Part shown: piece by piece, positions 1-64,000 of the stretch
How the letters are laid out: each line of letters opens with the position of its first letter
Position numbering within the stretch: the stretch's first letter is position 1
NCBI RefSeq assembly: GCF_010211765.1
Contig: NZ_PDWO01000016.1
Location: 1 to 64,000 of the forward strand
Length of the DNA: 64,000 nt
Direction: 5' to 3'
From: Pseudoxanthomonas kaohsiungensis
Lineage (GTDB): Bacteria; Pseudomonadota; Gammaproteobacteria; Xanthomonadales; Xanthomonadaceae
The notes under the pieces: model-generated
Seen by the model: the letters and a program-made list of their open reading frames with translations, nothing else
The model's database searches: none
What the model was told of the DNA's origin: nothing
Translations under genes and position numbers: made by a program

Positions 1-98
1 ACAGGCCGCACTCCAGCCTTGGCTACCGGACACCCAAGCAGTTCAAGGAAGATCAGCAGCAAGAGCAGCAACCGACCCACCGAGCCATCGTCAACTAA
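1..98 (+). CDS. IS3-family transposase (OrfB/DDE integrase), C-terminal fragment
   Basis: The frame starting at base 3 reads RPHSSLGYRTPKQFKED and then a Gln-rich tail ending in a TAA at 96-98. The R-P-H-S-S-L-G-Y-x-T-P motif is the hallmark end of the rve integrase core in IS3-family OrfB transposases, which cut and rejoin DNA during transposition of the element. Only about 31 residues lie in the window; the DDE catalytic residues are off the left edge. Whether the full element is intact cannot be judged from here. Confidence 0.88.
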   Translation, partial: RPHSSLGYRTPKQFKEDQQQEQQPTHRAIVN

Positions 99-127
99 CC
101 GGTGGTCCTAAAAAACCCGGCAGGTCA
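1..127 (+). mobile_element. Right end of an IS3-family insertion sequence
   Basis: After the transposase stop the sequence runs through ggtggtccta and ends plausibly at GGCAGGTCA (119-127). Its complement, TGACCTGCC, is the kind of TGA-initial terminal repeat seen in several IS3 subgroups. The exact boundary and target duplication cannot be verified because the left end is outside the window. Confidence 0.6.
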
Positions 128-200
128 CGGCGGCGGGGGCCCGGGAGCCGGCGGCAGTGCTGCCGGCCCGCATAGGTTAGCGGCAGCGCGGCCGCCGCCT

Positions 201-403
201 GTAGGAGCCCATCTTCATGGGCGACCCGGCGCCCCGAACGTAGGGCCCATCCTTATGGGCGACCCGATGCCACCGATCGTAGGAGCCCATCCTCATGGGC
301 GACCCGACGCCCCGAACGACGCGGCTATCTCGTCAACGACACCGGCACAGGGGACGTTCCTGCTGCTGCGACGCCAGTGTCGCCCATGAAGATGGGCTCC
401 TAC
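201..403. repeat. Cluster of four GTAG-type REP hairpins
   Basis: Three direct copies of GTAGGAGCCCATCNTCATGGGCGAC (201-227, 240-266 slightly degenerate, 279-307) are followed by one inverted copy (379-403). Each copy folds into a GCCCAT/ATGGGC stem after the GTAG tetranucleotide. This matches the GTAG-headed REPs known from Stenotrophomonas and relatives, which are moved by RAYT transposases. The copies fill the gap between the IS end and the HlyD gene; I see no gene in 128-446. Confidence 0.85.
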
Positions 404-446
404 ACGGGGGACCATCGGCGAGGGGCGCTAGCCGGCGGCTCCGCCT

Positions 447-1706
447 TCAATGGCCGGGTGCGGCCACGCCATCGCCGCCGCGCAGCGAGTACAGCGGCTC
501 CAGCAGCCATTCGTGGAGCTTGCGGCGCTCGCCGAGGATGTCGGCTTCCAGCAGCATCCCCGGGCGCAGCGGTTCGGGCCTGCCGTAGGCCAGCACCTCC
601 TGGCGGTCCAGCGCGACCAGGATCCGGTAATGCGGCTCGGACGACGGCGCGCCGGCAACAGGGGGAACCGCGCTGCGCGAGATGCGGGCCACGCGCCCAC
701 CCTGGTGGCCGAACTTCTGGAACGGATAGGCCTGGTAGCGCAGCCGTACGCGGTCACCCGGCCGGATGAAGCCGATCGCGCGACTGGGCACCTGCAGCTG
801 GGCCTGCAATCGCGCACCCTCGGGCAATAGGCTCAGCAACGGCTGGCCGGGCTGCACCGCCTGGCCGGGCTCGACGAAGCGATGGGCGACCAGGCCCGCC
901 AGCGGTGCCTTCACCAGCACGCCACCGTCGGCCTCATGGCGGTAACGCTCCTGGGCCAGCAACGCGTGTTCGCGTCGCGCGGTCGCCTCGATGGCTTCGC
1001 GCTGGGCCGGCAGCCCGGCCAGCGCCTGCTCCAGCCCGGCGATCTCGCGCGCCAGCGCAGTGGCCTGGCGTTCGAGCACCTGCCGCGCATTGAGCATCTC
1101 CAGCATCGCCTGCTCCTGCTGGCGCACCTGCACCACGCTGACATAGCCGGAGGCGGCGACCTCGCGGTAGCGCTCGGCGGTCTCGCGTCCCAGCCGCACC
1201 TGCGCGTCGCGCGTGGCGATGCCCGCGCGCACCTGGCCCAGCTCCGTGCGCAGCATCGCCAGCTGGCGCTGCTGGCCCTGCTCCTGGACCGCCAGCTGCG
1301 CGAGCTGGGCCTGCGCCAGCTGCGCGCTCGAGGAATCGCGCTCGTCCAGCCCACGGCCGATGACGGTGTGGGCATCGGCACCGCTCGCGGCAACGCGCGG
1401 CAGGTCGATTCGCACCAGCGCCTGGTCGCGGGCGACGCTGGCGCCCTCCTCGACCGTCATCCGGCCCACCATGCCCGAGGTCGGGGCGACCACCGTGGAC
1501 ACGCCGAGGTCCGGCACCAGTTGGCCACCCACGCGCGAGCGGTGCGCGTATTCCCCGAACAGGAGCAGGTATGCGACCGCTCCCGCGGCCAGCAGCGCGA
1601 ACACGGCTCCCACCCACACCGGCATGGGCTGGGCGAGGGAGATCCTGCCGAGCCAGTCCTGTCGCCGCGCCTGTACGACCTCCGGACGGAAGAGCGGCGC
1701 ATTCAT
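447..1706 (-). CDS. HlyD-family periplasmic adaptor of the bacteriocin exporter
   Basis: This 419-residue protein is a membrane-fusion adaptor that would bridge the inner-membrane ABC transporter to a TolC-like outer-membrane channel. It has a short cytoplasmic N-terminus, one membrane helix at about residues 30-52, a barrel-sandwich (biotinyl-lipoyl-like) half from about 70, a long Ala/Gln/Glu-rich coiled-coil region at about 130-270, and a second lipoyl half beginning VLVKAPLAGLVAHRFVEPG. It resembles CvaA/MchE-type adaptors rather than RND adaptors, with no lipobox. Its ATG overlaps the transporter stop as ATGA, so the two are translationally coupled. No outer-membrane partner gene is present in the window, so a shared TolC elsewhere is inferred. 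Confidence 0.9.
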   Translation of the reverse strand: MNAPLFRPEVVQARRQDWLGRISLAQPMPVWVGAVFALLAAGAVAYLLLFGEYAHRSRVGGQLVPDLGVSTVVAPTSGMVGRMTVEEGASVARDQALVRIDLPRVAASGADAHTVIGRGLDERDSSSAQLAQAQLAQLAVQEQGQQRQLAMLRTELGQVRAGIATRDAQVRLGRETAERYREVAASGYVSVVQVRQQEQAMLEMLNARQVLERQATALAREIAGLEQALAGLPAQREAIEATARREHALLAQERYRHEADGGVLVKAPLAGLVAHRFVEPGQAVQPGQPLLSLLPEGARLQAQLQVPSRAIGFIRPGDRVRLRYQAYPFQKFGHQGGRVARISRSAVPPVAGAPSSEPHYRILVALDRQEVLAYGRPEPLRPGMLLEADILGERRKLHEWLLEPLYSLRGGDGVAAPGH

Positions 1707-3853
1707 GCCGGCAGGCCAATGATCGACGTGCCGATCCCGCCGACGGACTCCATGGCCGGCGCGGCGCCGGCAGCGAGGCCATCGCTGCGCGGCCTCTCGC
1801 AGATCCGGCCATCGCGAAGCTCGAGCACCCGATCGGCGCTGGCGATGGTTTCGGGGCGATGGGCGATGATGATGCGGGTCAGGTGCAGGCGCCGGACCGC
1901 CTCGTTGACTTCGCGTTCGCGCGCGACGTCGAGGTGGCTGGTCGCTTCGTCGAGCACCAGCAACTGCGGCTTCCGGTACAGGGCACGGGCGAGAATCACG
2001 CGCTGCTTCTGGCCGCCGGACAACGTAGTGCCCATGTCGCCGATCAGGCTGTGGTAGCCCATCGGCATGGCGGCGATCTCGTCGTGCACGGCGGCCTGCC
2101 GGGCCGCTTCCTCGATCCGGCGCGGGTCCGCATCCTCGTCGCCGAAGGCGATGTTCTCGGCGATGCTGCCGGCGAACAGGTGGTCGTCCTGCATCACCGC
2201 CGCGACCAGCTTCCGGTAGGACGCACTGCCCAGCTGCCGGATGCCGATGCCGCCCCAGCGGATTCCTCCCTCGGTCGCCGGCAGCAGCCCCAGCAGCAGC
2301 TTGGCCAGGGTGGTCTTGCCGCAGCCGGAGGCGCCGACGATGGCCACCGACTCGCCCGCCCCGATCCTGAAGTTGCAGTCACGCAGTACCCATGGCTCGC
2401 CCTCGGCATAGCGGAAGCCGAGCCCGACCGCCTCGATCGCCGCATCCGCCGGCGTCCCGGTTTCCGGCAGGCCGCTGTCGGACTCCGGCTCGGCCAGCAC
2501 GATGTCGGCCAGGCGCTCTCCGTGCAGGCGCAGCATGCGGAACTCGACCCCGCGGTCGATCAATGCCGCCACCCGCTGCGCGAACTGGTCCTTGTAGGCC
2601 AGGTACGCCACCAGCATGCCGACCGAGAACGCGCCCTCCAGCGTGAGCAGCGCCCCCATCCAGATCACCGCCACCCGTTCGATGCCGAACACCAGCTGGC
2701 TGGCAGCCTGGAAGCCGATGCCCATCTGCGCCAGCCGAACCTCCCGGTTGACCGTCTCGCCCATCAGGTTCAGCCAGGCGGACTGGCGGACCGGTTCGCA
2801 GCGCGCCACCTTGACCGACTGCATGCCGCGCAGGGTCTCCAGCAGGTGGCCCTCCTGGCGCGCCGCCGCCACGATGTGCTGCTCGGTGCCTTCGCGCAGG
2901 GCGCCGAACGCCAGCAGCCGGATGCACAGGTACAGCAATGCGGCCACCAGCGTGACCAGCGCCAGTCGGGGGCTGTACAGCAACAGCATCGACACCGTGG
3001 CGACCGCCATCATGCCGTCGATCACCACTTCGACGAACCCGGTGGTGACCGTGCGCTGGATCGCCTGCACGCTGCCGAAGCGCGAGATCACGTCGCCGAG
3101 GTGCCGCTTCTCGAAGTAGCCGAGGGGAAGCCGCAGCAGGTGCGCGAACACGCTGGCCGTCCACTGCATGCCCAGCTGCATGGACAGCGCCAGCACCGCC
3201 CAGCCCCGCAGCGCACCCGTGCCGACCTGGAGCAACGCGGACAGGCCGAAGCCGATTCCGAGCACCACCAGCAGGTCGCGGTCGCCCGCGACGAGCACCT
3301 GGTCGACCACCCATTGCATGAAGAAAGGCGCGAGCAGGACGAATACCTGCAGCACCAGCGAAAGCGCGAATACGACGGCCAGGGCGCGCCAGAAGCCCGA
3401 TACCGGACCGGCAAGATGGCGCAGCGGGATCGACAGGGGCTGCCGCTCCGGCTTGAACCCGGCCGCCGGCGACAGCTCCAGCGCCACCCCGGTGAAATGG
3501 CGCGACAGCTCTTCGGCGGAGACGCGCCGGCTGCCGTTCGCCGGATCGATGATCGAGGCGCCGCGCGGACCCGCCTTTTCGAGTACGACGAAGTGGTTGA
3601 GGTCCCAGTGCAGCACGCAGGGTGTACGCAACTGCGTCAGCTCCCCCAGCTCGAGCCGCAGCGCGCGGCCCGACAGCCCCAGCCGCGCGGCGACATCCAG
3701 CAACCGCGACAGGCTGGCGCCCTTGAGCGAAAGCGGAAAGCGGCGACGCAGCTCGCGCAGCGGCAGCACCATCCCATGGTGCGAGGCCACCATGGCCAGG
3801 CAGGCCAGTCCGCATTCGGCGGGTTCGGCCTGGAGGATGACAGTCCTTGTCAC
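1703..3853 (-). CDS. C39 peptidase-containing ABC transporter (bacteriocin processing and export)
   Basis: This 716-residue PCAT protein cleaves a double-glycine leader and exports the mature peptide across the inner membrane. The N-terminal C39 peptidase has the catalytic Cys14 (PAECGLAC), His87 (NHFVV) and Asp103 (IIDPANG). A six-helix ABC membrane domain spans about 130-420. The nucleotide-binding domain has Walker A GASGCGKTT near residue 506, signature LSGGQKQR near 610, Walker B LLVLDEATS and an H-loop IIIAHR. All key residues are intact, so it should be active, unlike degenerate C39 relatives. The start is GTG at 3853, preceded by a purine-rich stretch. It lies 39 bases after the CPBP stop and overlaps the HlyD start by four bases. 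CvaB/MchF-type microcin transporters are the closest functional analogues. Confidence 0.95.
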   Translation of the reverse strand: MTRTVILQAEPAECGLACLAMVASHHGMVLPLRELRRRFPLSLKGASLSRLLDVAARLGLSGRALRLELGELTQLRTPCVLHWDLNHFVVLEKAGPRGASIIDPANGSRRVSAEELSRHFTGVALELSPAAGFKPERQPLSIPLRHLAGPVSGFWRALAVVFALSLVLQVFVLLAPFFMQWVVDQVLVAGDRDLLVVLGIGFGLSALLQVGTGALRGWAVLALSMQLGMQWTASVFAHLLRLPLGYFEKRHLGDVISRFGSVQAIQRTVTTGFVEVVIDGMMAVATVSMLLLYSPRLALVTLVAALLYLCIRLLAFGALREGTEQHIVAAARQEGHLLETLRGMQSVKVARCEPVRQSAWLNLMGETVNREVRLAQMGIGFQAASQLVFGIERVAVIWMGALLTLEGAFSVGMLVAYLAYKDQFAQRVAALIDRGVEFRMLRLHGERLADIVLAEPESDSGLPETGTPADAAIEAVGLGFRYAEGEPWVLRDCNFRIGAGESVAIVGASGCGKTTLAKLLLGLLPATEGGIRWGGIGIRQLGSASYRKLVAAVMQDDHLFAGSIAENIAFGDEDADPRRIEEAARQAAVHDEIAAMPMGYHSLIGDMGTTLSGGQKQRVILARALYRKPQLLVLDEATSHLDVAREREVNEAVRRLHLTRIIIAHRPETIASADRVLELRDGRICERPRSDGLAAGAAPAMESVGGIGTSIIGLPA

Positions 3854-3892
3854 ACCTGCACCCTCTCTCGTCAGTTCACTTACCTAGCCCAA

Positions 3893-4570
3893 TCAGAAGA
3901 AGCCAAAGCCGGACGTGAGGTACCAAGCCATAACTATGGCATTCACTGCACCATGAACAACCGCTCTCTGAAGCGTTCCAATGTTCTTACTCAGCGCCAA
4001 CCAACAAAGCACCATCGAAAGAATGAAAGACCATGCCACTGCATTTCTATGAACTAGGGAAAAAACTGCGGATACGACAACCGCCGACAACCAAGGCGTG
4101 GCCAGAATCGCCCCTCCACGAAGCAAAAGATTCCTGACCACCTTCTCTTCAAAAATTGGCGCGGTGACTATCGAGCTCGACAAGCCGACGAGAACAGCGA
4201 CTTCGCTACCGGCAGCAAGATCGGGGAATCGTGTCCTGCCCCATGCAAAAACAACCACCCAGAAGATAGCCAAACTACAACCGAGCAATAGAAGTGCCGC
4301 GGCGCGCTTAAGAGTCCAAGATGCAACATGCGGTTCGGGGTAAAGCTTTAGGAGAATTACCGCGAGAAGAAGTTCGGTTAGTGGCTTGGCGCCGGCCACT
4401 GCAAAAATCTCTCCTAAGCGAATCAGGCCGGCAGCCAATACCGTCGCGAGGACTCCAGCCCCTAGAAATTGCCACCCAGCGGCACGCGAACCGGGCGGCG
4501 TGCGCCCGGCGCGCCTGAACGAGGAAGAGCGCGAGCGCTCTTCCTCGGATTGGTCACTTGATGCGTTCAA
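3893..4570 (-). CDS. CPBP-family intramembrane metalloprotease, candidate bacteriocin immunity protein
   Basis: This hydrophobic protein of up to 225 residues has about five or six membrane helices. All three CPBP (Abi/CAAX protease) motifs are present: EE141-142xxxR146 (FEEKVVRN), F170xxxH174 (FSLVH) and H206xxxN210 (HGAVN). CPBP proteins act as self-immunity factors in several Gram-positive class II bacteriocin loci, and some process prenylated or secreted peptides. Its place directly between precursor and exporter makes immunity the first guess, with an extra maturation step as the alternative. No ATG is available near the N-terminus; the longest frame uses TTG at 4570, overlapping the precursor stop by 17 bases, so the start is uncertain. 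The gene is visibly AT-richer than its neighbours, suggesting transfer. Confidence 0.8.
   Translation of the reverse strand: MNASSDQSEEERSRSSSFRRAGRTPPGSRAAGWQFLGAGVLATVLAAGLIRLGEIFAVAGAKPLTELLLAVILLKLYPEPHVASWTLKRAAALLLLGCSLAIFWVVVFAWGRTRFPDLAAGSEVAVLVGLSSSIVTAPIFEEKVVRNLLLRGGAILATPWLSAVVVSAVFSLVHRNAVAWSFILSMVLCWLALSKNIGTLQRAVVHGAVNAIVMAWYLTSGFGFF
4521..4546 (-). other. Perfect 12-bp inverted repeat just after the bacteriocin precursor stop
   Basis: GAGGAAGAGCGC at 4521-4532 is exactly complementary to 4535-4546, with two bases between them. It lies 7 bases beyond the precursor stop and inside the N-terminal codons of the CPBP gene if the TTG start is used. No T-run follows on the minus strand, so it is more likely an mRNA-stabilising or attenuating stem than a full terminator. 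This is the usual place for a device that makes precursor mRNA exceed exporter mRNA. Confidence 0.7.
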
Positions 4571-4748
4571 TGATGCCGGGGACCGTGACAGGACTGGCCG
4601 CCAGGAAATTCCACACCGCCTTCCCCGCCGCAGCCCAATCGGAAGCCGAACCGGTACACGACAGAGACGGATCCTTCGACACGGTCACGGTGCACTCCAG
4701 CTCCCCACCAGCAACCGCCCCCACCTCATCCACAGTCAGACTACGCAT
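4554..4748 (-). CDS. Class II bacteriocin / microcin-like precursor peptide with double-glycine leader
   Basis: This 64-residue peptide starts at ATG 4748, preceded by AAGGAG 8 bases upstream; a longer upstream start (4796) would add 16 residues without a good ribosome site and spoil the leader. Residues 1-15 (MRSLTVDEVGAVAGG) form a classic double-glycine leader, with the conserved L-x-x-x-E-x-x-x-V-x-GG spacing cut by C39 transporters. The predicted 49-residue core starts ELECTV and has two cysteines at core positions 4 and 16, a disulfide candidate. These are followed by a Trp-containing segment (DWAAAGKAVWNFL) and a C-terminal VPGIIERIK. I recognise no known bacteriocin in the core. The exporter encoded downstream supports export by a dedicated system. 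Confidence 0.85.
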   Translation of the reverse strand: MRSLTVDEVGAVAGGELECTVTVSKDPSLSCTGSASDWAAAGKAVWNFLAASPVTVPGIIERIK

Positions 4749-4851
4749 GACATCCACTCCTTGGTTGTATGCATGACGGGCCACCCTGGTCCGCATGGCC
4801 GGCTTGGCCGGCCGCCTACCTATCGCACAACCGCCTCGCCGGCGGGATAGT

Positions 4852-4873
4852 CCGACTCCGGATCCGGGGTCGG
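4852..4873 (-). terminator. Hairpin downstream of maeB
   Basis: CCGACTCCGGATCCGGGGTCGG is a GC-rich near-palindrome 17 bases past the maeB stop. No U-run follows on the minus strand, so it is only a weak candidate for an intrinsic terminator. Confidence 0.35.
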
Positions 4874-4889
4874 AAATCCCTGATCCGCA

Positions 4890-7184
<2,295 letters not shown>

Positions 7185-7371
7185 GTCCGTCACGGCGAGG
7201 GGCAGGCACGGGATTCTACGCGGACGCCGCTGGCGGGGTCCCGGCCGCGGCCGCCGCGCTGGCTGACGGAATCGGCACAGGCGCTTGCGGCAACGGGCTG
7301 ACACCGGTTGCAGGCGGCGGCCGGCCCGGGTGGCGCGGGGCGGCGTGGCGCGGTCCGCGCGCCTTCGCGTA

Positions 7372-7409
7372 TGAAAAAGTTTTCCAGCCCTTGTGCTACG
7401 TGGTACATA
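7372..7409 (+). promoter_or_regulatory. Candidate promoter and operator of the D-amino-acid operon
   Basis: A short palindrome GAAAA-AG-TTTTC (7373-7384) overlaps a possible -35 element TTTTCC (7380-7385), followed 18 bases later by TACATA (7404-7409) as a -10. RpiR-family regulators often bind GAAA/TTTC inverted repeats, and an RpiR gene sits in the operon downstream. The match is my own reading of the sequence. Confidence 0.35.
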
Positions 7410-7449
7410 GGTTGCGGTAAGGAAGGCGGGGGCCACGGGCCGGATCGGG

Positions 7450-8721
7450 ATGCCACACGAGAATTTCTTTCAGACGCCGGGCGGAGAGTTGGCCGGCAAG
7501 GGCCTGGGCGCTGGCCAGGCGGTGTTCGACGCCGGGGAAGTCGCCGCGGCCGGCTGGCGCATCCTCGAAGGCGAGGTCAGCCTGCCGGTGGCGGTGCTGC
7601 GCGACTCGGCCCTGGCCCACAACCTGGACTGGATGCGCCGGTTCATGGCCGCCTACGGGGTCGAGCTGGCCCCGCACGGCAAGACCACGATGAGTCCGGA
7701 GTTGTTCGCGATGCAGCTCGACGCCGGGGCTTGGGGCATCACCCTGGCGACCGCGCCGCAGGTGCACGACGCGTACCGCCACGGCGTGCGCCGGGTACTG
7801 ATGGCCAACCAGCTGGTCGACCGGGCCAACATGGCGATCATCTCCGGGCTGCTGGCCGATCCGGAGTTCGAGTTCTGCTGCCTGGTCGATTCGGCGGCCA
7901 ATGCGCAGGCGCTGGGCACGTTCTTCGCCGGCCGCGGGCAGCGCCTGCGCCTGCTGCTGGAAATCGGCGTGGCCGGCGGCCGCACCGGCGTGCGCGACCA
8001 AGCGCAGGCGCGCGAAGTGACCCAAGCCATCGCGCGCTGGCCGCAGTCGCTGGCGCTGGTCGGGGTGGAGACCTACGAGGGCGTGCTCAAGGATGAAGCC
8101 GGGATCCGCGCCCTGCTCCGTCGCACGGTCGCCACGTTGCAGGCGCTGCGCGAGAACGGCGCCCTCGCCGAGCCGGTCTCGCTGCTGTCCGGGGCCGGCT
8201 CGGCCTGGTACGACGTGGTCGCCGAGGAGTTCGCCGAGACGGCGAAGGATCCCGGCGTGCGCGTGCTGCTGCGGCCGGGTTGCTACCTGACCCACGACGC
8301 CGGCGCCTACCGCGAGGCCGATGCGCGCATCCACGCCGCCAATCCGGTCGCCCGCTCGATGGCCGAAGGACTGCGCCCGGCGCTGCAGCTGTGGGCCTGC
8401 GTGCAGTCGCGGCCCGAGCCGGGCCGGGCCATCGTCGGCCTGGGCAAGCGCGACGCGGCGTTCGACGCCGGCCTGCCGCTGCCGGCGCTGCACTACCGCG
8501 CCGGCGACGACGCGCCTCGCGACGCGCCGGCGCACTGGCGGCTGGGCGCGATGATGGACCAGCACGCCTTCCTCGAACTGGCCGGCGACGACGACCTGCA
8601 GGTCGGCGACCTGCTGTGCTTCGACATCTCGCATCCGTGCCTGACCTTCGACAAGTGGCGCCACCTGCTGCGCGTGGACGACGCCTGGCGGGTGACCGGC
8701 GCCGTGCGCACGTTCTTCTGA
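7450..8721 (+). CDS. D-threonine-aldolase / D-serine-dehydratase-like PLP enzyme
   Basis: This 423-residue protein has an alanine-racemase-type PLP barrel, with the PLP lysine at about residue 78 in APHGKTT. A C-terminal D-serine dehydratase-like domain contains the metal-type residues H (MMDQHAFLEL) and HPC (DISHPCLTFD). The family (DSD1/D-TA) cleaves or deaminates D-beta-hydroxy amino acids; the exact substrate cannot be read. It opens a five-gene run with a permease, an RpiR regulator, an N-acyl-D-amino-acid deacylase and RidA. It would therefore consume the free D-amino acid released by the deacylase, and RidA would remove the reactive enamine/imine by-product. The gap to the permease is only four bases. 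Confidence 0.87.
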   Translation: MPHENFFQTPGGELAGKGLGAGQAVFDAGEVAAAGWRILEGEVSLPVAVLRDSALAHNLDWMRRFMAAYGVELAPHGKTTMSPELFAMQLDAGAWGITLATAPQVHDAYRHGVRRVLMANQLVDRANMAIISGLLADPEFEFCCLVDSAANAQALGTFFAGRGQRLRLLLEIGVAGGRTGVRDQAQAREVTQAIARWPQSLALVGVETYEGVLKDEAGIRALLRRTVATLQALRENGALAEPVSLLSGAGSAWYDVVAEEFAETAKDPGVRVLLRPGCYLTHDAGAYREADARIHAANPVARSMAEGLRPALQLWACVQSRPEPGRAIVGLGKRDAAFDAGLPLPALHYRAGDDAPRDAPAHWRLGAMMDQHAFLELAGDDDLQVGDLLCFDISHPCLTFDKWRHLLRVDDAWRVTGAVRTFF

Positions 8722-8725
8722 CCGC

Positions 8726-10087
8726 ATGGTCACCGGGACCCTGCTGCTGCTCTACGCCGCCATCGCGATCTGCGCGCTGATCGTGCTGATCGCGCGCTAC
8801 CGGCTCAATCCGTTCATCACCCTCACCCTCGTGTCGCTGGGCTTGGCCCTGGCCGCGGGCATGCCGGCCGGCGAGATCGTCGCTGCCTACGAGCAGGGTG
8901 TGGGCCGCACCCTGGGCCATATCGCCCTGATCGTGGCGCTGGGCACCATGCTCGGCAAGATGATGGCCGAGTCCGGCGGCGCCGAGCGCATCGCGCGCAC
9001 GCTGATCGCGTGGTTCGGCCCGGGGAACGTGCACTGGGCGATGATGCTGGTGGCGTTCGGCATAGGGCTTCCGATCTTCTTCGAGGTCGGCTTCGTGCTG
9101 CTGGTGCCGATCGTGTTCAACGTCGCCCGCCGCACCGGAGTACCGCTGCTGCTGGTCGGGCTGCCGATGGTCGCCGGACTGTCGGTGGTGCACGGGCTGG
9201 TTCCGCCCCATCCGGCGGCCATGCTGGCGGTGAAGGAATACCAGGCCGACGTCGGCCAGACCGTGTTCTACGCGCTGCTGGTCGGCCTGCCGACCGCGGC
9301 GCTGGCCGGGCCGGTGTTCGCCAGGTTCGTCGCCCCGCGCGTACGGCTGCCGGCGCACAACCCGATGGAAGCGGCACTGCTGGACGCAGGCCACGGCCGC
9401 GTGCCGGACGAACAGTTGCCCGGCTTCGGCATCACCGTCGCCACCCTGCTGCTGCCGGTGGGGCTGATGCTGCTGGGCGGCTGGGCCGACGTGCTGGCCA
9501 CGCCGGGCACCCAGGCCAACGAATGGCTGCGCTTCCTCGGCAATTCGGTGGTGGCGCTGCTGCTGGCCACGCTGCTGAGCTTCGTCACCTTGGGCCTGAT
9601 GCGCGGCTTCAACCGCGAGCAGATCCTGAAGTTCTCGCAGGAGTGCCTGGCGCCGACCGCGGCGATCACCCTGCTGGTCGGCGCCGGCGGCGGACTCAAC
9701 GGGATCCTGGTCAAGACCGGCGTGGCCGCGGAGATCACCGCGCTGTCGCAGCGCTTCGAGCTGTCGCCGCTGCTGATGGGCTGGACCGTGGCCGCGCTGA
9801 TGCGCATTGCCACCGGCTCGGCGACGGTGGCGATGAGCACCGCCGCGGGGATAGTGGCTCCGATCGCGCTGGCCGCCGGCTACCCGCACCCGGAACTGCT
9901 GGTGCTGGCCACCGGCGCCGGCTCGCTGATCCTGTCGCATGTCAACGACGGCGGCTTCTGGCTGATCAAGGAGTACTTCAACATGTCGGTGGCGCAGACG
10001 TTCAAGACCTGGACGGTGCTGGAGACGCTGGTATCGCTGGTCGCACTGGCGCTGACCGCGCTGCTGGCGACGGTGCTGGGCGCGTGA
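8726..10087 (+). CDS. GntP-family permease (gluconate:H+ symporter family)
   Basis: This 453-residue inner-membrane protein is hydrophobic throughout, with roughly 12-14 helices and the GntP signature region GIGLPIFFEVGFVLLVPI followed by HGLVPPHPAA. GntP members import gluconate, fructuronate or D-serine (DsdX). Given the D-amino-acid enzymes around it, a DsdX-like role in uptake of a D-amino acid or N-acyl-D-amino acid is more likely than gluconate. The ATG lies four bases after the aldolase stop, and its TGA overlaps the GTG of the next gene. Confidence 0.9.
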   Translation: MVTGTLLLLYAAIAICALIVLIARYRLNPFITLTLVSLGLALAAGMPAGEIVAAYEQGVGRTLGHIALIVALGTMLGKMMAESGGAERIARTLIAWFGPGNVHWAMMLVAFGIGLPIFFEVGFVLLVPIVFNVARRTGVPLLLVGLPMVAGLSVVHGLVPPHPAAMLAVKEYQADVGQTVFYALLVGLPTAALAGPVFARFVAPRVRLPAHNPMEAALLDAGHGRVPDEQLPGFGITVATLLLPVGLMLLGGWADVLATPGTQANEWLRFLGNSVVALLLATLLSFVTLGLMRGFNREQILKFSQECLAPTAAITLLVGAGGGLNGILVKTGVAAEITALSQRFELSPLLMGWTVAALMRIATGSATVAMSTAAGIVAPIALAAGYPHPELLVLATGAGSLILSHVNDGGFWLIKEYFNMSVAQTFKTWTVLETLVSLVALALTALLATVLGA

Positions 10088-10956
10088 CCGTGCACGATTT
10101 TGTCTACCAGCTGCGCCAGCGCCTGGACGGTTTCAGCCCGGTGGAGCGGCGCGTCGCCGATGCGATCCTGGCCGACATCCCGGCCGCGGCGCAGTCGGGC
10201 GTGGGCGAGCTGGCCGCGCGCGCCGGGGTGAGCGTGGCGGCGGTGTCGCGCTTCGCCAAGGCGGTCGGCTGCGCCCATGTGCGCGAGTTGCGCGCGCGTC
10301 TGGCCGAGGCCGGCGCGGTCGGCCGGCGCTTCCTCGAGCAGGCCGACGCGCCGCCGCTGCCGGCGCTGCATGCGCAGATCGCCGGCGATGTCGAAGCGGT
10401 GGTGCGCCGCAACCTGGCCGGCCTGGCCGAGCCGGTGGTCGGCTCGCTGGCGCAGGCGCTGGCCGGCGCGCGCCGCGTGCACGTGTTCGGCATGGGCGGC
10501 AGCTCGGCCGTGTTCGCGCAGGAACTGCAGCACCGCCTCACCCGGCTGGGTCTTCCCGCCGCCGCCTGCAGTGACGCGGTGGCCATGCGCATGCTCGCCG
10601 CGGCGATGGAGCCGGGCGACGTGGTGGTCGCGCTGTCGGTGGGCGGGCTCAACCCGGAACTGCGCGAGGCACTCGAAATCGCCCGCGGCTACGGCGCGCG
10701 GCTGGCGGCGATCACACGCGCCGGCACGCCGCTGGCCGCGCAGGCCGAATGGCTGCTGCCGCTGGTGCTGGACGAGACCGACTTCGTGTTCAAGCCCTCG
10801 GCCTCGCGCTATGCGGTGCTGCTGGCGATCGACGTGCTGGCCACCACCGTGGCCCTGTGCGATGCGGCCGGCAACCGCGAGCGGCTGCGCCGGACCAAGC
10901 TGGCGCTGGACACCTGGCGCGGCGGCGACGACGAACGCCTGCCGCTGGGGGACTGA
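10084..10956 (+). CDS. RpiR/MurR-family transcriptional regulator
   Basis: This 290-residue protein has an N-terminal helix-turn-helix domain (about 1-77; ELAARAGVSVAAVSRFAKAV is the recognition region) and a SIS sugar-isomerase domain from about 110 (GMGGSSAVFAQE). SIS domains in this family bind phosphosugars or other small effectors. The start is GTG 10084, overlapping the permease stop (GTGA). It likely controls this operon in response to a D-amino acid or its breakdown product; the effector is unknown. In the genome the regulator sits between transporter and deacylase, so it is probably autoregulated. Confidence 0.92.
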   Translation: MTVHDFVYQLRQRLDGFSPVERRVADAILADIPAAAQSGVGELAARAGVSVAAVSRFAKAVGCAHVRELRARLAEAGAVGRRFLEQADAPPLPALHAQIAGDVEAVVRRNLAGLAEPVVGSLAQALAGARRVHVFGMGGSSAVFAQELQHRLTRLGLPAAACSDAVAMRMLAAAMEPGDVVVALSVGGLNPELREALEIARGYGARLAAITRAGTPLAAQAEWLLPLVLDETDFVFKPSASRYAVLLAIDVLATTVALCDAAGNRERLRRTKLALDTWRGGDDERLPLGD

Positions 10957-10957
10957 C

Positions 10958-12445
10958 GTGGGCCGCACGCGCTCCCCTGCCCGCCATGACTACGACCTGG
11001 TCGTGCGCGGCGCGTGCGTGTACGACGGCAGCGACGCGCCGGGCGCGGTCGTCGATGTCGGCGTGCGCGACGGCGGCATCGTCGCGGTCGGCACGGTCGA
11101 GGGCAGCGCCGGCGAGACCGTCGACGGCAACGGGCTGGCGCTGGCCCCGGGCTTCATCGACGTGCACACCCACGACGACCTGGAAGTGATCCGCCAGCCG
11201 GCGATGCCGGCCAAGCTGAGCCAGGGCGTGACCACGGTGGTGGTGGGCAACTGCGGGATCAGCGCCAGCCCCGTGGTGCCGGGCGGCGGCGCGGGTGGCG
11301 GCGGCGTGCCCGATCCGATGAACCTGCTCGGCGCCGACGAAGAGTTCGCCTATCCGCGCTTCGCCGACTACCGCGCCGCGGTCGAGGCGGCACGCCCGGC
11401 GGTGAACGTGGCCGCGCTGGTCGGCCACACCGCGCTGCGCCAGAACCACATGGACCGCCTCGACCGTGCCGCCAGCGACGCGGAGGTCGCGGCCATGCGC
11501 GTGCAACTGCGCGAAAGCCTGGACGCCGGCGCGCTGGGCCTCAGCACCGGCCTGGCCTACGCCTCGGCGCTGCAGGCCCCGGACAGCGAGGTGCTGGCGC
11601 TGTCGGAGGAACTGGATGGCCGGCGCCATGCCTACGCCAGCCACCTGCGCGACGAGTTCGCGCGGATCGTGCCGGCGATGGAAGAGGCGATGGCGGTCGG
11701 CCGCCACAGCGGCGCGCCGGTGCGGATCTCGCACCTCAAGTGCGCCGGCGTGGACAACTGGGGCCGCAGCACCGAGGTCCTGGCCGCGCTGGAGCATGCG
11801 GCGCGGGAGCATCGCGCCGACGTCCAGGACGTGGCCTGCGACTGCTACCCCTACGCGGCCAGTTCCTCGACTCTTGACCTGAAGCAGGTGACCGGCGACT
11901 ACGACATCCTGGTCACCTGGTCCGAACCGCATCCGGACCAGGGCGGCCGCCTGCTGGCGGACATCGCCGCCGACTGGCACACCACCCTGGTCGGCGCGGC
12001 ACGGCGGCTGCAGCCGGCCGGCGCGGTGTACCACTGCATGGACGAGGCCGACGTGCGCCGGATCCTGGCCCACCCGCTGACCATGATCGGTTCCGACGGC
12101 CTGCCGCGCGACCCGCGCCCGCATCCGCGCCTGTGGGGCACCTTCCCGCGCGTGCTCGGCCACTACGCGCGCGATGCGGGGCTGTTCCCGCTGCATACCG
12201 CCGTGCACAAGATGACCGGCCTGCCGGCCGCGCGCTTCGGCCTGCACGACCGCGGTGCGATCCGCGCCGGCATGGCGGCCGACCTGGTGCTGTTCGACCC
12301 GGCCACGGTGCGCGACGTGGCCGACTTCCACAATCCGGTGCAGCCGGCCGCGGGCATCCACGCCGTCTGGGTCAACGGCCGCCGCGCCTACGACGGCCAG
12401 GCGGTGGCTGCCGGGCGCCACGGCCGCTTCCTCGCGCCGCGCTGA
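10958..12445 (+). CDS. N-acyl-D-amino-acid deacylase (D-aminoacylase)
   Basis: This amidohydrolase-superfamily enzyme of 495 residues hydrolyses N-acyl-D-amino acids to the free D-amino acid plus a fatty or acetyl acid. Zinc-site residues are visible: H70-T-H72 (IDVHTHDD), C99 (VGNCGIS), H in SHLR and SHLK, and D in MIGSDGLPRDPRPHPR. The last two regions and the length match characterised D-aminoacylases of about 480-495 residues. The start is GTG 10958, one base after the rpiR stop region. The C-terminal strand domain (ADLVLFDPATV) is the usual amidohydrolase beta-sandwich. Physiological substrates might be peptidoglycan- or lipopeptide-derived. Confidence 0.93.
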   Translation: MGRTRSPARHDYDLVVRGACVYDGSDAPGAVVDVGVRDGGIVAVGTVEGSAGETVDGNGLALAPGFIDVHTHDDLEVIRQPAMPAKLSQGVTTVVVGNCGISASPVVPGGGAGGGGVPDPMNLLGADEEFAYPRFADYRAAVEAARPAVNVAALVGHTALRQNHMDRLDRAASDAEVAAMRVQLRESLDAGALGLSTGLAYASALQAPDSEVLALSEELDGRRHAYASHLRDEFARIVPAMEEAMAVGRHSGAPVRISHLKCAGVDNWGRSTEVLAALEHAAREHRADVQDVACDCYPYAASSSTLDLKQVTGDYDILVTWSEPHPDQGGRLLADIAADWHTTLVGAARRLQPAGAVYHCMDEADVRRILAHPLTMIGSDGLPRDPRPHPRLWGTFPRVLGHYARDAGLFPLHTAVHKMTGLPAARFGLHDRGAIRAGMAADLVLFDPATVRDVADFHNPVQPAAGIHAVWVNGRRAYDGQAVAAGRHGRFLAPR

Positions 12446-12472
12446 CTTCCTTCCGTTCCCAGGAGACGATCC

Positions 12473-12865
12473 ATGAGCGACATCATCCGCTACGGCGCCG
12501 AGGGCGGCACCGGCCAGGGCCGGCAGCACATGCCGTTCTCGCGCGCGGTGCAGGCCGACGGCTGGCTGTACGTGTCGGGGCAGGTACCAATGCGCGACGG
12601 CGAACTGGTCACCGGCAACGTCACCGAGCAGGCGCACGTGGTGATCCAGTCGCTGCTGGCGATCCTGGCCGAGGCCGGCTACGGTCCCGAGCACGTGGTC
12701 CGCTGCGGGGTGTGGCTGGACGATACGCGCGACTTCTACGCGTTCAACAACGTGTTCCGGCACTACTTCGGCGAGCACCCGCCGGCGCGCGCCTGCGTGG
12801 AATCGCGGATGGTGGTCGACTGCAAGGTCGAGGTGGACTGCGTGGCGTACAAGCGTCCCGGGTGA
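12473..12865 (+). CDS. RidA-family enamine/imine deaminase
   Basis: This 130-residue member of the YjgF/YER057c/UK114 family hydrolyses reactive enamine/imine intermediates made by PLP-dependent dehydratases. The conserved core is present: YVSGQVPMRDGELV, then the basic/acidic closing motif RACVESRMVVDCKVEVDCVAY, where the Arg and Glu of R-x-C-V-E-S correspond to the active-site Arg and partner Glu. A good Shine-Dalgarno (AGGAGA) precedes ATG 12473. It ends the D-amino-acid operon and fits as a detoxifier of the aldolase/dehydratase product. Confidence 0.93.
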   Translation: MSDIIRYGAEGGTGQGRQHMPFSRAVQADGWLYVSGQVPMRDGELVTGNVTEQAHVVIQSLLAILAEAGYGPEHVVRCGVWLDDTRDFYAFNNVFRHYFGEHPPARACVESRMVVDCKVEVDCVAYKRPG

Positions 12866-12943
12866 TCGCGCTGCTCCCGGGGCCGAATCGTTGGCTGCCG
12901 GGCGCCATGGCAACGGTGAGCGGCTCGCGGAACGTGCGGCGCG

Positions 12944-13320
12944 GTCGCCCATGAGGATGGGCTCCTACAGGGGTCCGCATGCCGCGCAAGGAATCCCGCA
13001 CGCCGCGCAACCAAACGCGCACCGCCACGCTTCCCGTGTAGGAGCCGATTCATCGGCGACCCGATGACGGCCGCACCGGCGAGTCCGTCGCGATTCCGGC
13101 GGCGCGGTCGCCCATGAGGATGGGCTCCTACAGGGATCCCCACGCCGCGCAAGGAATCCCGCACGCCGCGCAACCAACCGCGCACCGCCACGCTTCCCGC
13201 GTAGGAGCCGATTCATCGGCGACCCGATGACGACCGCACCGGCGAGGCCGTCGCGATTCATCGGCGACCCGATGACGGCCGCACCGGCGAGGCCGTCGCG
13301 ATACCGGCGGCGCGGTCGCC
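12944..13320. repeat. Tandemly duplicated REP module
   Basis: A 163-base unit beginning with an inverted GTAG REP (12944-12968) and containing a direct second-type REP GTAGGAGCCGATTCATCGGCGAC (13038-13060) is repeated from 13107 (13107-13131; 13201-13223). Within the second unit a 45-base block (13210-13254) is itself duplicated exactly in register at 13255-13299 with one base change. The third occurrence of the lead-in (13315) is broken off. The whole gap 12866-13346 holds only these repeats; I see no gene in it. Confidence 0.9.
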
Positions 13321-13346
13321 TCGCGGCGCGTTGCCCCCGGCGGGCC

Positions 13347-14618
13347 TCAATCCAGCGGGCAGTCGGCGATCCGGTCCATCCGGATGCGGTTGGCGAACAG
13401 CGAGAACGCGAGCATGCCGGCCAGGCCGCTGGCGCGGTGCGCCCACGGCGGCAGCCAGCGCGGTGGCGCGAGGGTGCCGTCGTCGAACAGCGGTTCGAAG
13501 CGCACCAGGTCGTCCAGGGTCATCTTGCCGGCGAACAGCCAGCGGCACAGGCGCAGCCGGTCCTGCTGCAGCGCGCGGCGGAAGAAGGTGTGCACGCCGA
13601 TCAGCCCGCGCAGGTACACGGTGTCCTTGGTGAAGGCGTGGCCGCCGGTGAGCGGCACGCCGCGGAATACGCGCTGGGCCGAGACGAAGCTCTCCGCCTC
13701 GTTCTGCCCGCCGTCGAGGAAGTAGCGGAACACCTGCAGGAAGTCGGCGCCCTCCAGCGCCATGGCCACCGCGTCGATGCGCATGCTGATCCGCTTCATG
13801 CGCTCGATGTCGATGCTGCCGGTGATCTGTTCGGCGAACGTGGCCAGGCCCTCCTGGGTGGCGGTGACCCGCGGCGAGGCCAGGCCCAGGCTGCGCAGGT
13901 GCGGCTGTTCGCGGCCGTTGATCGCGGTGAGCGAATGCACCAGCGCCTCGTGGTGGAACAGCTGGCGGCGGTCGTAATCGCTGAAGGCGGCGCCGGCGCG
14001 CAGGCGGATCCGCGACGGGCCGGCGGCGGCCTTGGCGATCAGTTCCGGGTCCAGCTCCACCGTGATCACGCGCGCGCCGAAGAACTCGTCCAGGTCGCGC
14101 TGCAACTGCAGCGACAGCGCGGTCGCCGAGATCGGCACCTGTTCCTGCGGCGCGAGCAGCTCGTGGTCCAGCTCGCTGGCGATCTGGATGAAGTGCCCCG
14201 CGGCCTCGCGTGCGGTGGGGCCGTCGCCGGGCAGCACCTCGTCCGGGCGGCCGAACAGTGCGATCGACTCGGTGCAGGCCTGCGCCGTGCCCAGCACCTC
14301 GAGCAGCGCGGCAGCGCGGCTCCAGCTGGCCGCGGACTCGCGCAGGTAGTCGCCGAGCGGATGGCCGGGCTCGGCCGCGATGGCGATCGCGTCCAGTTCG
14401 CGCCGTTGCGCGCCGAAGTCCAGTGGCCGATAGGCGACCTCCGGCAACGCCGCCACGCCGCGATGCCAGCGCTCCAGGAACTCGACCTGGACCCGGGCCG
14501 GCCAGCTGGCCAGCGCCAGCAGGCGGATGTCGCGCACCGCCTCGACCATGCGCGCGTCGAGCGCGGCGTGGTGGACCACGTCGCGCGGCGCGCCGGTCAT
14601 GATGGCGGGCCCGCTCAT
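13347..14618 (-). CDS. DUF1704 (QEGLA-motif) putative metallo-carboxypeptidase-like protein
   Basis: This 423-residue protein belongs to the DUF1704 / flavohemoglobin-expression-modulating QEGLA family. The hallmark features are HEALVHSLT (a gluzincin-like HExxxH variant) and, some 35 residues later, TATQEGLATFAEQ, giving H, E, H and E ligands for a metal. Relatives include the eukaryotic tyrosine carboxypeptidases MATCAP1/2, so a peptidase role is possible; the bacterial function is not known. The start MSGPAIMTG at 14618 (or the M six residues later) is preferred over a long low-complexity extension upstream. It is followed on the same strand by nothing close. Confidence 0.82.
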   Translation of the reverse strand: MSGPAIMTGAPRDVVHHAALDARMVEAVRDIRLLALASWPARVQVEFLERWHRGVAALPEVAYRPLDFGAQRRELDAIAIAAEPGHPLGDYLRESAASWSRAAALLEVLGTAQACTESIALFGRPDEVLPGDGPTAREAAGHFIQIASELDHELLAPQEQVPISATALSLQLQRDLDEFFGARVITVELDPELIAKAAAGPSRIRLRAGAAFSDYDRRQLFHHEALVHSLTAINGREQPHLRSLGLASPRVTATQEGLATFAEQITGSIDIERMKRISMRIDAVAMALEGADFLQVFRYFLDGGQNEAESFVSAQRVFRGVPLTGGHAFTKDTVYLRGLIGVHTFFRRALQQDRLRLCRWLFAGKMTLDDLVRFEPLFDDGTLAPPRWLPPWAHRASGLAGMLAFSLFANRIRMDRIADCPLD

Positions 14619-14775
14619 CCGGCCAACCGGGCTCGCAGGCCGGCGAGGGGCAAAGCGACCACGCGGATGGGCAGGGGCATCGGCATACGCTGGCGCAGGA
14701 GGTCGCAGCCAGTCTAGCCAAGCCGTCCGCCGGCCGGCGTTCACGGCGGGGAAACGCCCGCGCGGGAACCCTGCT

Positions 14776-14952
14776 GGCGAGCCGCTTGCCCTGGCCATCG
14801 GCGACCGGGTCCTCACCCTGCCGCTGGCGGTGTCGGGTTCCGGTGCGCGCTACGCCGACGCCCAGGGCAACGAGCTGTGGACCAAGGGCATGGAGGACGG
14901 CAGGTTGACCCTGGCCGGCGAGCCGCCGCGCACCTGCGTTGCGGCGGAGTAG
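14776..14952 (+). pseudogene. Remnant of an MliC-type lysozyme-inhibitor domain
   Basis: The frame reads LTLPLAVSGSGARYADAQGNELWTKGMEDGRLTL and ends in RTCVAAE plus a stop. This is the signature second half of MliC/PliC domains, which inhibit c-type lysozyme: S-G-x-x-Y at the start, W-T-K-G in the middle, a Cys near the end. Upstream, where the signal peptide and first strands should be, the frame contains no start codon, leader or Shine-Dalgarno and runs into the opposite-strand DUF1704 gene. I read it as the 3' half of a decayed gene; a spurious match is the other option. Confidence 0.5.
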
Positions 14953-14967
14953 CCGCCCGGCCGCGCG

Positions 14968-16086
14968 TCAGCGGCGCGGGTATTTCTCGTCCAGGCGCTT
15001 GCGCAGTGCCTTGTTCTGCACGCGCGCGTCCGACTTCTGCGCCAGCCGGGTGGCCAGGCGGTCGGCGGCGCCAGCGATCTCGTCGCGCAGCTTGAGGTAG
15101 TTGGCGACGCGCGCCGGATCCAGCGCACCAGCCTCGATCGCCGCGCGGATCGCACAGCCCGGTTCGCTGCGATGGGCGCAGTCGCTGAAGCGGCATTGCG
15201 CGGCGACCGCCTCGATGTCGGCGAAGCCGCCGTCGGCGAGTTCTTCCTCGCCGGTGGGCTTGAGCTCGCGCATGCCGGGCGTATCGATCAGGCAGGCGCC
15301 CGACGGCAGCGCGATCAGCGCGCGATGGGTGGTGGTGTGGCGGCCGCGCGAATCGTGCTCGCGCACCGCGCTGGTGCGCATGCGTTCCTCGCCGAGCAGG
15401 CTGTTGGTCAGGGTCGACTTGCCCGCGCCGGAGGAACCGACCAGCACCGCGGTGCACCCGGGCGCCAGCCACGGCGCCAGCGCGGCGACCGCGTCGCCGT
15501 CCTTGGCGTTGAGCGCGAGCACCGGCACCCCCTGCGCGCGCAGGTCGGCCAGCGCGGCCAGCGCGGCATCGACGTCGGCGCCGTCGCGGTCGGCCTTGGT
15601 CAGCACGACGACCGGCTGCACGCCGCCCCCGCCGACCAGCAGCAGGTAGCGCTCGATCCGGCGCGGGTTGAAGTCCGCGTCCAGGCCGCAGACCACGAAC
15701 GCGGTATCGACGTTGGCCGCGATCACCTGCTGCTGGTAGTGCTCGCCGGCCGCCGCGCGCTTGATCGCGCTGCGCCGTGGCAGCAGGGCCAGGATCCGGC
15801 GGCCGTCGTGCAGCACCCAGTCGCCGACCGCGGCGCGTTCGTGCAGCGGGATGCCGTCGGCCGTGAATACCGGGCGACGCTGCCACTCCGGCGGCGACTC
15901 GGCGCGGAAACCCGTGTCGGGGGCGTCGGCGAGCACGTAGCCGGTGCGGTGCTGTTCGCTCACCCGCGCCGGGCGGGCGCCGGGATGGCCCGCCGCCAGC
16001 GCCTGCCAGTCCGTGTCCTCCGCTTCGCCCACCCACGGCCAGCCGATGCGGCGCAGGGAGGGGTAGTCGGGGGCGGCAGGCGTCAT
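14968..16086 (-). CDS. rsgA: Ribosome small-subunit-dependent GTPase A
   Basis: This 372-residue circularly permuted GTPase releases assembly factors from the maturing 30S subunit. It has an N-terminal OB-like domain, then the permuted order G4 (VLTKADRD), G5 region, G1 (VGSSGAGKSTL, about residue 217), switch with G2 and G3 (DTPGMREL), and a C-terminal zinc domain with CRFSDCAHRSEPGC. Length is typical. ATG 16084-16086 starts MTPAAPDY. It stands alone on the minus strand. Confidence 0.96.
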   Translation of the reverse strand: MTPAAPDYPSLRRIGWPWVGEAEDTDWQALAAGHPGARPARVSEQHRTGYVLADAPDTGFRAESPPEWQRRPVFTADGIPLHERAAVGDWVLHDGRRILALLPRRSAIKRAAAGEHYQQQVIAANVDTAFVVCGLDADFNPRRIERYLLLVGGGGVQPVVVLTKADRDGADVDAALAALADLRAQGVPVLALNAKDGDAVAALAPWLAPGCTAVLVGSSGAGKSTLTNSLLGEERMRTSAVREHDSRGRHTTTHRALIALPSGACLIDTPGMRELKPTGEEELADGGFADIEAVAAQCRFSDCAHRSEPGCAIRAAIEAGALDPARVANYLKLRDEIAGAADRLATRLAQKSDARVQNKALRKRLDEKYPRR

Positions 16087-16224
16087 CGACGCATTGTAGT
16101 CAGCCGCGGGCGACGAACCCAGCGGAACGGACCGACGCCCTGCCCCCTCGTACGAAGAGATGCCGTGTCGCGCACGCGGGTCCCGCGGCAGGCACGCCGA
16201 CCTGCCGGCTGCCCGGGCGGTGGT

Positions 16225-17202
16225 TCAGTCCGCGGCGGCGGTGGCGCGCCCGTCGCGGTCGAGCAGGCCGTGCATGGACAGCCAGCGCACGTAGGCATCG
16301 AACCAGCCGGTACTTGTGGTGGTCTTGGGGTACATGCCGAAGCCGTGCCCGCCCTGCTCGTAGAAGTGGAACTCGACCGGACGGCCGGCCGCGCGCCAGC
16401 TCTCGACCAGGCCGAAGCCGCTGTTGGCGAACAGGCCGTCGTCGGCGGCCAGGGCGATGAACAGCGGTGGCGCATCGGCCGGCACGGCCACCGGCGCCAG
16501 CGGGCCGTAGATGTTGGCGATGAACGCCGGCCTGGCCTCTTCGCCGGCCAGGGTGGTGGCCATGGTCAGCATGGCGCCGGCGGAAAAGCCGACCATGCCG
16601 ATCCGCTGCGGATCCACGCCCCACTCGCCGGCGCGTTCGCGCACCAGGGCGAAGGCGGCGCGGGCATCGGCGATCTGCGGGCCCAGGCCGGCGATCGCCT
16701 CGGCCGGGTCCATGCGCCGCGGCGGACCGCCGGCGAACATCTCGCGCATCGACTGCTCGAAGGCCTTCATTTCGGCCGGGGTCTGGTTGAGCCGGTACTT
16801 CAGCACGAACGCGGCCACGCCACGGTCGGCCAGCGCGCGGGCCACGTCCCAGCCCTCGTTCTCCATCGACAGGGTGCGGAAGCCGCCGCCCGGGGCGACG
16901 ATCACGGCGGTGCCGGTGGCCTTGGCCGGGTCGGGCAGGAACGGGGTCAGGGTGGCCACGGTGACGTTGCGCGCGAAGACCCTCTCGTACTGGCGATGCC
17001 ACGACTCGGCGGTGCCGGCCCCCGGCAAGGCACCGGTGCCCAGTTCGATGGCATCGGGCTGGGCCGGGATCGCGATCGGGACCATCGCGTCGTCCTGCGC
17101 CCGTGCGGCCGGCACGGCGGACAACCCGGCCAGAGCGAACAGCCAGGCCGCCGCGTGGGCGAACGCGGCAGTGCGCGGGAGCGCGCGGGGAGTGGACGTC
17201 AT
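16225..17202 (-). CDS. Secreted alpha/beta hydrolase (acetyl-xylan-esterase-like)
   Basis: This 325-residue protein has an N-terminal signal peptide (hydrophobic stretch about 12-32, ending PAARAQ) and an alpha/beta-hydrolase core. The oxyanion-hole motif is APGGGF and the nucleophile is GFSAG near 200. The Asp is in LAADDGLF and the His in GGHGFGMY. It resembles BD-FAE/acetyl-xylan esterases, which deacetylate carbohydrate; substrate is inferred only by family. Start ATG 17202 has AGGAGG upstream, which decides against the earlier frame beginning MLASAHAS. Confidence 0.87.
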   Translation of the reverse strand: MTSTPRALPRTAAFAHAAAWLFALAGLSAVPAARAQDDAMVPIAIPAQPDAIELGTGALPGAGTAESWHRQYERVFARNVTVATLTPFLPDPAKATGTAVIVAPGGGFRTLSMENEGWDVARALADRGVAAFVLKYRLNQTPAEMKAFEQSMREMFAGGPPRRMDPAEAIAGLGPQIADARAAFALVRERAGEWGVDPQRIGMVGFSAGAMLTMATTLAGEEARPAFIANIYGPLAPVAVPADAPPLFIALAADDGLFANSGFGLVESWRAAGRPVEFHFYEQGGHGFGMYPKTTTSTGWFDAYVRWLSMHGLLDRDGRATAAAD

Positions 17203-17503
17203 CGGGTTGCCTCCTGGATGGGACGATTCGAGTGCGGATGCATGCGCGCTGGCGAGCATAGGCCAGCGTCCGCGGCGCAGTGATCAGGAGTTGCGTGGCC
17301 GACATAACGCCTTGGTGATGGCTGTGCGGCGCGGAATGGGCGCACCGGCTTGCGGCCCCTCCATCCGCGGTCCGGCCCGGGCTCCGTTGCGACAGAAACA
17401 GATCGCCCCGGCGCGTCCGTTGCGTCCCCAATGGCAACAGGCACTTGCGGGCGCTTTTTTCGCTACCATGCGAACCTCTTCCCACCCCCGCCGGCGTGCC
17501 GCC
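17203..17503. other. Intergenic region between divergent genes
   Basis: About 300 bases between the hydrolase and the aminotransferase contain no reading frame I can support, and no clear repeat or hairpin. The promoters of both genes should lie here but I cannot pick them out. Confidence 0.6.
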
Positions 17504-18778
17504 ATGTCCATCGAGAAACCGCTCAGCGTCCGCGAGCGCCTGTCAGAAGTCCGCTACGAGATCCGCGGAGAACTGGCCCGGCGAGCGCATGCGCTGGAGG
17601 CGGAAGGACGCACGCTGATCAAGCTCAACATCGGCAATCCCGGCGCGTTCGGTTTCCGCGCCCCCGCGCACCTGCAGCGGGCGATCATCGACGACATCGA
17701 CCACACCGACCCCTACACCCACCAGCTCGGCCTGCCGGCCGCGCGCGAGGCGCTGGCCTCGGCCTACCGCGCGCGCAACGCACCGCACGTGGACAGCGAC
17801 CGGGTGTTCGTCGGCAACGGCGTGTCCGAGCTGATCGACATGACCCTGCGCGCCCTGCTCAATCCGGGCGACGAAGTCCTGGTGCCCTCGCCCGACTACC
17901 CGCTGTGGTCGGCGGCCACCATCCTCAACGACGGCCGCCCGGTGTACTACCGCTGCGCGCCGGAGAACGGCTTCCTGCCCGACCCGGTCGAGGTCGAGGG
18001 CCTGGTCTCCTCGCGCACCCGCGCGATCGTGCTGATCAACCCGAACAACCCGACCGGCGCGGTCTACCCGCGCGAGCTGCTCGAGCGCCTGGTCGCCATC
18101 GCCCAGCGCCACAACCTGCTGCTGCTGGTCGACGAGATCTACGACCAGGTGCTGTACGACGGCGCCGCGTTCGAGCCGCTGGCGCCGATCGCCGGCGACC
18201 ACCCGTGCATCACCTTCAGCGGCCTGAGCAAGGTCCATCGCGCCTGCGGCTGGCGGGTCGGCTGGGCCGTGCTCACGGGCACCCGCGAGCGCACCTCCGA
18301 GTACCGCAACGCGCTGGACCTGCTGTCGGGCCTGCGCCTGTGCGCCAACGTCGCCGGCCAGTACGCGATCGCCGCGGCGGTCAACGGCCCGGACACGATC
18401 AGCGAACTGTGCGCGCCCGGTGGGCGCCTGTACGAGACCCGGCGCGCGGTGATCGAGGCCTGCGCCGCCAGCGAGCACCTGCGGCTGGTCGAACCGGCCG
18501 GCGCGCTGTACGCGTTCCCGTCGGTGGTCGGTCCGGCGGCGCGCGGCTTCGACGACCACCAGTTCGCGCTGGAGCTGCTGGAGACTGAGGGCGTGCTGAT
18601 CGTGCCCGGCTCCAGCTTCAACGTGCCCTACCGCGACCATTTCCGCGTCACCCTGCTGCCGCAGGCCGGGGTGATGGGCGAGGTGTTCGGGCGTATCGAC
18701 CGTGCGCTGGCGCGCCGTGCCGAAGCGGCGACCAAGGTCGTGCCGCTGAAGGCCAAGTCGCGGCACGCGGCGGCCTGA
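17504..18778 (+). CDS. alaA: Pyridoxal-dependent aminotransferase, AlaA-like
   Basis: This 424-residue fold-type I aminotransferase forms alanine from pyruvate and glutamate in the AlaA/YfbQ family. Visible landmarks: the N-terminal KLNIGNP substrate loop, NPNNPTGAVYP, the PLP-phosphate site LSKVHRACGWRVGW with the Schiff-base Lys in FSGLSK, and the conserved late Arg in DHFRVTLLPQ. Start ATG 17504 (MSIEKPL) is chosen; an in-frame ATG 36 bases upstream adds a basic, Pro-rich run. Downstream genes follow closely on the same strand. Confidence 0.9.
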   Translation: MSIEKPLSVRERLSEVRYEIRGELARRAHALEAEGRTLIKLNIGNPGAFGFRAPAHLQRAIIDDIDHTDPYTHQLGLPAAREALASAYRARNAPHVDSDRVFVGNGVSELIDMTLRALLNPGDEVLVPSPDYPLWSAATILNDGRPVYYRCAPENGFLPDPVEVEGLVSSRTRAIVLINPNNPTGAVYPRELLERLVAIAQRHNLLLLVDEIYDQVLYDGAAFEPLAPIAGDHPCITFSGLSKVHRACGWRVGWAVLTGTRERTSEYRNALDLLSGLRLCANVAGQYAIAAAVNGPDTISELCAPGGRLYETRRAVIEACAASEHLRLVEPAGALYAFPSVVGPAARGFDDHQFALELLETEGVLIVPGSSFNVPYRDHFRVTLLPQAGVMGEVFGRIDRALARRAEAATKVVPLKAKSRHAAA

Positions 18779-18795
18779 GCGCGACCCGCCGCACG

Positions 18796-19449
18796 ATGAC
18801 CGGCCCGGTCGATCCGACATCCCCTGCCGCACCGGCCTACCTGGCGCTCGGCGATTCCTACACCATCGGCGAAGGCGTCGAGCCGGCCGGGCGCTGGCCG
18901 GTGCAGCTGGCCGCCGCCTTGCGTGGCGAAGGCATCGCGATCGCCGATCCGCGGATCATCGCCACCACCGGCTGGACCACCGACGAACTGGACGCGGGCA
19001 TCGACAACGCGCACGCGCAGGCGGCGATCGGCCACGAGCATGCGCTGGTCAGCCTGCTGGTCGGGGTCAACAACCAGTACCGCGGCCGGCCGCTGGACGA
19101 GTTCCGCGTCCAGTTCGCCGCGTTGCTGCAGCGGGCGGTCGCCTTCGCCGGCGGCGATCCGCGGCGGGTGCTGGTGCTGGCGATCCCCGACTGGGGCGTG
19201 ACCCCGTTTGCCTTCGCCCAGTCCCGCGATGCCGGCCTGGTCGGCGCGCAGGTCGACGCGTTCAACGCGGTCTGCCGCGAGGAGGCCGCACGCGCCGGTG
19301 CGCACTGGATCGACATCGCCCCGGTGAGTCGCGCCCGCGGCGGCGAGGCCGCGATGCTGGTCGACGACGGCCTGCATCCGTCGGCGGCGATGTACGCGCT
19401 GTGGACCGCGCAGGCGCTGCCCGCCGCGCGGCAGGCGCTGGGCCGGTGA
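18796..19449 (+). CDS. SGNH/GDSL hydrolase
   Basis: A 217-residue single-domain esterase-like protein. Block I is LGDSYTIGEG (catalytic Ser), the Gly of block II is in ATTGWTT, the Asn of block III is in VGVNNQYRG, and Asp/His are in DDGLHPSAAMY. No signal peptide is apparent, so it would act in the cytoplasm. It begins 17 bases after alaA and its stop overlaps the GTG of the methyltransferase. Confidence 0.9.
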   Translation: MTGPVDPTSPAAPAYLALGDSYTIGEGVEPAGRWPVQLAAALRGEGIAIADPRIIATTGWTTDELDAGIDNAHAQAAIGHEHALVSLLVGVNNQYRGRPLDEFRVQFAALLQRAVAFAGGDPRRVLVLAIPDWGVTPFAFAQSRDAGLVGAQVDAFNAVCREEAARAGAHWIDIAPVSRARGGEAAMLVDDGLHPSAAMYALWTAQALPAARQALGR

Positions 19450-20168
19450 GCGACGCGGCCGCCACCGCCGCGCGCAACGATCCCGCGCGCCGGCCCCTAC
19501 CCGGCGAGCGCGCGCAGAAGATCGCGTGCGCGTTCCTGCCCGACTGGCCGCTGGGCAACCGCTACCACTACTACTACGCGCAGGCCAAGCTGCGCAGCGA
19601 CCCGTTGTATCCGGGCGTGTGCGAGGCCTTGCGCGATACCCGCGCACCGGTGCTCGACCTTGGTTGCGGCATCGGCCTGCTGGCGCATGCGCTGCAGCAG
19701 GACGGCATTCGCGTGCGCTATTTCGGCGTGGACAACGATGCGCGCAAGATCGCCTCGGCGCGCCGCGCCGCCGCGCGCGCCGGCCTGCTCGACGCCGGCT
19801 TCGAGACCCTGGACCTGTCCAAGGCGCTGCCGCCGCACCGCGGCAGCGTCGCGATCCTGGACGTCATGCAGTTCTTCGAGCCGGCGCGGCAGGTCGCTAT
19901 CGTCGATGCGCTGGTCGGGATGCTCGACCCCGGCGCGGTCCTGGTGATCCGCACCGGCCTGGACGACGGTAGCCCACGCGCCCGCATCACCCGCGCCGGC
20001 GACTTCCTCGCCCGCGGCTTGCGCTGGATGAACGCAGCGCCGCGCCATTATCCGGAAGCGGCGATGCTGCGCGCGCGGTTCGAGGCGGCCGGGCTGCGCA
20101 GCGAGTTCACCCCGCTGTACGGCGACACGCCGTTCAACAACTGGCGGGTCGTGGCCTGGCGCGAGTAG
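19446..20168 (+). CDS. Class I SAM-dependent methyltransferase
   Basis: A 240-residue protein with the SAM-binding glycine loop LDLGCGIGLLAHAL near residue 75 and the acidic ribose-binding GVDNDAR after it. A further motif-like segment SVAILDVMQFFEP follows. The substrate is unknown. GTG 19446 overlaps the upstream hydrolase stop (GTGA), so they are co-translated. Similar proteins near aryl-polyene or lipid loci are known, but no such genes are in the window. Confidence 0.85.
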   Translation: MSDAAATAARNDPARRPLPGERAQKIACAFLPDWPLGNRYHYYYAQAKLRSDPLYPGVCEALRDTRAPVLDLGCGIGLLAHALQQDGIRVRYFGVDNDARKIASARRAAARAGLLDAGFETLDLSKALPPHRGSVAILDVMQFFEPARQVAIVDALVGMLDPGAVLVIRTGLDDGSPRARITRAGDFLARGLRWMNAAPRHYPEAAMLRARFEAAGLRSEFTPLYGDTPFNNWRVVAWRE

Positions 20169-20170
20169 CC

Positions 20171-20281
20171 GTGGCCTGTTGAAGCGTCAGCTCCGGGCGG
20201 GGCCGCCGCGGCCTGTTGAAGCATCAGCTCCGGACGGGGCCGCCGTGACCTGTCGAAGCGTCAGCTCCGGACGGGGCCGCC
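20171..20281. repeat. Three tandem copies of a 37-base repeat
   Basis: Units begin at 20171, 20208 and 20245 with GTGGCCTGTTGAAGCGTCAG and end GGGGCCGCC; they differ by a few substitutions. The block starts three bases after the methyltransferase stop and leads directly into the folded element at 20282. Together they fill 20169-20478, where I see no gene. Confidence 0.9.
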
Positions 20282-20379
20282 GCGGCTTGCGGATATGCCC
20301 CACCCTTCGGGACGACGTCCTGTCTTTACGAAGGGCCGTGGCACATCCATGTGCCACTTGGGACATATCCGCAAGCCAC
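20282..20379. repeat. Cloverleaf-like nested inverted-repeat element
   Basis: An outer 14-base stem (20284-20297 with 20364-20377, GGCTTGCGGATATG) encloses two inner hairpins: CCCTTCG/CGAAGGG (20303-20309 with 20329-20335) and a perfect GTGGCACAT-CC-ATGTGCCAC (20338-20357). It is not a tRNA: no anticodon arm, T-loop or CCA logic fits. It may be a structured RNA or a mobile non-coding element. Confidence 0.7.
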
Positions 20380-20478
20380 GGCGTCCTTCGCGAGGTTCAC
20401 GGCCCTGGCTTCGATCGCCGAAAAGAGAGACTGGCCCTGCGTTTGAACGTCGATCGCCGCGCATCGGCATTCGCGCCC

Positions 20479-21132
20479 CTAATCGGCCAGCTCCGCCGAA
20501 GACACGGAATGCACCCCCGGCCGCGCGCACAGCGCCGCCTCGACCAGCGCCGCGGCGATCCGCGATGCCGGATTGATCCGCCAGGCACGCGGCAGCAGCG
20601 GTCCCAGCGCGCCCAGCACCACCGCGGCGGCGCTTTCGCCGGTGCGCCTCTCGCTGCGCTCGCCGCCGATCAGCCCGGGCCGCACGAAGGTCAGTGACGG
20701 ATAGCCCAGCCCGGCCAGGTCGCGTTCAAGCTCGCCCTTGACCCGGCTGTAGAAGAACAGCGCCCGCGGATCGGCGCCCTTGGCCGAATTCAGCGCATAG
20801 GCGCCGGCGCCATGGCGACGCGCCAGCTCGGCCACGCGCATCGGATAGTCGTAGTCGACGCGGCGGAACGCTTCGCGGCTTCCGGCGATGGCCATCGTGG
20901 TCCCCAGCGTGCACACGACCGCGTCGACCGCCCACCAGGAGGCGTCCTCGGGCAGCTGCTCGTAGTCGAGCTGCACGTCCAGCAGCTTGCGATGCGGGGG
21001 CAACGGCCGGCGCGTGGGCGCGACCACACGCTTCACGCGCGGATCGTCCAGCAGCAGCGCCAGCACCTGGCGCCCCACCAGTCCGGTGGCGCCGGCCAGC
21101 AGCACGGTACGGGCGGGCACGTGGTCGTCCAT
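20479..21132 (-). CDS. NAD(P)-binding oxidoreductase-like protein (atypical SDR, HTATIP2-like)
   Basis: A 217-residue Rossmann protein with the dinucleotide glycine loop VLLAGATGLVGRQV near its start and TPTRRPL following it. The central part contains VCTLGTT and the Tyr/Lys-like FFYSRVKGE typical of atypical SDRs. No specific substrate can be assigned. ATG 21132 is used; GTG 21138 would add two residues. Confidence 0.82.
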   Translation of the reverse strand: MDDHVPARTVLLAGATGLVGRQVLALLLDDPRVKRVVAPTRRPLPPHRKLLDVQLDYEQLPEDASWWAVDAVVCTLGTTMAIAGSREAFRRVDYDYPMRVAELARRHGAGAYALNSAKGADPRALFFYSRVKGELERDLAGLGYPSLTFVRPGLIGGERSERRTGESAAAVVLGALGPLLPRAWRINPASRIAAALVEAALCARPGVHSVSSAELAD

Positions 21133-21187
21133 GGCCACACCCTAGCCCATCGCGTGCCGGCGCGTCCCCGCGCGACCGGGCCGAACG

Positions 21188-21967
21188 CTACTCCGGAGGT
21201 TCGAGCGTCGCGTAGCCGCGCTCCTCGAGCAGGCACAGCGTCGCCTCGACGATCTCCACGCTGCGGCCGTGCGCGGCGCCCTCGTGCAGCAGCACGATCG
21301 CGCCGGGAGCCAGGTCGCGGCCGATACGTTGCAGGACCCGCACCGGATCGCCGTCGACCGCGTCGTAGCCGCGCGCGGTCCAGGCCACGCGCGCCAGTCC
21401 ATGCGCGCGCAACGGCGCGGCCACGAACGGGTTGGTATGCCCGACCACCGAGCGGAACCAGCGCGGGGGCGCGCCGGCCAGGCGGGCGAGCGCCTGCTGC
21501 GCCTGTCCGACCTGGCCGGCCATCGCACGCGGCCCCAGCGCCCAGAAGCGGCCGGCCGGATGGGTCTGGCTGTGGTTGCCGATACCGTGGCCGCGGCGAA
21601 GGATCTCGCCGACCAGGCCAGGGTGCGCCTGCGCCCGTTCGCCGACCAGGAAGAACGTGGCGCGCGCCCGGTGCCGGTCCAGCGCAGCGAGGATGGCGGC
21701 GGTGTCCCCGGACGGACCGTCGTCGATGGTCAGCCAGACCGCGCGTTCGTCCACCGGCAGGCGATCGAGGACCGGGGCGTACAGGCGGGCCCGGGGCATG
21801 AACACCGGGACGACGAAGGCCAGGTGCGAGAGCACCAGCGCCGGCAGGCCCCAGGTCCAGCCCAGCCGCCACCACAACAGCGCCACCGCCAGCTGCGACA
21901 GCAGCAGCCAGGCCAGCCAGGCGTGCGGATGGCGCGGGACGCGATGCAGCGTTGCCGGAGTGGTCAT
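21188..21967 (-). CDS. Polysaccharide deacetylase family protein (NodB homology), membrane-anchored
   Basis: A 259-residue protein with one or two N-terminal hydrophobic segments (about 17-55) that anchor it to the inner membrane. The NodB domain has TIDDGPSGDT (catalytic and metal Asp) and the two metal His in GNHSQTHP, followed by the Arg motif WFRSVVG and a late LLHEGA. It would remove N- or O-acetyl groups from a carbohydrate; the target is not determinable. Runs on the minus strand 50 bases before the gene above. Confidence 0.87.
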   Translation of the reverse strand: MTTPATLHRVPRHPHAWLAWLLLSQLAVALLWWRLGWTWGLPALVLSHLAFVVPVFMPRARLYAPVLDRLPVDERAVWLTIDDGPSGDTAAILAALDRHRARATFFLVGERAQAHPGLVGEILRRGHGIGNHSQTHPAGRFWALGPRAMAGQVGQAQQALARLAGAPPRWFRSVVGHTNPFVAAPLRAHGLARVAWTARGYDAVDGDPVRVLQRIGRDLAPGAIVLLHEGAAHGRSVEIVEATLCLLEERGYATLEPPE

Positions 21968-22028
21968 CGCCGCATGATGCCACGGGGGTAGAATGGCCGG
22001 CCCGACGTTCCCCTACGCGAGTCCCGCC

Positions 22029-22955
22029 ATGTCCCTCGATCCCGCCCTGCGTTCGCGCATCGAATCGCTGCTCCAGGCCAACCGCGTGGTGCTGTTCATG
22101 AAGGGCCAGCCGGGCATGCCGCAGTGCGGCTTCTCGGCCAAGGCCACCGGCGTGCTCGAGGACCTGGGCGTGGAGTACGCGCACGTCAACGTGCTGGCCG
22201 ACCAGGAGATCCGCGAGGGCATCAAGGTGTTCGGCAACTGGCCGACCATCCCCCAGCTGTACATCGACGGCGAGCTGGTCGGCGGCAGCGACATCATCGA
22301 GCAGCTGTCCGCCAGCGGCGAGCTGTCGCAGCTGCTGGGCCTGCCGGCGCCGGACCGCACGCCGCCGCAGGTGACCGTGACCGACGCGGCCGCAGAGAAG
22401 CTGCGCGGCGCGCTGGCCGATGCCGGCAACGCCGCGCTGTCGCTGGGCATCGACGCGCGCTTCCAGCCGCGCTTCCAGATCGCGCCGCGCAACGAGAACG
22501 CGATCGCGGTGGAGACCAACGGCCTGCGCATCCAGTTCGACCCGGCCAGCGCGCGCCGCGCCAACGGCATCACCATCGACTGGGTCGACGATTTCCGCGG
22601 CCAGGGCCTGGCGATCGACAACCCGAACGCGCCCAAGCCCGTGCAGGCGATCACCCCGGCCGAAGCCGACCGCCAGGTGCGCGCCGGCGAGCTGGTGCTG
22701 GTCGACGTGCGCCCGGCCGACGAGCGCGCGATCGCCTCGGTCGGCGTCGCCCACCGCACCTTCGACGGCGGCGGCCGCGAAGACCTGGAGGCGCTGCCGA
22801 AGGACACCCGCCTGGCGTTCCTGTGCCACCACGGCGGTCGCAGCGGCCAGGCGGCCGAGGAGTTCCGCGGCAGGGGCTTCACCCACGTGTTCAACGTCGA
22901 AGGCGGCATCGACCGCTGGGCTGGCGAAGTCGACGGCAGCGTGCCGCGCTACTGA
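22029..22955 (+). CDS. Grx4-type monothiol glutaredoxin fused to HesB/IscA-like and rhodanese domains
   Basis: This 308-residue protein has three parts. Residues 1-110 are a monothiol glutaredoxin (C33-G-F-S, then GNWPTIPQLYIDGELVGG), which binds and transfers Fe-S clusters. Residues about 118-210 resemble an A-type scaffold (VTDAAAEKL, GITIDWVDD, IDNPNAP) but lack the cysteines, including the usual C-terminal CGCG. Residues about 215-308 form a rhodanese domain with active-site C266-H-H-G-G-R-S. ATG 22029 begins MSLDPALR; earlier residues are not needed. It is probably a cytoplasmic Fe-S or redox handling factor. Confidence 0.93.
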   Translation: MSLDPALRSRIESLLQANRVVLFMKGQPGMPQCGFSAKATGVLEDLGVEYAHVNVLADQEIREGIKVFGNWPTIPQLYIDGELVGGSDIIEQLSASGELSQLLGLPAPDRTPPQVTVTDAAAEKLRGALADAGNAALSLGIDARFQPRFQIAPRNENAIAVETNGLRIQFDPASARRANGITIDWVDDFRGQGLAIDNPNAPKPVQAITPAEADRQVRAGELVLVDVRPADERAIASVGVAHRTFDGGGREDLEALPKDTRLAFLCHHGGRSGQAAEEFRGRGFTHVFNVEGGIDRWAGEVDGSVPRY

Positions 22956-22967
22956 GCGGCCGCCCGT

Positions 22968-23182
22968 GTAGGAGCCCATCCTCATGGGCGACGCCGGGGC
23001 GCGTCCGGCTCCCGCGATGCCCGAAATCCCGGGTGGCTCGGGTCGCCGATGAATCGGCTCCTACATGGGTTCAGAAGCCCCCGTGTAGGAGCCCATCCTC
23101 ATGGGCGACAACCGAGGCGCGTTCGGCCCCGGCGGTGCCCGAAGTCCCGGGCGCTCCGGGTCGCCGATGAATCGGCTCCTAC
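22968..23182. repeat. Two tandem REP-pair modules
   Basis: Two near-identical 117-base modules each hold a direct GTAG REP (22968-22992; 23085-23109) and an inverted REP of the second type (23042-23064; 23160-23182). Both end in GGGTTCAGAAGCCC. They occupy the gap between the glutaredoxin and DUF924 genes. Confidence 0.88.
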
Positions 23183-23188
23183 ACGGGT

Positions 23189-23728
23189 TCAGAAGCCCCC
23201 GCCCGCGTCCAGCCAGGCCTGCTCTTCCGGCGTGCTCTCCCGCCCCAGCGCCCGGTTGCGGTGCGGGAACCGGCCGAAGCGCTCGATGACCTGCAGGTGC
23301 TCGATCGCGTACTTCGTGTACAGCTCCACGCCCAGCGCCTGGAACAGCTCCACCGAGCGCCGCTGGTCGGCCATCTCTTCCGAGTGTTCGAACGGCAGGT
23401 AGAAGAACGCGCGCAGCATCGGCTCGAACGCACCGTCGTGGCCGGCGGCCAGCGCGCGCCCGGCGTAGTGGCGGGCCAGGCCATCGCTGGCGAAGGCGTG
23501 GCCGCTGCCGCGGAAGATGTTGCGCGGGATCTGGTCGAGCAGCAGCAGCAGCGCCAGCGCGCCCTCGGCCGTATCCAGCCAGTCCTCGTGCCTGCGCCGC
23601 GCGGCGGCCAGGTGGGCATCGAGGAAGCGCGACTCGCATTGGCGATCGAACGCCTCGCCACCATTGAACCATGCCTGGGCCCCGGCCTCGCGCCAGAACC
23701 GCACCACCTCGGTGGCGGTCGTGGTCAT
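23189..23728 (-). CDS. DUF924 family protein
   Basis: A 179-residue soluble protein beginning MTTTATEVVRFWREAG, the standard opening of DUF924, with the family core LDQIPRNIFRGSGHAFASD and later FFYLPFEHSE. Its all-helical fold resembles a TPR-like domain; no enzymatic role is established. ATG 23728 has a good upstream AGGAGG, which selects it over the longer frame. Confidence 0.9.
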   Translation of the reverse strand: MTTTATEVVRFWREAGAQAWFNGGEAFDRQCESRFLDAHLAAARRRHEDWLDTAEGALALLLLLDQIPRNIFRGSGHAFASDGLARHYAGRALAAGHDGAFEPMLRAFFYLPFEHSEEMADQRRSVELFQALGVELYTKYAIEHLQVIERFGRFPHRNRALGRESTPEEQAWLDAGGGF

Positions 23729-23942
23729 CGTTCTTCCTCCTGGTGTCGTCGGCGCACAGCATGCCGCAATCGCCATCGCGACCGCGTGCATCCGCGTGGC
23801 GGACGGCAAGGCCCCGGCACCCGCAACCGCGGCCCGCGGAGGGCGATCCGTGACCGGCGTGCGCCTGCGCCCAGCCATCGGCACATTGCACCGCGCACGC
23901 CGGGCGGCTAGGTTCGGGGATCAGGTCCATCCGGGGAAATCC

Positions 23943-25387
<1,445 letters not shown>

Positions 25388-25391
<4 letters not shown>

Positions 25392-26725
25392 GCCGCGTCC
25401 TCGCTATCGCGCCGCGCCGCCTGCGTGGCGGCGCGCTCGCCACCGGTCTGGCGCTGCTGGCGCTGGGCCTGGCCGGCGCCGCCGGCGCCCAGGCTCCCGG
25501 GTTTTCGGACCCGGGACAGGGCGTCCTGATCCGCAACGCCACCGTGCATACCGCCGGCCCGCAGGGAACGCTGCGCAACACCGACGTGCTGGTGCAGGGC
25601 GGCACGATCCGCGCCGTCGGTGCCGGCCTGTCCGCGCCGGCCGGGGTGGCCACGGTCGAGGCCGGGGGCAGGCCGCTGACCCCGGCCCTGTTCGGCGGCA
25701 TCACCGACATCGGCCTGGAGGAAGTCTCCGGCGAGGAGCCCACCGTCGACGGCGAGCTGTCGCTGGAAGACCAGCCGGTGCGTCCGGAGTTCGACGTGAC
25801 CCTGGCCTACAACCCGGCCTCGGTGCTGGTGCCGGTGGCACGGGTGGAAGGGCTGGGCTTCACCCTGCTGGCCGCCGGCAGCGGCAAGTCCTTCGTCGCC
25901 GGCCAGGGCGGCGTGGTGCGGCTCGATGGCAGCGCCGACCCGATCGGGCCGCGCGCGCTGTTCATCCGCCTCGGCGCCGGTGCGGCCAACCTGAGCGGCA
26001 AGTCGCGCGCGGCGCAATGGATGCTGCTGGACCAGATGGTCGCCGAGGCGCGCGGCCGGGTGCCGGCCGATTCGCCGCATGCGCTGCTCACGCCCGCCGG
26101 GCGCGCGGTGCTGGCGCGGTTCCTCGGCGGCCAGGGACGGATCGTGGTCAAGGTCGACCGCGCGGCCGATATCCGCCAGCTGCTGCGCTGGGCCGCACGC
26201 GAGAACGTGCGCGTCGCCATCGCCGGCGGCGCCGAAGCCTGGCAGCTGGCGCCGCAGATCGCGCAGGCACGGGTGCCGGTGTTCGTCGACGCGCTCGCCG
26301 ACCTGCCCGGCAACTTCGACCAGATCGGCGCGACCCTGCGCAACGCCGCGCTGCTGCAACAGGCCGGGGTGGAGGTCAGCTTCACCCAGGCCGGCGACGC
26401 CTCGCACAACGCGCGCAAGGTGCGGCAGCTGGCCGGCAATGCCGTCGCCAATGGCCTGCCGTGGGAAGCGGGCCTGGCCGGGCTGACCTCGGTGCCGGCG
26501 CAGGCGCTGGGCGTGGGCGACCGGATCGGCACGATTGCCGTGGGCCGCAGTGCCGACCTGGTGCTGTGGACCGGCGACCCGCTGGACGTGATCAACACCG
26601 CCGAGCAGGTGTGGCTGGGCGGGCGGGCCATGCCGATGCGCTCGCGCCAGACCGAGCTGCGCGACCGTTACCTGCGCGGCGTGGGCGAGAACGGGTTGCC
26701 GCCGGCGTACACGCACGGCCCCTGA
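25388..26725 (+). CDS. Amidohydrolase-like protein lacking metal ligands
   Basis: A 445-residue paralogue of the upstream enzyme, with signal sequence (about 14-36, ending GAQAP), amidohydrolase strands at both ends (TVHTAGPQGTL, ADLVLWTGDPLDV) and a barrel. The segment that should be IDVHSH reads PLTPALFGGITDIG, so the HxH is absent, and the later His ligands are not apparent. It is probably a non-catalytic partner of the upstream enzyme. GTG 25388 overlaps the previous stop. Confidence 0.8.
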
Positions 26726-26763
26726 TCGGGACGGACATCGATCCGGGCCGCGATGCCGCCCTC

Positions 26764-26833
26764 GTAGAGCGGGGCTCGCCCCGCTGCTTGTACCCGGGCC
26801 GGGTCAAAGGCAGCGAGGCAGGCCCCGCTCTAC
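26764..26833. repeat. Second REP family, inverted pair
   Basis: GTAGAGCGGGGCTCGCCCCGCTGC at 26764 onward is repeated as its inverted partner GCAGGCCCCGCTCTAC (26817-26833). The stem is GC-rich and different from the GTAGGAGCCC family. It lies between the amidohydrolase pair and the DUF1761 gene. Confidence 0.8.
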
Positions 26834-26961
26834 GGTTCAGGCCGACCATTCTTTGCTGCGAGGTGCTGCGCGCCTGTCGCCATGGACGGGCGCGGCACCG
26901 GACTCCCGGGACGGCCGCAGCGGCGTAAGCTTCTCCACTCATACCGTCGGGAGGGACGGAC

Positions 26962-27354
26962 GTGGCCGACATCAATCTCTGGGCGGTGCTGCTCGCGGCG
27001 GCTTCGGCATTCCTGCTTGGGGGGATCTGGTACGGGCCGCTGTTCAAGCACGCCTGGTGCCGGGAAGCCGGGGTCGACCCGGACAAGCCCAACGGGCATC
27101 CGGCGGCCGTGTTCGGCGGCGCATTCGTGCTCAGCCTGGTAGCCGCGGCGGTATTCGCGGTCTTCCTCGGCCCGGCGCCGCCGCTCGCCTCCTCGGTCGG
27201 GGCCGGGCTGGCGGTGGGTTTGGGATGGGTGGCGACCAGCTTCGGCATCAACTACCTGTTCGCCGGCCGCTCGCTGAGGCTGTGGCTGATCGACGGCGGC
27301 TACCACACCCTGCAGTTCGCGTTGTACGGGCTGGTCCTGGGCCTGTGGCACTGA
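26962..27354 (+). CDS. DUF1761 membrane protein
   Basis: A 130-residue integral membrane protein with about four helices. The start MADINLWAVLLAAASAFLLGGIWYGPLF is the classic DUF1761 N-terminus with the G-x-x-W-Y-x-P/L-F turn, and the C-terminal helix contains YHTLQFALYG. Function is unknown. It starts at GTG 26962. Confidence 0.88.
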   Translation: MADINLWAVLLAAASAFLLGGIWYGPLFKHAWCREAGVDPDKPNGHPAAVFGGAFVLSLVAAAVFAVFLGPAPPLASSVGAGLAVGLGWVATSFGINYLFAGRSLRLWLIDGGYHTLQFALYGLVLGLWH

Positions 27355-27368
27355 CCGGAGTGACGGGC

Positions 27369-27998
27369 ATGGGCGCGCACTGGTACTTCGACTTCGTTTC
27401 GCCGTTCTCCTACCTGCACTGGCAGAAGATGCGGCCGCTGGTCGAGGCCGGCCGGGTGGAGGCGGTGCCGATCGTGTTCGGCGCGGTGCTGCATGCGCTG
27501 GGGATCCTCGGCCCGGCCGAGATCCCGAAGAAGCGCGAGTTCATCTACCGCCAGGCGCTTTGGCAGGCACGCCGCGACGGCGTTCCCCTGCGCTTCCCAC
27601 CGGCGCATCCGTTCAATCCGCTGCCGGCGCTGCGGCTGTGCGTGGCTGCCGGTGCCACGCCGCCGGCGATCGGTACGGTCTTCGATGCCATCTGGGCCGA
27701 AGGGCTGGCCGGGGACGCGCCGGTCGTGCTCGATGGCCTCGCCGCCCGCCTGGGGCTGGCCGATGCGGCCGCCGCCATCGCCGACCCGGTGGTGAAGGAC
27801 CGGCTGCGCGCCAACACCGACGCCGCGCTGGCGGCCGGGGTGTTCGGCGTGCCGACCCTGGCCGTGGAGGGCGAGCTGTTCTGGGGCAACGACAGCCACG
27901 ACCTGATGCTGGCCGCGCTCGAGGATCCCGGCCTGCTTCGCCAGGGCGAGCTCGCCGGCGTGGCCGCGATCCCGGTGGGGGTCGAGCGGCGGCGCTGA
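27369..27998 (+). CDS. DsbA-like 2-hydroxychromene-2-carboxylate isomerase family protein
   Basis: A 209-residue thioredoxin-fold protein of the HCCA isomerase/kappa-GST type. N-terminal WYFDFVSPFSYLHW is the characteristic active-site loop with Ser instead of a CxxC, and the later GVFGVPTLAVEGELFWGND is the cis-Pro region. It uses glutathione in aromatic degradation in characterised cases; no aromatic genes lie nearby here. ATG at 27369-27371. Confidence 0.87.
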   Translation: MGAHWYFDFVSPFSYLHWQKMRPLVEAGRVEAVPIVFGAVLHALGILGPAEIPKKREFIYRQALWQARRDGVPLRFPPAHPFNPLPALRLCVAAGATPPAIGTVFDAIWAEGLAGDAPVVLDGLAARLGLADAAAAIADPVVKDRLRANTDAALAAGVFGVPTLAVEGELFWGNDSHDLMLAALEDPGLLRQGELAGVAAIPVGVERRR

Positions 27999-28081
27999 GG
28001 CCGCTTCCGGCAGTCGCCACGGGCGCCGCTTTTGCGATAGGGTTCACGCACAAGACGTGCAGGCCTACACGGGAGGGGCTC

Positions 28082-29023
28082 ATGCGCATCGGAATCGTGG
28101 TCGACTCGACCTGCGACCTGCCAGGGGACTACATCCAGAACAACAACGTCGTCCTGCTGCCGATCACCGTGCGCATCGGCGAGGCGGTCCTGGCCGACCA
28201 CCGCGACGAGGAGGCCACGCTGAGCTTCCTGCATGCGCACGTGGCCGAGCGCGGCCACGAGGCCGAGACCGTGCCCTATTCGGTCGAGCAGATCCGCGAC
28301 CTGTTCCTCGGCAAGCTCGTCGTCGACTACGACCACGTGTTCTGCCTGACCGTCACCAAGACCCGCAGCCCGATCCACGAACACGCGGTGCAGGCCAGCT
28401 TCGCGATCCTCAACGACTACAAGCCGGTGCGCCAGGCCGCCGGCTACAACTCGCCGTTCGCCCTGCGGGTGATCGACAGCCAGAACCTGTTCGCCGCCCA
28501 GGGCATCGGCGTGGTCGAGGCGGTGCGCATGCGCAAGGCCGGCGAGGGCGTGCAGAATATCCGCGAACGGCTGGAAGAGCTGGCGCTCAACACCCACGGC
28601 TACATGGTCCCGCCGGACCTCTACTACCTGCGCAACCGCGCCCGGACCAAGGGCGACCGCAGCGTGAGCCTGTTCAGCGCCGCGCTGGGCACCGCGCTGG
28701 ACATCAAGCCGATCCTGCACTGCCATCGCGGCGAGACCGCGCCGGCCGGGAAGATCAAGGGATTCGAGACGGCGGTGCAGAAGCTGTTCGACTTCGCCGT
28801 GCAGCGCATCCACGCCGGCCTGATGACCCCGACCCTGTGCGTCAGCTACGGCGGCGAACTGGCCGAGCTGCGCGCGCTGCCGGGCTACGCACGCCTGCGC
28901 GAGGCCTGCGCGGCCAACGACGTCGAGCTGTTCGAGAGCGTGATGAGCCTGACCGGCATGGTCAACGTCGGCAAGGGCGCGGTGGTGGTGGGCTTCGCCG
29001 CGCCCCCGCACAAGTTCGCCTGA
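28082..29023 (+). CDS. DegV family fatty-acid-binding protein
   Basis: A 313-residue DegV/FakB-like protein, which binds a fatty acid between two domains in characterised members. The N-terminal MRIGIVVDSTCDLPGDYI and mid-region RVIDSQN are typical. In Gram-positives it partners with the kinase FakA; no DhaK-like FakA gene is present in the window, so its role in this organism is open. ATG 28082 with GGAGGGG upstream. Confidence 0.88.
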   Translation: MRIGIVVDSTCDLPGDYIQNNNVVLLPITVRIGEAVLADHRDEEATLSFLHAHVAERGHEAETVPYSVEQIRDLFLGKLVVDYDHVFCLTVTKTRSPIHEHAVQASFAILNDYKPVRQAAGYNSPFALRVIDSQNLFAAQGIGVVEAVRMRKAGEGVQNIRERLEELALNTHGYMVPPDLYYLRNRARTKGDRSVSLFSAALGTALDIKPILHCHRGETAPAGKIKGFETAVQKLFDFAVQRIHAGLMTPTLCVSYGGELAELRALPGYARLREACAANDVELFESVMSLTGMVNVGKGAVVVGFAAPPHKFA

Positions 29024-29141
29024 GCCGCTGCCGTTGCCCGGTGCCCCCGGTACCGGGCGGCGGGCGGAGCCGGAGGTCGCGTGACACCGGCTTCGCAGGC
29101 GCGCCGCTAGATTGGATGCACCGTCACTCCCGGAGCCACGC

Positions 29142-29486
29142 ATGGCCATCCGTTACCAGATCCGCCTACCCGATCCCGCGCAGGCGCGCGGCAGCGAACC
29201 GTCGCTGGCCTTCCACGCGCACGGCGCCGAGGCCTTCGCCGAGCAGTTGCAGCAGGCGCTGAGCACGCCGGCCCTGTTCGAACGCTGGCGCGCGCTGCAG
29301 GCCGAGCCGGACGAGGTCGATCCCGCGCTCGGCGTCACCGACCCGGACGCGCGTGTGACCGGCGAGCAGCGTGACCTGGCGATCAACCTGGTCGCGCTGA
29401 CTACCCTGCCCGGCGACATCCTCCAGCACCGCCTGCGCCTGCTCGCCGGCAACCGCTGGGAGATGCGCAACGTCAGCCACGGCTGA
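29142..29486 (+). CDS. Hypothetical small protein
   Basis: A 114-residue soluble protein of unknown function, starting MAIRYQIRLPDPA with predicted alpha/beta content and ending WEMRNVSHG. I recognise no family. It has a sound start (ATG 29142 after GGAGCC) and sits one base ahead of the ATP-PP-loop gene, suggesting co-transcription. Confidence 0.7.
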   Translation: MAIRYQIRLPDPAQARGSEPSLAFHAHGAEAFAEQLQQALSTPALFERWRALQAEPDEVDPALGVTDPDARVTGEQRDLAINLVALTTLPGDILQHRLRLLAGNRWEMRNVSHG

Positions 29487-29487
29487 G

Positions 29488-30168
29488 GTGGCGGCGCAGG
29501 TACTGCTGGCCTGGAGCGGCGGCAAGGACGCGGCCTGGGCGCTGCACGTGCTGCGCCAGCGCGACGACGTGGAGGTGGTCGGCCTGCTGACCACCGTGAC
29601 CATCGAGTACCGGCGGGCCTCGATGCAGGGCATCCGCGTGGAGGTGCTGCGGGCGCAGGCCGCCGCGGCCGACCTGCCGCTGCTGGAAGCCGGCATCCCC
29701 GTGCAATGCAGCAACGATGACTATGACGCGGCGATGGCCGGCGCCCTGGCCGGGGCAGCCTCGCACTGGCCCGGCCTGCGCACGGCCGCGTTCGGTGACC
29801 TGTTCCTGGCCGACATCCGCGCGTACCGTGAGCAGCGGCTGGCCGCCGCCGGCTGGGACCTGCTCACGCCGCTGTTCGATGCCGACACGGCCGCGCTGGC
29901 GCGGCAGATGCAGGCCGGCGGCCTGCGCGCCCACCTGTGCTGCGTCGATACGCAGCAGCTGGATGCGCGCTTTGCCGGCCGCGCCTTCGACGACGCCCTC
30001 CTGCGCGAGCTTCCCGCCGGCATCGATCCGTGCGGCGAGAACGGCGAGTTCCACACCTGCGTGTCGGCCGGCCCGATGTTCGCCGCGCCACTCCGCCTAC
30101 AGCAGGGCGAGACCGTCCTGCGCGACGATCGCTTCGCCTACACCGACTTCAGCCTCGCGCCCCTGTAG
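29488..30168 (+). CDS. Diphthine-ammonia-ligase-like ATP pyrophosphatase (DUF71)
   Basis: A 226-residue N-type PP-loop protein with SGGKDAAWALH (ATP binding) at its start and the family tail ENGEFHTCVSAGPMF. In eukaryotes the family amidates diphthine; bacteria lack diphthamide, so the bacterial role is unclear and may relate to another modified residue or base. GTG 29488 follows the previous stop by one base. Its own stop codon TAG is part of the GTAG of a REP element. Confidence 0.88.
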   Translation: MAAQVLLAWSGGKDAAWALHVLRQRDDVEVVGLLTTVTIEYRRASMQGIRVEVLRAQAAAADLPLLEAGIPVQCSNDDYDAAMAGALAGAASHWPGLRTAAFGDLFLADIRAYREQRLAAAGWDLLTPLFDADTAALARQMQAGGLRAHLCCVDTQQLDARFAGRAFDDALLRELPAGIDPCGENGEFHTCVSAGPMFAAPLRLQQGETVLRDDRFAYTDFSLAPL

Positions 30169-30359
30169 GAGCCCATCCCCCTGGGCGGCCCGGGCACCCG
30201 TCCGCCATCAACGGTACTGATGCCGCTGTAGCCCGGCCCATGCGGGTACCGTTCCTCGCCCCTTCCTGTAGGAGCCCATCTTCATGGGCGACCGCCGTGA
30301 TGCCCGGGCCGGAGGATGGCGGACGGGTGGCTGGGTCGCCCATGAAGATGGGCTCCTAC
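30165..30359. repeat. REP cluster after the PP-loop gene
   Basis: A degenerate direct copy (30165-30190, which supplies the PP-loop gene's stop codon), a full direct copy (30268-30292) and an inverted copy (30335-30359) of the GTAGGAGCCC REP. The inverted copy precedes the 3' end of fghA. Confidence 0.88.
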
Positions 30360-30402
30360 ACAAGGAAAGGCCGGCCGCATACGCCGGCAGCCGGGGGGCC
30401 CG

Positions 30403-31290
30403 TCAATGCCTGCCGCACCCGTCATGGGGCTCGTGCGCCACGCCGGCATGCACCTTCGCTTCGCCATGCAGGGCGGCTGCATGGTGGGCGATGTGTTCGC
30501 CGATGAAGCTGGCGATGAAGTAGTAGCTGTGGTCGTAGCCGGGGCGCATCCGCAGCTGCAGCGGGTGGCCGGCGGCGACCGCGGCGGCCTGCAGCAGCTG
30601 CGGGCGCAGCTGCGTGTCGAGGAACTCGTCGTCGCCGCCCTGGTCGACCAGCAGCGGCAGCTTCTCCGTGGCCGAGCGCACCAGCTCGCTGGCGTCCCAT
30701 TGCTTCCACGCCTGGCGGTCCTCGCCCAGGTAGGCGCCGAACGCCTTCTCCCCCCACGGCACCTTCGACGGCGCCACGATCGGCGAGAACGCCGACACGC
30801 TGCGATAGCGGCCCGGGTTGCGCAAGGCCACCACCAGCGCGCCGTGCCCACCCATCGAATGGCCGCTGATGGCACGGGCGTCGCCCACCGGGAAATGCGC
30901 TTCGACCAGCGCCGGCAGTTCGTCGGCCACGTAGTCGAACATGCGGTAGTGCGTGGCCCACGGCTGTTCGGTGGCGTTGAGGTAGAAGCCGGCGCCCTGG
31001 CCCAGGTCGTAGCCGTCGTCATCCATCACCTGTTCCCCGCGCGGACTGGTGTCCGGCGCGACTATCACCACGCCATGCTCGGCCGCGTACCGTTGTGCGC
31101 CAGCCTTGGTGATGAAGTTCTGTTCGCTGCAGGTCAGGCCGGACAGCCAGTACAGGACCGGCAGCTTGCCGTTCGCCGCCTGCGGCGGCAGGTACACGGC
31201 GAACTTCATCGTGCAGCCCAGCACCTTCGACTCGTGCCGGTACACGTCCTGCCAGCCACCAAAGCAGGCGCGGTGTTCAATGCGTTCCAT
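30403..31290 (-). CDS. fghA: S-formylglutathione hydrolase
   Basis: This 295-residue esterase hydrolyses S-formylglutathione to formate and glutathione, the last step of glutathione-dependent formaldehyde oxidation. The serine sits in [10 protein letters not shown], with the His in GYDHSYYF and an Asp in [10 protein letters not shown]. The conserved [12 protein letters not shown] is the FrmB/FghA signature. The C-terminal tail after the core is longer than usual (to HDGCGRH), next to REPs. It is third in the frmR-adhC-fghA operon, after a hairpin-rich gap. Confidence 0.95.
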
Positions 31291-31335
31291 CAGAAGTTCC
31301 TCGGCTCGGGCCTTCGACCCGCTTACCAGTCAATA

Positions 31336-32903
<1,568 letters not shown>

Positions 32904-32917
32904 GGCGACGGCTCCTG

Positions 32918-32956
32918 GATACTGGGGGATAGTATCAGCGGCCAGGCCATCCGTCA
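32918..32956 (-). promoter_or_regulatory. FrmR-type operator and promoter of the formaldehyde operon
   Basis: GATACT (32918-32923) and AGTATC (32931-32936) flank a GGGGGAT spacer, giving the TACT-G5-N2-AGTA arrangement of RcnR/CsoR-family operators with a central G-tract. On the minus strand TACTAT (32929-32934) is a good -10 and TGACGG (32951-32956) a fair -35, with a 16-base spacer, so repressor binding would cover the -10. AGGAG and the frmR ATG follow 15-30 bases on. Confidence 0.85.
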
Positions 32957-33003
32957 CCCGCGCCCCACCTAAAGTCCGCGCCCGCGCGGCCGACAACGGT
33001 CCC

Positions 33004-34296
33004 ATGGAACGTCCGTCCGATCCGGCGGCAGGGAACCGCCAGATGCTCAAGACCATCGATGTCGACCAGCTGCGGCCGGGCATGTTCATCCAGCGCCTGC
33101 ACGGGTCCTGGCTCAAGCACCCGTTCTGGCGCTCGTCGTTCCTGGCCAGCGAGCAGGACGTGGAGCGGATCCGCGCCAGCGCGGTGGAGTCGGTGGAGAT
33201 CGACGTGCGCCGCGGGCTGGATGCGCCGCCGGCCGATCGGCGCCAGGCGGTCGATCCAGGCGGGCACGAGGCGTCCGCCTCTGTCGGTGCGGCGGCCGAC
33301 CCGGATCCAGCGACCGGGGCTGGATCCCGGGCCGACGCGGTCGCCGGCCCGCATGCAGCCGCCGACCTCGGCTCCGAGCTGACCCGCGCGCGCCGCATCT
33401 GCCAGGAAGGCCGCGATGCGGTGGAGGCGATGTTCCGCGAAGTGCGCATGGGCCGGATGGTCGATCCGGCGGCGATGCTGCCGCTGGCCGACGAGATCAC
33501 GGCGTCGGTCGACCGCCACCCCGGCGCCCTGATCTCGATCGCCCGGCTCAAGACCGCCGACGACTACACCTACCTGCATTCGGTCGCGGTCAGCGCGCTG
33601 ATGGTCGCCTTGGCGCGCCAGCTCGGGCTCGACGAGGCGCAGTGCCGCGAAGCGGCGATGGGCGGGCTGCTGCACGACCTGGGCAAGGCCTGCATGCCGC
33701 TGGACATCCTCAACAAGCCCGGGCAGCTGACCGACGACGAATACATGGTCATGCGCTCCCACCCGGAGGAAGGCGAGCGCCTGCTGCGCCACAGCGGCCT
33801 GGAGAACGCGGCGGTCCTGCACATGGTCCGCCACCACCACGAGAAGTACGACGGCGGCGGCTATCCGGCGCGACTGCCCGCCGATGCGACCCCGCTGCTG
33901 ACCCGGATGAGCGCGGTCTGCGACGTGTACGACGCGATCACCTCCAACCGCCCCTACAAGGAAGGCTGGGATCCGGGCGAATCGCTGCGCCGGATGGCGT
34001 CGTGGAAGGGCCACTTCGACCCGGCAGTGCTCAAGGCCTTCATCGCCAGCGTCGGCATCTACCCGATCGGCACCCTGGTGCGGCTGTCCAGCGAACGGCT
34101 GGCGGTGGTGCTGGAGCAGGGACCGGGTGCGCTGTCGGCGCCCCGGGTGCGGGTGTTCTTCTCGGCGCGGCTGCGCAGGCAGGTCCTGCAGCAGGACCTG
34201 GACCTGTGGGCGCCGGCCTGCGGCGAGCGCATCACCGGGATCGAATCGCCGCGGCAGTGGGGTTTCCGCGAGCTGGATAAGCTGTGGGCGCCCTAG
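33004..34296 (+). CDS. HD-GYP domain protein (probable c-di-GMP phosphodiesterase)
   Basis: A 430-residue cytoplasmic protein with an N-terminal DUF3391 (about 14-75; LRPGMFIQRLHGSWLKHPF), an Ala-rich linker of about 85-125, and an HD-GYP domain with LHDLGKACMP and HHHEKYDGGGYPARL. The metal- and substrate-binding residues are present. It would hydrolyse cyclic-di-GMP to control motility or biofilm. ATG 33004 (alternatively 33043). The frmR operator and this promoter share the divergent gap. Confidence 0.92.
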   Translation: MERPSDPAAGNRQMLKTIDVDQLRPGMFIQRLHGSWLKHPFWRSSFLASEQDVERIRASAVESVEIDVRRGLDAPPADRRQAVDPGGHEASASVGAAADPDPATGAGSRADAVAGPHAAADLGSELTRARRICQEGRDAVEAMFREVRMGRMVDPAAMLPLADEITASVDRHPGALISIARLKTADDYTYLHSVAVSALMVALARQLGLDEAQCREAAMGGLLHDLGKACMPLDILNKPGQLTDDEYMVMRSHPEEGERLLRHSGLENAAVLHMVRHHHEKYDGGGYPARLPADATPLLTRMSAVCDVYDAITSNRPYKEGWDPGESLRRMASWKGHFDPAVLKAFIASVGIYPIGTLVRLSSERLAVVLEQGPGALSAPRVRVFFSARLRRQVLQQDLDLWAPACGERITGIESPRQWGFRELDKLWAP

Positions 34297-34307
34297 GGCG
34301 CGCCGCG

Positions 34308-35645
34308 TCACTTCACCCGGCGACCGTGCTTGACCACGATGTCCACCCGCTGCAGCAACGCCACCTGCTTCAGGACGTCGCCCTTGACCGCGATGATGTC
34401 GGCGTACTTGCCCTCGGTCACCGTGCCGTAATCCTTGTCGGCCTTCATCGCCACCGCCGGCCAGTAGGTGGCCGCGCGGATCGCGTCGATCGCCGGCACG
34501 CCGAGCCGGTTCACCCACACGTCCAGCTCGTTCCAGGTGCTGCCGCTGTGGAATTTCATCGGGATGCCCGAATCGGTGCCGATGAGCAGCTGCACGCCGT
34601 TCTCGCGCAACTGCTGGAACTTGCGCTGCAGGGTCGGCCAGCGCTGCGGCGTCTGCTGGAAATAGGAGATGCGTTCCGGGTGCGCCAGCGACTGGCGGAT
34701 GTCCGCCACGATCGCCGGCGGCAGGCCCTCATGCCAGTCGCTGCCGTCGATGAATTCGTGGTTCTTCACCGTGTACGGGAAGTTGTAGAGGCCCTCGATC
34801 GTCGGCGTCCAGAACAGCGGGCCGGCGGCCATGTTGGCGGTGCGCTCGCGCAGCGCGGCGATCACGTCGGGCGGATATTCGGGCGCGGCGGCCAGGCCGG
34901 TGTGTTCGAAGCAGTCGACGCCGGCTTCCAGGCCGCGGCGGATCTCCTCGGGTCGGTGCGCGTGCGCCACCACCGGCAGGCCGTGCCGGTGCGCCTCGTC
35001 GACGATCGCCCGCAACTCGGCCTCGCTCATCCCGTCCTGGTCGATCAGCTTGACCACGTCCACGCCGGCTTCGGCGATGCGGCGCACCTTGGCGCGCGCA
35101 TCGGCCGGCGAATCCACGCCCCAGCGGAACTGCTCGGTGCCCGGATAGGGCTTCTTCTGGATGAAGGGACCGGACACGAACAGGGTCGGGCCCGGGATGC
35201 GACCGGCGGCGATCGCGTCGCGCACGGCGATGCTGTCCTCCAGCGGGCCGCCGAGGTCGCGCGCGCCGGTGACGCCGGCCAGCAGCAGCTGCCTGGCCGA
35301 GGCGGGCATGATCACGTCGCGGAACTGCGCCGGATAGGTCCGGTCCCAGTGCTCGTAGTCGGCGTGGCCGTTGATCATCAGGTGCACGTGCATGTCCCAC
35401 AGGCCGGGCAGCACGGTCATGCCTTCGGTCGAAACCACCGTGGCGTCGGCCGGGACCGGCAGGGTGTCGACCGTGCCGACCGCGACGATCCGCTCGCCCT
35501 CGACCAGGACCACGCTGTCGCGGATCGGATCGGCCAGGGTGCCATCGACCAGCGTGCCGCCGACCAGCGCCAGCGTCTGCGCCGCCGCGCCTTGCGCCAG
35601 CAACGAACCCACCAACAGCCACATGCTCCTGCCCGCCTTGCCCAT
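34308..35645 (-). CDS. Exported amidohydrolase
   Basis: A 445-residue protein with signal sequence (about 8-23) and amidohydrolase barrel. Metal residues: LWDMHVHLMI (HxH), KLIDQD (candidate Lys), PVVAHAHRPEE, CFEHTGLA, and Asp in LIGTDSGIPM. The C-terminal beta domain includes YADIIAVKGD. It is not part of the pair at 24-26.7 kb. Substrate unknown. Start ATG 35645. Confidence 0.86.
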   Translation of the reverse strand: MGKAGRSMWLLVGSLLAQGAAAQTLALVGGTLVDGTLADPIRDSVVLVEGERIVAVGTVDTLPVPADATVVSTEGMTVLPGLWDMHVHLMINGHADYEHWDRTYPAQFRDVIMPASARQLLLAGVTGARDLGGPLEDSIAVRDAIAAGRIPGPTLFVSGPFIQKKPYPGTEQFRWGVDSPADARAKVRRIAEAGVDVVKLIDQDGMSEAELRAIVDEAHRHGLPVVAHAHRPEEIRRGLEAGVDCFEHTGLAAAPEYPPDVIAALRERTANMAAGPLFWTPTIEGLYNFPYTVKNHEFIDGSDWHEGLPPAIVADIRQSLAHPERISYFQQTPQRWPTLQRKFQQLRENGVQLLIGTDSGIPMKFHSGSTWNELDVWVNRLGVPAIDAIRAATYWPAVAMKADKDYGTVTEGKYADIIAVKGDVLKQVALLQRVDIVVKHGRRVK

Positions 35646-35815
35646 GCCCTGCTCCCCGTCCGCCAAAGCCGCAGCCTAACCGGCGGCCGCGGCCCGCGAC
35701 AGGACCGCCGGCACGGTACGGCGCCTGCAAGGTTGTCCTCGTTGCGCTGCTTCCGGCGTGTCCTGTCTGCGAACCCTTCCACGCCACCGTCCCCCGCACG
35801 CCGCGCAGACCCGAC

Positions 35816-37081
35816 ATGAACCCCATCCGCCATCCGCTGACGCTCGCCCTGGCCGCCGCCGTGTCCGTCGCCCTGCCCGCCAGCAGCGCGCCGTCCGGTC
35901 CCGAAACCCAGGTCTGGATCGACGTGGCGACCCACCACCAGGCCGGCATGCCCGACATGGAATCGATGATGGGCGGCATGGGCGGACTGGCCGCGAAGAT
36001 GATGGGCGGAGGCCAGGGGACGTTCGCGTATCCCGACGCGCGGCATCCGATGATGACCGGCAAGTTCTTCGACATCGCCATGCTCAACACGCTGGCGCCG
36101 GGCAAGGAAGCCGAACAGCAGGTCCCGGCGGGGCTGGGCCTGGGCGCGTCGCTGCCATTGCTGCGGCCGGCCGCCAGCGTCGGTCGTGAAGCCGGCGGCA
36201 CGACTGGAGTGCCCGACGGCGAGATCCACATCAAGTACTACTGGGGCTGCGGCAGTGAGGTCCGCGCCGGCCAGCCGCGCGAACTGCACATGCGCGCCAG
36301 GGGCGGCAAGTTCGAGATGAGCGGCGACCCGATGCAGGGCCGCTACGCGCCCGACCGCGGCGTCGACCCGAACCCGTCCTACGTGCTTTGGCCGAACCCG
36401 AAGACGCGCAACCGCGCGCCGGCCAGCGCCTCGCTCGTCGGCCAGCACCGCATCACCGGGCAAGGGGTGCCGGAGTCGCTGGAGTTCGAACTGCAGCAGG
36501 CCGCCGACTTCATGCCGAAGATCGCGCTCACGCAATCGGGCGAACTGGCCAGCGGACTGACCCTGGGCTGGCAGCCGGTCGATCGCGCCAAGGCCTACTT
36601 CCTGCACGGCCTGAGCCTGCAGGACAAGACCATCGTGATCTGGAGCAGCGCCGAGGTGCCCGATGCGGGCCAGGGCGTGGTCGACTACCTCACCGGCGCG
36701 CAGATCGACCGCTGGCTCAAGGAGAAGGTGTTGCTGCCCCCGTCCACCACTTCTTGCGCGATCCCGAGGGGGATCTTCGCCGACGCCAGCAGTGGCCAGG
36801 CCAGCCCGGGCATCCTGAGCATGATCGCCTATGGCCCGGAGACCCACGTCGCCTGGCCGCCGAAGCCGGCCGATCCGAAGCAGCCGTGGGATCCGGAGTG
36901 GAACGTGCGCGTGCGCACCAAGTCCACCGCGGGCGCACTGCTGGGCATGGACCTGTCCGGCATGCAGGGCATGGACGGCATGGACGCCGGCGATGCGGCC
37001 ACGCCGCAGGATCCGGGACAGAAGAAGCCCGAGGAAGGCGCGACCAAGAAGCTGCTCAAGGGCCTGCTGCGCAACCTGTGA
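35816..37081 (+). CDS. Methionine-rich secreted hypothetical protein
   Basis: A 421-residue protein with a clear signal sequence (residues 1-25, cleavage near SSAPSG). It carries two Met-Gly-rich stretches: MESMMGGMGGLAAKMMGG at about 45-62 and GMDLSGMQGMDGMDAG at about 379-394. Between them the fold is unknown; several Trp and Pro-rich blocks occur and I recognise no family. Met-rich loops often bind Cu(I) but nothing else points to metal. Probably periplasmic. Confidence 0.75.
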   Translation: MNPIRHPLTLALAAAVSVALPASSAPSGPETQVWIDVATHHQAGMPDMESMMGGMGGLAAKMMGGGQGTFAYPDARHPMMTGKFFDIAMLNTLAPGKEAEQQVPAGLGLGASLPLLRPAASVGREAGGTTGVPDGEIHIKYYWGCGSEVRAGQPRELHMRARGGKFEMSGDPMQGRYAPDRGVDPNPSYVLWPNPKTRNRAPASASLVGQHRITGQGVPESLEFELQQAADFMPKIALTQSGELASGLTLGWQPVDRAKAYFLHGLSLQDKTIVIWSSAEVPDAGQGVVDYLTGAQIDRWLKEKVLLPPSTTSCAIPRGIFADASSGQASPGILSMIAYGPETHVAWPPKPADPKQPWDPEWNVRVRTKSTAGALLGMDLSGMQGMDGMDAGDAATPQDPGQKKPEEGATKKLLKGLLRNL

Positions 37082-37133
37082 TCGCGTCCGGGCGATGGCC
37101 CGGCGCGGCCGTCGGCCCGCGCCGGACGCGCGC

Positions 37134-38513
37134 TCAGTAGGCGAATTCGCCGAACACCCGGTCGATGTCGCCCTTCCACGCGCCATGGAACAGCTCGAGC
37201 TTGCGCTCGGCGGCGGTCTGCCCGCTCTCGGCGATCTCCACCAGCGTTTCCAGGAAGCGGGTCTCGTCGATGCCGTCGTCGTTGAGCGCGGCGCGGCGGC
37301 GCAGGCCGGCGACGGAAATCTTCAGCGCTTCGACCGCCAGCTCGCGCACCGTCGCGCCACGGACGCTGCCGAGGCGGGCCGGCAGCTTGAGCGCGTGCTT
37401 CGGCACGCCGTCGCGCAGCGCGTGGCGCTCGGCGGCGCCGAAGTCCCTGACCAGGTCCCAGGCCGCGTCCAGTGCCGCGTCGTCGTACAGCAGGCCCACC
37501 CAGAACGCCGGAAGCGCGCACAGGCGCGACCACGGGCCGCTGTCGGCGCCGCGCATCTCCAGGTACTTCTTCAGCCGCACTTCCGGGAAGGCGGTGGTCA
37601 TGTGGTCGGACCAGTCGCGCAGGGTCGGCAGCGCGCCCGGCAGCACGTCCAGCTCGCCCTTGAGGAACTTGCGGAACGACTTCCCGGACGCATCGACATA
37701 GACGCCGTCGCGGTAGGAGAAGTACATCGGCACGTCGAGCAGGTAGTCGATGTAGCGCTCGTAGCCGAAGCCGTCCTCGAACACGAAGTCGAGCATGCCG
37801 GTGCGATCGGGGTCGGTGTCGGTCCAGATGTGCGAGCGGTAGCTGAGGTAGCCGTTGGGCTTGCCCTCGGTGAACGGCGAATCGGCGAACAGCGCGGTGG
37901 CCACCGGCTGCAGCGCCAGGGACACGCGGAACTTCTTCACCATGTCCGCTTCGGAGGCGTAGTCCAGGTTGACCTGCACGGTGCAGGTGCGGGTCATCAT
38001 GTCCAGGCCGAGCTGGCCGACCCTGGGCATGTAGGACTTCATGATCTGGTAGCGGCCCTTGGGCATCCACGGCATCTCGTCGCGACGCCACTTGGGCTGG
38101 AAGCCCATGCCGAGGAACCCCAGCCGCAGTTCGTCGGACACCTGCCGCACCTCGTTGAGGTGGGTGCCCAGTTCCACGCAGGTCTGGTGGATGGTTTCCA
38201 GCGGCGCGCCCGACAACTCCAGCTGCCCGGCCGGCTCCAGCGTGACCGACGCGCCCTCGCGGAGCAGGGCGATGACCCGCCCGTTCTCCTCGACCGGTTC
38301 CCAGCCGAACCGCACCAGGCCCTTGAGCAGCGCCTCGATGCCGCGTTCGCCGTCGAACGCCGGCGGCCGCAGGTCGTCCAGGCGGAAGCCGAACTTTTCG
38401 TGCTCGGTGCCGATGCGCCACTGGTCGCGGGTCTTTTCCCCGGACGCGACGTACTCCAGGAGCTGGCTGCGCTGGGTGACCGGGGTATCGGCGACGTGGC
38501 TCGGGCTCGACAA
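37134..38513 (-). CDS. gshA: Glutamate-cysteine ligase (class II / plant-type)
   Basis: A 459-residue enzyme that makes gamma-glutamylcysteine in glutathione synthesis. Conserved segments: IGTEHEKFGFR, LEPAGQLELSGAPLETIHQTC, WMPKGRYQIMKSYMP, TCTVQVNLDY, and YLEMRGADSGPW. Length is right for the plant/alphaproteobacterial type. There is no ATG near; the start seems to be TTG 38513. It supplies glutathione used by adhC/fghA and glutaredoxin in the window. Confidence 0.94.
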   Translation of the reverse strand: MSSPSHVADTPVTQRSQLLEYVASGEKTRDQWRIGTEHEKFGFRLDDLRPPAFDGERGIEALLKGLVRFGWEPVEENGRVIALLREGASVTLEPAGQLELSGAPLETIHQTCVELGTHLNEVRQVSDELRLGFLGMGFQPKWRRDEMPWMPKGRYQIMKSYMPRVGQLGLDMMTRTCTVQVNLDYASEADMVKKFRVSLALQPVATALFADSPFTEGKPNGYLSYRSHIWTDTDPDRTGMLDFVFEDGFGYERYIDYLLDVPMYFSYRDGVYVDASGKSFRKFLKGELDVLPGALPTLRDWSDHMTTAFPEVRLKKYLEMRGADSGPWSRLCALPAFWVGLLYDDAALDAAWDLVRDFGAAERHALRDGVPKHALKLPARLGSVRGATVRELAVEALKISVAGLRRRAALNDDGIDETRFLETLVEIAESGQTAAERKLELFHGAWKGDIDRVFGEFAY

Positions 38514-38653
38514 GGGCAGGCTCGCAGGCGGCCGTGGGGGCCGCGGGGCAGCGCACTATAGCCTGCCGCGGTAAAGGCGACGTTGCCGCTCCTGCGCCTC
38601 AGCATTCCGTCCATGCGCACCCGCGACAGCCGCGGCCGCGCCCGGGTTAGGCT

Positions 38654-39370
38654 ATGCCGATGCCGAACCGCGCGCGCCCCCGGACCCACGCCGAACTGCA
38701 CCGCACCGACCGCGTCGGCTGGCTGCGCGCGGCGGTGCTCGGTGCCAACGACGGCATCGTCTCGGTCGCCGGCCTGGTGGTCGGCGTGGCCGCCAGCGGC
38801 GCGGACTCCGGCGCGATCCTCACCGCCGGCATCGCCGGCACCGTCGCCGGCGCGATGTCCATGGCCGCAGGCGAATACGTGTCGGTGCAGTCGCAGGCCG
38901 ACACCGAGCGGGCCGACATGGCGATCGAGCGGCGCGAGCTGCGCGAGCAGCCGGAAGCGGAGCTGCGCGAGCTGGCCCGCATCTACGAGCAGCGCGGACT
39001 GGACCCGGCGCTCGCGTTGCAGGTCGCCGAGCAGCTCACCGCGCACGATGCCCTGGCCGCGCATGCCCGCGACGAACTCGGCATCAGCGCCAGCCTGCGC
39101 GCGCGGCCGGTGCAGGCGGCGCTGGCATCGGCGGCGGCGTTCTGCGCCGGTGCGGCCCTGCCGATCGCGGCCACGCTGCTGGCGCCACCGGCGCACGCGG
39201 CCACCGTGGTCACCGCCAGCACCCTGTTCGGCCTGCTGCTGTCCGGCGGACTGGCCGGCTGGGCCGGCGGTGCCTCGGTACCGCGCGGCGCATTGCGGGT
39301 GACGTTCTGGGGCGCACTGGCGATGGGTGCCGCGCACCTGATCGGCGGCCTGTTCGACGTGGCGGTGTAG
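38654..39370 (+). CDS. VIT1/CCC1 family metal transporter
   Basis: A 238-residue membrane protein with the conserved N-terminal helix RTDRVGWLRAAVLGANDGIVSVAGLVVGVAASG, then GAMSMAAGEYVSVQSQ (helix 2) and Glu-rich cytoplasmic metal-binding region, and three C-terminal helices. The family moves Fe2+/Mn2+ out of the cytoplasm. Its TAG stop lies within the REP that begins at 39367. Confidence 0.92.
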   Translation: MPMPNRARPRTHAELHRTDRVGWLRAAVLGANDGIVSVAGLVVGVAASGADSGAILTAGIAGTVAGAMSMAAGEYVSVQSQADTERADMAIERRELREQPEAELRELARIYEQRGLDPALALQVAEQLTAHDALAAHARDELGISASLRARPVQAALASAAAFCAGAALPIAATLLAPPAHAATVVTASTLFGLLLSGGLAGWAGGASVPRGALRVTFWGALAMGAAHLIGGLFDVAV

Positions 39371-39462
39371 GAGCCCATCCTCATGGGCGACCCGATGCCG
39401 CCGGCACAGGCAACGGTGTCGGCATGCCGACGCCCGTGTCGCCCATGAGGATGGGCTCCTAC
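39367..39462. repeat. Inverted REP pair between convergent genes
   Basis: A direct REP (39367-39391) and an inverted one (39438-39462) form a palindromic pair. The TAG stop of the VIT1 gene (39368-39370) lies in the first GTAG, and the TAG stop of engB (39459-39461, minus) lies in the second. It can act as a bidirectional mRNA 3'-end structure. Confidence 0.9.
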
Positions 39463-40070
39463 AGCAGCTCCAGCCAGCCGGCGACGACCGCGCGGGCTTC
39501 GTCCACGCCCTGCTTCGATTCGCTCGAGAAGGTCTGCACGCCGATGCCGGCATCGCCGAACGTGGCCTGCAGCTCCTTGCGCACCGCCTGCAAGGCCTGC
39601 GCCTGCTGGCCGCGGCCGAGCTTGTCGGCCTTGGTCAGCAGCGCATGCGCCGGCAGGCCGCGCGCGACCGCGTACTCGAGCATCTGCCGGTCGTAGTCCT
39701 TGAGCGGGTGGCGGATGTCCATCACCACGACCAGCCCGCGCAGCGCCTCGCGCTGGCGGAAGTAGCGGTCGATGAATCCCTGCCAGTGCGCCTTCATTTC
39801 CATCGGCACCTTGGCGTAGCCGTACCCCGGCAGGTCGACCAGGTAGCGCTGCGGCTGGACCTCGAAGAACACCAGCTGCTGGGTGCGTCCGGGGGTCTTG
39901 GACACGCGGGCCAGTGCGTTCTGCCGGGTCAGCGCATTGAGCGCACTGGACTTGCCGGCATTGGACCGGCCGGCGAAGGCGACTTCGAGCCCCCCATCGG
40001 CCGGAAGCTGGGCGGGCGTGTGCGCCGAGCCCAGGTAGCGGGCTTTTTCGAGTGGATTGGACATGGCCAT
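39459..40070 (-). CDS. engB: Ribosome biogenesis GTPase YihA/EngB
   Basis: A 203-residue GTPase needed for 50S assembly or the cell-cycle link to division. The motifs are G1 AGRSNAGKSSALN, G3 DLPGYGYAKVP, G4 LLTKADKL and the SKTPGRTQ G2 region. Start at ATG 40070 (MAMSNP) or 40064. It ends inside a REP, giving a sharp C-terminus at WLELL. Confidence 0.96.
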   Translation of the reverse strand: MAMSNPLEKARYLGSAHTPAQLPADGGLEVAFAGRSNAGKSSALNALTRQNALARVSKTPGRTQQLVFFEVQPQRYLVDLPGYGYAKVPMEMKAHWQGFIDRYFRQREALRGLVVVMDIRHPLKDYDRQMLEYAVARGLPAHALLTKADKLGRGQQAQALQAVRKELQATFGDAGIGVQTFSSESKQGVDEARAVVAGWLELL

Positions 40071-40212
40071 AGGATCGCACGTCGCGCGCCCCGGGCCCCG
40101 CGACGACGCGGCGGCCGGCGCTTTCGTTGACCGTCGCGCCCCGCGACAGGGATAATCCCGACGTTTCGCGGCCGTTCACGGGCCGCCTCGATCGGGTTCC
40201 CGGAGCTCTAGC

Positions 40213-41001
40213 ATGCGCCACGCTCGCGTTTTAACCCTTGCCGGACTGGCCGTCGCGGTCACCGCCGTCGCCGCCTATGCCGCCCAGACCACGGTGGTGC
40301 CGGTGCCGGACAACGCGCCCGTGCAGACCGCACCGCTGGAAGTGGACCTGAGCAAGACCCACTGGGGCGACGCCGAAGCCGGCGCCGGCAAGGCCGCCGC
40401 CTGCGCCGCCTGCCATGGCGCCGACGGCAACCCGGTCGACCCGATGTACCCGCGCATCGCCGGCCAGAGCGAGCGCTACATCGCCAAGCAGCTGGCCCTG
40501 TTCGCCAGCGGCGAGCGCCACAGCGGCCTGGCCGCGGTGATGGCCCCGTTCGCCCAGGCGCTGAGCCCGCAGGACATGCGCGACGTGGGTGCGTTCTTCG
40601 CCCAGCAGAAGGCCGGCGCCGGCGTGGCCGACGACACCGAGGTGGCCGATGGCCCCTACGCGGGCCTGAAGTACTACGAGATCGGCCAGCAGCTGTTCCG
40701 CGCCGGCGACGCCGAACGCGGCATCCCGGCCTGCGCGTCCTGCCACGGCCCCACCGGCGCCGGCAACCCGGGCCCGCCGTACCCGCACATCGGCGGGCAG
40801 ATGGCCGAGTACTCGGCCCGGCGCCTGCAGGAATACCGCGCCGGCACCACCAGCGAGAAGGACGCGGCCTCGTTCCACATCATGGCCAAGGTCGCCAACA
40901 AGCTGACGGACCAGGAAATCGGCGCGCTGGCCAGCTACCTGCAGGGCCTGCACGACCATGCCGACGATGCCGAGGTCGCCGCGGCCGAACCGCGCTCCTG
41001 A
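40213..41001 (+). CDS. Dihaem cytochrome c4
   Basis: A 262-residue periplasmic dihaem protein with a signal sequence (1-23, cleaved near YAAQ), two CxxCH sites (CAACHGADGNP at about 64 and CASCHGPTGAGNP at about 174), and the c4-like half-repeats GQSERYIAKQLALFASGERH and GGQMAEYSARRLQEYRAG. It shuttles electrons between a cytochrome bc1 complex and a terminal oxidase. A terminator follows. Confidence 0.94.
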   Translation: MRHARVLTLAGLAVAVTAVAAYAAQTTVVPVPDNAPVQTAPLEVDLSKTHWGDAEAGAGKAAACAACHGADGNPVDPMYPRIAGQSERYIAKQLALFASGERHSGLAAVMAPFAQALSPQDMRDVGAFFAQQKAGAGVADDTEVADGPYAGLKYYEIGQQLFRAGDAERGIPACASCHGPTGAGNPGPPYPHIGGQMAEYSARRLQEYRAGTTSEKDAASFHIMAKVANKLTDQEIGALASYLQGLHDHADDAEVAAAEPRS

Positions 41002-41053
41002 ACTTCGGCGCGCCGGCGCGGTCTGACCACCGTAGTCCCTCTCTCTTGAACTT

Positions 41054-41082
41054 GCGCCGGCCCCATGGCCGGCGTCTTTTTT
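41054..41082 (+). terminator. Rho-independent terminator after cytochrome c4
   Basis: CGCCGGCC-CCAT-GGCCGGCG at 41055-41074 followed by TCTTTTTTCC. A perfect 8-base GC stem with a T-run, about 53 bases past the stop. Confidence 0.9.
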
Positions 41083-41122
41083 CCGCCGGGCGCCACCGCC
41101 CGGACCACGCCGGAGACCCCCG

Positions 41123-41770
41123 ATGAAGGCAGTGCTGACCGGACTTCTGCTCGCCGCCCTGGCCTGGCTTCCGGCCGCCGCCGCCGCGCCGGCCGGGTCG
41201 GCGCCGCAGGCCGGCCACGACTACATCGAGCTCCCCGCGGCCCGGTCCTGGGCGGCCAGGCCCGGGCGGATCGAGGTCGCCGAGGTGTTCGGCTATTCCT
41301 GCCCGCACTGCGCCCACCTGGAGCCGCTGCTGGCCGAATGGAAGGCGAAGCTGCCGCGCGACGTCGACTTCGTGGCCGTGCCCGCCGCCTTCGGCGGCCC
41401 CTGGGACACCTGGGCCCGCGCCTACTTCGCCGCTTCCAGCCTGGGCCTGATGCCCCGCGCCCACAAGGCGACCTTCGACGCCGTGCACCGGTCCGGCTCC
41501 CTGCCGCGCAACCCCAGCGCGACGGAACTGGCCGCCTTCTTCGCGGGGTATGGTGTCGATGCGGCGAGCTTCCAGGCCGCGATGGCCGATCCCAAGGTCG
41601 ACGCGCAGGTGCGGCAGGCCGCGGCGCTGGCGCAGGCCTGGGAGCTGGAAGGCACGCCCGCCCTGGTGGTGGCCGGCCGTTACCGGGTGCTCGGCCATGA
41701 TTTCGAGGACATGCTGCGCATCGCCGACTGGCTGATCGCGCGCGAGCGCCAGGCCGGGCGCAAGCCGTGA
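41123..41770 (+). CDS. DsbA-family thiol:disulfide interchange protein (first of two)
   Basis: A 215-residue periplasmic oxidoreductase with signal peptide (1-21) and active site SCPHC (in EVFGYSCPHCAHLE), then the cis-Pro ELEGTPALVVAGRYRV. It introduces disulfides. The cysteine spacing and fold follow DsbA. GGAGAC precedes ATG 41123. The second DsbA follows 75 bases later on the same strand, so they are paralogues in one unit. Confidence 0.93.
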   Translation: MKAVLTGLLLAALAWLPAAAAAPAGSAPQAGHDYIELPAARSWAARPGRIEVAEVFGYSCPHCAHLEPLLAEWKAKLPRDVDFVAVPAAFGGPWDTWARAYFAASSLGLMPRAHKATFDAVHRSGSLPRNPSATELAAFFAGYGVDAASFQAAMADPKVDAQVRQAAALAQAWELEGTPALVVAGRYRVLGHDFEDMLRIADWLIARERQAGRKP

Positions 41771-41845
41771 CCGCCGGGTTGCCGGCCCCGACCGCGCATT
41801 GACGCCCCGTACCCCATCCTTTCCGTACCCAGGAGACCACCCGCC

Positions 41846-42649
41846 ATGACCAAGCGCCACCTGCTCAGCCTGTCCCTGCCGCTGCTGCTGGCCCTGACCG
41901 CCTGCTCCGGGCCGGAGGCCCCCGCCCCGGCGGCCACGCCGGCACCGGCCGCGCCCGCCGAAACCGCTGCTCCGTCCGCCCCCGCCACGCAGCCGGGCGA
42001 AGCCGCGGCCACGGCCGCCGAACCCGCCCAGGCGGCCGCGCCGGCGCCGGCACCGAGCGCGCCCACCGGCCCGGCCCCGGTCGCCGGCGTGGACTACATC
42101 GAGATCGCCAACGGACAGGCCTTCCAGCCGGCGGCCGGCAAGATCGAAGTCGCCGAAGTGTTCGGCTACACCTGCCCGCACTGCGCCCAGTTCGAGCCCG
42201 AGTTCCAGGCATGGAAGCAGCGCCAGGCCGCCGACGTGGCGGTGGTCCAGGTGCCGGCGGCGTTCGGCGGCTACTGGCTGCCGTACGCGCGCGCGTTCTA
42301 CGCCGCCGAGGCGCTGGGCGTGCTGCCGCAGAGCCACGACGCCATGTTCAACGCGATCCACGTGCAGCGCAGCCTGCCGGTCAACAACAACGTCACCGCC
42401 GAGCAGATCGCGCCGTTCTACGCCCAGTACGGGGTGGACGCCAAGCGCTTCGCCGATACCTTCAACAGCTTCGGCGTGGACGCCAAGATCAACCGGGCCA
42501 AGCAGTTCGCGGTGAAGACCCGGATCGAGGGCACGCCGGCGATCGTGGTCAACGGCAAGTACACCGTGCCGGTGGACCAGCAGGGCTTCGGCAAGATGCT
42601 CAACACCGTTGACTGGCTGGTCGCCAAGGAGCGCGGCGGCGCGAACTGA
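41846..42649 (+). CDS. Lipoprotein DsbA-family thiol:disulfide interchange protein
   Basis: A 267-residue protein with a lipobox LTAC (cysteine about residue 20), a 50-residue Ala/Pro-rich tether, then a DsbA domain with active site TCPHC (YTCPHCAQFE) and cis-Pro RIEGTPAIVVNGKYTV. Anchored in a membrane, it probably has a different partner than the soluble DsbA upstream. ATG 41846 after AGGAGA. Confidence 0.93.
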   Translation: MTKRHLLSLSLPLLLALTACSGPEAPAPAATPAPAAPAETAAPSAPATQPGEAAATAAEPAQAAAPAPAPSAPTGPAPVAGVDYIEIANGQAFQPAAGKIEVAEVFGYTCPHCAQFEPEFQAWKQRQAADVAVVQVPAAFGGYWLPYARAFYAAEALGVLPQSHDAMFNAIHVQRSLPVNNNVTAEQIAPFYAQYGVDAKRFADTFNSFGVDAKINRAKQFAVKTRIEGTPAIVVNGKYTVPVDQQGFGKMLNTVDWLVAKERGGAN

Positions 42650-42668
42650 CGCGCCGTCGCACGCTCCG

Positions 42669-43487
42669 ATGGGCTCCCCCGCGCCCTCGACCGGCACAGC
42701 CAGGCCACCGGAGGTCGCCGACGCGACCTCCGGCGCGCGCCGGCTGCGCCTGCTCAGCGCCAACATCCAGGCCGGCTCGAGCACGCGCCGCTACAGCGAT
42801 TACGTGACCCGCAGCTGGTCGCATGCGCTGCCGGCCGGCAAGCGCACCAGCCTGGACGCGATCGCGCAGCTGGCCAGCGGCCACGACATCGTCGGCCTGC
42901 AGGAAAGCGACCCGGGCAGCCTGCGCTCGGGGTTCACCAACCAGACCCATTACCTGGCCCAGCGCGCCGGCTTCCATTACTGGACCCACCAGCCCAACCG
43001 CAGCGTCGGCGGCGTGGCCTCCAGCGCCAACGGCCTGCTCAGCAAGCTCGAGCCGGTCCGGACCAGCGACCATTCCCTGCCCGGCCGGATCAAGGGCCGC
43101 GGCGTGCTGCTGGCCCACTTCGGCGACGACCGCCCGGGCCTGACGGTGGCCGTCGCGCACCTGTCGCTGGGCGCGAAGTCGCGGCTGGCGCAGCTGTCCT
43201 TCATCGCCGAAGTGCTGCAGGACCATCCCAACGCGGTGCTGATGGGCGACTTCAACTGCCTGCCCGACCAGCCGGAGATGGAGGTGCTCTACCGCAACAC
43301 CACCCTGCGTCCGCCCGAATGCGTGGTGCCGACCTTCCCGAGCTGGAAGCCGCAGCGGGCGATCGACCACATCCTGGTCAGCGGCGACCTCAAGTGCCTC
43401 GGCTCGCAGGCCTTCCCCGCCGCGTTCTCCGACCACCTGGCGCTGGCGATGGAGATCGAGGTGCCGGAGGACGCGCTGCGCACCTGA
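42669..43487 (+). CDS. Endonuclease/exonuclease/phosphatase family protein
   Basis: A 272-residue EEP-fold hydrolase with the metal and catalytic residues: SANIQAG (Asn), GLQESD (Glu), VAHLSLG (His), LMGDFNCLPD (Asp, Asn) and the late IDHILVSGD and FSDHLALAM. No signal peptide. The substrate (nucleic acid or phospho-lipid/inositol) is not identifiable. It begins 19 bases after the second DsbA. Confidence 0.9.
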   Translation: MGSPAPSTGTARPPEVADATSGARRLRLLSANIQAGSSTRRYSDYVTRSWSHALPAGKRTSLDAIAQLASGHDIVGLQESDPGSLRSGFTNQTHYLAQRAGFHYWTHQPNRSVGGVASSANGLLSKLEPVRTSDHSLPGRIKGRGVLLAHFGDDRPGLTVAVAHLSLGAKSRLAQLSFIAEVLQDHPNAVLMGDFNCLPDQPEMEVLYRNTTLRPPECVVPTFPSWKPQRAIDHILVSGDLKCLGSQAFPAAFSDHLALAMEIEVPEDALRT

Positions 43488-43688
43488 GCCGCTTGTTCGG
43501 CCCACGTCCTGGGCGTAAGACGACCCCGGGTTACCCGGATCCGGATAGACCGCCTTCTCCGCGATCAGGCACGGCCGTTGCAGCGGCGGTGGATCTTCGC
43601 CCCGGCCTTGGCCGTCCAGCGTCTTCGAGCAGGCCGGAGATCACCGGCCCGCGCCAGTGCAATGGCCAGCGCGTGGCACCCTTGCGGC

Positions 43689-44465
43689 TCAGAAGCCGTA
43701 GCGCAGGAACCCGCCGTCCACCGCGATGCATTCGCCGGTGACGTAGCTGGCCGCCGGCAGGCACAGGAAGGCGACCGCCGAAGCGACCTCTTCCGGCTCG
43801 CCGATCCGGCGCATCGGCGTGCGCCCGATCACTTCCTCGTAGTAATCCGGATCCGACAGCGGCCCGGAGGTCCGCCGCGTGCGGATGTACCACGGCGCCA
43901 CCGCGTTGACCCGGATGCCGTCCTCGGCCCATTCGGCGGCGAGGTTGCGCGTCATCTGGTGCAGGGCCGCCTTGCTCATGCCGTAGACCACGCCGCTGCG
44001 CACGTGGGTGATGCCGGAAACGCTGCCGACGTTGACGATACTCGACGCGGCATGCCGGGCCAGCAGCGGGTGCGCGTAGCGCGACAGCTCGAAGGCGGCG
44101 AACAGGTTGGTCTCGAAGATCCCGCGCCACTCGTCCTCGGTGTAGTCCACCGCGGCCTTGGTGACGTTGCCGCCGGCGTTGTTGACCAGGACGTGCAGGC
44201 CCTCGCCCTGGTCCTCGACCCAGTCCAGGATCGCCTGGCGGTCGGCGTCGTCGGCCACGTCGGCGGCCATCGCCAGGATGTCCTGCGCCGGGTGGCGGTC
44301 GGCGAGCTCGTCGCGCGCCTCCTGCAGCGGATCCTCCTCGCGCGCCACCAGCAGCAGGTGCGCACCCAGTGCCGCGAGTTCGCGCGCGATCGCCAGGCCG
44401 ATGCCGGCGCTGGCGCCGGTCACCAGCGCCAGTTGCCCGTCCAGCCGCCACCGGTTCGTCGTCAT
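43689..44465 (-). CDS. Short-chain dehydrogenase/reductase, tropinone-reductase-like
   Basis: A 258-residue classical SDR with cofactor loop [19 protein letters not shown], the catalytic Ser in [13 protein letters not shown] (Tyr/Lys) and the late [10 protein letters not shown]. Asp/Arg pattern near AREEDP suggests NADPH. Its substrate is unknown. ATG 44465 starts [10 protein letters not shown], which resembles plant tropinone-reductase-like proteins. Confidence 0.9.
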
Positions 44466-44504
44466 GGGCGTAGGATAGCGCCGGCCTTCCTCCGGAGCGC
44501 GCCG

Positions 44505-44753
44505 ATGTCCGATAACGTCCATCCGTTCCCGTTCCGCCCGGCGCTGTGCGCGATCGCGCTGGTCGCCGCGCTCGCCGCCTGCCGCCGGGAACCGCCCCCG
44601 ACCGAACGGCCGCCCGAACCGCAGGCACAGGCGCACACCGGATTGCGTGATGCGATCCAGGCGCCGCAGGACAAGGCGCACGGCGTGGAGAAGACCGTGC
44701 AGGACGCGGCCGACCGCCAGCAGGCGGAGATCGACGCGGCCGAAGGCGGCTGA
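44505..44753 (+). CDS. Small lipoprotein
   Basis: An 82-residue lipoprotein with lipobox LAACR (Cys at about 26), a Pro/Glu-rich stretch and a helical Gln/Asp/Ala-rich tail ([24 protein letters not shown]). No known function. It is divergent from the SDR, 39 bases away. Confidence 0.75.
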
Positions 44754-44781
44754 GCCGCGCCATCGACGACGCGAGCGCCCC

Positions 44782-44853
44782 GTAGAGCCGGCCCTGGCCG
44801 GCTGCTTCCGCCCGCCATCGACATGCAAGGCCGCGGGGCAAGCCCCGCTCTAC
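44782..44853. repeat. Second-family REP inverted pair
   Basis: GTAGAGCCGGCCCTGGCCGGCTGC at 44782-44805 and GCGGGGCAAGCCCCGCTCTAC (44832-44853) are inverted relatives of the REPs at 26764-26833. They sit between the lipoprotein and sppA ends, which converge. Confidence 0.8.
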
Positions 44854-44878
44854 GCGGGGCCGCGCCCGCGCGGGCGCA

Positions 44879-46783
44879 TCACCACCCGCAGAAGCAATAG
44901 GCCAGCGACTTCACCGGCGTGCCGTTGCGGTCCTTGAGTGCGTTCTCGACGAAGCGCAGCTGCGCCTCCGCCTCGGGCATGGCCTGCGCCAGCGCCGCGC
45001 GTGCCAGGCCCGAATCCTGCAGCAGCGCCGCGCCGACCCGGCTGCCGGCGAAACCGGCCAGGAACTGCGCGAACGGGGTGGCCGGCTTGTCGATGTAGGT
45101 CACGCGGAACTTGCCCTTCTCGCCCAGCTTGGCGCGCGTGGCCGCATCGGCGACCGCATCGCCCAGGTCGCCGAGCTCGTCCACCAGGCCGCGCTCCTTG
45201 GCCTGCGCACCGCTCCACACGCGGCCACGGGCGACCGCGTCGACTTCTTCCACCGGCTTGCCGCGCGCGGCGGCGACCTTGCCGGTGAAATCGGCGTAGC
45301 CCTTGTCGATCACCGCCTGGATCACGCGACCCACCTCCGGATCCATCGGCCGGGTGACGTCGAACGCACCGGCGAAGCGGGTGGTGCTCACGCCGTCGGT
45401 GTGCACGCCGATCTTGTCCAGGGTGCGGGTGAAGTTCGGGATCAGGCCGAAGATGCCGATCGAGCCGGTGATCGTCGACGGATCGGCGTAGATCCGGTCG
45501 GCGTTCATGCTGATCCAGTAGCCGCCCGAGGCGGCCAGGTCGCCCATCGACACCACCACCGGCTTGCCGGCGGCCTTGAGCTGCTCGACCTCGCGGCGGA
45601 TCTGCTCGGAGGCGAACACCTCGCCGCCGGGCGAATCCACGCGCAGCACCACCGCCTTGACGTGCTCGTCGTCGCGCGCCTGGCGCAGCAGCGCCGCGGT
45701 GGACTCGCCGCCGATCCGCCCGGCCGGCTGGTCGCCGCCGCTGATCTCGCCCTCGGCCACCACCACGGCCACCTGCGGGCGGCGGTCGACCGGCGAGCGC
45801 TTGCTGTCCAGCTGCACCAGGTAGGCATCCAGGTCGACGCTGCGGAAGCCGCGCTCGTCGTCCTCGTCGGCCACGCCACGCTCGGCCAGCAGTTGCTCCA
45901 CTTCCTCGCGGGTCTTGAGCCCGTCGACCAGCTTCATCGACTGCGCATGCTTGGCGATGTCGCCACCGGCGGCCTCGATGCCTTCGGGCAACGCGTCGAT
46001 CTGCGCGGCCAGCTGCGCCGGGTCGAGCTTGCGCGCCGCGCCGACGTCGGCCAGGTAGCGCTGCCACACGTCGTTCATCCAGTACAGGTCGGCTTCCTTG
46101 GCTTCCGGCGAGGCCGCATCGAGGATGTAGGGTTCGGCGGCGGACTTGAACTCGCCGACCCGGAACAGGTGCACGTCCACGCCGAGCTTGTCCTGCAGGC
46201 CGGTGCGGAAATACTGGCGGTAGCGCCCCAGCCCTTCCAGGAGCAGGCCGCCCATCGGGTCGAGGTAGATCTCGTCGGCCTGCGCGGCCAGCAGGTACTG
46301 GCCCTGGCCGATGTTCTCGCCGAACGCCACCACCTGCTTGCCGGAGGCGCGCAGTTCGCCCAGCGCCTGGGCCACCTCGCGCATCGAGGCCATGCCCGAG
46401 GGTTGCAGCTTGTCCAGCTGCAGCAGCACGCGCTCGATGTGCTTGTCGTCCCTGGCCTCCTCGATCGCCCGCAGCAGGTCGCGCAGCTGGATCTCCTCGG
46501 CCGACCGGTCGCCCAGCGCGCGCGCCAGCGCGCGGGTCACCGGGTCGGCGGTGAACTGCTCCACCAGCCGGCCTTCCGGCGCGATCACCAGGGTCGTGCG
46601 CTCCTGCAGCGGCTGCACGCCGCTGCCCTTGCCCAGCGCGGCGATGAACAGGATCAGGACCAGGAACAGCAGTCCGAAGAACAGCAGGTTGAGGATCAGC
46701 CGGCGCGTGAAGTTCATCACGTCCCACAGGCCGACGAAGAAGCGACCGACGGGATTGGGGCGCGGCAGGGGGGGCGGGTTCAT
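44879..46783 (-). CDS. sppA: Signal peptide peptidase SppA, 67K type
   Basis: A 634-residue membrane protease with an N-terminal transmembrane helix at about 30-52 and two SppA/ClpP-like repeats. The catalytic Lys is in GEFKSAAEPY (about 210) and the Ser in DLAASGGYWIS (about 410). VLRVDSPGGEVF is conserved. It degrades cleaved signal peptides. Length fits the Gram-negative long form. Start ATG 46783. Confidence 0.95.
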   Translation of the reverse strand: MNPPPLPRPNPVGRFFVGLWDVMNFTRRLILNLLFFGLLFLVLILFIAALGKGSGVQPLQERTTLVIAPEGRLVEQFTADPVTRALARALGDRSAEEIQLRDLLRAIEEARDDKHIERVLLQLDKLQPSGMASMREVAQALGELRASGKQVVAFGENIGQGQYLLAAQADEIYLDPMGGLLLEGLGRYRQYFRTGLQDKLGVDVHLFRVGEFKSAAEPYILDAASPEAKEADLYWMNDVWQRYLADVGAARKLDPAQLAAQIDALPEGIEAAGGDIAKHAQSMKLVDGLKTREEVEQLLAERGVADEDDERGFRSVDLDAYLVQLDSKRSPVDRRPQVAVVVAEGEISGGDQPAGRIGGESTAALLRQARDDEHVKAVVLRVDSPGGEVFASEQIRREVEQLKAAGKPVVVSMGDLAASGGYWISMNADRIYADPSTITGSIGIFGLIPNFTRTLDKIGVHTDGVSTTRFAGAFDVTRPMDPEVGRVIQAVIDKGYADFTGKVAAARGKPVEEVDAVARGRVWSGAQAKERGLVDELGDLGDAVADAATRAKLGEKGKFRVTYIDKPATPFAQFLAGFAGSRVGAALLQDSGLARAALAQAMPEAEAQLRFVENALKDRNGTPVKSLAYCFCGW

Positions 46784-46849
46784 CGGACAACGGCTCCGGC
46801 AGGCGGGATGCGGGTTACGACTGCAGGATAGCCCGTGCGCCAGGGCCTT

Positions 46850-48238
46850 TCATGCGCCTGAAGTCAGGGTGCCGCCGGGGGCGGCCACCGGCAGCGGCAA
46901 ACGGTTCAGGCGCCAGGACAGGCGCCAGCCCATCAACACCGCCGCCGCCGACAGGCCGACGATCAGGCCGGCCCACATGCCCTGCGGCCCCCAGCCCAGC
47001 CCCAGGCCGAGTCCGGCGCCCAGCGGCATGCCCAACCCCCAGTACGCGGCCATCGCCAGGAACATCGGCACCCGGGTGTCGCGCAGACCACGCAGCGAGC
47101 CGGCCGACATCACCTGGATGCCATCCGGGAACTGGAACGCGGCCGCGTACAGCAGCAGGGTCGAGGCCAGCGCGGCCACCGCCACGTCGCGGGTATAGAC
47201 GGCGACGATCGCGTCGTGCCCCAGCAGCAGCACGACCGCCGAGCACAGCTGGGTCGCCAGCACGATCGCGTAGCCGGCGCGCGCGGCCCGGCGCACGCCC
47301 GCCGGGTCGCCGGCGCCCAGCGCGTGGCCGACCCGCACCGTGGTCGCCTCGGCCAGGCCCATCGGGACCATGAAGCACAGTGCCGAGACGTTGATGGCGA
47401 TCTGGTGCGCGGCCGCCGGCACTTCGCCGAGCCGGGCGATCAGCAGCGCCGTGGCGATGAACAGCCCGCCCTCCATCAGCACCGTCACCCCGATCGGCAG
47501 GCCGGTGGCGAGCAGGCTGGCGATCACGCGCCAGCGCGGCCATTCCAGGTGCGCGAACAGGCCCAGCGGCGCGAACCGGGCCGACCGCCACAGGTACAGC
47601 GCGAAACCCAGCGCCTGCAGCCACATCACCGTGGCCGAGGCCGCGCCCAGGCCGGCGGCGCCCATTTCCGGCAGCGGGCCGACGCCGAAGGTCAGCACGT
47701 AGCCCAGCGGCGCCAGCACCGCCAGGCCGCCGAAGCCCAGCAGCATCGTCGGCAGGGTCCAGTGCAGGCCTTCGCTGAGGTAGCGCATGCAGAAGAACAG
47801 GGTCAGCGCCGGCACGCCCCAGCGCACCGCATGGGAGAAGGCGGTCGCGCCGGGAATGATGTCCGTCGCGATGCCGAACGCGCCCAGCGCCAGCGGCACC
47901 GCGCTGAGGAAGGCGAACATCAGCAGGCCCAGGCCCAACCCCAGCCACAGCGCCTGCCGGAACAGCGGCGCGATCTCGTGGCGGCGGCCGGCGCCATCGA
48001 GCTGCGACACGGAGGCGGTCAGCGCGATGAGCGTGCCGATCGGCACCATCATCGGCAGCCACAGCAACGCGGTGCCGACCGTGACCGAGGCCAGCGTGCG
48101 CGTGCCGTGGTGGCCGGCGATGACGTTGTCGACGAAGTTGATCAGGCCGGTCGACACGTGGCCCAGCACCAGCGGCAGGGCAAGCGTGGCGGTGGCGCGC
48201 AGTTCGCGGCCGAAGCGCGGCGCGGATTCGGAAGGCAT
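46850..48238 (-). CDS. MATE family efflux transporter
   Basis: A 462-residue protein with about 12 transmembrane helices. The conserved MATE regions are visible: ALPLVLGHVSTGLINFVDNVIAG, LPIGVTVLMEGGLF, and MPMGLAEATTVRVGHALGAGD. It is NorM/MdtK-like (Na+ or H+ driven drug/metabolite efflux). ATG 48238. No regulator adjoins it. Confidence 0.92.
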   Translation of the reverse strand: MPSESAPRFGRELRATATLALPLVLGHVSTGLINFVDNVIAGHHGTRTLASVTVGTALLWLPMMVPIGTLIALTASVSQLDGAGRRHEIAPLFRQALWLGLGLGLLMFAFLSAVPLALGAFGIATDIIPGATAFSHAVRWGVPALTLFFCMRYLSEGLHWTLPTMLLGFGGLAVLAPLGYVLTFGVGPLPEMGAAGLGAASATVMWLQALGFALYLWRSARFAPLGLFAHLEWPRWRVIASLLATGLPIGVTVLMEGGLFIATALLIARLGEVPAAAHQIAINVSALCFMVPMGLAEATTVRVGHALGAGDPAGVRRAARAGYAIVLATQLCSAVVLLLGHDAIVAVYTRDVAVAALASTLLLYAAAFQFPDGIQVMSAGSLRGLRDTRVPMFLAMAAYWGLGMPLGAGLGLGLGWGPQGMWAGLIVGLSAAAVLMGWRLSWRLNRLPLPVAAPGGTLTSGA

Positions 48239-48343
48239 GCAAGGACACTTGGCGCGGGCTGCGGCCGTGCGGTCGGGCACTGGCACCGGGCTCCTGCGGC
48301 CCGCTATCTTAGCCTTGCCCCGGGGAAGCGACGAACACACGCC

Positions 48344-49456
48344 ATGAGCGACAGCCCTCCTGCCGCCTGCGAGAACTGCGCCCAGCCATTGCAGGGCCGG
48401 TTCTGCCACGCCTGCGGCCAGGCCGCGCACAGCCCGGTACGCAGCTTCGCTCACGCGGTCGAAGAGGTATTCGAGTCCTTCTGGCACCTGGACGGGCGCA
48501 TCTTCCGCACCCTGCGCCGACTGCTGGCGCCCGGCGCGTTGGCCGCCGACTTCCTGGCCGGGCACCGGGCGCCCTACGTGGCGCCGATGCGCCTGTTCGT
48601 GATCCTGTGCGTGCTGACCTTCTTCGTCGGCAAGCTGGTGGATTTCGGCGATTCGTCGGCCCTGCCGCCGGTACAGGTGAATGGATCGGGCAACAGCGAC
48701 TTCGCCCGGGCCCAATCGGTGGCCGAGGTCGAGCAGATCCGCGACAAGGCCATCGCCGATATGGAACAGGCGCGCGAAAGCATGCCGGCGATCGCCGCGC
48801 CGGCGCGGCACGGCTTCGACCGGGGAATCGCCCAGATCCGCCGCCAGGCCGACCGGCGCATCGTCGAACTCGGCGGCACGCCTCGTGCCCCTGCGCCCGG
48901 AACCGATGCGGAGGCCGATGCCGAGCCTGCGAATCCCGATGCGATCGCCATCTCCACCGGCACGACCGCCGACGGGTGGCTGGAGCGGCAGGGCCAACGC
49001 ATGCTGCAGAACCTGCCGCGCATCGAGAAGGACCCGTCGCTGTTCAAGTACGCCTTCATGGGCAGCGTGCCCACCGCGCTGTTCGTGCTGGTGCCGCTGT
49101 TCGCGCTGCTGCTGAAACTGTTCTACCTCGATTCCGGCCGCCTGTACCTGGAGCACCTGGTAGTGGCGTTCTACAGCCACGCGTTCCTGTGCCTGGCGTT
49201 GCTGGCCCAGTTCGCGCTGCTGGCGCTGGACCACTGGATCACGCCGCACCTGGCCTTCTTCGGCGCGATATCCGGGCTGGCAGCAGCCCTGCTGTGGCTG
49301 TGGATGCCGACCTACCTGCTGCTGATGCAGAAGCGCGTCTACGGCCAGGGCTGGACCCTGACTTCGCTCAAGTTCGTGCTGATCGGCGGCATCTATTCGT
49401 TCACGCTGATGCTTACCGTGATGGCGTTGATCGTGGTCAGCCTCGCCCGCGCCTGA
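48344..49456 (+). CDS. DUF3667 membrane protein with N-terminal zinc ribbon
   Basis: A 370-residue protein with a CxxC-x(9)-CxxC zinc-binding N-terminus (CENCAQPLQGRFCHACGQAAH), then the DUF3667 segment FWHLDGRIFRTLRRLLAPG, a membrane segment, an Ala/Arg-rich soluble insert (about 110-215) and four C-terminal helices (about 237-365). Function is unknown. Confidence 0.85.
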   Translation: MSDSPPAACENCAQPLQGRFCHACGQAAHSPVRSFAHAVEEVFESFWHLDGRIFRTLRRLLAPGALAADFLAGHRAPYVAPMRLFVILCVLTFFVGKLVDFGDSSALPPVQVNGSGNSDFARAQSVAEVEQIRDKAIADMEQARESMPAIAAPARHGFDRGIAQIRRQADRRIVELGGTPRAPAPGTDAEADAEPANPDAIAISTGTTADGWLERQGQRMLQNLPRIEKDPSLFKYAFMGSVPTALFVLVPLFALLLKLFYLDSGRLYLEHLVVAFYSHAFLCLALLAQFALLALDHWITPHLAFFGAISGLAAALLWLWMPTYLLLMQKRVYGQGWTLTSLKFVLIGGIYSFTLMLTVMALIVVSLARA

Positions 49457-49468
49457 GCGGTTGCATCG

Positions 49469-50809
49469 TCACTGCTGGCGCTGGTCCAGCCAGGCCGTGC
49501 GCGCCGCGGGGGGCGTGGCCAGCAGTTCGCGGCGCAGCCGCTCGCGTTCGGCCGGCGGGGTGCGCAGCGACAGCGCGCCGAGCCGGGCGCGCTGTTCGGG
49601 AGTAAGCGTGCGCAGTACGGCCAGCAGCGGTTCGCGCTCGTCTTCCGGCACGAACCCGACCAGCGGCTGCAGCAGCACGAAGTCCGCGCCGAGCACCGGG
49701 CCCAGGCGCCAGCCGCGGCGCTCCATCGCATCCAGCGCGGCGAAGCGCGCGTGCAGCGCGGCCTGCGCGGCCGGATCGCGTGCCTGCAGCGCGACCGCCG
49801 CCGCATGCACCTGGGCCTGCTCGTGTGCATCCAGGCGGGCCCAGTCGGCACCGGTGCCGCCGGCATCCTGCAGCAGGTCCGCCGACGGCTCCGCCGGCTC
49901 GCCCTCCTGCTCCAGCCGCGAGGGCGGGGCGCCGGCCGCCAGCCAGGACAGCAGCGCCAGCCGGGCCACGACCGGATCCTGCACGCCCTCCTCCAGCGGC
50001 GCCGGCCAATCGACCGCGGCGACCGGCGGCGGATCGCCCTCCGGCAGCGGTTCGACCTGTACCGGCGGGTTGTCGTGCACGCGCAGGTCGTCGAGTGCCG
50101 CGGCGGCGGGCGCGTCGGCACCGGCGGCCGGCATCGCCGCGGGCCACCACCACAGCGCGGCCCCCAGCAGCAACGCGCCGAGCGCGGCGATGGCGACCAG
50201 GAGCCAGGCAGATCCGCGCGGCGGCCTGGCGGGGCGCGAGCGCGCGTCCGGCACCGGCGCGGCGGCCTCCGGCGGCGCAGCGACCTGCTGGCCGGCCAGG
50301 GCCGCTTCGCGAAGCTGCATCAGCCGCACGAGCTGGTCGCTTTCAAGCTCGCGCCCGGCCTGCTGGATCGCCTCGGCCTGGTGACGCCATCCGGCCGCAT
50401 CGGGACGGCCGTCGGCGGCGCGCGGACAGGCGTCGGCCAAGGCCTGCTGGTAGGCCTGGACGTCCACGCCCAGCACCTCCGCGGCGGTGGCCTCGTCCAG
50501 GCCGGCCACCTGGCGCAGCAGCAGCGCGCGGCGCACTGGAGGGCGCATCGACGCCAGGAAGCCCAAGGCCACGGGCCAGTCGCCCCCCGGCTCCTGCGGC
50601 AGGGCCAGCAGCAGCTTCCAGAAGCGGGTCGGCCATTCCGCCATGGGCATCCGCGCGGCAGGGCCGGGGAACGCGCGGATCGCCGCCGCCAGGGACCGCT
50701 CCGCCGCCCGCGCATCCCCGGATTGCAGCCACAGGAACAGGAAAGCGCGGCGCTCGGCGCCCCGCAGGAAGGCGGCCAGCGCCGCCGGCAGCCCTGACGA
50801 ACCGCTCAC
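49469..50809 (-). CDS. Sigma-70-like HTH / single-TM / DUF3106-like fusion protein
   Basis: Up to about 446 residues from GTG 50809; the start is uncertain because no ATG or clear Shine-Dalgarno is present. The N-terminal ~135 residues read like sigma region 2-4 (LVRL; RRALLLRQVAGLDEATAAEVLGV; AYQQALADACP is the HTH tail). A transmembrane helix (WLLVAIAALGALLLGAALWWW) at about 195-215 follows, then a periplasmic part with LTPEQRARLGALSLRTPPAERERLR. Such fusions look like membrane-held sigma factors or degenerate ones. Product not firmly known. Confidence 0.65.
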   Translation of the reverse strand: MSGSSGLPAALAAFLRGAERRAFLFLWLQSGDARAAERSLAAAIRAFPGPAARMPMAEWPTRFWKLLLALPQEPGGDWPVALGFLASMRPPVRRALLLRQVAGLDEATAAEVLGVDVQAYQQALADACPRAADGRPDAAGWRHQAEAIQQAGRELESDQLVRLMQLREAALAGQQVAAPPEAAAPVPDARSRPARPPRGSAWLLVAIAALGALLLGAALWWWPAAMPAAGADAPAAAALDDLRVHDNPPVQVEPLPEGDPPPVAAVDWPAPLEEGVQDPVVARLALLSWLAAGAPPSRLEQEGEPAEPSADLLQDAGGTGADWARLDAHEQAQVHAAAVALQARDPAAQAALHARFAALDAMERRGWRLGPVLGADFVLLQPLVGFVPEDEREPLLAVLRTLTPEQRARLGALSLRTPPAERERLRRELLATPPAARTAWLDQRQQ

Positions 50810-51261
50810 CGCACCAGCACCCGTCGCATCTCCACCATTGGCCAAGGATAGGCCCCCGCCGGGGTGCGGCGCGTCTTGACACGCCGCCGGGCGCTGTTCC
50901 AGCCCGCTGGGACAAGGCTCGCGGCCCAAACGGTTGTGCACAGCGCAATTACTTTCGGCGCAAAACCCGCATTTTTGCCTTCACGCCCTTCGCTGCATCG
51001 GTGTTTCACGGGCAAACCGTTGATTCTTTTTTGTTTTTTCATATGGCGTTTTTTTGACCAACCTGACTGACAGGCTTGAATTCCCGTCTTTGCGGCGTGA
51101 AGCATCGCGGTGATGCACAAGGTTATCCACATCTTGTGTGGATAAGCACAAATATCCAAGTGTGACGGCGGTTTACATCCCATTTATCAGCCGGCACGCA
51201 GCAATGCGGTGCAAGCGGGGGTCCTGCGGGCGGTCGGACGCTGGCTTTAGACTGGCCCGAT
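50810..51261. other. AT-rich intergenic region upstream of priA
   Basis: About 450 bases with no gene I can support. The stretch 50940-51180 is markedly AT-rich with several T-runs (TTCTTTTTTGTTTTTT near 51020 and GTTTTTTTG near 51048) and contains the DnaA-box pair listed next. Confidence 0.7.
51123..51145. promoter_or_regulatory. Inverted pair of consensus DnaA boxes
   Basis: TTATCCACA (51123-51131) and its complement TGTGGATAA (51137-51145) are perfect consensus DnaA boxes, five bases apart, next to an AT-rich stretch and about 120 bases before priA. Confidence 0.75.
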
Positions 51262-53481
51262 ATGCCCCCCTCCGACCCGATCGCCTGCCTGCAGGTCGCC
51301 TTGCCCGTGCCGCTGCCGCGGCTGTTCGACTATCTGCCGCCGGCCGGGCATGCGGCGACACCCGCCCTGGTCGGGCACCGGGTGCAGGTGCCGTTCGGCA
51401 GCCGCGAGCTGGTCGGCGTGGTGGCCAGCGTGGGCATGGCCGAGGCGGGCATCGAGCTGCGCCAGGCCAGGGGCCTGCCCGATGCCGAACCGCTGTTCAG
51501 CGGCGAACTGCTGGACTCGCTGCGCTGGCTCGCCCGCTACACCCACGCCCCGCCCGGCGAAGTCTTTGCCACCGCACTACCGGCGCCGCTGCGGGCGGGC
51601 GAGCCCTTGCCCGATACCCATGCATGGGCCTGGCTGCTGACCGAAGCCGGCGCCACCGGCCTGGCCGGCCTGCGTCGCAATACCCGGCCGCGGCGGCTGG
51701 CGGAGCTGCTCGAAGCCGGGCCCGCGGACGAGGAGAGGCTGGACCGGCAACTGGAAGGCTGGCGCGACGCCGCGCGCGCCCTGGCCAAGCGTGGTTACGC
51801 CGAGCGCGTGGCGATTCCGGCCACGCCCGGCGCGCCGGATCCGCAGGCCGGGCCGCCGCCCAACCCGGAACAGCAGGCGGCGATCGACGCCATCGTCGCG
51901 GCCCGCGGCTTCGCTCCGGTGCTGCTGGAGGGCGTGACCGGCAGCGGCAAGACCGAGGTCTACCTGCATGCCATCGCCGACTGCCTGGCGCGCGGCCGCC
52001 AGGCGCTGGTGCTGGTGCCGGAGATCGGCCTCACCCCGCAGACCCTGGCGCGCTTCCGCGCCCGCCTCGGCGTGCCGGTGCATGCGCTGCATTCGGGCCT
52101 CGCCGACGGCGAGCGCGCGCGGGTCTGGGCCGCGGCCTGGCGCGGCGAGGCGCGGGTGGTGGTCGGCACCCGCTCGGCGGTGTTCACCCCGCTGCCCGAG
52201 GCCGGCCTGATCGTGGTCGACGAGGAGCACGACGGCAGCTACAAGCAACAGGACGGCATCCGCTACCACGCGCGCGATTTCGCCCTGGTGCGCGGCAAGG
52301 CGCTGGCGGTGCCGGTCCTGCTCGGCAGCGCGACGCCGTCGCTGGAGACGCTGCACAACGCCGGCGCCGGCCGCTACGCGCACCTGCGCCTGCGCCAGCG
52401 CGCCGGCGAGGCGCGGCCACCGGCGGTGCGCATCCTCGACGTGCGCAAGCGTCCGCTGCAGGCCGGCCTGGCCCCGGAAGTGCTCGAGATGATCGGCGCG
52501 GCGCTGCGCGATGGCGGCCAGGTGCTGGTGTTCAAGAACCGCCGCGGCTACGCACCGGTGCTGCTCTGCCACGATTGCGGCTGGAGCGCCCACTGCCCGC
52601 GCTGCAGCACGCCGGTGCAGAGCACGCCGCTGACCGTCCACGCCGGCGGCGGCAAGCTGGTCTGCCACCACTGCGGCCACCGCCAGTCGCGCCCGCTGGC
52701 GTGTCCGGACTGTGCCAGCCTGGCGCTGCAGCCGCAGGGCGTCGGCACCGAGCGGCTGGAGGAGCTGCTGGCCGAACGCTTCGCCGACTGGCCGGTGCTG
52801 CGCATCGACCGCGGCACCACCCAACGCCGCGACGGCCTGGCAAGACTGCTGGCCGAACTGGGCGACAGGCCCGGCATCCTGGTCGGCACCCAGATCCTGG
52901 CCAAGGGCCACGACCTGCCCCACCTTACCCGCGTGGTGGTGGTCGGCGTGGACGAGGGCCTGTTCTCGTCCGATTTCCGTGCCGGCGAGAAGCTGGCGCA
53001 ACTGCTGATCCAGGTCGCCGGCCGCGCCGGCCGCGCGCGACGCCCGGGCCAGGTGTGGTGGCAGACCCACCACCCCGACCATCGCCTGCTGCACGACCTC
53101 CTCAACGGCGGCTACGACGCCTTCGCCAGGGACGAGCTGGCCCAGCGCGAAGCTGCCGGCTTCCCGCCGTTCGCCCACCTGGCGATGCTGCGCGCCGAGG
53201 ATCAGCAGGCCGGGAACGCCGACGCGTTCCTGCGTGCGGCCAGGTCGATCCTGCACGACGCCGCCGATCGCATGGCCGCGCCGGGAATCGAACTGCTCGG
53301 TCCCGTGACCGCACCGATGTCGCGGCGCGCCGGTCTCTACCGGATGCAGCTGTTGCTGTCCGCGGCCACGCGCCCGGTCCTGCATGCGCTGCTCGACGCG
53401 GCGTTGCCGGCAATCCACGCCCTGCCCGAGGCACGGCGCACCCGCTGGTCGCTGGACATCGATCCGGTCGACCTCTACTGA
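51262..53481 (+). CDS. priA: Primosomal replication protein N' (DNA helicase PriA)
   Basis: A 739-residue replication-restart helicase that reloads DnaB at stalled forks. Visible: N-terminal 3'-BD region LPRLFDYL, Walker A GVTGSGKTE (about residue 225), DEEH (about 325), GSATPS, and the zinc-binding cysteines CHDCGWSAHCPRCS...CHHCGHRQSRPLACPDC. VGTQILAKGHDLPHLTRV and QVAGRAGRARRPGQV are the motif IV-VI region. Length matches. ATG 51262. Confidence 0.97.
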   Translation: MPPSDPIACLQVALPVPLPRLFDYLPPAGHAATPALVGHRVQVPFGSRELVGVVASVGMAEAGIELRQARGLPDAEPLFSGELLDSLRWLARYTHAPPGEVFATALPAPLRAGEPLPDTHAWAWLLTEAGATGLAGLRRNTRPRRLAELLEAGPADEERLDRQLEGWRDAARALAKRGYAERVAIPATPGAPDPQAGPPPNPEQQAAIDAIVAARGFAPVLLEGVTGSGKTEVYLHAIADCLARGRQALVLVPEIGLTPQTLARFRARLGVPVHALHSGLADGERARVWAAAWRGEARVVVGTRSAVFTPLPEAGLIVVDEEHDGSYKQQDGIRYHARDFALVRGKALAVPVLLGSATPSLETLHNAGAGRYAHLRLRQRAGEARPPAVRILDVRKRPLQAGLAPEVLEMIGAALRDGGQVLVFKNRRGYAPVLLCHDCGWSAHCPRCSTPVQSTPLTVHAGGGKLVCHHCGHRQSRPLACPDCASLALQPQGVGTERLEELLAERFADWPVLRIDRGTTQRRDGLARLLAELGDRPGILVGTQILAKGHDLPHLTRVVVVGVDEGLFSSDFRAGEKLAQLLIQVAGRAGRARRPGQVWWQTHHPDHRLLHDLLNGGYDAFARDELAQREAAGFPPFAHLAMLRAEDQQAGNADAFLRAARSILHDAADRMAAPGIELLGPVTAPMSRRAGLYRMQLLLSAATRPVLHALLDAALPAIHALPEARRTRWSLDIDPVDLY

Positions 53482-53593
53482 TCGCAACATCGCAATGGCA
53501 GCATCGACCGGGCACGCAGGCATGCCGCGGACCGATGAAGCCTGCGCCCGTGGAGCCACGCCCGTTCCGGACGCAGGCGCGGCCGCGTGCGAA

Positions 53594-54355
<762 letters not shown>

Positions 54356-54441
54356 CGGTTCGCTCCCTGGTCCGTGTGCCGCGCAGTCTTGCACAACCGC
54401 GGCGCCTGCGGGTCGACGCGCGTCCGTGCCAGAATCGGCCG

Positions 54442-55776
54442 ATGGAACCCGCCCGCGAACTCACCCCGGCCCGCCGCCTGCGCAGCATCTTCAGCGGCTC
54501 GGTCGGCAACCTGGTGGAGTGGTACGACTGGTACGTGTACGCGGCGTTCTCGCTGTACTTCGCCGAGGTGTTCTTCCCCGGCGGCGACCGCACCAGCCAG
54601 CTGCTGAAGACCGCCGCGATCTTCGCCGTCGGTTTCCTGATGCGGCCGCTCGGCGGCTGGCTGCTCGGGCGCTACGCCGACCGGCACGGGCGCCGCGCCG
54701 CGCTGCTGCTGTCGGTGTGGATGATGTGCGCCGGCTCGCTGGTCATCGCCTTCACCCCGGGCTACGCCAGCATCGGCATCGCCGCGCCGATACTGCTGGT
54801 GCTGGCGCGCCTGCTGCAGGGACTGTCGGTCGGCGGCGAGTACGGCACCTCGGCCACGTACCTCAGCGAGATGGCCGGCCGCGAGCACCGCGGCTTCTGG
54901 TCCAGCTTCCAGTACGTGACCCTTGTGATGGGCCACCTGGTCGCACTGGCGGTGCTGCTGGCGCTGCAACTGCTGCTCACGCCCGAGCAGCTGCGCGAAT
55001 GGGGCTGGCGGATCCCGTTCGCGATCGGCGCGCTGGCCGCGGTGGCGGCGCTGTGGCTGCGGCGGAACATGGCGGAAACCGAATCGTTCGCGCGCAGCGA
55101 GGCCGATGCCTCGGCCGCGCAGCAGCGTCGCCAGGGCACGTTGCGGGTGCTGCTGCAGCACCCGCGCGCGCTACTGACCGTGGTAGGGCTGACCATGGGC
55201 GGCACGCTGGCGTTCTATACGTACACCACCTACGTGCACAAGTTCCTGGTCAACAGCGCCGGCCTGTCCAGCCAGGACGCGGCGCGGGTGAACGCCTCGA
55301 CGCTGTTCGTGTTCATGCTGCTGCAGCCACTGGTCGGCGCCTTGTCGGACCGGATCGGGCGGCGCCCGGTACTGATCGCCTTCGGGGTGCTGGGCACGCT
55401 GCTGACCGTGCCGATCCTCAGCCGCCTGCAGTCGGTGGGCAGCGCGGGCGAGGCGTTCTGGCTGGTGATGCTGGCGCTGGTGGCGCTCAGCGGGTACACC
55501 GCGATCAACGCGGTGGTGAAGGCCGAGCTGTTCCCGGTGGAGATCCGCGCGCTCGGGGTTGGCCTGCCCTATGCGTTGACGGTGGCGGTGTTCGGCGGCA
55601 CCGCCGAATCGGTGGCGCTGTGGTTCAAGCGCGCCGGGCTCGAAAGCGGCTTTTACTGGTACGTCACCGCCTGCATCGCAGTCTCGCTGCTGGTGTACGT
55701 GTGGATGCCCGATACGCGCCGCCATTCCAGGATCGACCAGGACGATGCGGCCGCGCCGCGCGGAGGAACCCGGTGA
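54442..55776 (+). CDS. MFS transporter, metabolite:H+ symporter (MHS) family
   Basis: A 444-residue protein with 12 predicted helices. MHS traits: SVGNLVEWYDWYVYAAFSLYFAEVFFP, GWLLGRYADRHGRRAALL and RLLQGLSVGGEYGTSATYLSEMA. The family imports alpha-ketoglutarate, shikimate or proline-betaine; substrate not readable. Its TGA overlaps the GTG of the next gene. Confidence 0.92.
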   Translation: MEPARELTPARRLRSIFSGSVGNLVEWYDWYVYAAFSLYFAEVFFPGGDRTSQLLKTAAIFAVGFLMRPLGGWLLGRYADRHGRRAALLLSVWMMCAGSLVIAFTPGYASIGIAAPILLVLARLLQGLSVGGEYGTSATYLSEMAGREHRGFWSSFQYVTLVMGHLVALAVLLALQLLLTPEQLREWGWRIPFAIGALAAVAALWLRRNMAETESFARSEADASAAQQRRQGTLRVLLQHPRALLTVVGLTMGGTLAFYTYTTYVHKFLVNSAGLSSQDAARVNASTLFVFMLLQPLVGALSDRIGRRPVLIAFGVLGTLLTVPILSRLQSVGSAGEAFWLVMLALVALSGYTAINAVVKAELFPVEIRALGVGLPYALTVAVFGGTAESVALWFKRAGLESGFYWYVTACIAVSLLVYVWMPDTRRHSRIDQDDAAAPRGGTR

Positions 55777-57062
55777 ACCACCACAACCGTCTTCCCCACC
55801 TGCTCGTGATCGGCGGCGGTTTCGCCGGCCTGTGGGCCACGCGTGTACTGGCCGGCGCGCCGCTGCGCATCACCCTGCTCGACCGCAGCAACCACCACCT
55901 GTTCCAGCCGCTGCTGTACCAGGTCGCCACCGCCGGGCTGTCGGCACCGGACATCGCCGCGCCGCTGCGCCACATCCTGCGCCGGCAGCGCAATGTCGAA
56001 GTGCGGCTGGGCGAAGCGACGTCGATCGATCCGGCGCGCAGGCAGGTCGTGCTGGCGGACGGCACCGCGCTGGATTTCGACTACCTGTTGCTGGCCAGCG
56101 GCGCGACCCACGCGTACTTCGGCAACGACCACTGGGCCGGGCATGCGCCGGGGCTGAAGTCACTGGATGACGCGCTGCACCTGCGCCGGCGGCTGCTGCT
56201 GGCCTTCGAGCGCGCCGAAGCCTGCACCGATCCTGGCGAGCGTGCGGCATGGCTGAGCTTCGCCATCGTCGGTGGCGGCCCGACCGGGGTCGAGCTGGCC
56301 GGCACCCTGGCCGAGATCGCCCGGCACACGCTGAAGGACGAGTTCCGCCACATCGATCCGGCGAGCGCGCGCGTACGCCTGGTCGAAGCCGGGCCTCGGG
56401 TACTGGCGTCGTTTCCCGAGGAACTCTCGCACCGCGCACGCCGGCAGCTGGAGAAGCTCGGCGTGGAGGTGTCCACCGGCGTACCGGTGACGGCCATCGA
56501 CGGCGCCGGCTATCGCCTGGGCGATGTGTTCGTGCCCGCGCGAACCGTGGTCTGGGCCGCCGGCGTGGCCGCTTCGCCGCTGGCGCGATCGCTGGGCGTT
56601 CCGCTGGACCGCGCCGGCCGCGTGCCGGTCGAACCTGACCTCAGCGTGCCCGGGCAACCGCACGTGTTCGTCGCCGGCGACCTGGCCGCGGTGAAGCAGG
56701 CCAACGGCGCTGCGGTCCCGGGCGTGGCGCCGGCGGCCAAGCAGATGGGCCGGCACGTGGCCGTGGCGATCCGCGCGCGCCTGCAGGGCGCGAACGCGCG
56801 ACCGTTCCGCTACCGGGACTTCGGCAACCTGGCCACGATCGGCCGCATGGCCGCGGTGGTCGACCTGCACGGGTTCAAGCTGTCCGGGCTGCTGGCCTGG
56901 TGGTTCTGGCTGGCGGCGCACGTGTTCTTCCTGATCGGCTTCCGCAACCGGCTGGTGGTGCTGCTCAACTGGGCCTGGGCCTACTGGAGCTACCAGCGTG
57001 CGGCGCGGATCATCCTCGGCAAGGGTGGGGACGGGGAACGGCCGCCGGCGAAGCCGGAGTAG
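55773..57062 (+). CDS. Type II NADH dehydrogenase-like NAD(P)/FAD oxidoreductase
   Basis: A 429-residue FAD protein with FAD loop VIGGGFAGLWAT (about 11-22), NAD loop IVGGGPTGVELAG (about 168) and FVAGDLAAV for the FAD ribityl. The C-terminal region (GLLAWWFWLAAHVFFLIGFRNRLVV) is a membrane-associated helix as in NDH-2. It would feed electrons from NADH to quinone without pumping. GTG 55773 overlaps the MFS stop. Confidence 0.92.
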   Translation: MNHHNRLPHLLVIGGGFAGLWATRVLAGAPLRITLLDRSNHHLFQPLLYQVATAGLSAPDIAAPLRHILRRQRNVEVRLGEATSIDPARRQVVLADGTALDFDYLLLASGATHAYFGNDHWAGHAPGLKSLDDALHLRRRLLLAFERAEACTDPGERAAWLSFAIVGGGPTGVELAGTLAEIARHTLKDEFRHIDPASARVRLVEAGPRVLASFPEELSHRARRQLEKLGVEVSTGVPVTAIDGAGYRLGDVFVPARTVVWAAGVAASPLARSLGVPLDRAGRVPVEPDLSVPGQPHVFVAGDLAAVKQANGAAVPGVAPAAKQMGRHVAVAIRARLQGANARPFRYRDFGNLATIGRMAAVVDLHGFKLSGLLAWWFWLAAHVFFLIGFRNRLVVLLNWAWAYWSYQRAARIILGKGGDGERPPAKPE

Positions 57063-57128
57063 GCACCGCCGGGCGGACGCGGGGCCACGGAGTACGGCAG
57101 CGAGCTGGTGCATCCGCGCCGGACGGGC

Positions 57129-57812
57129 ATGACAATCGCGCGTGCCGCTGCGATCCTTGCCCTCGCCTCCCTGCATGCGGCCGCCGTGTCCACCCTCCTG
57201 CTGCTGTTCGACCTGATCGGCACCTTCGTGTTCGCGCTCAGCGGCGGCACGCTCGCCGTGCGCCAGCGGCTGGACCTGTTCGGCGTGCTGGTGCTGTCGT
57301 GCGCGGCGGCCGTATCCGGTGGCCTGGCCCGCGACGTGCTGATCGGCGACCAGCCACCGTCCGCGCTTGCCGACTGGCGCTACCTGGCCACCGCGATGCT
57401 GGCGGGCGTCGTCACCTTCTACCGGCACGAGTCGATCGAGCGCCTGCGCAATCCGGTGCAGTTGTTCGACGCGGCGGGCCTGGCGCTGTTCGCCGTGCTC
57501 GGTACAAGCAAGGCATTGGCCTTCGGGCTCTCTCCCTTCGCCGCGACCCTGCTCGGCATGATGAGCGGCATCGGTGGCGGCATCGCCCGCGACCTGCTGG
57601 TCGCACGCACCCCGGTCGTCCTGCAGGCGGAGCTGTATGCGGTGGCCGCGCTCCTGGGCAGTGGCGTGGTCGCGCTGGCGCACGTCACCGGGCTTCCGCC
57701 GTACCCGGCGATGGCAGCCGGTGCGCTGGCCTGCTTCGGCCTGCGCTACATGGCGATCCGCCACGGCTGGCACCTGCCGGTGGCTCGGGTGCCGGAAGAC
57801 CCGCCGGGCTGA
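57129..57812 (+). CDS. TRIC-like/UPF0126 membrane protein
   Basis: A 227-residue protein with two UPF0126 repeats: FDLIGTFVFALSGGTLAVRQRLDLFGVLVL and LFDAAGLALFAVLGTSKALAFG, each with its Gly-x-x-x-R motif (GGLARDVLIGD and GGGIARDLLV). Members are trimeric cation channels in prokaryotes. ATG 57129, or GTG 57108. Confidence 0.9.
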   Translation: MTIARAAAILALASLHAAAVSTLLLLFDLIGTFVFALSGGTLAVRQRLDLFGVLVLSCAAAVSGGLARDVLIGDQPPSALADWRYLATAMLAGVVTFYRHESIERLRNPVQLFDAAGLALFAVLGTSKALAFGLSPFAATLLGMMSGIGGGIARDLLVARTPVVLQAELYAVAALLGSGVVALAHVTGLPPYPAMAAGALACFGLRYMAIRHGWHLPVARVPEDPPG

Positions 57813-57928
57813 ATGACCGCGGCGCCATGGGCCGACCCGCCTCCGCCTGGGTGCGTGCGGGGCAGCGTTCCCGTATGCCCACCTTGCCACGGACAACCCG
57901 ACCATCGTTGGGAAGTGACCGGAAAGCA

Positions 57929-57956
57929 AACGGCCCGGACTTGTGCCCGGGCCGTT
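57929..57956 (-). terminator. Rho-independent terminator of rpoH
   Basis: AACGGCCCGG and CCGGGCCGTT form a perfect 10-base stem with an 8-base loop; on the minus strand it is followed by TTTGCTTTCC. It starts 24 bases after the rpoH stop. Confidence 0.85.
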
Positions 57957-57979
57957 GCGGTAGCACTGGACGTCCTTGG

Positions 57980-58858
<879 letters not shown>

Positions 58859-58868
58859 GGCGGCCATA

Positions 58869-58895
58869 TTAGCAATCGGGTGATTGGACTGCTAA
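58869..58895. promoter_or_regulatory. Inverted repeat upstream of rpoH
   Basis: TTAGCA (58869-58874) and TGCTAA (58890-58895) are separated by 15 bases, 10 bases upstream of the rpoH ATG. It may affect rpoH translation by folding in the 5' leader or be an operator; the repeat is short. Confidence 0.4.
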
Positions 58896-59100
58896 CGCCG
58901 GAGATGGTTCCCAGCATTGCATCCATGCAACAGCACGGCGGATTCTATCCAGCAAAATCAATGACTTGCTGGCACGCAACTGAACGCCAGCCAAGGGCGG
59001 GCGAGGCATCGCGCACCACGCCCTCCCAATCGGTGTGAGGGCCCGGCGGCGCCTTTCAAGGGGGCCATGACCTTTGGGCCATGGCCCCCGATCCAGGGGC

Positions 59101-59814
59101 TCAGTGGCGGGCCAGCTCGGGCAGGTCGAACACCAGCACCTCGGCGCCTTGCCCGCGCTCGATCCGGACGTCCGGCTCGTCGCGGTACAGCAGGGCGTCG
59201 CCGGCGCCCAGGTCGCGGCCGTTGACCGTGGCCGTGCCCCGGACCAGGTGGACGTACGCCAGCCGACCGGGCGCGATCGCCAGCTCCGCCGACCCGTCGC
59301 CGTCGAACAGGCCGGCGTACATGCGCGCGTCCTGGTGGATCGTCACCGAGCCGTCGGCGCCGTCGGGGCTGACCACCAGCCGCAGGCGACCGCGCTTCTC
59401 GCTGTCGTCGAACCGCTTCTGCTCGTAGCCCGGCTCGATGCCGGTGCGCTCGGGCAGGATCCAGATCTGCAGGAAGTGGGTGGTGCCTGCGCTGTCGTAG
59501 TTGAACTCCGAGTGGGTCACGCCGGTGCCGGCGCTCATCCGCTGGACCTCGCCCGGGGTGATCGTCTCGATATTGCCTATCGAGTCCTTGTGCCCGAGCG
59601 CGCCCTCCAGCACGTAGCTGATGATCTCCATGTCGCGGTGGCCATGGGTGCCGAAGCCCTGCCCGGCGGCCACGCGGTCCTCGTTGATCACCCGCAGCGG
59701 ACCCCAGTGCACATGGTCCGGGTCGAAGTATTCGGCGAAGGAGAAGCTGTGCCAGGAGTCCAGCCAGCCGTGGTTGGCGTGGCCGCGTTCGCCGGCCGGT
59801 CGCAGGGTGATCAC
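59101..59814 (-). CDS. Pirin-like bicupin protein
   Basis: A 237-residue pirin-family protein (YhhW-like) with metal ligands in GTHGHRDMEIISYVLEGALGHKDS and the second set in GVTHSEFNYD. Bacterial relatives have quercetin 2,3-dioxygenase activity; substrate here unknown. Start GTG 59814 overlaps the doxX stop (GTGA). Confidence 0.92.
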   Translation of the reverse strand: MITLRPAGERGHANHGWLDSWHSFSFAEYFDPDHVHWGPLRVINEDRVAAGQGFGTHGHRDMEIISYVLEGALGHKDSIGNIETITPGEVQRMSAGTGVTHSEFNYDSAGTTHFLQIWILPERTGIEPGYEQKRFDDSEKRGRLRLVVSPDGADGSVTIHQDARMYAGLFDGDGSAELAIAPGRLAYVHLVRGTATVNGRDLGAGDALLYRDEPDVRIERGQGAEVLVFDLPELARH

Positions 59815-60227
59815 AGGGCACCTCCGGTGCTGAGGACGGGGGAGAGCTTGCGGTCGCGGCGCCAGGCATCGACGCTGAAGGCGCCGGCGCCGTTGGCGGC
59901 CAGCATCAGGAAGCCGCCGCCCAGGGCGACATTCTTCATCAGGTGGATGAACTGGTTCTGGTCCGCCAGGTCGGCATGGAACAGGAAGCCGGCGGCCAGC
60001 GAGAACACCGCCAACGACAGCGCCGCGCTGCGCGTGAACACGCCAGCCAGCACGGCCAGGCCACCACCGATTTCCAGGGCGATCACCAGCGGCAGCAACG
60101 CGCCGGGCACGCCCATCGCCTCCATGTACTGCTGGCTGGCGAGGTAGCCGGCGAGCTTGCTCCAGCCGGAAGCGATGAAGATCAGGGACAGGCCGATGCG
60201 GCCCAGGAGCGCATACAGGTGGTTCAT
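59811..60227 (-). CDS. DoxX family membrane protein
   Basis: A 138-residue four-helix membrane protein: LLGRIGLSLIFIASGWSKLAGY, LEIGGGLAVLAGVFTR, and LMKNVALGGGFLMLAANG. DoxX/DoxD proteins are redox-linked; partner is pirin in the same operon, frequently seen in proteobacteria. ATG 60227. Confidence 0.92.
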   Translation of the reverse strand: MNHLYALLGRIGLSLIFIASGWSKLAGYLASQQYMEAMGVPGALLPLVIALEIGGGLAVLAGVFTRSAALSLAVFSLAAGFLFHADLADQNQFIHLMKNVALGGGFLMLAANGAGAFSVDAWRRDRKLSPVLSTGGAL

Positions 60228-60317
60228 GGAAACCTCGGACAGGAACGCGGGGCGGATTCGCGGGATGCGGATCGGGGTGGCCCTGCGACTGGCCGGCAGA
60301 ATGGACCTCTTCACCAA

Positions 60318-60341
60318 TGGAATAAACATGTAGATATTCCA
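60318..60341 (-). promoter_or_regulatory. Operator-like inverted repeat upstream of doxX-pirin
   Basis: TGGAATA-AACATGTAGA-TATTCCA is a perfect 7+7 repeat with a 10-base spacer, in an AT-rich patch about 90 bases above doxX. LysR or TetR type regulators use such sites, and doxX-pirin operons are often beside a LysR gene; no regulator is adjacent here. Confidence 0.6.
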
Positions 60342-60473
60342 CTGATTGTTCTATTTGCGTCGTTACGTGCGAATCGAGGGGGCGGCCGAGATGAATCCGG
60401 CCAGCCAGGCTTCGCTCGGGGGGGACGGCGTCGCGGGCGGCTTTCCACGGACGGGTGTCCGGTCTCCCGGCGC

Positions 60474-61196
60474 CTACGTGGCGCGCAGCAGCGCCTCGAC
60501 CTCGGCCCGTGGCGGCAGCGACCAGTCCACTGGTCCCAGCCCGCGCCGGGCCAGGTACTCGTTGGCCGAGGCGAAGTGCCCGCAACCCAGGAACCCCCGG
60601 TGCGCCGACAGCGGCGAGGGATGCGGCGCCTTCAGTACCCGGTGGCGGCGCGGGTCGATGACCTTGCCCTTGGCCTGGGCATAACTGCCCCACAGCAGGA
60701 ACACCAGGCCTTCGCGTTCTTCGGCCAGGGCCTGGATGGCGTGGTCGGTGAATCCCTCCCAGCCTTTGCCCTGGTGGGCGCCGGCGCGTCCCTCTTCCAC
60801 GGTCAGTACCGCGTTGAGCAGCAGCACGCCGCGCCGGGCCCAGGGCAGCAGGCAGCCGTGCTCCGGGCGCGGCAACCCCAGGCTGGTTTCCAGTTCCTTG
60901 AAGATGTTGAGCAGCGACGGTGGCACCGGCACGCCCGGCAACACCGAGAAGCACAGGCCATGCGCCTGGCCGGGGCCGTGGTACGGATCCTGGCCGAGCA
61001 CCACGACCTTGACCTGCTCGAACGGGGTGGCGTCGAAGGCGGCGAAGATCTGCGGGCCCGGCGGGTAGATGCGCGCGCCGGCCGCCTTGCGCTGGCGCAG
61101 GAACTCCGACAGTGCCTGCATCTCCGGGCGCAGCAGCCAGTCGCCGATGCGCGCCTTCCAGGACGGTTCCAGCCGGATCCGGTCTTCGCCGCCCAC
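60474..61196 (-). CDS. ung: Uracil-DNA glycosylase
   Basis: A 240-residue family 1 UDG that excises uracil from DNA. The catalytic water-activating Asp is in [18 protein letters not shown] (D70) and the His in [33 protein letters not shown] is the Asn-containing uracil pocket. The start is GTG 61196, two bases past the response regulator stop; CTG at 61202 is an alternative. Confidence 0.95.
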
Positions 61197-61198
61197 GG

Positions 61199-62038
61199 TC
61201 AGTTGGCGCGGCCGCCGTCCAGGCGCGCCACGCGCAGCTGGAACAGCACCTTGGTCACCAGCAGGCGTTCCTCGATGGGCTTCTGCACCAGGTCGTTGGC
61301 GCCGGCCTTGAGCAGTTCGGACTGGTTGTGGCGGTTGCCGTCGCCGGTCATCACCAGCACCGGCAGGCGGCGCTTGCCGTAGGCGAAGTCGATCCGGATG
61401 CGCTCGACCACGTCGCGCCCGCTCAGCTCGCCCTTCAGGGTCACGTCGGTGAGCACCAGGTCGATCCGGTCGGCGATGCGGCCCAGCGACTCGGCCGTCA
61501 GCAGGGCGAAGGCCTCCTCGGCAGTCAGCACATGGATGACCTTCAGCTGCTGGCGCTCGAGCATGCGCTTGGTGGCCTCGGCCACCACCCGGCTGTCCTC
61601 CACGTACAGCACGGTCGCGCCGACGATGGGTTGCGGCTGCACGTAGCCGCGGATGAACTCCGCCAGCGCGTCGTGGCCCTGCGACTTGTCGAAGTAGTCG
61701 GTGACGAACTCGGTGAAGCGGCGTTCGACCAGGTGCTGCTGGGCGTCGCCGGACACCACGATCACCGGCACGTAGGCCTGGCCGGCGGCTTCGCGCACGC
61801 TGCGCGCCAGCTCCAGGCCGTCCCCGTCGGGCAGCGACAGCGCGGTGGTGACCAGGTCGACCGCGCCGGCGTCGAGCGCGGTCCGCGCCTCGGCGATGCT
61901 GGCGCAGCCGACGACCTGCACGCCCGGCAGCTCGCGCGCGAGCACGTCGGCGATCAGCTTGCGCACCAGCTTGGAACCATCGGCGACCATCACCCGCGGC
62001 GCGTCGCTGATCAGATGCTTGAGCTCTTGTGCGGCCAT
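61199..62038 (-). CDS. Tandem-receiver response regulator with a defective first receiver
   Basis: A 279-residue protein with two CheY-like domains and no output domain. The first (about 14-130) has Ala66 at the phospho-acceptor position ([11 protein letters not shown]), though K118 remains; the second (about 141-275) is intact, with D146/147 (YVEDSR), D198 (VLTDVTL), and K in VQKPI. It likely passes a signal by protein contact. ATG 62038 overlaps the ftsX stop by one base. Confidence 0.9.
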
Positions 62039-62988
62039 CAGGTCTCCGTGGGCCGGGTCTGGCGCAGGAAATGTCCGGTGACCACCCGGGCCCCCAGCCA
62101 GCCGAGCAGGACAGTCCCCAGCAATACCATCCCGGAGTGCAGCGCATCCAGACCCTTGAGTGCGAACTGGCTCCCATAGCTGGCACTGAGTGCCGCCAGC
62201 GGCTCGCGCAGGGCCCAGCCCGCCGCCGCGATCAGGCCCAGCGCGAGCAGGCCCGCGCCCAACCCGTACCAGACGCCCAGGTAGAGGAACGGGCGCCGGA
62301 TGAAGCCGTCGCTGGCGCCCAGCAACTGCAGCACGCCGATCTCCTCGCGCCGCGACTGGATGTCCAGCCGCACCGTGTTGCCGACCACCAGCACCGCGCC
62401 CAGCCCCAGCAGCAGCGACAGCACCTGGACCACGCGCTCGCCGAAACGCAGCCAGCTGTCCAGGCGCTTGCGCCAGATCGCGTCGTGGTGGACCTGGTCG
62501 GCCTGCGGCAGCGCCTCCAGCGCGGCGACCAGGCCGGCGTCGTCGTCCCCGCGCGGCACCACGATCAGCAGGCTCGGCAGCGGGTTGTCGCCCAGCGCAT
62601 CCAGCGCCTCGCCCAGGCCGCTGCTCTCGCGGAAGCCGGCCAGCGCCTGCTCCGGCGTGCGCAGTTCCACCGAGGCGACGTCGCCGCGCCCGCGCAGGGT
62701 GCCGGCAATCCTTTCCGCAGCGGCCGCGTCCACGTCGGCCTTCAGGAACAGGTTGATCTCGCGCGACTGCTGCACGCTGCCGGCGAAGTGGCGCAGGTTG
62801 TCCATCACGATCGACAGCCCCAGCGGCAGCGCCAGGGCGAGCCCCATCACCGCGATGGTGAGCAGCGTGGCCCACGGCTTGCGCAGCGCGCGGCCCAGGC
62901 TGAAGGCCAGGCCGTGCAGATGCTGGTCGAACCAGACCCGCAGGCGCGATGGGGCCGCGGCGGGCCGGGCGGTCGTGTCGGCGCTCAT
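62038..62988 (-). CDS. ftsX: Cell division protein FtsX
   Basis: A 316-residue four-helix permease-like subunit of the FtsEX complex, which controls peptidoglycan hydrolases at the septum. It has the N-terminal [33 protein letters not shown], a periplasmic loop of about 65-175 and the late [29 protein letters not shown]. It overlaps ftsE by ATGA. Confidence 0.95.
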
Positions 62989-63671
62989 TCGGCGAGGTCC
63001 TGCGGCGAGATGTCGTCGACCAGCCGCCCATGGTCGAGCACCAGCACCCGCCGGCGCATGCGTCGCAGCAGCGGCAGGTCATGGCTGACCACCAGCACGC
63101 TGGTGCCGCGGTCGGGCAGGCCGGCGAACAGCTCCATGATCTCCGCCGACAGGGTCGGGTCGAGGTTGCCGGTCGGCTCGTCGGCCACCAGCAGGCGCGG
63201 CTCGGCGATGATCGCCCGCGCGATCCCCACGCGCTGCTGTTCGCCCGCCGACAGCTGGGTCGGCAATGCCTTCTCGCGGTGGCCCAGGCCCATGCGCTCG
63301 AGCACCGAGCGCACCCGCTTGCCGATGTCCGCGCGGCGGGTGCCGCGCAGGATCAGGGGCAGCGCCACGTTCTCGCCGACGCTGCGGTCGGTGAGCAGCC
63401 GGTGGTCCTGGTAGACCACGCCGACATCGCGGCGGTGCAGCGCGACCTTGCCGCCACGCACGCGCTGCAGGTTGCGCTCGCCGAACACGACCGCACCCTT
63501 GCTCGGCCGTTCGGACAGGTGGATCAGCCGCAGCAGCGTGCTCTTGCCCGCGCCGGAGTGGCCGGTGACGAACAGCATCTCGCCTTCGTCCACGCCGAAA
63601 CTCACGTCCACCAGCGCCTGGTGGCCGCCGGGATAGTGCTTGCTGACGTTCTCGAATCGCAGGACGCTCAT
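62985..63671 (-). CDS. ftsE: Cell division ATP-binding protein FtsE
   Basis: A 228-residue ABC ATPase: Walker A GHSGAGKSTLLRLI, Q-loop VVYQDHRLL, signature LSAGEQQRVGIARA, Walker B LLVADEPTGNLD, and H-loop VVSHD. With FtsX it drives septal amidase activation. Start at MSVLRFENVS (ATG 63671), since upstream residues are not conserved-looking. Confidence 0.96.
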   Translation of the reverse strand: MSVLRFENVSKHYPGGHQALVDVSFGVDEGEMLFVTGHSGAGKSTLLRLIHLSERPSKGAVVFGERNLQRVRGGKVALHRRDVGVVYQDHRLLTDRSVGENVALPLILRGTRRADIGKRVRSVLERMGLGHREKALPTQLSAGEQQRVGIARAIIAEPRLLVADEPTGNLDPTLSAEIMELFAGLPDRGTSVLVVSHDLPLLRRMRRRVLVLDHGRLVDDISPQDLAE

Positions 63672-63867
63672 GCCGCGATTATGTCGGAGCGCCCTGCCGC
63701 GCGCGACAGGGGCGGCAACCGGCGCCGCTGAGGTCGCCTCCTGCTTCGTCGCGTAGGCCATTCGTGGGCGCCACGACGGTACCGCGGGGGCGTCGCCGGT
63801 GCCGACGGCGACGCGTCGCGGGCAGGCTCGGCCCGTGCGGGCTGGGCTGCCTGCAAGTAGCGGCGGA

Positions 63868-64000
63868 TCAGCCGCCCGGGACCAGCGAACGCAGCTTGCG
63901 GCCGATGCGGCTGAGCAGCGAATCCTTCTTGCCGGACTCGACCGGTGCCTGGCGCAGCGCCGGGACCTGCGACGGCGCGGTGGTCTGCGGATCGGCGGCC
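63868..64000 (-). CDS. C-terminal end of an unidentified protein, cut by the window edge
   Basis: The frame encodes DPQTTAPSQVPALRQAPVES, then GKKDSLLSRIGRKLRSLVPGG and TGA at 63868-63870. The Pro/Gln-rich run plus a basic amphipathic tail is typical of a disordered C-terminus, for example of a helicase or ribonuclease, but I cannot identify the gene. The 196 bases between it and ftsE hold no other gene. Confidence 0.6.
   Translation of the reverse strand, partial: AADPQTTAPSQVPALRQAPVESGKKDSLLSRIGRKLRSLVPGG

Follow-up and report, generated by a model that had tools for sequence, protein, structure and literature searches.

A precursor–CPBP protease pair in a putative class II microcin operon of Pseudoxanthomonas kaohsiungensis and its probable role in immunity

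How would a bacterium that exports a small antibacterial peptide protect itself, when the gene in the immunity position of its operon codes for a homologue of CPBP intramembrane proteases? This question is raised by a four-gene stretch of Pseudoxanthomonas kaohsiungensis, located near the start of the window (the whole 64,000-nucleotide stretch of DNA that was analysed). ORF positions and family matches place all four genes named in the first-pass annotation on the same strand (Table 1). The genus belongs to the family Lysobacteraceae, order Lysobacterales, in line with the Xanthomonadaceae proposed there for a survey. The CPBP and C39 exporter genes are separated by 39 nt, the exporter and HlyD genes overlap by 4 nt, and the four genes appear to form a single transcription unit. 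A consensus scan around the precursor found neither a sigma-70 promoter nor a T-run terminator, and nothing on the locus itself was found in the literature among the matches listed.

Table 1. Features of the putative microcin operon and its flank (coordinates of the window)
Feature	Coordinates	Strand	Details
Four-gene operon	447-4748	minus	precursor, CPBP, C39 exporter, HlyD adaptor
HlyD-family periplasmic adaptor	447..1706	minus	419 aa; PF13437, 61.2 bits
C39-peptidase ABC exporter (PCAT)	1703..3853	minus	716 aa; GTG start; PF03412, PF00664, PF00005
CPBP (Rce1-like) intramembrane protease homologue, proposed immunity protein	3893..4570	minus	PF02517
Stem-loop directly 3' of precursor stop	4520..4547	minus	z -3.80 in the window
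Double-glycine precursor	4554..4748	minus	64 aa; 15-aa leader MRSLTVDEVGAVAGG + 49-aa core
Conserved 5' leader with ribosome-binding site	4746..4830	minus	common to other cassette types at the maeB site
maeB-like malic enzyme gene	4890..7184	minus	chromosomal anchor of the cassette site, outside the operon

The precursor fits its earlier description, with a double-glycine leader and a core that begins with ELECTV and holds two cysteines, which lie at core positions C4 and C16. The core is acidic (pI 4.9). Among the aligned precursors the leader is more conserved than the core, and its end is GG or GA in 13 of 13. The core had been noted as unrecognised, and searches of Pfam, NCBIfam and PHROGs likewise gave no family match for the precursor. 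In the AlphaFold2 model (mean pLDDT 70.5, pTM 0.42), a beta-hairpin containing both cysteines is followed by two helices. Candidate matches among solved structures were rejected as chance-like, the best being flagellin by sequence (E 0.0017) and a hit with E 1.3 in the fold search. The stem-loop that follows the precursor stop recurs at the same position with z <= -3.45 in 10 of 11 loci, the exception being L022, and its sequence differs in most relatives.

The second gene scores 29.6 bits against PF02517, above the curated cut-off of 22.4. Members of the CPBP family carry the motif set EExxxR, FxxxH and HxxxN, and the catalytic motifs are complete in the window protein, as first claimed: E141, E142 and R146, F170 and H174, and H206 and N210. 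Its model is all helical (mean pLDDT 89.2, pTM 0.82), and this membrane-type architecture together with the motifs places the protein in the CPBP family. Among solved folds the closest is that of SpdC bound to SagB (6u0o; E 3.9e-3, probability 1.00, TM 0.54), a profile search of PDB sequences gave no match, and the match to MrtJ is weak (16.7 bits, cut-off 75). The GC content of the gene (3893-4500) is 53.9% vs 71.2% for the window, and the whole 3.76-Mb source genome contains two PF02517 matches. Of the 13 aligned CPBPs, 11 retain the complete set of six catalytic residues, although the twelve besides the window copy are only 21-51% identical to it. The two exceptions are G016, where one catalytic Glu is replaced by Lys, and G104, which has lost four of the six; with the lack of any CPBP in G077, these losses indicate that catalysis is dispensable in places or that those copies have decayed. 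The start codon of the window gene is doubtful, the TTG at 4570 overlapping the precursor. In 9 of 9 relatives checked, an in-frame ATG or GTG lies 42-57 nt past the precursor stop, whereas in the window the next in-frame candidate is another TTG, 115 nt on, which would cut into the first predicted helix. The window copy could therefore be weakly made or decaying.

The exporter was described as active-looking, and the residues behind that description are present: Q8, C14, H87 and D103 in the C39 domain, and Walker A and LSGGQ in the ATPase. Its domains score 111.9 (PF03412), 105.1 (PF00664) and 109.4 bits (PF00005). Assignment to the NHLP bacteriocin exporters was rejected, with TIGR03796 at 494.1 bits (cut-off 853.3) and TIGR03797 at 366.4 bits (cut-off 709.4). 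The HlyD adaptor reaches 122.3 bits with TIGR01843, under the cut-off of 208.65, and the source genome has 12 stretches matching the TolC family (PF02321).

Counted at E 1e-4 or better, 13 other Lysobacterales genomes contain a relative of the precursor. In 12 of these (13 of 14 with the window) a CPBP gene directly follows the precursor, G077 being the exception, and the pair spans six genera and two families. Given that the source genome contains so few PF02517 matches, adjacency at this frequency is beyond chance. The first-pass annotation had named an unrelated cluster in other genomes as evidence against its idea, which this recurrence leaves standing. C39 and HlyD genes flank the pair in four of the 14 genomes, and a fifth shows the end of a C39 gene alone at a contig edge. 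Judged from these sequences, the conserved unit is the precursor–CPBP pair and not the exporter, which strengthens the reading of a microcin-type operon with CPBP immunity. A search of ten other genomes found a C39 protein with an open frame of at least 700 aa in nine, in eight of them away from the locus; G016 has no ABC-length C39 protein. In G087 a leader can be recognised, but the precursor core lies in a different reading frame.

Beyond this set the pairing fades. Seven of 18 precursor matches were weak (E 0.001-0.01), and CPBP was absent at all six examined, with G383 left out. Among profile matches weaker than 1e-4 there was no CPBP at G044, G347 or the second G117 site; G340, G143, G045, G059, G398 and G554 were outside this check. 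G347 does carry genes for C39 and HlyD proteins as well as further double-glycine ORFs, but no CPBP match, a pattern indicating that weak profile matches may rest on the leader alone. A contig search with the single precursor found none, one with CPBP alignment A3 found two loci, and nothing was found on plasmids for precursor or CPBP. G866, from the class search, was dropped as chance after reading.

Core and CPBP distances are correlated (r 0.87, p 0.0023 for seven loci; r 0.66, p 0.0001 for 12 loci), unlike core and maeB distances (r -0.21). This co-divergence fits the expectation for toxin–immunity pairs that are exchanged together, but linkage alone can yield shared core and CPBP distances.

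The gene upstream of the operon, which we take from its sequence to be maeB, marks a hotspot: in Pseudoxanthomonas its 3' flank carries cassettes of a leader peptide and a partner, an arrangement that holds in its strict form in 14 of 16 genomes. The CPBP pair of the window is the type A cassette. Other, unrelated double-glycine peptides also occupy this site, and some have protease-like partners of other kinds: in type D a putative aspartic protease resembling signal peptidase II, in type C an HExxH protein that is a putative protease, and in type E a divergent, weakly CPBP-like protein. Two stem-loops are predicted in the 5' leader; 3 of 22 predicted pairs changed on both sides and the covariation term is -0.34, so the fold is weakly supported. 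It is conceivable, and we offer it tentatively, that the operon belongs to a chromosomal "peptide plus protease" island at the maeB flank, in which unrelated peptides are joined to putative proteases from different clans. Breaking down the own peptide, in the membrane or the periplasm, would in that case be a general immunity strategy with swappable parts, the exporter being common and the 5' leader common to some cassettes.

From sequence and models, we consider this probably a class II microcin-type operon in which the CPBP protein protects the producer, most likely through peptide cleavage. During export the C39 domain would cut after GG, and the peptide would leave through the HlyD adaptor and a TolC protein. 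The 49-residue core, in which C4 and C16 probably form a disulfide, would kill or inhibit related bacteria. In the producer's inner membrane the CPBP protein would serve as the specific immunity factor; cleavage of peptide that arrives at the membrane is the likeliest mechanism, and binding alone is less likely. The two genes would enter the maeB 3' flank together as a single cassette, which in many genomes would depend on an exporter gene located elsewhere.

Protection without cutting, in which the CPBP protein acts as a binder or chaperone in the membrane and either shields the target or sequesters the peptide, would suit the two aligned copies lacking the full catalytic residues. It would also suit the best fold match, SpdC, which we take to be a CPBP-fold protein working as a partner. 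Retention of the six residues in the other copies, at such low identity, argues against it, and we regard a non-cutting role as unlikely. The conserved residues are also what a maturation or signalling protease would show, one that trims the peptide a second time or acts on a signal, with immunity residing elsewhere. According to PMC9298176, the streptococcal CAAX protease SilX, encoded in a bacteriocin region, is required for production but not for immunity, and the low-scoring hit on MrtJ, which is the CPBP protease in a C-terminal sorting system, points the same way. Such a role is improbable here, as the intact C39 domain already explains leader removal, the four-gene stretch holds no other candidate immunity gene, and the precursor persists in G104, with a degenerate CPBP, and in G077, without one. 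Double-glycine leaders also occur on signalling peptides, and together with the acidic core this would allow the peptide to be a signal or another secreted small protein, with the CPBP as its receptor or turnover protease. The variable core, the exchange of cassettes at a hotspot and the differing pairs at one site are, however, typical of weapons and immunity, and we think a signal quite improbable.

If CPBP immunity holds, its range would extend from an enterobacterial plasmid microcin to a chromosomal peptide family of the Lysobacterales, and the natural pairs, which differ by degrees (core identity 27-71% across seven loci), would allow cognate specificity to be tested. The protease-like partners at one site would then raise the question of whether proteolysis of the own bacteriocin is a common Gram-negative immunity route.

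Among known systems, Gram-positive class II bacteriocin loci carry CPBP (CAAX/Abi) genes. They are not known to have an HlyD adaptor or a comparable outer membrane step, and the HlyD adaptor sets the present locus apart from them. Kim et al. in 2024 reportedly described a Vibrio cholerae microcin whose immunity protein cleaves it, which would be a similar case of proteolytic immunity in a microcin system of a Gram-negative. PMC9298176 notes reports of CAAX proteases that confer immunity. On a Klebsiella pneumoniae plasmid (NZ_CP088124.1, L099), the gene for a type II CAAX endopeptidase (PF02517, 56.9 bits) likewise adjoins C39 and HlyD genes; unlike in the window, it sits after C39, and the precursor is not annotated. 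With 24% BLASTP identity over 84 aa (E 0.003) and a profile comparison at 37% probability (E 0.00035), the two CPBPs are at best remote relatives.

The closest precedent is microcin S of E. coli G3/10, and CPBP-linked immunity in Gram-negatives is thus not new. Its operon mcsS-mcsI-mcsA-mcsB comprises, according to PMC3316575, a class II precursor, the CAAX-family McsI, an HlyD protein and a C39-type ABC exporter; McsI, a 216-aa CAAX-protease-family protein encoded beside the precursor, was shown there to confer immunity. The earlier interpretation as a microcin-type operon with a core unknown to the libraries searched and a CPBP gene in the immunity position is supported; its view that a Gram-negative coupling a CPBP protease to such an exporter would be an unusual case is not. 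By gene content and description the two systems share the same four components, and in G093 (L084) the order is also precursor, CPBP, HlyD, C39, whereas in the window C39 precedes HlyD. The window precursor has 64 aa, compared with 124 and 117 aa in two Klebsiella microcin S variants. The window CPBP models as a helical membrane-type protein, unlike McsI, for which PMC3316575 gives no predicted transmembrane helices. Finally, microcin S is encoded on a plasmid, whereas the window operon is chromosomal, at the maeB site.

The first-pass annotation had described four genes at window 447-4748, and all four were found there (table). The precursor is followed by a gene for a CPBP protein, a member of the Rce1-like intramembrane protease family, with a GC content of 53.9% against 71.2% for the window; the window's most AT-rich 600-nt stretch (52.7%) begins at about 3850, and the contig edge coincides with the start of the window. 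The start codon of this CPBP gene is doubtful. All nine relatives checked have an in-frame ATG or GTG 42-57 nt past the precursor stop, and no ATG or GTG was found at that place in the window (4439-4570), where the only alternatives are two TTG codons, one at 4570 and overlapping the precursor, the other 115 nt past its stop. A rare start, a sequence error and decay are the candidate readings.

Features of the window and cassettes at the maeB flank (L-numbers, loci in the other genomes compared, which carry G-numbers)
Feature	Location	Strand	Particulars
Double-glycine precursor	4554-4748	minus	64 aa; leader MRSLTVDEVGAVAGG; 49-aa core with two Cys
PF02517 (CPBP) gene	next after precursor		29.6 bits, cut-off 22.4
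C39 ABC exporter gene	after CPBP gene		Q8, C14, H87, D103, Walker A and LSGGQ present
HlyD adaptor gene	after C39 exporter gene		
REP-like repeats	191-418, past HlyD gene		GCCCATC..ATGGGCGAC; three direct copies, one inverted
85-nt leader	4746-4830, upstream of precursor		
maeB (malic enzyme-like)	4890-7184	minus	
Type A	7/16 genomes		precursor-CPBP pair; G087 precursor out of frame
Type B	L123, L025, L030, L128, L129		pair of small peptides followed by one tiny protein (~45-70 aa)
Type C	L121, L125, L025, L030, downstream of maeB		peptide with CxGLPD motif, then HExxH protein of 264-277 aa
Type D	L122, L124, L030:5866-6399		peptide with signal peptidase II-like protein (located at left; past the peptide in L122 and L124)
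Type E			peptide and CPBP-like protein; PF02517 18.4 bits in 1/3 scanned, under 22.4 cut-off

A search with the single precursor sequence gave matches in 18 of 395 family genomes, 11 of them (window included) at E <=4e-7, and a ten-row profile gave matches in 19 of the 395, adding G093 (1.7e-6) and G326 (4.9e-5) below 1e-4. At the order level, 11 of 299 genomes had a precursor match, which added G581 from another family (1.1e-11). The class search of 369 genomes returned only three matches, namely the window itself, a single congener and a hit that looks like chance, suggesting that the peptide family is essentially confined to Lysobacterales within the genome samples searched. With the limit set at E 1e-4, relatives were counted in 13 genomes besides the window (G113, G117, G239, G016, G215, G077, G104, G203, G010, G087, G093, G326 and G581).

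In 12 of these 13 genomes the CPBP gene directly follows the precursor (9 of 10 for the single-sequence relatives alone), the exception being G077. The C39 and HlyD genes adjoin the pair only in the window, G010, G093 and G326, and for G581 no more than a C39 gene end, at the contig edge, is visible. When C39 proteins were searched for in the 10 relatives other than G093, G326 and G581, an open frame of at least 700 aa was found in nine, in eight of them away from the locus; the only C39 protein of G016 has 297 aa. The conserved unit is thus precursor plus CPBP, with an exporter likely acting in trans. Of 13 aligned CPBPs, 11 retain the full set of six catalytic residues; one catalytic Glu is replaced by Lys in G016, and four of the six residues are missing from G104. 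Both Cys occur in 11 of 13 precursor cores.

The CPBP model was all helical (mean pLDDT 89.2, pTM 0.82), and its fold search gave no match at 0.001, the top solved fold being SpdC (E 3.9e-3, TM 0.54). The precursor was modeled as a beta-hairpin holding both Cys plus two helices, a tentative fold (mean pLDDT 70.5, pTM 0.42; best fold match E 1.3).

Distances between cores are correlated with those between CPBPs across 12 loci (r 0.66, p 0.0001) and across the seven loci that also have maeB (r 0.87, p 0.0023), where the correlation is kept after partialling on maeB (r 0.87, p 0.0029) and neither core nor CPBP follows maeB (r -0.21 for each). This pattern indicates that the pair travels as a cassette, independently of the adjoining maeB. 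It is no proof of cognate recognition, because linkage alone could produce it.

Of 17 congeners, 16 gave a maeB match. Using a strict leader pattern over up to 6 kb past maeB (1.2 kb in G272), we found a double-glycine ORF downstream of maeB and on its strand in 14 of 16 Pseudoxanthomonas genomes; G188 has a CGG variant at this flank, and all that G136 retains there is a type C partner remnant. As controls, a scan of both strands of the 64-kb window with the pattern matched only the precursor itself, and the antisense of the same maeB-downstream stretches gave one match. The flanking loci (window 447-4748, L021, L023, L025, L028-L030 and L121-L129) mark the maeB 3' flank as a hotspot for swappable double-glycine peptide/partner cassettes. 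At least five kinds occur, labeled A-E by us and assigned by eye.

The tiny protein of type B is probably a membrane protein. The type C partner reads HE(S/A)FH in all four intact copies and had no Pfam match (two copies scanned) or NCBIfam match (one copy). The L122 copy of the type D partner, the sole one scanned, scored 31 bits with PF01252 (cut-off 25) and 22.7 bits with NCBIfam lspA, below the cut-off of 73.95; two candidate catalytic Asp positions are kept in all three copies. The other two type E partners scanned gave no PF02517 match. We infer that the type C, D and E partners may be proteases giving immunity. C39 exporter genes also lie downstream of maeB in L128 (G172, from ~1.5 kb past maeB) and in L089 and L092 (genus g44), so the site holds exporters as well as cassettes. 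It is this site, with its several kinds of protease-like partner, that most merits further work.

A stem-loop lies directly 3' of the precursor stop in 10 of 11 loci (z <=-3.45; L022, z 0.87, is the exception). Its sequences differ, indicating that position is kept and letters are not, and it may set the precursor:partner ratio. The 85-nt leader is common to seven cassettes (four type A, one C and two E). Its search in 17 congeners gave seven matches at E <=1.7e-6, one per genome and all at the maeB site, and eight weaker ones (E 5.8e-6 to 0.0098) elsewhere in six genomes. The two predicted stem-loops of the leader have little covariation support, since both bases differ in 3 of the 22 pairs.

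Among known systems, SilX is a warning that such proteins can act in production rather than immunity (PMC9298176). On a Klebsiella plasmid, genes for HlyD, C39 and CAAX proteins are consecutive, and its CPBP has at best remote similarity to that of the window. Type B cassettes resemble the two-peptide Cdz of Caulobacter in plan, and a CaaX protease gene that lies near cdz in Caulobacter does not belong to the Cdz system. The first-pass annotation was right about the nature of the operon, a microcin-like one with CPBP in the immunity position, and wrong in regarding it as lacking Gram-negative precedent, given microcin S (PMC3316575). There, mcsI conferred immunity and a truncated gene did not, and McsI was predicted to have no transmembrane helices; a 2022 survey lists this 216-aa immunity protein as the largest known (PMC9746304). 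The microcin S operon shares all four components with that of the window (PMC3316575).
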